DNA from: Gemmatimonadota bacterium
Lineage (GTDB): Bacteria > Gemmatimonadota > Gemmatimonadetes > Longimicrobiales > RSA9
Assembly (NCBI GenBank): GCA_007126035.1
Contig: SLCC01000036.1
Span: forward strand, 1-33,311
DNA: 33,311 nt
Direction: 5' to 3'
The position numbers and the translations under genes are program-made. Below, piece after piece: positions 1 through 33,311 of this stretch (position 1 is the first letter of the stretch; every line of letters starts with the position of its first letter). A model generated the notes under the pieces. The model was given only the letters and a program-made list of their open reading frames with translations. It had not been told where the DNA came from and ran no database searches.

Positions 1-48
1 CAGCGGGACTGGCAGCGGGACTGGCAGCGGGACTGGCAGCGGGACTGC
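1..48. repeat. 12-bp tandem repeat, about four copies
   Basis: The unit CAGCGGGACTGG is repeated nearly perfectly about 3.9 times and runs into the left edge of the window, so the full array may be longer. It lies outside any convincing gene, downstream of the M55 gene. A 12-bp unit keeps reading frame, so it could be the end of a repeat-bearing protein beyond the edge, but no such gene can be seen here. Confidence 0.9.
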
Positions 49-168
49 AGAGTACAGCGCGCATCGAGACTTCCTCTTTCCGGCTCATGATGTTCAGGCG
101 ATCGGTTGACGGCATCCGCCACGGCGGCCCCGGTAGGCGGTACTTGGATCGGCGGCACCCGGGAAGGC

Positions 169-197
169 GTCGCCCGGGTCGACTGCGCCCGGGCGAC
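169..197 (-). terminator. GC-rich stem-loop after the M55 gene
   Basis: GTCGCCCGGG (169-178) and CCCGGGCGAC (188-197) form a perfect 10-bp stem with a 9-nt loop. It begins five bases beyond the stop codon of the minus-strand M55 gene. There is no run of T after it on that strand, so intrinsic termination is only a possibility. The position directly after a stop codon is the main argument. Confidence 0.5.
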
Positions 198-202
198 CTT
201 CC

Positions 203-1342
203 TCAGCGCGACCCGAAGAAGCGTTGGTCCGCGGGCGGCGTCGGCGGCTCGGGTGGAGTCCAGCGGCCGGACTCGTAGTCGAGCCAGCGCCGGAACAGCC
301 GGTCCGAGTAGTCGGCCATGATCTGCTCACCGTCGTGGTGGGCACGCACGCTCTCCAGCAGGACCTGTTGATAACCGAAGCGGGCTATGCCCGTCAGGGC
401 GATCACGCCGTCGAAGGCGGCCTGGAAGTTGGCGGCGGTGAAGGCCACGCTGTCGCCGTCGTAGTCCAGGCCCGGCACGTCACGGAACATCTCCACCGAC
501 GCCGGCGGGACGGCGCGGAGGGCGGCACGGACCGGCTCGCCGATCCGCATGGCCCGGGCCTGATCCCGATGCCGGAGGGCGCGGCTGGCCGCCTCCCGCA
601 TCTCCGCGTGCACCTCCGCCACCGGTCGGAGCTCCGCCGACGACGCGCTGGTGGCCGTCTTCACCGTCACGTACTCCACCCACGGCATGCTCCCGGCCAG
701 CTGGGCGCCGAGCCGGTCGTCGCCGGTGGCCAGGATCACCGGCACGCCCACCCGGCCCCAGGCGTACCCGATGATCTCCGTCTCCGTCAGCGGCATGTCG
801 TTCATGACGATGTCCATGCCCAGCGTCCAGGTGTGGGACGCGAATCCGCCCCGGCCCGTGCTGGCGTGCATGCCCACCACCACCACGGCGTCGTACAGGT
901 CAGGCTCCACCAGGTCCACGTACGGCCGGAACGCCTCGTCCCGGAAGACAGCCGTGGCGCGAGGGTCCATGCGGTCCAACAGAATGTCCGGCTCCGACCA
1001 GTTGCCGCTGCCATGGGCGTCAACTACGTCCACCAACAAAGCGCCGCCGGCAAATAGACCGTCGATCACCGCGTTGACGTCGTCCGTCAGGAGTTGGCGG
1101 CCCAGGCGGTATGCCGCCGGCTTCGAATAGCGGAAGGTGTCCGGGTCGTCCTGACCCGACAGGCCCTCCATGTCGTAGTAGACCATGACCCGAAGCCCCT
1201 CCGGGTCCGTTGGACGTGGCGACTCCAGCGTCCGCGCCTCGTCGGCTACAGGGTTCGGCACCGCCCCACAGCCGGTCAATACCAACAAGAGCAGCGAACA
1301 GCACAGCGCAGCAGCGATACGGTCAATGGTTCCGGTGCGCAT
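203..1342 (-). CDS. M55 family D-aminopeptidase, lipoprotein
   Basis: This is a zinc peptidase of the M55 (DppA) family, which removes N-terminal D-amino acids such as D-Ala from short peptides. The family's metal and catalytic positions can all be placed: D57 and E59 in YYDMEG, H110 in VDAHG, H159 in GMHA, the nucleophile-type H170 in ASHTW, and E187 twelve residues before GVPV. Residues 1-24 form a signal peptide ending in LTGC, so C25 is a likely lipidation site. Bacillus DppA is cytoplasmic, so a lipid-anchored form implies work in the periplasm or at the surface. ATG at 1342 has GGAAG seven bases upstream. The gene lies 236 bp after the AI-2E permease gene on the same strand. Product class is secure; the substrate is inferred from the family. 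Confidence 0.88.
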   Translation of the reverse strand: MRTGTIDRIAAALCCSLLLLVLTGCGAVPNPVADEARTLESPRPTDPEGLRVMVYYDMEGLSGQDDPDTFRYSKPAAYRLGRQLLTDDVNAVIDGLFAGGALLVDVVDAHGSGNWSEPDILLDRMDPRATAVFRDEAFRPYVDLVEPDLYDAVVVVGMHASTGRGGFASHTWTLGMDIVMNDMPLTETEIIGYAWGRVGVPVILATGDDRLGAQLAGSMPWVEYVTVKTATSASSAELRPVAEVHAEMREAASRALRHRDQARAMRIGEPVRAALRAVPPASVEMFRDVPGLDYDGDSVAFTAANFQAAFDGVIALTGIARFGYQQVLLESVRAHHDGEQIMADYSDRLFRRWLDYESGRWTPPEPPTPPADQRFFGSR

Positions 1343-1578
1343 CGGACACTTCCGTGTTGTGGTCGTCGGGTTTCTCCGATCCGCGAATGTACTGATCGCC
1401 GGGTCGCCCTGCCAGCCGCGGCGCCACTGGACCCGGGGCGAGAACCAGAGGGGCCCGGAGGGACGCGGGCGTGGCGCGATCGAAATCTTGATAGCAATCG
1501 GACAGGTCGATCAGCGCTTACGCACCGAGAGCGGCGGGGCGCCTGCCTGGAGCGAGGAAGCGGGCGGGGGCTGGGGCA

Positions 1579-2610
1579 CTAATGGCCGGGCCGCTCCAGG
1601 TATGTCTTCTGGATCGTGACCATGACGACGGCGGCCAGCGGCGTGGCCAGCGCGATGCCCAGCGTCCCCAGCAGCAGCGCCATGCCGATCTGGACGGCGA
1701 CGGTGATGGCCGGGGGCAGATAGACCATCTTCTGCTGGATCAGGGGATCGATGACATAGCCCTCGATGTGCTGGATGACGGTGTATACGACAATGGCGTA
1801 GAGGGCGTCGGTGGGTCCTTCCATGAGCCCTACGATGGCCACGGGTATGGTTCCCAGGACCGGTCCCAGGTAGGGGATGAAGGTGAGAATGCCGACGGTG
1901 AACCCTACCAGTCCGGCAAGCGGAAGTCCCATGATGAGCATGGCGATCCAGGTGGAGACGCCCACCATGATCATGGCCAAGGCGCGCCCGATGAGCCACC
2001 AGCGGATGGTGTAGCCCAGGGTGTCGATGAGCTCCCGCGCCTGGTCGCGGTGGTCGGACGGTACCAGGAGGAGGGTGCCGCGCCGGTACAGCCCCGGGTT
2101 ATAGGCGACGAACAGGCCGACGAAGAGGAGGGTGAGCACGTACGCCGTGGTCTGGACGGCGCCCGGTACCATGCCGGCGGCCAGGGCCAGGAAGTTGCCG
2201 TTCTGATCGTCGTCCTCGTTGTCGCCGGGAAGCTCCCCGCCCAGCCCGTACCGATCCAGGAACGACCTCACCTGCTCGACGGCGTGAGGCAGCGCCTGCC
2301 ACAACTGCTCCACCTGGGCCACCAGTTCCGGCGCCACGTACCAGATCCCCAGCGCGCCCAGACCCACCAGGGCCAGCAGCACCACGGTCAGGGAGACGCG
2401 GCGAGACAGGGGCGTGCGGGCGGCGATGGGGTCGGACAGGGCCCGCAGCAGGATGGCCAGCAGGATGCCGCCGAAGATCAGGAGCAGGATGTCCACGGCC
2501 AGCCACGCCACCACGGCCACGCTCGCGATGGCTACGGCGACGGTCACGCGCCATATGTACTCCCGGCGGTCCGAGCGGCCTGGCTCCAGGCGATCCGAGC
2601 GGTCTGGCAA
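1579..2610 (-). CDS. AI-2E family (PerM/YdiK-like) membrane permease
   Basis: A polytopic membrane protein of 343 residues with the layout of the AI-2E transporter/PerM family. Two hydrophobic segments lie at about 20-50 and 70-90, followed by a polar stretch at about 95-150 with an acidic GDNEDDD patch. The C-terminal half has several helices, with the family's characteristic PYLGP and YVIDPLIQ stretches. Members export varied small molecules or ions (AI-2 in E. coli TqsA, sodium/proton exchange in others), so the substrate cannot be named. The start is a TTG at 2610, chosen because GGGGA lies six bases upstream; no ATG near the N-terminus fits. The long frame on the opposite strand is an antisense shadow. 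Confidence 0.85.
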   Translation of the reverse strand: MPDRSDRLEPGRSDRREYIWRVTVAVAIASVAVVAWLAVDILLLIFGGILLAILLRALSDPIAARTPLSRRVSLTVVLLALVGLGALGIWYVAPELVAQVEQLWQALPHAVEQVRSFLDRYGLGGELPGDNEDDDQNGNFLALAAGMVPGAVQTTAYVLTLLFVGLFVAYNPGLYRRGTLLLVPSDHRDQARELIDTLGYTIRWWLIGRALAMIMVGVSTWIAMLIMGLPLAGLVGFTVGILTFIPYLGPVLGTIPVAIVGLMEGPTDALYAIVVYTVIQHIEGYVIDPLIQQKMVYLPPAITVAVQIGMALLLGTLGIALATPLAAVVMVTIQKTYLERPGH

Positions 2611-2666
2611 AATTCGTCCCCTGGCTGAGCGGGTCTTGCATCAGCCAGGGTTTCCGCTGCATCTCG

Positions 2667-2757
2667 CGGGCCAGCCGCTCCACCCGGGGCGGTCTGGTCC
2701 GCCGCTGGACCCGGGCCAGCCGCTCCGCGTGGGACCCGGCTGGTCCGCCGCTGGAGG
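2667..2757. repeat. Imperfect 45-bp tandem duplication
   Basis: Two adjacent units of about 45 bp (2667-2711 and 2712-2757) share a 15-bp block, CGGGCCAGCCGCTCC, at 2667 and 2712. They also share a 16-bp block, CTGGTCCGCCGCTGGA, at 2694 and 2740. The repeat lies in the 237-bp spacer between the tricorn-like gene and the AI-2E permease gene. No function is evident. Confidence 0.75.
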
Positions 2758-2787
2758 AGCAGCTTCCGCCGGCACTCCGTCCTCCGG

Positions 2788-2823
2788 CTCCGCTCCCGAC
2801 GCCACACGGCACCGGGAGCGGAG
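2788..2823 (-). terminator. GC-rich stem-loop after the first tricorn gene
   Basis: CTCCGCTCCCG (2788-2798) and CGGGAGCGGAG (2813-2823) form a perfect 11-bp stem with a 14-nt loop, 24 bases beyond the stop codon of the minus-strand tricorn-like gene. No T-run follows. It separates that gene from the AI-2E permease gene downstream and is a plausible terminator or mRNA 3'-end stabiliser. Confidence 0.5.
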
Positions 2824-2847
2824 AGAGCGCGCGCTGCGATCCGTGGC

Positions 2848-5800
2848 TCAGTCGCTGCCGCCGCCACCGGCGGGCGTCACCACCGGCGCGCGGCGTATCG
2901 GTCCGGGCGGCGTCTCGGGCCGCTGGTACTGGGGCCTGGCCAGCTCCTGTAGCAGGTACTCTACGGCCCGCTCGATCATTGGCTCGCGGCCGGCGGCGAT
3001 CTCCTCGGGTCGGTCCAGCACCTCGATGTCGGGCGCCACGCCCTCTCCCTCCACCGCCCACTCGCCGTCCTTGTCCACGAAGGCGAAGGCGGGGATGGAG
3101 AGGCTGCCGCCGTCCACGAAGCCGGGGTTGCCGCTGATGCCGATGAGCCCGCCCCAGGTGGTCTCACCGATGAGCGGTCCCAGCCCGAGCTGACGGAAGT
3201 AGTACGGGAAGGCGTCTCCGCCCGACGACGACTGGCCGTTGATGAGCACGGCCTTCGGCCCGGTGTGCACCACGAACGGCTGGCTGTAGAGGTCAAGGTT
3301 CCGGCGGGACCAGAAGTTCAGCAACGGCCGTCCAACCGTGAGCGCCATCTCCTCCGGGATGAAGCCGCCGCCGTTGTAGCGGTCGTCCAGGATCAGCGCC
3401 TCCATGCGATGCTGCGGCCGGAACCCCTTGAACAGCTCACGGTGCCCCGGGATCGACGTGTTGGGCAGGTGGATATACCCGATCCTCCCGTCGGACAGGC
3501 TGTCCACCAGCGCCGCGTTCCGCTGGATCCAGGCCTGGTAGCGCAGGCCGTACTCGTTGGCCACCGGCCGGATCTGGTAGCTGCGGGCGCCCCGCCGGTC
3601 GGGCCGGTCGTTCACGGTGATCTCCACGATCCGGTCGGCTTTGTTCACGAGGAACCGGTACGGGTTCTCACGAGTCGTGACCTCCTCGCCGTCGATGGCT
3701 ATGAGGTAGTCACCTTCCCGCACGGCGATGCCCGGCTCGGTCAGCGGTGAGCGGAACTCGTTGTGCCAGTTCTCGCCCGGGAAGATCCTGGCGATCTGGT
3801 AGTACTCGCCGGCGGGCTCCAGGTCGGCCCCCAGGAGGCCGACGTCCACGCGGGTGGGCCGCGCCATCTCGGGCGAGGAGTTGACGTAGGCGTGGCCGGC
3901 GTTGAGCTCGGCGATCATCTCCGCCAGCAGGTAGTCAAGGTCGGCCCGGTGGGCCAGGTGGGGCACTAGCGGCTCGTAGCGGGCCCGCTTGGCGGCCCAG
4001 TCCACGCCGTGCATGTCCGGGTCGTAGAACCAGTCCCGCATGATGACCCAGGCGTCGCTGAAGATCTGGGCCCACTCGACCCGGGGGTCGATGCGCAGCT
4101 CCATGCCGTCCAGGTCCAGCCGGCCCGCGTCGCTCCTCTGACCGGGCCGGAGCGGCACGATGCCGTAGTCGTTGCCCCGGCGGTAGAGCAGGGACTTGAA
4201 GTCGGGCGTCACGGCGTAGGCGGTGATGCCGTTCATGATGGTTTCGGCCTTGCGCGCCTCCACGTCGTAGCGCTGGAGCTCGCCGCCGCTCATGAAGAGG
4301 ACGCCTTCAGCCACGCCCATCAGGTTCCTGTACGACCCCGGCCGCAGGTCCGGCAGCGCCACGACCCGGTCGCCCAGGCCTGCCAGGTCGATTCGTATCT
4401 GCTGCGGTGCATCGCCGGACCGGCCGGCGCCCCGGGCACCGGCACGGGCGCCGGTGGCCTCACCGTCACCCTCTCCGCCAGGCCGGGCGCCCGGCTCCTC
4501 GTCGCTCCGCGGCGGGAACGGGTGGGGATCGGTAGCCCTCAGGGTGGCGGCGAAGATGCGGCTGTCGAAGCCCCGGTTCCCGTAATTGAAGTCCCGGGCC
4601 GAGACGAAGTAGAGGTAGCGGCCCTTCGGGTCGAACACCGGGCTGGACTCGCTGGTCATGTCGCCCGTGACCTGGGTGGCGTCGGCGGACTCGAAGGAGT
4701 AGAGCCAGACCGAGCTCATGGTGTTGGCCCCGGTCTTCGAGTACGCGATCCAGCGGGAGTCCCCGGACCAGGAGAAGTCCGTGAGGGAGCCGGTGCTGGT
4801 CTGGTCGATCTCGGTTATGCGCCGGGTCTCGATGTCGACGGCGCGCAGCCGGTTCTTGTTGTCGCCCCACGCTATCCAGCGCGAGTTCGGGGACCAGGCG
4901 GGATTGAAGATCCAGGCATCGCCGGCGTCGGTCAGGAGCGTGGGCTCGCCGGACCCGTCCGCGGCCATCACGTACAGCTCGTAGCTGCCGGTGGCGTCCG
5001 ACAGGTAGGAGATCCAGCGGCCGTCCGGCGACCACCTGGCGGCACGCTCCCGCTGGGCGGGTGTGCCGGTGATGTTCCGGGTGTTGCCGTGCTCCGCTGG
5101 CACGGTGAACAGCTCGCCCCGGGCGCCGAACACCACGCGCTTGCCACTGGGCGAGATGTCGAAGGACTCGATGTTCCTCCTGACGTTCCGGAAGTAGGGG
5201 GTGGTATGGGGCCGGTCGCCGGGCACGACCACGGGGACCCGCCGGGTCTGGTTGGTGGCCGGGTCCAGGTGGTACAGGTACCCGCCGTTCTCGTATACGA
5301 TGCCGCCTTCGCCGCGGCTCGGCCACAGCACGTCGTACTCGGTGTGGTGCGTGACCTGGGTCTTGCTGCCCGTCTCCGTGTCGTACGCCCAGATGTTCAG
5401 CTTCTCGTAGTCGTCACGGTCGGACACGAAGTAGATCGTGGAGCCGATCCACATGGGGAAGTTGTCCGTGCCGGCGAACTCGGTGATCCGCTGGCTCGAG
5501 CTGTTGGCCAGGTCGTAGATCCAGACGTCCTGCTTCCGGCCGCCTCGGTACCGCTTCCAGTGACGCCACTCCCGGCTCTTGATGTTGAAGGCCAGTTGGG
5601 TGCCGGTGGGATCGAAGGTGGCGCCGGATGCGCCCTCAGGGATCTCCAACGGCTGCTCGAGGCCGCCGTTCGGGTCCACCAGGTAGTACCGGCCCACCCG
5701 CCCGCCCCACGGCGTGCGGCTGGCCCGGACCAGGATCTTCGAGCCATCCGGCGTCCAGTCCATGACCAGGTGGTCGAACCCGCCGCGAGGCGTCAGGTCG

Positions 5801-6249
5801 CCAGCGTCCGGATAGTAGGTGAGCTGGCGAGGCTCGCCGCCCTCGGCGGGGACCAGGTAGACCTGGCGCGTGCCGGCGTACTCACCGGAGAACGCTATCC
5901 AGCGGCCGTCGGGGCTGAAGCGGGCGAACATCTCGAGTCCCTCGTGAGACGTGAGCCGGGTGGCCCGGCCGCCGCTCAGCGGGACCGTGTACAGGTCTCC
6001 CGCATAGGTGAAGACCACGTTCTGCCCGTGGATATGTGGGAAGCGCAGCAAGCGGGTCTCTGCCGCCGCTGGCGCATCAATGCTGCCGGCCAGGGCGGCC
6101 GGAGCGGTCGCCGCCGGCAATTCGGCCGTCGCCTGGCCGTACGCTTGCGCCATGATCGGCGAGGCGGACGCCGTCGCCATTAGAGCTGCTATCAGGACGG
6201 CGTGGATCGACCTCGCGGCCGGCCCTGTCGTGAGCTGGAATCGGAACAT
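2848..6249 (-). CDS. Tricorn-like protease, exported (paralogue 1)
   Basis: A 1133-residue serine protease with the tricorn plan: signal peptide (MFRFQLTTG...SPIMAQA), two beta-propellers built from TolB/PD40-type repeats (SPDGRWIAF, SPNSRWIAW and similar), a PDZ-like segment, and a C-terminal S41 protease domain. Against the Thermoplasma tetrad (S745, H746, S965, E1023), H786 lies in NAGHAYV, the nucleophile is about S1009 in SSSGGDAF, and the Glu is in VEGEGV. The S745 position is Gly785. A disordered insert rich in Gly, Arg and Glu separates the two propellers. ATG at 6249 was chosen over an upstream in-frame ATG at 6501 because it gives a clean signal peptide and has GGAG nine bases upstream. 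Tricorn proteins classically degrade peptides in the cytosol; export here suggests periplasmic peptide breakdown. The gene is divergent from its paralogue. Confidence 0.9.
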   Translation of the reverse strand: MFRFQLTTGPAARSIHAVLIAALMATASASPIMAQAYGQATAELPAATAPAALAGSIDAPAAAETRLLRFPHIHGQNVVFTYAGDLYTVPLSGGRATRLTSHEGLEMFARFSPDGRWIAFSGEYAGTRQVYLVPAEGGEPRQLTYYPDAGDLTPRGGFDHLVMDWTPDGSKILVRASRTPWGGRVGRYYLVDPNGGLEQPLEIPEGASGATFDPTGTQLAFNIKSREWRHWKRYRGGRKQDVWIYDLANSSSQRITEFAGTDNFPMWIGSTIYFVSDRDDYEKLNIWAYDTETGSKTQVTHHTEYDVLWPSRGEGGIVYENGGYLYHLDPATNQTRRVPVVVPGDRPHTTPYFRNVRRNIESFDISPSGKRVVFGARGELFTVPAEHGNTRNITGTPAQRERAARWSPDGRWISYLSDATGSYELYVMAADGSGEPTLLTDAGDAWIFNPAWSPNSRWIAWGDNKNRLRAVDIETRRITEIDQTSTGSLTDFSWSGDSRWIAYSKTGANTMSSVWLYSFESADATQVTGDMTSESSPVFDPKGRYLYFVSARDFNYGNRGFDSRIFAATLRATDPHPFPPRSDEEPGARPGGEGDGEATGARAGARGAGRSGDAPQQIRIDLAGLGDRVVALPDLRPGSYRNLMGVAEGVLFMSGGELQRYDVEARKAETIMNGITAYAVTPDFKSLLYRRGNDYGIVPLRPGQRSDAGRLDLDGMELRIDPRVEWAQIFSDAWVIMRDWFYDPDMHGVDWAAKRARYEPLVPHLAHRADLDYLLAEMIAELNAGHAYVNSSPEMARPTRVDVGLLGADLEPAGEYYQIARIFPGENWHNEFRSPLTEPGIAVREGDYLIAIDGEEVTTRENPYRFLVNKADRIVEITVNDRPDRRGARSYQIRPVANEYGLRYQAWIQRNAALVDSLSDGRIGYIHLPNTSIPGHRELFKGFRPQHRMEALILDDRYNGGGFIPEEMALTVGRPLLNFWSRRNLDLYSQPFVVHTGPKAVLINGQSSSGGDAFPYYFRQLGLGPLIGETTWGGLIGISGNPGFVDGGSLSIPAFAFVDKDGEWAVEGEGVAPDIEVLDRPEEIAAGREPMIERAVEYLLQELARPQYQRPETPPGPIRRAPVVTPAGGGGSD

Positions 6250-6279
6250 TTCTTCTATCTCCGGATGAACCTGCGGTGC

Positions 6280-6352
6280 GGCGCGGGTCCGCGCCGAGCG
6301 CCGTTGCCTCGGGCAACAAATGAATTGTGGGACAACGGCTGGATTCGCGCAA
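6280..6352 (-). promoter_or_regulatory. Candidate promoter and palindromes between the divergent tricorn genes
   Basis: On the minus strand TTGCGC (6352-6347) and CACAAT (6329-6324) are separated by exactly 17 bp. They match the sigma-70 boxes at three or four of six positions. Just after the predicted start of transcription is a perfect palindrome, GTTGCC-TCG-GGCAAC (6303-6317), and further along GGCGCGG-GT-CCGCGCC (6280-6295). A palindrome at the start site is where an operator would lie. The boxes are weak and the call rests on spacing. Confidence 0.25.
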
Positions 6353-6470
6353 ATCGCGGTTCGGGTGGCGCCGTGCAGCAGAAGTGCCAGCGCAACGGCC
6401 TGCTCGCGCGTCATCAGAGTATCGTGCCCCGAATCTGATGAGGACCTACACCTGTAGCGATGAGGCCAGG

Positions 6471-9400
6471 ATGAGATCCGAACACGCTCTGCCGTTGCCA
6501 ACTGCCGGACGAATGACGGCGCACCGACACCTCGCCACCACCCATCCCCGCCGGCTGCTCCTGCTACTGGTGGCCCTGCTCCTGCTGGTCCCGGCGGTGG
6601 CGGAGGCCGCGGGCACCGACGACCCCGTGCGGTTCGCCCGCTGGCCCCACGTCTCCCACGGCCAGCTGGTGGTCTCGTACCACGGCGACCTCTGGATCGG
6701 CAACGCCGACGGCTCGGACATGCGGCGCCTGACGTCCCACGTGGGTACCGACGTGCGACCCCGCTTCTCTCCCGACGGCCGGCAGGTGGCCTTCACCAGC
6801 GCCCGCGGCGGGAGTAGCAACGTCTTCGTCGTCGCGGCCCAGGGCGGCGAGCCTCGCCAGATCACGTTCCACCCGGGCGGCGACCACCTCCAGTACTGGA
6901 CGCCGGACGGCTCGGCGCTGGTGGTGGCGTCGGCCCGGGGCCCGGAGCGGTTCCGCAACCCCCTGTACCTGGCGCCGGTGGATGGCTCCATTCCCGTGCC
7001 CATGGGCATGGATGACGCCTCGGCCGGCATGATCCGACAGGACGGCGGCGCGGTGGCGTTCAACCGGAAGGGCTTCTCGTTCACCCGCCGGGGCTACCTG
7101 GGCAACAACGCTGCCGACGTCTGGGTCCAGGACCTGGGGACGGGCGCCTTCCGCCAGCTCACGAACATGGACCTGCGCTCGTACCGTGAGCAGGGGCACA
7201 ACGCCCTGCCCATGTGGGGCGTGGACGGGATGATCTACTACATCTCGGAGGCCAGCGGAGTCTTCAACATCTGGCGGATCAGCCCTGACGCTGGCACCCC
7301 GGAGCAGGTCACGTTCCACACCCGTGACGGCATCCAGTATCCGTCCATCAGCCCGGACGGCCGGACCATCTCCTACACCAAGGACTTCCATGTCTGGACG
7401 GTGGACGTGCCCAACGGTGAGCCCCACCGGATCAAGCTGTCCCTCAGGGCCGACCCGCGGGACAACCTGGTGGAGCTCCACACCTACCGGAACCGGGCGG
7501 AAGGGTTCTCGCCCTCCCCCGACGGCGAGTACCTGGCCGTGGATGTCCGCGGCCGGATCTTCATTGTGCCCGCCGAGGAGGGCGTAGGCGAGAAGATCCA
7601 GGTGGGCGACACGCCCTGGCGTGACCGCTACCACTCCTGGTCGCCTGATGGCGGGTACCTGGCTTTCATCTCCGACGAGTCGGGCGACGAGGAGGTGTGG
7701 GTCTACCAGATCGCCACCGCTGAGCGGCGACGGCTGACCACCCACGCTTCCATGAAGACCGGCGTGGAATGGGCGCCGGACTCCAGGGGCTTCGTCTTCG
7801 AGGCGGCCAATGCCCTCGTCCATGTGGACATGGAGAGTGGGAGGCAGACGGAGCTGGCCCACAACCCGGCGGGCGGTTACTCACTACACGGGTTCTCGCC
7901 TGACGGCCAGTGGCTTGTCTACAGCCGGCGGTGTGAGGACCTGAACAGCGAGGTCTACCTCTTCGACATCGAAACCCGCACCGAGCACAACATCACCCAG
8001 GACCCGTTCAACGCCATCGGTGGCATCGTCACTCCCGACCAGAAGCGGGTGGTCTTCCGCTCGAACAGGGACAACGGCACCATGCACCTGTTCGCGGTGA
8101 GCCTGACGCGGCTCGCCGACGACCCCCGCGACCCCCAGGTCCGGGAGCGGCAGCAGCGGGGCGCCACGCTCCGTGAGGCTGCGGGCGGTGGGGCACGGTC
8201 GGACACGGACGACGAGGGTGGGAGCCGGGCGAGGCGGCGGACCGCGGACCCCGCGCCCATCCGGATGGACCTGGACGGGATAGGCAGGCGGGCCGTCCAG
8301 CTCACCACGGGCGGCAACGGCGTCGGCTCCTTCTTCCTCTCCGCCGACGGTGAGACCGTCTACTTCACCAGCTCCGATTCCGATGGGCCCGGCCTCTTCT
8401 CAGTGCACATCGACGGCCGGGATCGTCGCCGGGTGACGGGCGGCAGCTTCCCGGGCATCACGCCCAGCGGTGACGTCCGTTACGTCTTCTACCGCGGCTC
8501 CAGCGCCGGTGGCACGGGCAGCGAGGTCCACCGCATGCGGCTCCAGAACCAGCGCCGGGCCCGGGTCGACTTCACCCTCCCCGTCTGGGTGGACCTGCGG
8601 GAGGAGTGGCGCCAGATCTTCGAGGAGGGCTGGCGCGTCATGAAGTACCGGTTCTACGACGAGGACATGCACGGCAAGGACTGGGAAGCAATCCGGGAGA
8701 AGTACCGGGAGCTGCTACCCTTCGTCTCCACCTACGACGACCTCTACGACGTCGCCAACAAGATGCTGGGCGAGCTGAACGCGTCGCACCTGGGCGTGTC
8801 CGGCCCGCGCAGCCGGCCCCAGTCCGCCGACTTCCGGGCCCGCTACCTGGGCTTCGAGATGGAGCCGGCCGAGGGCGGACGCTACCGCGTCAGCCACATC
8901 TACAGGGACGGACCAGCCGATCGGGAATGGCTCGACATCGCCGTCGGCGACTACGTGCTGGCGCTGGACGGCCAGGACCTCCGGGCAGGTGACAACTACT
9001 GGCGCATCCTCACCCGGCTGGTGAACGACTACGTCACGGTGCGCGTGGCCGACTCGCCCCGGGGGCAAGGTGCCCGCGACTTCAGGATGGCCACGGTCGG
9101 CTCCCTCAACGGCATCCGCTATGAGGAGTGGGTCGAGGGGAACCGGGAGTTCGTCGAGGCGGAGTCGGGCGGCCGCATCGCCTATGTCCACATCCAGGCC
9201 ATGAACCAGCCATCCCTGCGCCGCTTCGAGAACGAGATCAACCGGTTCTGGAACGCGGAAGGCATCGTGGTGGACGTGAGGTACAACGGCGGCGGCAACA
9301 TCGACCAGCAGCTCATCGACATCCTGGAGCGGCAGCCGTACCAGTTCTGGAACCCTCGGTGGGGCGCGCCCGGCTGGGGTCGTCGCCCCCGCCAGGCTAT

Positions 9401-9785
9401 CTCGGGGCCCAAGGTGATGCTGATCAACCACCGCTCCGGCTCCGACGCCGAGGTGACGCCCCTGGGCTTCCAGCAGCTCGGGCTGGGTAGCCTGGTGGGC
9501 AACCCCACGGCCGGCGCCGTGATCGCCACCGGCAGCTATCGCCTCGTCCACGGGGGTTCGATCCGGACGCCCGGATCGCTGGTGGTCACCTACGACCCGA
9601 CGCAGCCGAACCGGCACGGCGTCAATCTGGAGAACCTGGGGGTGGCGCCCGATGTCTGGGTGGAGAACACTCCGGAGGACGTCCTGGGTGGCTTCGACCG
9701 GGAGCTGAAAGCGGCCGTGGACGAGGCGCTCCGTATGCTCCACATCCAGGACGCGGAGCGCGCCGCCGCCAGGTCGGCCAGGTAA
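6471..9785 (+). CDS. Tricorn-like protease, exported (paralogue 2)
   Basis: This 1104-residue protein has the same architecture as the divergent neighbour: signal peptide ending near AVAEAAG, propeller repeats (SPDGRQVAF, SPDGGYLAF, SPDGQWLVY), a charged low-complexity insert at about residues 560-590, a PDZ-like segment, and an S41 domain. The full tricorn tetrad is visible: S772-H773 in NASHLGV, nucleophile S991 in RSGSDAE, and E1054 in LENLGVAPD. The start at 6471 is preferred because GAGG lies five bases upstream. The later ATG at 6513 would give a shorter n-region and cannot be ruled out. Likely role is processing of oligopeptides outside the cytoplasm. The similar layout, including an insert at the same place, suggests an old duplication with its partner. 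Confidence 0.9.
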   Translation: MRSEHALPLPTAGRMTAHRHLATTHPRRLLLLLVALLLLVPAVAEAAGTDDPVRFARWPHVSHGQLVVSYHGDLWIGNADGSDMRRLTSHVGTDVRPRFSPDGRQVAFTSARGGSSNVFVVAAQGGEPRQITFHPGGDHLQYWTPDGSALVVASARGPERFRNPLYLAPVDGSIPVPMGMDDASAGMIRQDGGAVAFNRKGFSFTRRGYLGNNAADVWVQDLGTGAFRQLTNMDLRSYREQGHNALPMWGVDGMIYYISEASGVFNIWRISPDAGTPEQVTFHTRDGIQYPSISPDGRTISYTKDFHVWTVDVPNGEPHRIKLSLRADPRDNLVELHTYRNRAEGFSPSPDGEYLAVDVRGRIFIVPAEEGVGEKIQVGDTPWRDRYHSWSPDGGYLAFISDESGDEEVWVYQIATAERRRLTTHASMKTGVEWAPDSRGFVFEAANALVHVDMESGRQTELAHNPAGGYSLHGFSPDGQWLVYSRRCEDLNSEVYLFDIETRTEHNITQDPFNAIGGIVTPDQKRVVFRSNRDNGTMHLFAVSLTRLADDPRDPQVRERQQRGATLREAAGGGARSDTDDEGGSRARRRTADPAPIRMDLDGIGRRAVQLTTGGNGVGSFFLSADGETVYFTSSDSDGPGLFSVHIDGRDRRRVTGGSFPGITPSGDVRYVFYRGSSAGGTGSEVHRMRLQNQRRARVDFTLPVWVDLREEWRQIFEEGWRVMKYRFYDEDMHGKDWEAIREKYRELLPFVSTYDDLYDVANKMLGELNASHLGVSGPRSRPQSADFRARYLGFEMEPAEGGRYRVSHIYRDGPADREWLDIAVGDYVLALDGQDLRAGDNYWRILTRLVNDYVTVRVADSPRGQGARDFRMATVGSLNGIRYEEWVEGNREFVEAESGGRIAYVHIQAMNQPSLRRFENEINRFWNAEGIVVDVRYNGGGNIDQQLIDILERQPYQFWNPRWGAPGWGRRPRQAISGPKVMLINHRSGSDAEVTPLGFQQLGLGSLVGNPTAGAVIATGSYRLVHGGSIRTPGSLVVTYDPTQPNRHGVNLENLGVAPDVWVENTPEDVLGGFDRELKAAVDEALRMLHIQDAERAAARSAR

Positions 9786-9794
9786 TCGGCGCAC

Positions 9795-9838
9795 GGCCCG
9801 GGGGGAGCGGAGTGTTGTCGTGGACCTCCCCCCGGGCC
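9795..9838. terminator. Strong stem-loop between convergent genes
   Basis: GGCCCGGGGGGAG (9795-9807) and CTCCCCCCGGGCC (9826-9838) pair perfectly over 13 bp with an 18-nt loop. The structure starts nine bases after the stop codon of tricorn paralogue 2 and faces the 3' end of the convergent kinase gene, so it could serve both. It lacks a T-run on either strand. Confidence 0.6.
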
Positions 9839-9943
9839 CCTCGGCTCTGCCCGCCCTCCGGCCGGGCTTTGCCCCGGGCTCGGCTCTAACTCGCCGGGGG
9901 GGCACTCCGCCCACGGCCGCGGCTATCAGCCCCGGCACCCGCG

Positions 9944-11005
9944 TCAGTATTGCAGCGCCGGCTCCACCCCCTGGAGCACCCGCAGGGCGCCCTCCGCCAG
10001 GGCCCGCAGCTCGTCCTCACCGGGATAGATGGTGACCGGCGCGATCCAGGACAGGTCGGCCATCAGGGCACCGGCCACCCGCTCGCTCCGGGCCATCCCG
10101 CCCGTGAGCAGCACGGCGTCCACCCGGCCCTCCAGGACCGCGGCCATGGCACCAGCTTCCTTGCGGATCTGGTAGAGCATGGCGCGCAGGACCAGGTGCG
10201 CACGGTCGTCGCCGCCTTCGACCTGTCGCTCCACCTCCCGCAGGTCGCGCGTGCCCAGGTACGAATGGATCCCACCCTCCCGGAAGAGCATGGACTCGGC
10301 GGCTTCCATTGAGAGGCCTTCGCCAACGACCTTCTCCACCAGCTGCATGACGGGTACGGTGCCTGCCCGCTCGGTGGAGAACGGCCCCTCTTCCCGGGAG
10401 TTGGTGACATCCACCATCCTGCCGTCCCGGTGCGCCGAGACGCTGATGCCGCTGCCCAGGTGCACCACCACCAGGCCCAGGGACTCGTAGGGCCGCCCCA
10501 CCTCGGCAGCGTATCTCTTCGCAACCGCCTTGGTGTTCAGGGCGTGGGACAGGCACTCCCGGTCCAGCCCGTGGAGCCCCGAGAGCCGGGTCACCTCGTC
10601 CCACTCGTCCACGCTCACAGGGTCCACGATGAAGGCCGGGCAGCCCGCCGGCTCCGCCAGGCGGCGGGCCAGGAAGGCGCCCAGGTTGGACGCGTGCTCG
10701 CCACGCCGGGCCGCCCGCAGGTCGGCGAGCATGGCGTCCGTGACCAGGTAGGTGCCGCTGGCCAGCGGACGAAGCAGGCCGCCCCGACCCACGGCCGCAG
10801 TCAGTGATCGGGGCTCGAAGTCGTGCCGGGCCAGGGCGGACAGGATCGCATCGAGCCGGAGCTGGAGCTGGTCCAGGACAGGCCGGCCACGACAGGCCTC
10901 CAACTCGTCGTCCGGGTGGGTGACATGCTGCTCGAGCACCGGGTCGGCGTCGTCAAAGAGCGCGAATTTCGTGGATGTGGATCCGGGGTTCACGGCGATG
11001 ATCAT
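9944..11005 (-). CDS. buk: Butyrate kinase family acyl kinase
   Basis: A 353-residue kinase of the acetokinase superfamily, converting acyl phosphate plus ADP to a carboxylic acid plus ATP in the cytosol. The phosphate-binding N-terminus NPGSTSTKFALFDD and the nucleotide-binding stretches VVHLGSGISVSAH and LTGGMARS are characteristic. The length (about 355 in Buk, about 400 in AckA) favours butyrate or branched-chain acid kinase over acetate kinase. No phosphotransbutyrylase gene lies in the window. Its meaning here is probably energy recovery from acyl-CoA formed by the 2-oxoacid oxidoreductase encoded upstream on the same strand. Two unrelated genes lie between, so it is not in the same transcript. 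ATG at 11005 has only a weak ribosome site. Exact acyl chain is unknown. Confidence 0.87.
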   Translation of the reverse strand: MIIAVNPGSTSTKFALFDDADPVLEQHVTHPDDELEACRGRPVLDQLQLRLDAILSALARHDFEPRSLTAAVGRGGLLRPLASGTYLVTDAMLADLRAARRGEHASNLGAFLARRLAEPAGCPAFIVDPVSVDEWDEVTRLSGLHGLDRECLSHALNTKAVAKRYAAEVGRPYESLGLVVVHLGSGISVSAHRDGRMVDVTNSREEGPFSTERAGTVPVMQLVEKVVGEGLSMEAAESMLFREGGIHSYLGTRDLREVERQVEGGDDRAHLVLRAMLYQIRKEAGAMAAVLEGRVDAVLLTGGMARSERVAGALMADLSWIAPVTIYPGEDELRALAEGALRVLQGVEPALQY

Positions 11006-11257
11006 GGCACTCTCGGGTCACTGAACTGGGCCGGCCATGGACAGCGCTGTGAACGGCGACTTAACTCCCACTTGACTGACATCATGTGCTCCCCTGATCT
11101 TCGACGGTCGACCTGGGCGGAGGTGATGCGGGAATGGACGGGCTCGGCGTCGTCGCGGCACCGGTCCTGCCATAGTGTGGTCGCTACCTGGCACCGCGGT
11201 CAAGGCACGACTGCGCCGCCCGACAATCGGACCATGCAGCGGGAGAGTAGTCGGCGG

Positions 11258-12625
11258 ATGCGAGCGACGAAATACCTGCTGAAGGGGGTGGCGGCCATCC
11301 TGGCCGTGATGATCCCCGGTATTCCGGTCGGGGCCACTTCGACACAGCCGGTCTCGCAGGTCCAGAACACCCCTCGCGATTCGGTGGCTGCGTGCGGACG
11401 AGACGCTCCGGTAACGGTCTCCTCTCCACTCCGCCTCTTCTTCGTGGCCGACGTCCACTCCGGTCACGACGTCTTCGACCGGGTAATCGAGGACGCGAAT
11501 CGGGAGCTGCCGGACCTGGTGCTGGAGGGCGGCGACTTCGTCCACGACGGCACCTGGGCCGAGTTCAGCCGCGCATACGCTGACCGGGACCGGCTCAAGC
11601 CCACATGGTACCTTGCCAAGGGCAACCATGACGCCAACCGGGGCGGACCGATCCCGACGGACCCGCCACGGCCTCCCGGATTCAAGGCGTTTACCTGCGG
11701 TGGCGTGCGGCTCATCGTGCTGGACAACCACGAGGAGCGGATCAACGAGGAGCAGTTCCGCCTCCTCGAGGCGGATCTCCAGGCGCACCATGGCAAACGC
11801 ATCGTGGTGGTCATGCACGTCCCGCCCGTCCTGGGCCACGAGCCGCCCCTCGTGCGCTTGCGGCACCTGGTCCCCTTCGAGCTGTCGAGCCTCACCATGA
11901 CAGACCCGGCCGAGGTGGCCCGCTTCACCTATCTCATGTCCCGTTATGACGTTACCGCCGTTCTCTCCGCCCATACCCATTTCCACGATGACCAGACCAT
12001 CGACGGGGTACGGTACATCGTTGCTGGCACCGCCGCCGGTCTGGTGCCAGGCCTGGACATACCTCAGGAATACCTGGACATCGAGATCGATCATCGGGAC
12101 GTGAGGGTCAGGCGCGTGATCTTGAAGAGGCCCGCCGGCAACCCCGTGACCTTCGTGGCCAGGGCCTTCCGCTTCTTTGCCCGCACCAACTCCTTCAGCC
12201 ACGCGAAGCAGGGCTGGAACTTCATCCCATCCTCCAGCGTCCAGTACCGGGGCGGAGCCCGCGTCACCGAAGCTGGCGGCGGCGAGAACGCGGCCGTGGT
12301 GGCTATCGCCTCGTTCGAGCGGATCCTGAGCGGCGAGGGGCGTAGCTCCGGCTTCACGGACCTGGGCATGTCCGCCGCGAGCCGGGAGTTGGCCGCCCAC
12401 GTGGCGACCGGTTACAAGCTGCGCCCCGTGGGTGACTTCAACCGGAACCTCTACCTGGCCGGCGCAGGGATCGTGAACGTCGGCATGCTCCGGGGATCAG
12501 GGACTGCAGGTATCGGTGCCCGGCTCGAGACGGGGGTGGAGTGGAGCGGCATCACTATCGGCCTCCGCCGCGACTGGGCCAGCAATCACCGATCCGCGTC
12601 ACTGGTCCTGGGCCGCCGCTTCTGA
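11258..12625 (+). CDS. Exported calcineurin-like metallophosphoesterase with barrel-like C-terminus
   Basis: The N-terminal two thirds is a two-metal phosphoesterase with every motif in order: D65-V-H67, GGDF with D93, GNHD with N123 and H124, VVVMHVPP, and SAHTHFH. A signal peptide covers about residues 1-27. From about residue 320 the sequence changes to alternating short strands with glycine turns and ends in GRRF, which resembles the last strands of an outer-membrane barrel. It could be a small barrel or a surface-binding domain. The start at 11258 was chosen for its signal peptide and the GGGAG ten bases upstream; ATG at 11234 adds only eight residues. It is divergent from the acyl kinase and convergent with the M64 gene. 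The substrate (phosphodiester, nucleotide or phospholipid) cannot be told. Confidence 0.8.
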   Translation: MRATKYLLKGVAAILAVMIPGIPVGATSTQPVSQVQNTPRDSVAACGRDAPVTVSSPLRLFFVADVHSGHDVFDRVIEDANRELPDLVLEGGDFVHDGTWAEFSRAYADRDRLKPTWYLAKGNHDANRGGPIPTDPPRPPGFKAFTCGGVRLIVLDNHEERINEEQFRLLEADLQAHHGKRIVVVMHVPPVLGHEPPLVRLRHLVPFELSSLTMTDPAEVARFTYLMSRYDVTAVLSAHTHFHDDQTIDGVRYIVAGTAAGLVPGLDIPQEYLDIEIDHRDVRVRRVILKRPAGNPVTFVARAFRFFARTNSFSHAKQGWNFIPSSSVQYRGGARVTEAGGGENAAVVAIASFERILSGEGRSSGFTDLGMSAASRELAAHVATGYKLRPVGDFNRNLYLAGAGIVNVGMLRGSGTAGIGARLETGVEWSGITIGLRRDWASNHRSASLVLGRRF

Positions 12626-12666
12626 GCGCGACCGCCGCCGCCACTACCCGTCACCCAGCACCCAGC

Positions 12667-14841
12667 CTACCCGTCCGCCTCCTCGCCGAGTACCGCGTCG
12701 TCTGGTAGCGACGAGCCGAAGGCCACCACCGTGTCGGTCCCGGTGATACGGACCTGGCCCGTCACCCGGCTTCCGACCAGTTCGATGGTGTCAGCGCCAT
12801 CGGCGGTCAGGGCCCCGTTGATGGTGGCGTCATTGGCTATGAGTGAGGCGCCTGGGCGGACGGTGACCGGTCCGGCCACGGTGGCGCCCTGGAGGCAGGT
12901 CACGCCCGTATCCACCCGCAGTTCGCCCCGGTGCCGGCCCGTGAGCACGGCATCGCAGGCGGGCGTCGGCCGGAACGTGACCCAGAACTGGCCCGCCGCG
13001 CCGGTGTTGCCCGCGGCGTCGATGGCCCGGTACTCGATGGTGTGGGTGCCCCAGCCCGGCTCCCGCGCCTCCCATGGCTGTGGCGACAGGCCTTCGATGC
13101 TCAGGCTCCCGTAGATCAACTCCTTGATGTTGGTCCCGCTGGGGGTGAACCGGTAGGGCGTTCCCGGCGGCGCGTCAGGCCAGCCGTAGTAGTGATGCCA
13201 GCCCTGGCCGTTGACTCTGAATTCCGCCACCACGTAGCCCGGCTGGTCGTCGTCGGCGTCCAGCCGCATGGTGAACTCGTCACGCATGAAGTAGTGGGGC
13301 GTACCGTCAGCGTCGGTGATGGAAGACACCGGCTCGGACAGGGTGTACCGTACGGTGGGCGACACGTTGTCGACGGTCCAACTCAGGGTCCGGGCCTCAC
13401 CCGTGGGATCGACGGGGTCGGTGACGGTGGCGCGGAGGGTGTGCGTGCCCACGGGAAGTTGCTGCCTGCCCAGGTGGAAGGTGCGACGGTTCAACGGGTT
13501 CGGGACCACCTGGCCGTTCAGCTCCCAGGTCACGTCCAGGACCCGGTCACCGGGCTGGGCGGTCTCCACGTACACCACGTCCATCCCGCCCACGGGGCGC
13601 TCCGTCTGGGTGTGGGCGACGAAGTCCAGGCTGGGGCCCGCGGACTCCGCCGGCGCCGGAGAGCCGACCACCCAGCTCCGGGTGCCGGTCAGCGACTGCT
13701 CCCGCATGATCGGGTCACGGACGAACTCCGTGGGATCGACCACCGTGACGGTTATGGTGTCGCCCGGGCGGACGCCCAGCTCCGCCAGCTCCAGGTGGCG
13801 CAGGTTCTCCGCGTTGGGCAGGGCCCGGCCGCCGCTGATCCGCCAGCTCAGGTCCAGCTCGTGGTAGACGGGGTTGGCCGTCTCGATCCACAGCACGTCC
13901 GTCGGGGCCACTGGACGGTCCGTGGGCGTCGACGCTGGGATCAGCTCGGTATGGGCGGAGATCCGCTCCGTCATCCGCTCGCGGGAGATCTGGTCGAAGT
14001 AGTAGCCCAGGGAGATCATCATGGAATGGCGGCTGGGTCGCCAGACCCCGCTCACGTTGGTCATGCCGCCCTCGTAGCGGGCGATGATCCCGCCCGACTC
14101 GCTCTCCTCGCCCAGCCAGCGCCACCACTTCCGCTGCCCGGCCACCATCTCCTCCAGCGTCAGGAGCGTGTGCTGGAGGGAGCGGGGCTCGTCGCCGTCA
14201 TAATGGCCGCCTCGCACGCCGCGGGCGCTGTAGGTGTACTCGTCCTGGAGCCGGCCCAGGGAGTGGCCCAGCTCGTGGGGCGTGATGAGCGGGCCCAGCG
14301 CGTTGCCGCCGGAGGTGGTGGCCACGCGGCCGCCGATCCCGCCGTAGGTGTCCGTGTTCGCGATGACCAGGAGCTGGTCGTAGTGGGGCGTGGCCATACT
14401 GGCGTAGCGGTCCGCCGCCTCCTGGGTCAGCAGGATGCCCCGGGCGTTCGGGTCCTCGCAGCCGCCGCGGAAGTGCATGCCGAGTGGAGTCTCCCGCTCC
14501 TGCGGGCCGGCGGGGTCGTCCGGGTCACAGGTTATGCCCGACTCACCGGACACGACCTCCACCGCGTAGACGTTGAAGTAGCTCCGGTAGCTCCGGAAGG
14601 GCTCGATGCTCCAGAGCACGTTCAGGTGCTTGTCCAGGTGGTCCCGGAAGCGGTCCATCTCGCCGGCGGTGTAGCCGTCGCCCAGTACCACCATGGTGAA
14701 ACGGGTCTCCGGGTCGCCGGTGATCTGTATTGGCACCACCGTGGCGCTGCCCACCTCCTGGGCCTGGACGGACGGCGCCGCCAGTACCAGCATGAATACC
14801 AGACTGGTGATCGCCAGTATCCCTCGCTTGCGTCGCGACAC
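12667..14841 (-). CDS. Secreted M64 (IgA-peptidase family) metallopeptidase
   Basis: A secreted zinc peptidase of family M64, the family of the Clostridium ramosum IgA peptidase. The zinc site HELGHSLGRLQDEY lies at about residues 190-205 and follows the typical N-terminal FTMVVLGDGYTAGEMDRF. Further on are Ig-like strand-rich modules (WELNGQVVPNP, YRAIDAAGNTG). The last 90 residues hold short repeated strands (GATVAGPVTV, DATINGALTA, GSRVTGQVRI), like a bactofilin or parallel beta-helix cap. A GTG at 14841 with GGAGG five bases upstream is the best start; a TTG at 14853 overlaps that ribosome site and is less likely. It follows the fused oxidoreductase gene by 41 bp on the same strand and may share its transcript. 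The substrate is unknown; the IgA name describes the family only. Confidence 0.88.
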   Translation of the reverse strand: MSRRKRGILAITSLVFMLVLAAPSVQAQEVGSATVVPIQITGDPETRFTMVVLGDGYTAGEMDRFRDHLDKHLNVLWSIEPFRSYRSYFNVYAVEVVSGESGITCDPDDPAGPQERETPLGMHFRGGCEDPNARGILLTQEAADRYASMATPHYDQLLVIANTDTYGGIGGRVATTSGGNALGPLITPHELGHSLGRLQDEYTYSARGVRGGHYDGDEPRSLQHTLLTLEEMVAGQRKWWRWLGEESESGGIIARYEGGMTNVSGVWRPSRHSMMISLGYYFDQISRERMTERISAHTELIPASTPTDRPVAPTDVLWIETANPVYHELDLSWRISGGRALPNAENLRHLELAELGVRPGDTITVTVVDPTEFVRDPIMREQSLTGTRSWVVGSPAPAESAGPSLDFVAHTQTERPVGGMDVVYVETAQPGDRVLDVTWELNGQVVPNPLNRRTFHLGRQQLPVGTHTLRATVTDPVDPTGEARTLSWTVDNVSPTVRYTLSEPVSSITDADGTPHYFMRDEFTMRLDADDDQPGYVVAEFRVNGQGWHHYYGWPDAPPGTPYRFTPSGTNIKELIYGSLSIEGLSPQPWEAREPGWGTHTIEYRAIDAAGNTGAAGQFWVTFRPTPACDAVLTGRHRGELRVDTGVTCLQGATVAGPVTVRPGASLIANDATINGALTADGADTIELVGSRVTGQVRITGTDTVVAFGSSLPDDAVLGEEADG

Positions 14842-14882
14842 TTCCACCTCCAAGCAGAGTCAGACGGGCGCCGGCCCGCAAC

Positions 14883-16322
14883 CTACGTTGTCGCGGCGAA
14901 ACCGCGGGCCACGGCCTGCCGGTTCAGCTCCAGCATCCCGTGGCTCTTGAGCACCTGGTCCATGGTGGCCTCCACCTCGGCCGCGCTGAACATGCCGGTA
15001 TGGGCCAGGTATGCGCCCAGCAAGACTAGGTTTGCCGCCCGCGTCTCGCCCAGCTCGTCGGCAATGGCGGTGGCCGGCACAGCAACCACCTCCACGTCCT
15101 GGCGGGTGGGCGTTTTCGAGATGAGCGTGCTGTTGTACACAATGACACCGCCCGGCGTGACCGTGGGCTCGAACCGCTCCAGCGACGGCGCGTTCAGCGC
15201 CATGAGCACGCTGGGCTCCGTGACCATGGGCGAGGCCACTGGCTCGGCGCTGATGACCACATTGCAGTTGGCGGTCCCGCCCCGGCTCTCGGGGCCGTAG
15301 GCCGGGAGCCAGGTGACGTGATAGTTCCGGCGCAGCGCCACGTTGGCCAGGAGCGAGCCGAGGAAGAGCACGCCCTGGCCGCCGAACCCGGCTATCTTGA
15401 CCTGGGGCTCACGGTACCGGTCGGCGACGCCGTCCCATGTGGGCTCACCGGTCCGCTCCACTGACGGCTCGGCTGCGAACAGCTCGGCCACCTTGTCCAG
15501 CGCCAGTTGGGGCGCCAGTCGCGTCTGGGGCTCCCGTTCCGCCAGTACGTCCTTGTAGACGCCCAGCGGGAAGGCGGGCATCAGGTGGTCCGTGATCCAG
15601 GCTTTGGACTCCGCCGGGTCCATCTTCCAGTTGATGGGGCAGGGGGAGAGGACCTCCACCAGGGAGAAGCCCTTGCCCTCGACCTGCGCCTTCAGCGCCT
15701 TACGCACCGCCCGCCGGGCCGTCATGATGTGCTTGGCGTCGGTGAGGGCCACCCGCTCGATGTAGACCGGCGCGTCCAGGGTGCTCAGGAGCTCGGAGAC
15801 CCGCAGCGGCGAGCCCGTGTCCATGGTGTCCCGGCCACGGGGGCTCGTGGTGGTCCGCTGGCCGTCCAGCGTCGTGGGCGCCATCTGGCCGCCCGTCATC
15901 CCGTAGATGGCGTTGTTGACGAAGAAGACGGTGATGGGCTCGCCACGGTTCGCAGCGTGGAGGATGTTGCTTGTCCCGATGGCGGCCAGGTCGCCGTCGC
16001 CCTGATAGCTGATGACCACGGAGTGGGGCAGGGCCCGCTTGATACCCGTCGCCACTGCGGGCGCCCGGCCATGGGCCACCTGTACGTTGCCGCAGTCGAA
16101 GTAGTAGTAGCCGAAGACGGAGCAGCCCACGGGGCTGATGAAGACGGTGCGCTCCCGGATCGCCAGGTCGTCCATGGCCTCGGCGATCAGCTTGTGGAGC
16201 ACACCATGGCCGCAGCCGGGGCAGTAGTGGGTGGACTCCTGCCCACCGCCCGGCTTCCGATGGAACGTGCGGTAGAGGGACTCGGGCCACTGGAGGACGG
16301 CCCCACCTGTCATCGTGCTCAT
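14883..16322 (-). CDS. 2-oxoacid:ferredoxin oxidoreductase, fused TPP and gamma subunits
   Basis: This 479-residue protein joins two subunits of the 2-oxoacid:ferredoxin oxidoreductase family. Residues 1 to about 290 are the TPP-binding beta subunit: CPGCGHG at about 34, [13 protein letters not shown] at about 107, and the NN pair in [14 protein letters not shown] that closes the TPP/magnesium site. Residues from about 305 are the gamma subunit, with GFGGQG and [14 protein letters not shown]. The complex oxidatively decarboxylates a 2-oxo acid with CoA to acyl-CoA and reduced ferredoxin. ATG at 16322 overlaps the VorB stop codon by four bases (ATGA) and has GGGAGG upstream, so translation is probably coupled. 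Similarity to VOR and KOR types does not settle whether branched-chain, aromatic or other 2-oxo acids are used. Confidence 0.9.
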
Positions 16323-17383
16323 GCCGACCTCCCTTCCGCCGGGTAGGCCGCTTCAATGGCCTTCACCAGCTCGTCCACCGAGGGCACCGCGCCGCCGTAG
16401 CGGCCGTGGAAGGCCACCGGTCGCCGGCCGTTCACCGCCAGCCGCACGTCTTCCACCATCTGGCCGGTGGACAGCTCCGCCACCAGGAAACCGCTGGCCG
16501 TCTCCGCCAGCTCCGCCAGGCGTTGGCTGGGGTACGGCCAGAGGGTGATGGGTCGAAGCATGCCCACGCGCAGACCCTGGTCCCGGACCCGGGCCAGAGC
16601 CGCCCGCAGCAGCCGGCTCACGATGCCGTAGCCCACCACCACCAGCTCCGCGTCTGCCGTCTGGACCTCCTCGTAGCGGACCTCCGCCGCTTCGATGCTG
16701 GCGTACTTCTCGAAGAGGGCGGTGACGTGCTCCTCCAGGTCCTCGGGCATGAGGCGGATGGAGTTGATCAGGTTGCCCGACGTCTCGGGCGTGGCCCGCA
16801 CCGCCCAGTCCTTGGGCGGGATACTGGTCACGGGCACCGGGAACTCCACGGCCTCCATCATCTGGCCGGTGAATCCGTCGCTCAGGACCACCACCGGGTT
16901 CCGGTACCGGTCCGCCAGCTCGAAGGCCAGCATGGCCAGGTCGCACATCTCCTGCGGGCTGTTGGGCGCCAGGACGATGAGCCGGTAGTCGCCGTGGCCG
17001 CCGCCCTTCACCACCTGGAAGTAATCGCCCTGGGCCGGCGCGATGTTGCCCAGCCCCGGGCCGCCCCGCATGATGTCGATGATCACCGCCGGCAGCTCGG
17101 AGCCCACCAGGTACGACACGCCTTCGAGCTTCAGGCTGATGCCCGGGCTCGAGCTGGCGGTCATCACCCGCTCGCCCGCGCTGGCCGCGCCGTAGACCAT
17201 CTGGATGGCGCCCACCTCACATTCCGACTGGACGAAGGTGCCGCCCAGCTGCGGTAGCAGGGCCGCCGCCGACTCGGCGATCTCGCTGGACGGTGTTATG
17301 GGATATCCGTAAAACGTGCGGCAGCCCGCCAGGACCGCCCCACGTAGCAAGGCATCGTTGCCCTTCACAAGTTCTACTGCCAT
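16319..17383 (-). CDS. vorB: 2-oxoacid:ferredoxin oxidoreductase alpha subunit, VorB type
   Basis: At 354 residues this matches VorB-type subunits (3-methyl-2-oxobutanoate:ferredoxin oxidoreductase). The pyrimidine-binding domain is recognisable in [31 protein letters not shown] and [28 protein letters not shown] is typical of VorB and KorA proteins. The CoA-side domain II follows from about residue 225. The subunit supplies the substrate and CoA pocket and works with the ferredoxin encoded upstream and the TPP/gamma fusion encoded downstream. ATG at 17383 lies 10 bp past the ferredoxin stop with GGAGAGGGG ahead of it. The acyl preference (branched-chain in characterised VOR) is inferred from the family. 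Confidence 0.88.
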
Positions 17384-17393
17384 GTCCCCTCTC

Positions 17394-17669
17394 CTACCTG
17401 TGCCGCCGGGACGGCTTCACCACCACGATCGCGCCAGGCTCGGGGCAGGCGAAGAAGCAGAGGCCGCACGCGTTGCACCACTTGCCCAGATACGCCACGG
17501 GGTGGAATCCCAGGTGGTTCAGCTTCGAGTCCTGCCGGAGCACGCCCGGCGGACACACGTCTATGCACAGACCGCAGCCCTTGCACAGGTCTTCGTCTAT
17601 GACGACCGCCGGCCCTTCCACGGCGCTCCCGGCAACGGTCATGATCTCCCCCTCGCTCGTCCGTTTCAT
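17394..17669 (-). CDS. 2[4Fe-4S] ferredoxin, VOR delta-type subunit
   Basis: A 91-residue ferredoxin with two complete [4Fe-4S] motifs, [12 protein letters not shown] and [14 protein letters not shown], separated by about 28 residues as in the delta subunits of 2-oxoacid:ferredoxin oxidoreductases. It should carry electrons out of the VorB-TPP enzyme. Its place between the DAO-type gene (9 bp upstream) and vorB (10 bp downstream) allows it to serve the dehydrogenase as well, but nothing in the sequence proves this. An internal ATG at 17642 is preceded by GGGGAG only three bases away, so the true N-terminus could be nine residues shorter. Confidence 0.9.
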
Positions 17670-17678
17670 CGTCCACCC

Positions 17679-18836
17679 CTACTTCAGGACTTCTTCGCCG
17701 GCGAACGCCCGCTCCGGCGACAGCTCGGCCAGGACCTCCCGGTCCTCCGCCGTCAGCCGGTCCAGCACCAGCCGCGAGAGCAGCTCGCCCAGGCCGGGGC
17801 CCAGCATGAACCCCTGCCCGCACATCCCGATGGCCATGAGGTAGCCCCCAGGCGCGTCAGCCCAACCGACCAGCGGCGAGCCGTCCGGGGTCATGGGATA
17901 AAGGCCGCGCCAGGTGCGACGAACCCTCAGCCGGGACAGCCGCGGCATCACCTCCACCATGCGACGGCTGATCTGGGGCAGGAAATCGCTGGTCTCCCGG
18001 CAGTCGAAGCCCAGGATCGGCGGATCGGGCGTGATGCAGAACGCCACCTGCCCCGTGGCCAACTGATGAAAATAGTAGTTGGCCGAGCCGGGCGCCGGGC
18101 GGATGTCCACCACCATTGGGTCCATGAAGTGGGCCACGGGCTCCGTTATCCCCGCCTCGTGGGAGTCGGGCTTGATGGGGTGGTCCAGGCCCACCAATCG
18201 ACCCACCTCCCCTGCCCACGCGCCAGCGGCGTTGATCACCACGTCAGCTCCGTACCGGCCCCGGTCCGTCTCCAGACCCCGGACACGGCCGCCCTCGACC
18301 ACTATGCCCGTTATCTGCTCGTTGTAGCGGAAGGTGGCGCCGTAGCGCTTGGCCTGGTCACAGTAGGCGTGGCCAGCCAGGAGCGGTGAGCAGTGGCCGT
18401 CGCCCGGGGAGAAGGTGCCGCCCAGCAGGCCGTCGGGGTTCAGGTCCGGCACTATCTCCAGCAGCTCGGCAGCGCCGTACCAGTCGATGTCCAGCCCGTG
18501 CATGTGCTGGCGGGTGAGCAGCTGCTTCAGCTTCTGCTCTTCCGTCTCACGATAGGCGACGAAGACGTAGCCGCCGCCGCGCCACTCGATGTCGTGGCCG
18601 TACTTCTCCTCCCAGCCGGACATGATCTCGATCGTCCGCAGGCAGAGCCTGATCTTGGCCACGTCCGAATGGGTGGCCCGGACGCCGCCGATGGCCGCCT
18701 TGTTCGAGCCCTGGCCCTGGCTGGGCAGGGACTCGATCACCAGCACCTTCAACCCGTCCCGGGCCATGGCCAGCGCCGCCGGCGCACCCACGCTGCCCGC
18801 TCCGATGATCGCTACGTCGTAGTGTGGCATCGTCAT
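17679..18836 (-). CDS. DAO-type FAD amino/imino acid dehydrogenase (beta subunit)
   Basis: A 385-residue flavoprotein of the D-amino-acid oxidase/glycine oxidase/sarcosine oxidase beta fold. The ADP-binding motif is VAIIGAGSVGAPAA near the N-terminus, the FAD-contact segment is at SNKAAIGGVRATHS, and the C-terminal FAD loop is MTPDGSPLVGWAD with AIGMCGQGFMLGPG. Relatives such as SoxB, HcnC, opine oxidase and D-hydroxyproline dehydrogenase beta subunits oxidise the C-N bond of an amino or imino acid and pass electrons to a partner flavoprotein rather than to oxygen. The gene overlaps the alpha-type gene by four bases (ATGA), which supports a complex. Substrate is not deducible. Sarcosine use is less favoured because the partner has no folate-binding domain. 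Confidence 0.86.
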   Translation of the reverse strand: MTMPHYDVAIIGAGSVGAPAALAMARDGLKVLVIESLPSQGQGSNKAAIGGVRATHSDVAKIRLCLRTIEIMSGWEEKYGHDIEWRGGGYVFVAYRETEEQKLKQLLTRQHMHGLDIDWYGAAELLEIVPDLNPDGLLGGTFSPGDGHCSPLLAGHAYCDQAKRYGATFRYNEQITGIVVEGGRVRGLETDRGRYGADVVINAAGAWAGEVGRLVGLDHPIKPDSHEAGITEPVAHFMDPMVVDIRPAPGSANYYFHQLATGQVAFCITPDPPILGFDCRETSDFLPQISRRMVEVMPRLSRLRVRRTWRGLYPMTPDGSPLVGWADAPGGYLMAIGMCGQGFMLGPGLGELLSRLVLDRLTAEDREVLAELSPERAFAGEEVLK

Positions 18837-20956
18837 GACCGGTCCCTCCCATTGCCAGACCCCGGCGCCGGGTCACCCGTCGAGACGGACCCGCCGGCGA
18901 ACACACCCAGCGGCACTTCCACGAAGAGCGGACGAGGGATGAACCCCTTGAAGTCCGCATCCGCCACGCCCTCCTCCCGGAAGAGGCGGGCTATCAGGGT
19001 GCCACACGTCTTGCCGCCACACGCGCCCATGCCGGCCCGGGTCACGGCCTTGAGCTCGTTCATGTCGCGGTAGCCCCGGCCGATCAGCTCCCTGATCTCG
19101 CCCGCCGTCACCCGCTCACAGCGGCAGACGATCTGCTCGTCCGTCAGCGGCTCCAGCGCCTCGGGCAGTGGCTGGGAGGCCCAGCCGCCCTGGAGCTCCA
19201 CGCCCGCCAGGTGCTTGGCCATGGCCGCGGGCACCCGGAGCTTCAGCAGCACCGTCCGGTCTCCCCTGGGTATGGGCTGGACGTCCTCCACCTCGACCGA
19301 GCCCAGGACCGCGCCCTCCGCGTCCAGTGCCACGAGCTGGTCACCGATGGCCACCGTGTCGGTGGCGAACTCGTAGGCCATGGTCACGGTGGGGTAGTCC
19401 GGCTCCCGCCGGTAGTCCACCAGGGTGATCGCCAGACCCGGGCAGATCACCACGCACTGCTCGCAGCCCAGACACTCATCCGCGTCGGGGCCGCCCAAAT
19501 ACTCCGGGACCTTCCGGATATCCTCCGGGTCGATGAAGATCAGGTCCTGTGGGCAGACCGACGTGCACGGATTGCACGGGATCTCCTCCGAGCAGTGGAA
19601 GACAGGCACCACGCCTACCTCGTCGGCCACCGGCGCCGGCGCCACACGGGCCCCCGGCTTGGACCTCAGGACCTCCGCCATCCGGGCCCACTCGGCGGGC
19701 ACCTCACCCGCCTCCACGCCTAGCGACCGGGCTATCTCCAGCCCCACCATCTTGCCGGAGAAGATGGCCGCCGACGCCTCGGCGATCTCCTGCGCGTCGC
19801 CGGCTGAGTAGACGGACATGCCGTAGCGGCGGGCGGCGTGGTAGAACTCGTCCACCGGGTCGAGCCCCACGGCTATCAGCAGCGTATCACACGCGTACGA
19901 CCGCTCCGTCCCCGGTATCCGCTGGAACGCCTCGTCTACCGCGGCGATGGTCACCGACTCCACGTGGCCGTCGCCCTGCGCCGACAGCACGGTGTGGGAC
20001 GTGTGGATCGGGACGCCCAGGCGGGCCAGCTTGTCCCGGTGCACCCTGTAGCCGCTGCACTCGGGCATGGCCTCGCAAAGTCCCACCACCTCGATGCCCG
20101 CCTGGAGGGCGTGGTAGCCGGCGATCAGGCCCACGTTGCCGCCGCCCACGATGAACAGCCGGTCCGCCGCCTTGACCAGGTCACGGTTGACCAGTGTCTG
20201 GAAGGCGCCGGCGCCGTAGACGCCCGGCAGCGTGTTGCCCGCGAAGGTCAGGGACTTCTCCCGCGCCCCAGCCGCTACCAGCAGCACCTCCGGCTCGACC
20301 TGTACGTACCGGCCGTCGCCGCGCAGCACACCCACCATGCCGTCGCTGTAGACGCCCAGAACGGTGGAGTTCAGCCAGACCTCCACTGAATCGAGCCCGC
20401 TCACGTCCCGCTCCAAGCGGGTGGCGATGTCGGTGCCCCGGGTGCCGGCATAGACGGCGTCGATAGAGCCGAAGAAGCGGTGGGTCTGGAGGACCAGCTT
20501 GCCGCCCAGCCGATGCTTGTCATCCACCAGCAGCGTCTGAACCCCCCGCCCAGCAAGCTCGAGGGCGGCCGACATGCCTGCCGGACCGCCCCCGATGATC
20601 AGAACCCGCGTCGCCACCGTCTCCACGTCACGGAGCGGCGGGGGCGACACCGCCCGCGGCAGCTCCGGCAGCCCGTCCGCCGGCTCAACCACCATGCCAT
20701 CACTGACCAGCTCCATGCAGCTCTTCACCGGCTCGCCGTCGGCTATCACCATGCACTGCGCGCACTGCCCGTTCGCGCAGAACAGGCCCTGCGGCGCGCC
20801 GTCCTTCGGGTGATGGCCGAAGACCTTTATCCCGGCAGCGTACAGCGCCGCCGATATGGTCTCGCCCTGATGGCTGGAAAGCTCCTGCCCACGGTAGGTG
20901 AACCGGACGGAGCGCGCCCGCTCCACCGGCAAGATCGGATGGTCGGAAAGCCGCAT
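18833..20956 (-). CDS. Multi-cofactor iron-sulfur flavoprotein (HcnAB/SoxA-like alpha subunit)
   Basis: This 707-residue protein strings together the redox parts that many bacteria encode separately. Residues 1 to about 100 form a [2Fe-2S] Fer2_4 domain (CANGQCAQC plus a later SC). At about 115-430 there is a disulfide-reductase fold with the FAD motif IIGGGPAGMSAA and an NAD-type motif IVGGGNVGLIAG. Two [4Fe-4S] sites lie at about 465-520 (CSEEIPCNPCTSVCP and CLGCEQCVVICP). Near 620-665 is a BFD-like [2Fe-2S] domain (CRC and GACGGKTC). It would accept electrons from the DAO-type partner and hand them to NAD, ferredoxin or a quinone-linked carrier. Unlike SoxA it lacks the C-terminal folate-binding (GcvT) domain. 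It is the first gene of the cluster; ATG at 20956 has only a weak ribosome site. Confidence 0.85.
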   Translation of the reverse strand: MRLSDHPILPVERARSVRFTYRGQELSSHQGETISAALYAAGIKVFGHHPKDGAPQGLFCANGQCAQCMVIADGEPVKSCMELVSDGMVVEPADGLPELPRAVSPPPLRDVETVATRVLIIGGGPAGMSAALELAGRGVQTLLVDDKHRLGGKLVLQTHRFFGSIDAVYAGTRGTDIATRLERDVSGLDSVEVWLNSTVLGVYSDGMVGVLRGDGRYVQVEPEVLLVAAGAREKSLTFAGNTLPGVYGAGAFQTLVNRDLVKAADRLFIVGGGNVGLIAGYHALQAGIEVVGLCEAMPECSGYRVHRDKLARLGVPIHTSHTVLSAQGDGHVESVTIAAVDEAFQRIPGTERSYACDTLLIAVGLDPVDEFYHAARRYGMSVYSAGDAQEIAEASAAIFSGKMVGLEIARSLGVEAGEVPAEWARMAEVLRSKPGARVAPAPVADEVGVVPVFHCSEEIPCNPCTSVCPQDLIFIDPEDIRKVPEYLGGPDADECLGCEQCVVICPGLAITLVDYRREPDYPTVTMAYEFATDTVAIGDQLVALDAEGAVLGSVEVEDVQPIPRGDRTVLLKLRVPAAMAKHLAGVELQGGWASQPLPEALEPLTDEQIVCRCERVTAGEIRELIGRGYRDMNELKAVTRAGMGACGGKTCGTLIARLFREEGVADADFKGFIPRPLFVEVPLGVFAGGSVSTGDPAPGSGNGRDRS

Positions 20957-21237
20957 ATATCTTCAACCAGGCTCAGCAGCCGCCGGCTGCGCCGGCCCGG
21001 CCTCCCAGGCACGGGAATAGGTAACCTAAGACCGCCTTGTCGCTTATGTGCGACGATAGACGTTGCCGGGAGATGCGTCAAGGTGGAGAGCGCCCAGAGT
21101 TTCCGCGTCACGATGTGTCACTACGCCTCCCGGGCAGCGGCGTGAGAAGCCTTGTCCGCGGGCGCCGCACGATCCAATATGGTTCAGACAATCGCCGGAT
21201 CCCTGTTCAGCCGAGCTGAGCCAGAAATGCGCTGCCA
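20957..21237. promoter_or_regulatory. Divergent control region of the oxidoreductase cluster
   Basis: This 281-bp spacer separates the first gene of the minus-strand oxidoreductase cluster from the plus-strand lipoprotein gene and must hold promoters for both. It is less G+C-rich in places and contains an exact palindrome, TAGGT-A-ACCTA (21018-21028), and a small inverted repeat, GTCGC-TTATGT-GCGAC (21039-21054). Either could be an operator. No convincing sigma-70 box pair was found, and no regulator gene lies beside it. Confidence 0.35.
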
Positions 21238-22449
21238 ATGATCGGAACCCACGTGTGGAAACGAGCGGCACCACGCGCCATGACACCGGTTCTCGTACTG
21301 GTGGCGGCGTGCGCGCCACCCCCACCGTTCCAGCCCAGTCCCGAGCTGGCGGAGCGGGCCGAAGCGCTGAGCGCCGTGGAGCAGCAGGTCCAGCGCGTGG
21401 GCGAACTGCCCGGCATGGGGGACATGCTGCCGGAAGTCCGCCTCACGGGCCCGCGGCAGCTGGGAGGCTTCGAGACGGGCCTCGGTTACCCCTATCCACG
21501 AGGTGTCGGCGCGGCGCAAGCACAGCGGGACGTGATCACCGGTTCTACGGCCGTCGCGCACTGGCTCGACTCGCGGCGGCGCAGCCACCGCGGTGAGACT
21601 CCCTTCCACTTCCGGACCACCCGGGTCATGGTCTGCGATGGAGCGGCCATCCAGTACGGCGTCTACCCCGTCCTCACCGCGCCGGGCGTTGGGAGGGGTG
21701 AGGTGACCCGTCCCTTCGCCGCACTCTGGAGGCTGGAGGAGGACGGCGAGCTGCGGTTGGAATCGATATGGATGGACCCGGCATCGGGGGCCACCCGGCC
21801 GGGCGTCCTGGCAACCCGCTGCCGTCACGCCGCCGGGCCACGGGAGGCGTTGCGCTACGCAGGACGGCGGGTGGGTGTCCAGCTGTTCGCGAGCCTGGCC
21901 GCCGAGCAGGCTTCCGGCTCCACCCGGGACGCCCTGGTGGACGGCGGCTGGACCCAGAGTCTGAACGCGTCGCCCGAGCGCTACCGGCTCGGAGCCCAGG
22001 GCTACTATCGACTGACGCCTCGCTGGAACGTCACCGGCATCGCGTCCTACGAGCCGGGGTTCTCCGTGAGTGGACGCCCGTCCGACGTGGCGTACGTGGC
22101 CACGCTCCAGGGGCGGGGGCTCTCCGCTGCGGCCCTGATGGTCTACGAGGTGGGACCGCTGCGACTCGGCGTCGGGCCCGACCTCACCTATACCTCCTGG
22201 GCGTGGTCCGAGCGACTGCTTCACAAGGGCGTCGAGCCGGGAGAGCCGTCGTCCGATTCCAGCCTCACACCCGGTGCCCTCCTTAGCGCCGGCCTGGTAT
22301 GGCCGCTCTGGTCCAATCTGTACCTGGACCTGGCCGGCCGGTACCGGATCGCCGGACACGCGGCGGCGCCGGGGTTCCGGGACCTGGACGGGCTCGAGGC
22401 CAGCATGACCGCCGGCAGCGTGGCCGTTGGTCTCGGCTGGTGGCGCTGA
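21238..22449 (+). CDS. Lipoprotein with NTF2-like and barrel-like regions, function unknown
   Basis: I do not recognise this 403-residue protein. The N-terminus (PVLVLVAAC followed by a run of prolines) is a lipoprotein signal, with the Cys in the AAC box as likely anchor. Residues of about 35-190 include TGSTAVAHWLDSRR and FAALWRLEEDGELRLESIW, a pattern seen in SnoaL/NTF2-like small-ligand domains. From about 215 the chain alternates short amphipathic strands (YRLGAQGYYRL, LRLGVGPDLTYT, LYLDLAGRYRI) and ends in VAVGLGWWR, resembling a beta-barrel. The start is uncertain: 21238 gives the longest n-region and ATG at 21280 is also possible; neither has a good ribosome site. It is 96 bp upstream of the regulator gene on the same strand. 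Both domain readings are inference. Confidence 0.65.
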   Translation: MIGTHVWKRAAPRAMTPVLVLVAACAPPPPFQPSPELAERAEALSAVEQQVQRVGELPGMGDMLPEVRLTGPRQLGGFETGLGYPYPRGVGAAQAQRDVITGSTAVAHWLDSRRRSHRGETPFHFRTTRVMVCDGAAIQYGVYPVLTAPGVGRGEVTRPFAALWRLEEDGELRLESIWMDPASGATRPGVLATRCRHAAGPREALRYAGRRVGVQLFASLAAEQASGSTRDALVDGGWTQSLNASPERYRLGAQGYYRLTPRWNVTGIASYEPGFSVSGRPSDVAYVATLQGRGLSAAALMVYEVGPLRLGVGPDLTYTSWAWSERLLHKGVEPGEPSSDSSLTPGALLSAGLVWPLWSNLYLDLAGRYRIAGHAAAPGFRDLDGLEASMTAGSVAVGLGWWR

Positions 22450-22510
22450 GGGGAAGCGGACCCTGAAGATCCACCAGACATCCTTGCCATCTGGATCGGG
22501 GGCGCCAACA

Positions 22511-22546
22511 TTGTTACGCTTCGGCCCCGAACATACAAGCACTGCA
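22511..22546 (+). promoter_or_regulatory. Candidate promoter for a leaderless regulator mRNA
   Basis: TTGTTA (22511-22516) and TACAAG (22534-22539) are spaced by exactly 17 bp, each matching the sigma-70 box at four of six positions. A start of transcription seven bases past the -10 box falls on the A of the ATG at 22546. The regulator gene has no recognisable ribosome site, which fits a leaderless message. Confidence 0.35.
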
Positions 22547-23655
22547 TGACCGATCGTGTCACACCGCTCGTGACCAACCCGGCCTCGCCTCGCGGTCGGG
22601 TGCTCGTCGTGGATGACGAGCCGGCCAACATCGAGTTTCTCAACCACGTTCTCTCCACCGAGGAACACATCACGTTCCTGGCGTCCAGTGACGCGCGCGC
22701 AGTGGCGGAACGCCTCGACGAGCTGGCGCCGGACCTGATCATCCTGGACCTCATGATGCCCGACTACGACGGCTTCCGGTTCATGGAGCGGCTCCAGGAG
22801 TGGCTACCAGCCGGTGATTACGTGCCGGTCCTCATCGTCACCGGTGACGCCACCGCCGATGCCCGTAGGCGGGCGCTGGCGGCGGGCGCGGCGGACTACC
22901 TGCTCAAGCCACTGAGTCCAGCCGAGGTGAGACTCCGGGTGCGCAACCTCCTCCATACCCGGCTCCTCCACAGCCAGCTCCGGGAGCATAACTGCCGTTT
23001 GGAGGAGCGGGTCCAGGAGCGGACGATGGCGCTGGAGCGGGCCCGGCACGAGACGCTGGATCGGTTGGCCCGGGCCGCCGAGTTCCGGGACGACCAGACC
23101 GGCCAGCACACGCAGCGGGTGGGCCAGCTCGCCGGACGGCTGGCCCAGACGTTGGGTCTGCCACCGGATCAGGTGGACCTCCTCCGCAGGGCGGCGCCGC
23201 TCCATGACATAGGCAAGATCGCCGTCTCGGACACCATTCTCCTCAAGGCCGGCCCCCTCACCACCGGCGAGCGAGCCGCGATGGAGCGACACACCACCAT
23301 CGGCGCGCGGATCCTGACCGGCGGGGAAGACCCGCTCCTCCGGTTGGCCGAGGAGATCGCCCTCACACACCACGAGTGCTGGGACGGGACCGGATACCCT
23401 CGACGCTTGAAGGGAGAAGCCATCCCTCTCAGCGGGCGAATCGTCAAGGTGGCCGACGTGTTCGATTCGCTGACCCACGTCCGACCCTACAAACGGGCAT
23501 GGACCACCAGGGAGGCGTTGGCGGAGCTACGGGGTGGGGCGGGCCGGAAGTTCGATTGCCGGGTGGTCGAGGCGCTCCTCCACATCGCTCCCCAGGTGGC
23601 CGTGCTGACCGGGGCCTTGCTGTCGGAGTCGGAGCCGGGTCAGGTGGCCGTCTGA
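22546..23655 (+). CDS. Response regulator with HD-GYP phosphodiesterase output
   Basis: A 369-residue two-domain protein. The receiver (about 15-135) has the acidic pair in VVDDEP, phospho-acceptor D68 in IILDLMMPD, the switch Thr in VTGD, and Lys in YLLKPLSP. A short coiled linker leads to an HD-GYP domain with LHDIGK and, later, [12 protein letters not shown] and the ADVFDSLT segment. HD-GYP domains hydrolyse cyclic di-GMP or related dinucleotides, so phosphorylation probably sets second-messenger level. The histidine kinase gene begins 2 bp after the stop codon and is the obvious partner. All metal-binding and GYP signatures look intact. No ribosome site precedes the ATG. Confidence 0.92.
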
Positions 23656-23657
23656 CG

Positions 23658-25163
23658 ATGCGGCTCCGTGCCCGCTACCTCCTGAGTCTGCTGGCCCTGG
23701 TCGCGATCATGACCGGCCCGGCCATCCACGGCGTCAGCCGCGTCCACGATCTCCGGGTCATCGCCCTCGACCTGCGTCACGAGGCGGCGGAGACCGCGAT
23801 CTCCGCCGGCCGCCTGAGCCGGGCGGTGGCGGAGCTGGACCGTCACCAGCGGGCCTACGTGGCTACCGCCGAACCGGGGATGCTCGAGCACGTCAGCGCC
23901 TCAATAGACAGGATCGAGGAGCAGGTGTGGGTGCTGGAAGCCCATGGCTACGGCGAGCAGCTCGGCGGAGGTGCCGGCGTGGCGCTGCTCCGGCAGTTCG
24001 CCGACTCCCTCAGCGCTCTGGTGGAGAAGGGCAACCTCGAGGCGGCCACGGGCCACGTCACACAGGCGGGGCGACCGCTCCTGGCCAGGGCCGATCAGGC
24101 TATCCTGGACCTGTCCGACGCCATAGACCGGAAGACGGCGGCCCGGGCCGCCGATGCGGAGCGGCTAGCAGCCACCGCCATGAACGCCATGAAGGTCGCC
24201 ATTCTGCTGGCCCTGGCCTTGGCGGTGATTCTGGCGTGGCTCGCCTCACGCCTCCTCACCCGGCCCCTCGAGCGACTGAGCCGGACCATGGCCCAGGTGG
24301 CGGAGGGCCATCCCGAGCTGCCTGTGGATGCGGCCACGGAGCGGGACGACGAGATAGGTGGCCTCTTCCGATCCCTCCACACCATGGCCGCCCGGCTCCA
24401 GGAATCGGACCGCGTGCGCGGGCATTTCCTCGGCGTCGCCAGCCACGACCTGAAGACGCCCATCAGCGTCATCATCGGCTACGCCGAACTGCTCGAGGAG
24501 GCGGGGGGTGACCTGGACCCGCGGCACCGGCGTATCCTGCTGTCGCTCCAGGAGCAGGCCAGATTGCTGGGCGAGAGGGTGGACCAGTTCGACGAGATCA
24601 GCAGGATGGAGGCGCGGGACCTCCGGCTCGGCGCGGAGGAGATACACATCCGGCACTTCGCCAATGACCTGGAGAAGGCCCTGGCACCCATCGCCCACGG
24701 CCAGGGCGTGGACCTGGTAGTCTCAGTCCGCAGCAGCGCTCCCACGTTCATCGTGGCCGATCCCGACTGCCTCCGCTCGCAGATCATCGGCAACATGGTC
24801 GCCCACTCCATCAAGTTCTCACCGCCCAATGGGGTGGTGCACGTGGAGTTCGGCGGCCAGGGCGGCCGGTGCGTCATCGAGGTGCGGGACCAGGGACCCC
24901 GGGTGCCGGACGAGCTGGTCGACCGACTGTTCGATCGCTACTTCACTGGCGCTTCGCCCGGCGGACGCGTCGGCTCCGGCGTGGCGCTACCGGTGGCCCA
25001 TGCAGTGGCGCAGGCCCACGGCGGGAGCATCACCGTCCGGTCCGACGCCTCGGGTAGCAGCTTCACCATCGATCTGCCGCTCCGGCCGCCGGTGGAGGCC
25101 TCCGCAGGCGACTGGTCGCTCACCTCCGCCCCGAGCCCGGCGCCCGCCGCGGGCACCAGGTAG
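23658..25163 (+). CDS. Membrane sensor histidine kinase with atypical ATP-binding boxes
   Basis: A 501-residue sensor starting 2 bp after the regulator gene. A first membrane helix (about 7-25), a periplasmic helical region resembling CHASE3 (about 30-170) and a second helix (about 178-198) are followed by HAMP. HisKA carries phospho-acceptor H263 in ASHDLKTP. The catalytic domain is unusual. The N-box reads N379-M-V-A-H383 where a second Asn is expected. G1 reads DQGPR where DxGxG is usual (R415). G2 reads GSGVALP in place of GxGLGL. The F-box LFDRYF and the final AHGG segment look normal. The domain fold is therefore intact but ATP binding may be weak or lost; it could act mainly as a phosphatase or need a second kinase. 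Signal unknown. Confidence 0.88.
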   Translation: MRLRARYLLSLLALVAIMTGPAIHGVSRVHDLRVIALDLRHEAAETAISAGRLSRAVAELDRHQRAYVATAEPGMLEHVSASIDRIEEQVWVLEAHGYGEQLGGGAGVALLRQFADSLSALVEKGNLEAATGHVTQAGRPLLARADQAILDLSDAIDRKTAARAADAERLAATAMNAMKVAILLALALAVILAWLASRLLTRPLERLSRTMAQVAEGHPELPVDAATERDDEIGGLFRSLHTMAARLQESDRVRGHFLGVASHDLKTPISVIIGYAELLEEAGGDLDPRHRRILLSLQEQARLLGERVDQFDEISRMEARDLRLGAEEIHIRHFANDLEKALAPIAHGQGVDLVVSVRSSAPTFIVADPDCLRSQIIGNMVAHSIKFSPPNGVVHVEFGGQGGRCVIEVRDQGPRVPDELVDRLFDRYFTGASPGGRVGSGVALPVAHAVAQAHGGSITVRSDASGSSFTIDLPLRPPVEASAGDWSLTSAPSPAPAAGTR

Positions 25164-25368
25164 GATTCCCGGCCCGGCACCGGTCACCCCCCGAGTCGCA
25201 CCCTTCTTGCACCTGACGCCACCGCATCCATAGCGGCTGGCGGCAGGAATGAACGGGCGTCGACACGACCGAAGGGTTAGACGGCATCGCGCGCGTCAGG
25301 GGGGACCGGTTCGCGGGTCCGGCCGACGGCCGGCCCGTGGTGTGCGCCGGCCGCCTCCCGGTAGGCGC

Positions 25369-26616
25369 ATGCCCGCCCGCGGCATGGGCGCCGTCGCCGG
25401 CGCCAGGGGCAGGCTCCGCAGCTTCCGGCAGGCGACCATTCTGGCGGTGGCCGTCACCGCGTTCCTCCTCCTGGTCTTCGTCCCGGACCAGACGGACGGG
25501 GCCCAGGAGCCGCCAGGGCCGGACACACCGGCGGTGCCGGTGGACGAGGTGCCGGACACCGTGGCCATAATCCAGGAGGTCCCGGTAGAGGACCTCCTGG
25601 CGGTGGACCAGGTAGATGAGCCGGAGGTCCCGCCCGAGGAACTGCCCAGGGCCACCCTCCAGGAGGCGGCCCAGACGCTGGAGGAGCTGTGGGTCGGATT
25701 CCTGAGCAACCTGCCCAAGTACCTGGTGGGCGTCGCCGTCCTGCTGGTTGCCTGGCTCCTGCACCGCGTGCTGCGGCCGATCCTGAGGCGTGCGCTTCGA
25801 AGCTTCACCCGGGCCAACGCCATCACCGCTCTCGTTGGAGTAGCCATATGGCTGCTGGCTCTGGGCATAGCGCTGAGCGTCCTTATCGGCGATATCCGCG
25901 CCCTGGTCGGGTCCCTCGGGCTGGTGGGGCTGGCCCTGTCCTGGGCCCTGCAGACGCCCATCGAGAGCTTCACCGGATGGCTGCTCAACTCCTTCCAGGG
26001 CTACTACCGCGTGGGTGACCGGGTGGCGGTGGGCGAGGTCTTCGGTGATGTGTTCCGGATCGACGTGCTGACGACCACCGTGTGGGAGATCGGGAGCCCG
26101 GAGCAGGAGGGTTTCGTGGCGGCGGAGCAGCCCACGGGCCGGCTCATAACGTTTCCGAACTACGAGGTCCTGCGCGGATCGATCGTGAACCTGACCAGGG
26201 ACTTTCCCTACGTATGGGACGAGCTGACGGTACCCGTGGGCAACAGGTCGGACATGAGCTATGCCGTGGGCGTGCTCGAACGTGTGGCCATCGACGTCCT
26301 GGACGATCACATGGCGGCCCCGGCACAAGAATACGAGGCCATACTGCAGGCAGCCCGACTGGAAGGCGCCGTCGCGGATCGGCCGCAGGTCTTCGTCTCG
26401 CTGGATGACTCCTGGACCAACCTGACGATCCGGTACCTGACCGCGGCGCGGGAGCGGCGAAAGTGGAAGAGCCTGCTGGCCAAGGCCGTGATGGAGGAGC
26501 TTGCCAAGGACGACCACGCAGAACGGATCGTATCGGTCTTCCCGCGGCGCCAGATCCAGTTCATCGGGCCGGACGGCAAGGCCCGGGACCTGCCGGGTGT
26601 GAGAGGGTCCACCTGA
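25369..26616 (+). CDS. Mechanosensitive channel, MscS family
   Basis: A 415-residue MscS-type inner-membrane channel that would open on hypo-osmotic shock. An N-terminal hydrophobic segment (ATILAVAVTAFLLLVFV) is followed by an acidic, Pro-rich periplasmic stretch, then helices at about 118-135 and 150-172. The pore helix is rich in Gly, Ala and Leu (ALVGSLGLVGLALSWALQ). The beta domain follows, with GYYRVGDRVAVGEVFGDV and the conserved ITFPNYEVL. ATG at 25369 has GGTAGG upstream; a longer in-frame start at 25249 would add an Arg-rich, improbable N-terminus. An in-frame ATG at 25384 is also possible. The gene converges with the thioredoxin-like gene, with only 11 bp between. Confidence 0.88.
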   Translation: MPARGMGAVAGARGRLRSFRQATILAVAVTAFLLLVFVPDQTDGAQEPPGPDTPAVPVDEVPDTVAIIQEVPVEDLLAVDQVDEPEVPPEELPRATLQEAAQTLEELWVGFLSNLPKYLVGVAVLLVAWLLHRVLRPILRRALRSFTRANAITALVGVAIWLLALGIALSVLIGDIRALVGSLGLVGLALSWALQTPIESFTGWLLNSFQGYYRVGDRVAVGEVFGDVFRIDVLTTTVWEIGSPEQEGFVAAEQPTGRLITFPNYEVLRGSIVNLTRDFPYVWDELTVPVGNRSDMSYAVGVLERVAIDVLDDHMAAPAQEYEAILQAARLEGAVADRPQVFVSLDDSWTNLTIRYLTAARERRKWKSLLAKAVMEELAKDDHAERIVSVFPRRQIQFIGPDGKARDLPGVRGST

Positions 26617-26627
26617 CCGTCAGCCCA

Positions 26628-27191
26628 TCAGCCTCCGCCGCTCCTGGCCAACCATTGATCATAGGCACCGGCGCCCAGCGCGGCTATCTCATCACGGCCG
26701 TCCACCGAGACCGTCTTGCCGGCACCATCGACCACGATCACCGTGGGGATCCAACGCACGCCATATCGCTGGCCCAGGCCTGACGCCTCGGTGGAGCCCC
26801 AGGCCACCGCCAGCCACGGCATCGAGGAATCCGTCATGTGGGCGAGCATGTGCTCCTGGCTCCCGTCCGAGCTGACGAGGACCACCTCGAACGACCGGTC
26901 CGCCTGGCGGATCTCATGGTAGGCATCCACCAGCAATGGAGTGAACTGGCCGCAGGCCGGGCACCCCTGAGCCGCGAAGTATATGGCGATGAGCGTCTTG
27001 TCCTCGACCTCCTCGATTCCCACCGAGGTGCCGTTCGCCCGGAGCAGCTGCTCGCCGAACAACTCCGCCAGGGACTCGGGAGGTGGGGGGCCGACCGGCG
27101 AATCGGTGCCGCAGGAAGCAACAATTGCGCACATGAGGATCGTCAGAAGGTTGGGTTTCCTCGCCCGGGTCCTGACACGTTGTGATCTCAT
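26628..27191 (-). CDS. Lipoprotein with thioredoxin-like domain
   Basis: A 187-residue exported thioredoxin-fold protein. The n-region is very basic (RSQRVRTRARKP) and leads to a short hydrophobic core ending VASC, so C27 is a likely lipid anchor. The redox site C77-P-A-C80 lies in FAAQGCPACGQF, and cis-Pro is in RWIPTVIVVDG. The arrangement, with a strand of VVLVSSDGS and the short VAWGS segment, resembles tryparedoxin or nucleoredoxin-like and AhpC/TSA-type members. It probably reduces or resolves disulfides in periplasmic proteins. ATG at 27191 was chosen over the longer frame from 27254 because it gives the lipoprotein signal. It is 131 bp from the YaiO-like gene on the same strand. Confidence 0.83.
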   Translation of the reverse strand: MRSQRVRTRARKPNLLTILMCAIVASCGTDSPVGPPPPESLAELFGEQLLRANGTSVGIEEVEDKTLIAIYFAAQGCPACGQFTPLLVDAYHEIRQADRSFEVVLVSSDGSQEHMLAHMTDSSMPWLAVAWGSTEASGLGQRYGVRWIPTVIVVDGAGKTVSVDGRDEIAALGAGAYDQWLARSGGG

Positions 27192-27322
27192 CGTCGCATC
27201 CAGCAGGTATGGTGGCCGTCTCGGGACGATAAGACGGGCCCAGAGTCCGGTCAAGACGGCCCGTCAGCTCCCGCTCCGGCCCCTGGTCCCCCGGTCGGGC
27301 GGCCCGAGCCGGGCTGACCCAG

Positions 27323-28126
27323 CTACAGCCGTCGTCTGATACCCACGCTCGATGAGGTCCGCGTGAAGTGGGGGCCGTGGCGGTGGATGCCGAAGTTGTA
27401 CCCGATACCGGTGTTCCGATCGAGCCAGTGGGTGCCGGAGACTCCCGCGGACCGCTCCGTCACGGACCGCACGTCCTGAGGCCCGATGATCATGGCGTCC
27501 CGACCCGTGCCGAGCCATACGGCCAGGTCGCTGCCCCGCCGGTCATAGGTCCAGCCACCGGTCACGCCGTGGCGGACCCCGCTACCACCGATGTCGACCT
27601 GGTGGAGGCTCAGGCGGTAGCCGAGCCGGAAGGGCGGGAAGTGGCGGACCACGCCCACGTGCTGCCGGTTCACGCCAGTCACGTCCCAAACCTGGCGCCC
27701 GCCGCCGACAGACAGCACCCAACCGGGCGCCAGGTTGTGGCTCACCATGCCCGATGCTCCCCAGATGGGCAGCACCCGCTGGGTCGGGCTCCAGGTACCC
27801 TCCAGCCGCAGCGTCCAGCGAGGCGCGATTGGCATTCCGCCGCCCGCCTCCAGCTGCTGGTCCTCCTGGCCGAACCGACGAGTGTGGCGCACGCCGCCGT
27901 AGACGAACGTGCCGGGCGCTGGACGCACGGTGGCCCGGATCCAGTAATCTTCCCACGGCTCTTGGTCGCCGGTCAGAACCTCCCGGGAGGCGCCCGCCTC
28001 CACGTCCACGGGCAGGGCGGCCTGAGCCGCCACGCCCCCGGCTCCTGGCCAGAATGCCCACGACAGGGTCAGTGCCAGACAAGCCAGCGCCGGCCCCCGC
28101 AGCATCCTACCAGTTGATGCAACCAT
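27323..28126 (-). CDS. YaiO-like outer-membrane beta-barrel protein
   Basis: A 267-residue outer-membrane protein of the YaiO type. The signal peptide ends near GGVAAQA. The mature part is a series of amphipathic strands with aromatic girdles: FVYGGVRHTRRFG, PRWTLRLEGTWSPT, VLSVGGGRQVWD, FRLGYRLSLHQVD and VGIRRRL at the end. YaiO family members occur in many diderms and their transport or structural role is unclear. ATG at 28126 has a strong ribosome site (GAGGGG). The family name rests on the tandem barrel pattern and its glycine turns, and is less certain than the barrel itself. Confidence 0.75.
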   Translation of the reverse strand: MVASTGRMLRGPALACLALTLSWAFWPGAGGVAAQAALPVDVEAGASREVLTGDQEPWEDYWIRATVRPAPGTFVYGGVRHTRRFGQEDQQLEAGGGMPIAPRWTLRLEGTWSPTQRVLPIWGASGMVSHNLAPGWVLSVGGGRQVWDVTGVNRQHVGVVRHFPPFRLGYRLSLHQVDIGGSGVRHGVTGGWTYDRRGSDLAVWLGTGRDAMIIGPQDVRSVTERSAGVSGTHWLDRNTGIGYNFGIHRHGPHFTRTSSSVGIRRRL

Positions 28127-28219
28127 CGTGACTTCCCCTCGGTTCTCGATCGGAAGCGCTGTTCATGCTACCACGGCCGGCATCCCTCGACCTCGCGCCG
28201 TATGAGGCAGGCGCTTCGC

Positions 28220-28265
28220 CGCTCTCGGCGCCACACCGCTCTCGGCGCCACACCGCTCTCGGCGA
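28220..28265. repeat. 17-bp tandem repeat, about 2.7 copies
   Basis: The unit CGCTCTCGGCGCCACAC occurs at 28220-28236 and 28237-28253, with a partial third copy from 28254. It is non-coding, between the YaiO-like gene and purC. Two perfect copies indicate a recent slippage event. Confidence 0.85.
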
Positions 28266-28415
28266 CCCGTCACCGGCAACGCCAGCTTCGTGCCCCGGTG
28301 GAGCGGAGTGACCTGAAGGGCTCGCGGCCCGTCCGCTATCGCCCCGGCACTATTGACCGGCACTGTCGACGGCGGCCTTGACCCGCCCTGACATGGCGGC
28401 CTATGCTCCGCCGTT

Positions 28416-28437
28416 CTCTCCGACCCCGGTCGGAGAG
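28416..28437 (+). promoter_or_regulatory. Short perfect stem-loop upstream of purC
   Basis: CTCTCCGACC (28416-28425) and GGTCGGAGAG (28428-28437) form a perfect 10-bp inverted repeat with a 2-nt centre, 85 bp upstream of the purC start. It may be an operator or an attenuator-type hairpin in the leader. It does not resemble the known purine riboswitch core as far as I can see. Confidence 0.4.
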
Positions 28438-28522
28438 GCAGAATACGGAACGGCCCGACGGCGCCCGCGAGCGCAGGCGCCCGACGCCGCATCACCTCCT
28501 CCCGGCGGAACGGTGACACACG

Positions 28523-29203
28523 ATGGAGCTCCTCTACGACGGTAAGACGAAGACGGTCTACGCGCTGGAAGAAGACCAGGTGCTGATCCGGTTCAAGGAC
28601 GATGTCACTGGCACGGAAGCCGGGATCGACCCCGGTGCCAACGAGGTGATCGGCCAACTGGCGGGCAAGGGACGGATCGCCCTCCAGCAGTCCGCCTATT
28701 TCTTCGACCTTCTCGAGGCCCACGGGGTCCCCACCCACTTCGTGTCAGCGGACCCGGAACAGGACGCGATGGTCGCCAGGAAGGCCATCTGGTACGGCCT
28801 GGAGTTCGTTGTCCGCTTCCAGGCCTGGGGCAGCTTCGTGCGGCGCTACGGCCGGTACGTCCGGGAAGGTCAGGCGCTGGGCGGCCTGGTGGAGATCACC
28901 CTGAAGGACGACGAGCGCGGCGACCCCCTGGTCCTGGACGAGACCCTCGCCGTGCTGGGGATCATGTCGCTCCACGAGGTCAGGGAGGCCAGGGAACTGG
29001 TCAGGAAGGCGGCGGGCGTGCTCCGGACAGACCTGTCCTCGAAGGGCATCGAGCTCATAGACCTCAAGTTCGAATGCGGCAGGGTAGGGGACCGACTGGC
29101 CATCATCGACGACATCTCCACCGACAACATGCGCATCTTCCGCGGCGGTGAACCCGTGGGCCCGGCGGCGCTCCTGCGCATCACCACCGGCCAGGAGCCC
29201 TAA
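28523..29203 (+). CDS. purC: SAICAR synthetase
   Basis: Phosphoribosylaminoimidazole-succinocarboxamide synthase, which joins CAIR and aspartate with ATP in the middle of purine biosynthesis. At 226 residues it is the usual bacterial length. The N-terminal ATP site YDGKTKTVYAL, FKDDVTGTEAG, the conserved NEV in GANEVIGQ, VVRFQAWGSFVRRYG, and the C-terminal DLKFECGR and IDDISTDNMRIF match the family throughout. It stands alone; no other pur gene lies in the window. The ribosome site is weak (GGTGA about eight bases upstream). It is followed by a short palindrome likely to end its transcript. Confidence 0.95.
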   Translation: MELLYDGKTKTVYALEEDQVLIRFKDDVTGTEAGIDPGANEVIGQLAGKGRIALQQSAYFFDLLEAHGVPTHFVSADPEQDAMVARKAIWYGLEFVVRFQAWGSFVRRYGRYVREGQALGGLVEITLKDDERGDPLVLDETLAVLGIMSLHEVREARELVRKAAGVLRTDLSSKGIELIDLKFECGRVGDRLAIIDDISTDNMRIFRGGEPVGPAALLRITTGQEP

Positions 29204-29255
29204 CCCCCACGTCACTGGTTGCGAAATCCCCCTGGCCCAGAACGGGTAAGGACAC

Positions 29256-29270
29256 CCCGCCCAGGGCGGG
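29256..29270 (+). terminator. Palindromic stem after purC
   Basis: CCCGCCC-A-GGGCGGG is a perfect 7-bp palindrome about 52 bases past the purC stop and upstream of the S9 peptidase start. No T-run follows. Weak evidence for termination. Confidence 0.35.
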
Positions 29271-29302
29271 AAGGTCTCCCCAGTAGCAGCGGGACGGGTT
29301 AT

Positions 29303-29341
29303 CGTCAGGCATCGCTGATCCCAGTGGCAAGGAGCCTGACG
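29303..29341 (+). promoter_or_regulatory. Stem-loop enclosing the ribosome site of the S9 gene
   Basis: CGTCAGGC (29303-29310) and GCCTGACG (29334-29341) form a perfect 8-bp stem whose right arm ends at the base before the ATG at 29342. The ribosome site AAGGAG (29329-29334) lies at the loop edge and enters the stem by one base. The structure could limit ribosome access or be an operator. It also supports 29342 as the start. Confidence 0.45.
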
Positions 29342-32107
29342 ATGCCGTTACCGAGGCGAGCCGAGACGCGGTTCCCGGTTGTGCTGCTACCCATAGTACT
29401 CCTGCTGACGCTCACCGCGATGGCGCCTGCGCCTGCGGACGTGGCGCCAGCGTCCCCGGAGCTGGCGCAGCAGGTCCGGGCCAGCGACGCCGACACCGCG
29501 CGGGTCAGCGTCCAGTTCGACGAATGGCTGGTGCTGGGGCCCGTGGCCTCACCACTGCCCGCGCTCCAGGACCCGGAAGAGGACGTCCTGCTGGAGACTG
29601 CCCTGATCCACCTGGACCACGTCTGGCCTGGCGCAGGCGAAGCGGTCGAATTGCCCGGCGGGCAGTTGGCCACGTGGACCACGCAGCGGCCCGACCAGGA
29701 TGATAGCATCGTCCTGGAGCCGCCGGCGTCCGGGCCGGCCATGGCATACCTCATCGCCTACGTGGAGGCCCGCCGATTCACGAACGCCCGACTCACCGTC
29801 ACCACGTCGCACCCGGTGCGGGTGCTGCTGGACGACCGGCAGGTGGCGGTGCGACGCAGCGGCGGCGACGCCACGGCCGAGCTGGCCCTCACCCCGGGCC
29901 GCCACATGGTGCTGGTCCAGACCGCCTGGAGCCCGGAGACCCACGACCAGGCCCTGACCGGCGACGAGCCAGAGACGGCCGACCTGCCACGGGCCGGAGA
30001 CCTGCCACCGGCCGGCGACCTGGCGGGGGCCGGCGAGCCCGGGGATGGCCAGAACGCCGCCGCGCCCTGGACCGTCTCCGCGACGCTCAGCCACGAGACG
30101 TCGCCCGCAGGCACGGCGCCACGAATCATCGTCGACTCATCACCCACGAGGCCGCTGCGCCTGGTGGACCTCCTGGACACCGAGGCCGTCTCGAGCGCCA
30201 CCATATCACCGGACGGCGAGCTGGTGGCCGTGGCGTTCCGTCAGCCGGAAGTGCCCGCGCCGCTCCAGGAGAGCTGGCTCGAGATCCGGGGGACCCGCAA
30301 CGGCCAGGTGGTCCACACGTTCCGCGCCAACAGCCCGGTGGCAGGCTTCTCGTGGTCCCCCGACGGCGGGATCTCCTACGTCACCCGGCGGGACGGCGGG
30401 AAGGCCACCCTCTGGGTGGGCGACCTGGATGGCCCCGTCCGTCCCGTGCTCCGTGACGTGGAGCGCTTCGGCTCCTACCGCTGGCTGCCGGATGGTCGGA
30501 GCATCGTCTACACCGTCACCGAGCGGGCCGAGCAGGACGACAGCGGGCTGCGACGCATGCGGGGCCTCCGGGATCGCCTGCCCGGCGCCCGCAACCGCAG
30601 CCACCTCTACCAGGTGCAGGTGGCCAGCGGCGCTACCCGCAGGCTCACCGCCGGCCCCGAGTCCACGGGCCTCCTGGACATCAGTCCCGACGGCGCCAGG
30701 CTCCTGTTCACCCGGGGACGGTTCGTCCAGGAACGACCCTATAGCGAGACCGAGCTCTGGGAGCTGGACCTGGCCACCCTCGAGGCACACAAGGTCACTC
30801 GCACACCGGGCAGCCTCGGCGCTTCCTACTCCCCCGACGGTGATCGGCTACTGGTCACCGCCGGGCCGTCCGCCTTCGACGGCGCCGGCAGCACCCTACC
30901 CATCGGCACCATACCCAGCGACTACGACGGGCAGGCCTACTTCATGGACAGGGTCACGGGCAAGGTGACGCCCCTCACGCGGGATTTCGACCCCGCCGTC
31001 CAGCAGGCCGCCTGGTCCCACGCCGATGGGATGATCTATCTGGTGGCGCAGGAGGGCGACCGCGCCCGCCTCTTCCGCCTCGATCCGCGGCGGGGAAGCT
31101 TTGCACGTATCGAGACGGGCGTAGACGTGGCCGGCGGGCTCAGCATGGCACGGACCGCGCCCCGGCTCACCCTCACCGGCTCGTCATCCGCTGGACCACC
31201 GCAAGTCGTGGCCCTCGACGTTTCCCGCTCACCACGGCTAACCACGGTGGCGGCGCCCGGAGCCGAGACCTTCGCCCGCACCCGCCTGTCACAGGTCCAG
31301 GACTGGTCGTTCCAGACCAACGACGGCACCACCATCCCCGGCCGCGTCCACCTGCCGCCCGACTACGACCCGGAGCACTCGTACCCCGTCATAGTCAACT
31401 ACTACGCAGGCGTCACCCCCGTATCCCGTAGCTTCGGCGGCCGCTACCCCTCGGACGTATGGGCAGGGATGGGATACGTCGTCTACATCCCCCAGCCCAG
31501 CGGAGCCATCGGGTGGGGGCAGGAGTACTCAGCCCGCCACGTGAACAACTGGGGCGCTACCGTGGCAGACGAGATCATCCAGGGCGTGGACGCCTTCCTC
31601 AACGCCCACCCGAACATGGACCGCGAACGCGTCGGCTGCATCGGCGCCTCCTATGGCGGGTTCATGACCATGCTCCTCACCACCCAGACCGACCTCTTCG
31701 CCGCGTGCGTCTCCCACGCTGGGATCAGCAACATCACCAGCTACTGGGGCGAAGGTTGGTGGGGCTACGGCTACAGCGCCGTCGCCACCGCCGACAGCTA
31801 CCCCTGGAACCGGCCGGACATCTACGTGGAGCAGAGCCCACTCTTCCGCGCCGACCGTATCACCACCCCACTGCTCCTGCTGCACGGGACCGCAGACACC
31901 AACGTCCCGATCGGGGAAAGCGAGCAGCTCTACACGGCTCTCAAGCTACTGGGACGGAACGTGGAGTACATCCGCATCCAGGGCGAGGATCACCACATCC
32001 TCCAGTACCCGAAGCGGAAGCTGTGGATGGAGACCATCCTGGCCTGGTTCGACAAGCAGCTGAAAGGCGAGCCGGAGTGGTGGGAAGCCCTCCACGGCAA
32101 GGATTGA
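29342..32107 (+). CDS. S9 family (DPP IV-like) exported peptidase
   Basis: A 921-residue serine peptidase of the prolyl oligopeptidase family, DPP IV/acylaminoacyl peptidase branch, exported by a signal peptide (PRRAETRFPVVLLPIVLLLT). An unusual N-terminal region of about 200 residues precedes the propeller and ends in a DLPxAG repeat tract. The propeller shows SPDGELVAVAF, WSPDGGISYV and SPDGDRLLVTAG. The C-terminal alpha/beta-hydrolase has the triad S770 (GASYGGFM), about D852 (HGTADTNVP) and about H884 (GEDHHILQYP). It removes N-terminal dipeptides or cleaves short peptides, probably after Pro or small residues. The start at 29342 has AAGGAG seven bases upstream, which decides it over the longer frame from 29219. 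Confidence 0.92.
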   Translation: MPLPRRAETRFPVVLLPIVLLLTLTAMAPAPADVAPASPELAQQVRASDADTARVSVQFDEWLVLGPVASPLPALQDPEEDVLLETALIHLDHVWPGAGEAVELPGGQLATWTTQRPDQDDSIVLEPPASGPAMAYLIAYVEARRFTNARLTVTTSHPVRVLLDDRQVAVRRSGGDATAELALTPGRHMVLVQTAWSPETHDQALTGDEPETADLPRAGDLPPAGDLAGAGEPGDGQNAAAPWTVSATLSHETSPAGTAPRIIVDSSPTRPLRLVDLLDTEAVSSATISPDGELVAVAFRQPEVPAPLQESWLEIRGTRNGQVVHTFRANSPVAGFSWSPDGGISYVTRRDGGKATLWVGDLDGPVRPVLRDVERFGSYRWLPDGRSIVYTVTERAEQDDSGLRRMRGLRDRLPGARNRSHLYQVQVASGATRRLTAGPESTGLLDISPDGARLLFTRGRFVQERPYSETELWELDLATLEAHKVTRTPGSLGASYSPDGDRLLVTAGPSAFDGAGSTLPIGTIPSDYDGQAYFMDRVTGKVTPLTRDFDPAVQQAAWSHADGMIYLVAQEGDRARLFRLDPRRGSFARIETGVDVAGGLSMARTAPRLTLTGSSSAGPPQVVALDVSRSPRLTTVAAPGAETFARTRLSQVQDWSFQTNDGTTIPGRVHLPPDYDPEHSYPVIVNYYAGVTPVSRSFGGRYPSDVWAGMGYVVYIPQPSGAIGWGQEYSARHVNNWGATVADEIIQGVDAFLNAHPNMDRERVGCIGASYGGFMTMLLTTQTDLFAACVSHAGISNITSYWGEGWWGYGYSAVATADSYPWNRPDIYVEQSPLFRADRITTPLLLLHGTADTNVPIGESEQLYTALKLLGRNVEYIRIQGEDHHILQYPKRKLWMETILAWFDKQLKGEPEWWEALHGKD
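29981..30034 (+). repeat. Three 18-bp in-frame repeats within the S9 gene
   Basis: Three near-identical 18-bp units begin at 29981, 29999 and 30017 and encode DLPRAG, DLPPAG and DLAGAG (residues 214-231). They form a Pro/Gly/Ala-rich linker between the extra N-terminal domain and the beta-propeller. The in-frame period suggests slippage expansion of a flexible linker. Confidence 0.85.
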
Positions 32108-32568
32108 CCCGGGCCGACTACGAGCTCGGCCAGCACACCAGAATCACTGCCCCGCTCATCCAGGTCGCCCCGCTATTGATTTATTAACCCCCGTTAACCA
32201 TCTTCCCGTCCAGGAACGAGAGGGGACGACTCCTTGTTGGGCGAGCGGGCCCTTTTCGTGCCGGGCCGGGGCCGGACCCCGGCACCCTGTTGGTTTCCGT
32301 GATGGGGAGGCCCGGGTGCGGACGGTGGTTGGCCGGAGTCGTGGGCTCCGGAACCCACGCGCACACTGACTCCAGCGGATCGCGAACAGGTCACAAACGA
32401 ACAATACGCTAAGGGAGCTCCGGACGCCCCATGCCGGAGTGCCTTCGGTTAGATGTCTATATTTTGCCATGACGGTGGCGTTGGCCACATGTCGTTCTGG
32501 CAGCACCCCGCGGCGCCCCGCCGGGCCGCCGCACATTACCCCTCAGAGAGAAACCGGAGCCTATTTAT
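32108..32568 (+). other. Intergenic region between the S9 peptidase and malic enzyme genes
   Basis: No gene was found in these 461 bp. The first part holds two TTAACC hexamers in direct repeat (32184-32199, CCCG between), then a likely terminator (annotated separately). From about 32,380 the DNA is poorer in G+C. An inverted repeat CTCCGG/CCGGAG (32418-32439) and a TATATT at 32458-32463 could belong to the malic enzyme promoter, but no -35 box at the right spacing was seen. Confidence 0.5.
32258..32285 (+). terminator. Candidate terminator after the S9 gene
   Basis: GTGCCGGG (32258-32265) and CCCGGCAC (32278-32285) form a perfect 8-bp stem with a 12-nt loop, followed on the plus strand by a mildly T-rich stretch (CTGTTGGTTTCC). 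It lies 150 bp past the S9 stop codon, which is far, so the call is tentative. Confidence 0.35.
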
Positions 32569-33311
32569 ATGAAGAAGCTATCCCCACAGGAGATCGAGGC
32601 CCTAAAAGCCAAGGCGCACAAGCCCTTTGAGGACGCGATGCTGCTGCATGAGTTCTATCAGGGGAAGTACCAGACAGTGCCGAAGTGTTGTATCCGTGAC
32701 TTCGACGATTTCGCCCTCTGGTACACCCCGGGCGTGGCTGCGCCGTGCAAGGACATACACGCCAACCCGGAGAAGTCGTTTGTCCACACGAACCGGGCCA
32801 ACACGATCTGCATACTGACGGACGGCACCCGCGTACTGGGCCTGGGAGACATAGGCCCGGAGGCCTCCATGCCGGTCATGGGGGGGAAGGGGCTGCTGTT
32901 CAAGTACCTGGGCGGCGTGGACGCCGTGCCCATCGCACTGCGCACGAAGGACGCGGATGAGTTCATCCGCACGGCCAAGCTGCTGGAGCCGTCCTTCGGC
33001 GGTTTCAACCTGGAGGACATAGCGCAGCCCAAGTGCTTCCGCATCCTGGACACGCTGCGCGAGGAGATGGAGGTGCCCGTCTGGCACGACGATCAGCAGG
33101 GCACGGCGGCAGTGACGTATGCGGGGCTGGTGAACGCGCTCAAGCTGGTCGGCAAGCCCATCGACAAGGTGAAGGTGGCGATGGTGGGCGCGGGCGCGTC
33201 GAACATCGCGTGCGCCCGGATCTGCATCAAGGGCGGCGTGGATCCGCAGAACATCATCATGTGTGACTCCCGTGGCATTCTCCACAAGGGCCGTACGGAG
33301 CTCAAGGAGAA
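32569..33311 (+). CDS. Malic enzyme, N-terminal part (cut by window edge)
   Basis: The first 247 codons of a malic enzyme, which oxidatively decarboxylates malate to pyruvate with NAD(P). The frame is open to the window end. Family landmarks are LWYTPGVAAPC with the catalytic Tyr, DGTRVLGLGDIGPEASMPVM, the Lys-bearing GGKGLLFKYLGG, FGGFNLEDIAQPKCF with its metal-ligand acidic residues, VWHDDQQGTAAV, and the start of the NAD-binding fold in VGAGASNIACARICI. The ATG at 32569 has GGAG about nine bases upstream and is the first in frame. It could feed pyruvate and NAD(P)H from C4 acids, fitting growth on amino acids. Whether a C-terminal phosphotransacetylase-like domain follows cannot be seen. 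Confidence 0.92.
   Translation, partial: MKKLSPQEIEALKAKAHKPFEDAMLLHEFYQGKYQTVPKCCIRDFDDFALWYTPGVAAPCKDIHANPEKSFVHTNRANTICILTDGTRVLGLGDIGPEASMPVMGGKGLLFKYLGGVDAVPIALRTKDADEFIRTAKLLEPSFGGFNLEDIAQPKCFRILDTLREEMEVPVWHDDQQGTAAVTYAGLVNALKLVGKPIDKVKVAMVGAGASNIACARICIKGGVDPQNIIMCDSRGILHKGRTELKE

Follow-up and report, generated by a model that had tools for sequence, protein, structure and literature searches.

What does a histidine kinase do when the Asn that should hold the metal of ATP-Mg has become a His and the phospho-acceptor His and its neighbors are intact? The question is raised by a gene in the window, the whole stretch of 33,311 nucleotides that we analyzed, which is one whole contig (G000:C62) in a draft genome of 218 contigs. 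The gene encodes a histidine-kinase-like membrane protein of 501 aa in an open full-length frame, and its ATG is 2 bp past the stop of a gene for a response regulator with an HD-GYP output domain (REC-HD-GYP). Judging from its sequence, the protein is probably an off-switch rather than a kinase.

The ATP-binding motifs are partly degenerate and the H-box is intact

The protein has the domain order of a class I (HisKA-type) histidine kinase, HisKA followed by HATPase_c. HAMP, HisKA and HATPase_c all scored above the curated Pfam cut-offs, and the N-terminal part was long and helical in the predicted structure. The reading frame and residue numbers in a preliminary description of this DNA were correct. 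The relevant features are:

22546..23655, + strand: response regulator with HD-GYP output, 369 aa (P0002), likely partner (Pfam Response_reg, HD_5, HD)
23658..25163, + strand: histidine-kinase-like membrane protein with degenerate ATP-binding boxes, 501 aa (frame, Pfam, orthologues)
24243..24404, + strand: HAMP domain, residues 196-249 (Pfam PF00672)
24417..24614, + strand: HisKA (DHp) domain, residues 254-319 (Pfam PF00512)
24444..24458, + strand: H-box His263-Asp264-Leu-Lys-Thr267 (sequence; roles from papers)
24777..25085, + strand: HATPase_c (CA) domain, residues 374-476 (Pfam PF02518, 71.6 bits vs a cut-off of 26.4)
24804..24806, + strand: His383 codon CAC, replacing the metal-binding N-box Asn (sequence, alignment)
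24888..24902, + strand: G1 box DQGPR, residues 411-415, with Arg for the second Gly (sequence, alignment)
24972..24992, + strand: G2 box GSGVALP, residues 439-445, with Val442/Ala443 vs the family Leu (or Ile)/Gly (alignment)

The CA fold was kept in the predicted structure, with block-mean pLDDT of 81-94 for residues 341-420 and 74-89 for residues 441-480; the lid between these two regions was poorly predicted. The top Foldseek matches of this structure were HK853 complexes, and the best PDB matches included HK853 and DivL. By sequence, DivL was the second-best PDB match.

Each ATP-binding box was damaged only partly. The motif changes in the preliminary description were all present. The boxes read N379-M-V-A-H383, D411-Q-G-P-R415 and G439-S-G-V-A-L-P445, and the N, G1 and G2 boxes are each incomplete (His383, Arg415 and Val442/Ala443, respectively). 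Still present are Asn379, Lys386, Phe387, Asp411 (which binds adenine), Gly413 (the first of the G1 glycines) and the GxG of G2 (Gly439 and Gly441). In an alignment with 29 relatives, the second N-box position was His in the window kinase and Asn in 28/28 relatives other than that from one genome, G009 (Asn in 28 of the 30 aligned family members). The second G1 position was Arg in the window kinase and Gly in the same 28 relatives, and G2 had Val-Ala rather than the Leu-Gly (Ile-Gly in a few) found elsewhere, with Gly443 in 28/28.

We scored 34 CA sites at which at least 90% of the 28 canonical relatives agree. Nine of these were changed in the window kinase (25/34 kept) and seven, one of them a gap, in the G009 kinase (27/34 kept). 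Three sites were altered in both proteins, two of them to the same residue (Ile376 and His383). Leave-one-out scoring of nine canonical relatives gave 0-4 changes of 34-36 conserved CA sites. At conserved DHp sites, the window kinase was changed at 5/20 and the G009 kinase at 2/20.

As had been described, the phospho-acceptor His263 is intact; it lies within SHDLKTP. The H+1 acid (Asp264) and the H+4 phosphatase Thr (Thr267) are both beside it, matching the transmitter-phosphatase motif H-[D/E]-x-x-[T/N]. H263, D264 and T267, within HDLKT, were found in 4/4 members of the clade described below.

The change in the N-box is likely to matter most for activity. In EnvZ, the second N-box Asn is N347. 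The N347D mutant is described as kinase-minus and phosphatase-plus in parts of PMC12583154 and in a title cited in PMC5727384 and PMC6023141. In VanS, the second N-box Asn is a ligand of the ATP-Mg metal and no clear role is assigned to the second G1 Gly, according to the relevant excerpts of PMC10017428. In CpxA, excerpts of PMC3904827 describe Asn360 as essential for autophosphorylation; by its spacing from Asn356, Asn360 appears to be the second N-box Asn. These reports bear out the earlier statement that this Asn binds metal and is needed for kinase activity. Because the Asn is a metal ligand or essential and the second G1 Gly is without a clear role, we gave the N-box change the most weight, and loss of the Asn should abolish or cripple autophosphorylation of the window kinase. 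We gave less weight to the missing second G1 Gly as evidence of inactivity because of the VanS data and because CusS has a non-Gly residue there. Retention of Asp411, Asn379, Lys386 and the GxG of G2 leaves room for nucleotide binding or weak kinase action.

Histidine can bind metals, and the protein might still be a kinase of low but useful activity if His383, or a shift in the geometry of water or metal, makes up for the Asn. Several ATP-site residues are kept, HATPase_c scored well above its cut-off, the G1 end is non-Gly in CusS too, and the same His is found in two genera at 45% identity, as if functional. We nevertheless consider a working kinase unlikely: the other 28 aligned family members all have Asn, its equivalents are essential or a metal ligand in the excerpts on CpxA and VanS (PMC3904827, PMC10017428), and the window-specific Val442 and Ala443 add a change in the G2 loop.

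The Asn-to-His change is shared by two genera and is otherwise rare

The kinase in G009, from another genus of the same family, was the nearest relative (45% identity) and shared both the His and its CAC codon. It also had Pro in place of the second G1 Gly, and its G2 was canonical. Two further orthologues, in G011 and G003 (41% identity), had all three boxes canonical, with AAT at the second N-box codon. The preliminary description had asked whether the motif changes are conserved in orthologues. Conservation held for His383 and for loss of the second G1 Gly, both in G009, and failed for the G2 changes, which were confined to the copy in the window. As in degenerate histidine kinases (pseudokinases), the protein has a recognizable predicted fold and a replacement of an essential catalytic residue that is conserved between species, in two genera with one genome each.

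The two His-containing kinases are sisters even when the altered motifs are ignored. In a kinase tree that left out the columns of the three boxes (N, G1 and G2), the window and G009 kinases were sisters (97/89) inside a four-member clade with the G011 and G003 orthologues (100/100), and paralogues from the window genome and G009 formed their own canonical pair (100/100). Because the two group together without the motif columns, a single origin is probable: the Asn-to-His change probably arose once, in the ancestor of the two lineages, and was then retained, with the extra changes added in the window lineage.

Sequencing or assembly error as the origin of His383 is ruled out by the same His in G009. 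The preliminary description had suggested that orthologues with standard boxes could expose this copy as a sequencing artefact; such orthologues do exist (G011 and G003), but the second genome removes that explanation for His383. An error of this kind could still lie behind the G2 changes seen only in the window.

His383 is rare among the HATPase domains of the genome and of the order. There were 49 HATPase_c places in the window genome, of which 48 were translated and 47 had an N-box; Asn was at the second position in 46 and His only in the window kinase. Across the order (154 genomes), three sites matched an N-box pattern of the His type (the window kinase, its G009 orthologue and a site in G094), compared with 903 Asn-type sites in 111 of the 154 genomes, a relative comparison since the patterns are incomplete (14 Asn-type matches in the window genome vs 46 read directly). 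Reversed-pattern controls gave one match each for the His-type and Asn-type patterns, so one chance match was expected. The third His-type match (G094:C29) was judged to be due to chance, as it has stops on both sides and no open kinase frame.

The clade itself has few members. It was present in 4/12 genomes of the family that we examined, including that of the window, and those 12 genomes contained no closer relatives than the four members. No further members were found in the 154 genomes of the order (best 10 candidates per genome scored) or in 395 genomes drawn from the phylum (best three candidates scored). Three remote loci with 19-31% identity were left out of the comparison.

The kinase gene is paired with an intact REC-HD-GYP gene

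The preliminary description had placed an intact HD-GYP regulator beside the kinase, and this was confirmed by the Response_reg and HD domains in Pfam and by the HD-GYP motifs read from the sequence. Receiver Asp68 and the HD and GYP motifs of P0002 are intact. A REC-HD-GYP gene is directly upstream of the kinase gene in G000, G009 and G011, with the motifs and the receiver Asp intact in 3/3, as for a conserved two-component pair. The G003 contig begins at the kinase gene, placing any upstream partner outside the view. The partners in G009 and G011 were 62% and 59% identical to P0002, and the corresponding kinases 45% and 41% identical to the window kinase. We compared DHp specificity residues, using HK853 positions taken in part from entry titles, and found nothing decisive. 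In the wider canonical family, a rough motif tag identified the kinase in five stretches (L037, L043, L044, L048 and L050) and marked no HD-GYP frame beside it.

We compared nine other open reading frames of the window with the stretches around relatives, and none had a match near the G009 pair. One of the nine, the S9 peptidase gene at 29219-32107, matched in part (27%) some 4 kb away from the G011 pair, which we take for an unrelated family member. The kinase gene is followed by a gene for an MscS-type mechanosensitive channel at 25249-26616 (+; Pfam MS_channel_2nd), for which there was no match near the orthologous pairs of G009 and G011. Elsewhere in the window are two neighboring genes that carry pyruvate/2-oxoacid:ferredoxin oxidoreductase domains (14883-17383, -) that adjoin genes for FAD-dependent oxidoreductases (17679-20956), and a thioredoxin-like gene together with a YaiO-type beta-barrel gene (26628-28126, -). 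The window genome has a second HD-GYP gene, 50% identical to P0002, that adjoins a kinase with the N-box Asn and a different H-box (G000:C43:54493-57258), and a relative has two tandem HD-GYP regulator genes beside a HisKA-type frame (G004:C108:12974-15165).

His263 might receive phosphate from the CA domain of another kinase, in a heterodimer or phosphorelay, and pass it to the HD-GYP receiver. His263 and Asp264 are intact, and the genome also encodes a full-length canonical paralogue (identity 33% overall and 51% over the DHp part) and dozens of further HATPase domains. Heterodimers between kinases so different are uncommon, and we saw no conserved kinase gene beside the kinase/HD-GYP pair, making this route doubtful and, in our judgment, very unlikely. 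The motif tag also marked one further frame near the G009 pair; with neither an N-box nor a G1 motif, this seems to be a chance match.

Rates of change give no clear sign of relaxation in the CA domain

We compared rates of change for pairs separated by the same genome split. The degenerate pair (window and G009) differed by 1.41 changes per site, compared to 0.72 for the canonical paralogue pair. The canonical HD-GYP-linked pair was likewise fast, with 0.48 compared to 0.27 for the paralogue. No specific acceleration of the degenerate pair is clear, because in each of the three regions examined the 5-95% range of the rate ratio relative to the control pair spans 1 (60 resamplings of columns for each region, used for both branches and rates). 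The stem branch of the His-containing pair had a median of 0.43 for CA (5-95% range 0.21-0.69), 0.18 for the sensor (0-0.39) and 0.10 for HAMP and DHp (0-0.27). These ranges overlap, and with the rate ratios not clearly different we rejected a CA-specific relaxation.

We think it extremely improbable that the protein is decaying and non-functional. The faster evolution relative to the canonical paralogue pair would fit decay, but the canonical HD-GYP-linked pair is fast too, the frame is open, the gene pair is kept, most conserved CA sites are unchanged in both genera, and both have the same His. We rejected a pseudogene on the strength of the open frame, the conserved sites and the predicted fold.

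The preferred reading: a sensor-gated phosphatase

We think there is about an even chance that the protein is a kinase-dead or very weak histidine kinase that acts as a sensor-gated transmitter phosphatase of, or phosphate drain on, its HD-GYP partner. The CA domain would lack efficient ATP-Mg phosphotransfer, and the sensor, HAMP and DHp parts would still work. The membrane region would sense a signal and switch the DHp helices, turning dephosphorylation of Asp68 of P0002 on or off. Asp68 would be phosphorylated by another kinase or from a small donor, and the phosphate would be removed by phosphatase action via Thr267 or by back-transfer to His263. Dephosphorylation would in turn set the c-di-GMP hydrolysis expected from the HD-GYP domain. 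We favor a phosphatase because HDxxT is kept and because there are precedents in EnvZ-N347D, RetS and DrBphP. The sharing of the Asn-to-His change and the loss of the second G1 Gly by two genera that are sisters on the motif-free tree, and the H-box residues kept throughout the clade, are also in its favor, as are the intact receiver Asp and HD-GYP motifs of the partner in three loci and the predicted CA fold.

Each precedent resembles the window kinase in part. EnvZ-N347D is changed at the same N-box position and has an intact H-box, with the kinase-minus, phosphatase-plus phenotype reported in the sources above; it is a single engineered change, to Asp, in an osmosensor of E. coli with OmpR as partner, whereas the change in the window kinase is to His, is natural and conserved, is accompanied by changes in G1 and G2, and is paired with an HD-GYP protein. 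RetS of Pseudomonas aeruginosa is, in the excerpts of PMC5992135, a natural HisKA protein with a degenerate HATPase domain and an intact phosphatase motif in the H-box (HExxT) that acts as a transmitter phosphatase against a receiver. As described there, RetS is without the conserved G-boxes, contains receiver domains and has the kinase GacS as its target; the window kinase has no receiver domain and its gene adjoins that of a regulator.

The bacteriophytochrome DrBphP of Deinococcus radiodurans is a natural kinase-less HisKA phosphatase with an N-box Asn changed to His (PMC8292422, in part). We initially took this to be the same substitution as in the window kinase and then withdrew that equation: His648 of DrBphP is expected to pair with H+1, and the H+1 partner in CpxA is Asn356, the first N-box Asn (PMC3904827, in part), so His648 would be at the first N-box position and His383 is at the second. 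The H+1 and H+4 residues differ as well, being His and Glu in DrBphP and Asp and Thr in the window kinase. Its phosphatase activity needs ATP, by the account in the excerpts of PMC8292422, which counts against a phosphatase here, as the damaged site might not bind the ATP that a DrBphP-like enzyme needs.

DivL of Caulobacter also counts against a phosphatase. It is a natural kinase-dead HisKA/HATPase protein that, in the part of PMC4211667 that describes it, carries Tyr in place of the phospho-acceptor His and lacks phosphatase activity. The window protein could likewise be a scaffold with neither activity that senses a phosphorylated receiver or a ligand and binds the HD-GYP protein or another kinase. 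The rank of DivL among the PDB sequence matches and the altered DHp sites (5/20, vs 2/20 in G009) are in keeping with this. A pure scaffold would have no use for the phospho-acceptor His and phosphatase Thr, both of which are kept, unlike the acceptor in DivL, and we regard a scaffold as quite unlikely. By sequence alignment, DivL keeps the second N-box Asn that is His in the window kinase.

Degenerate histidine kinases as such are already known. Among the titles and abstract openings of the open-licence papers listed by our searches, we found no description of a naturally occurring His at the second N-box position or of the window protein. It is possible, and we propose it tentatively, that a clade-specific single Asn-to-His exchange converted a two-component kinase into a phosphatase that is gated by its sensor and dedicated to a c-di-GMP-degrading regulator. 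The protein would then be an equivalent of EnvZ-N347D made by nature and kept by selection, with canonical sister kinases of the same family as before-and-after pairs.

If the protein is a sensor-gated phosphatase, then the clade would be a before-and-after set, with G011 and G003 canonical, G009 changed in the N-box and G1, and G000 changed also in G2. The set would show a bifunctional histidine kinase losing one of its two activities while the gene pair persists, and would be a further case of a c-di-GMP phosphodiesterase that is controlled mainly by dephosphorylation.
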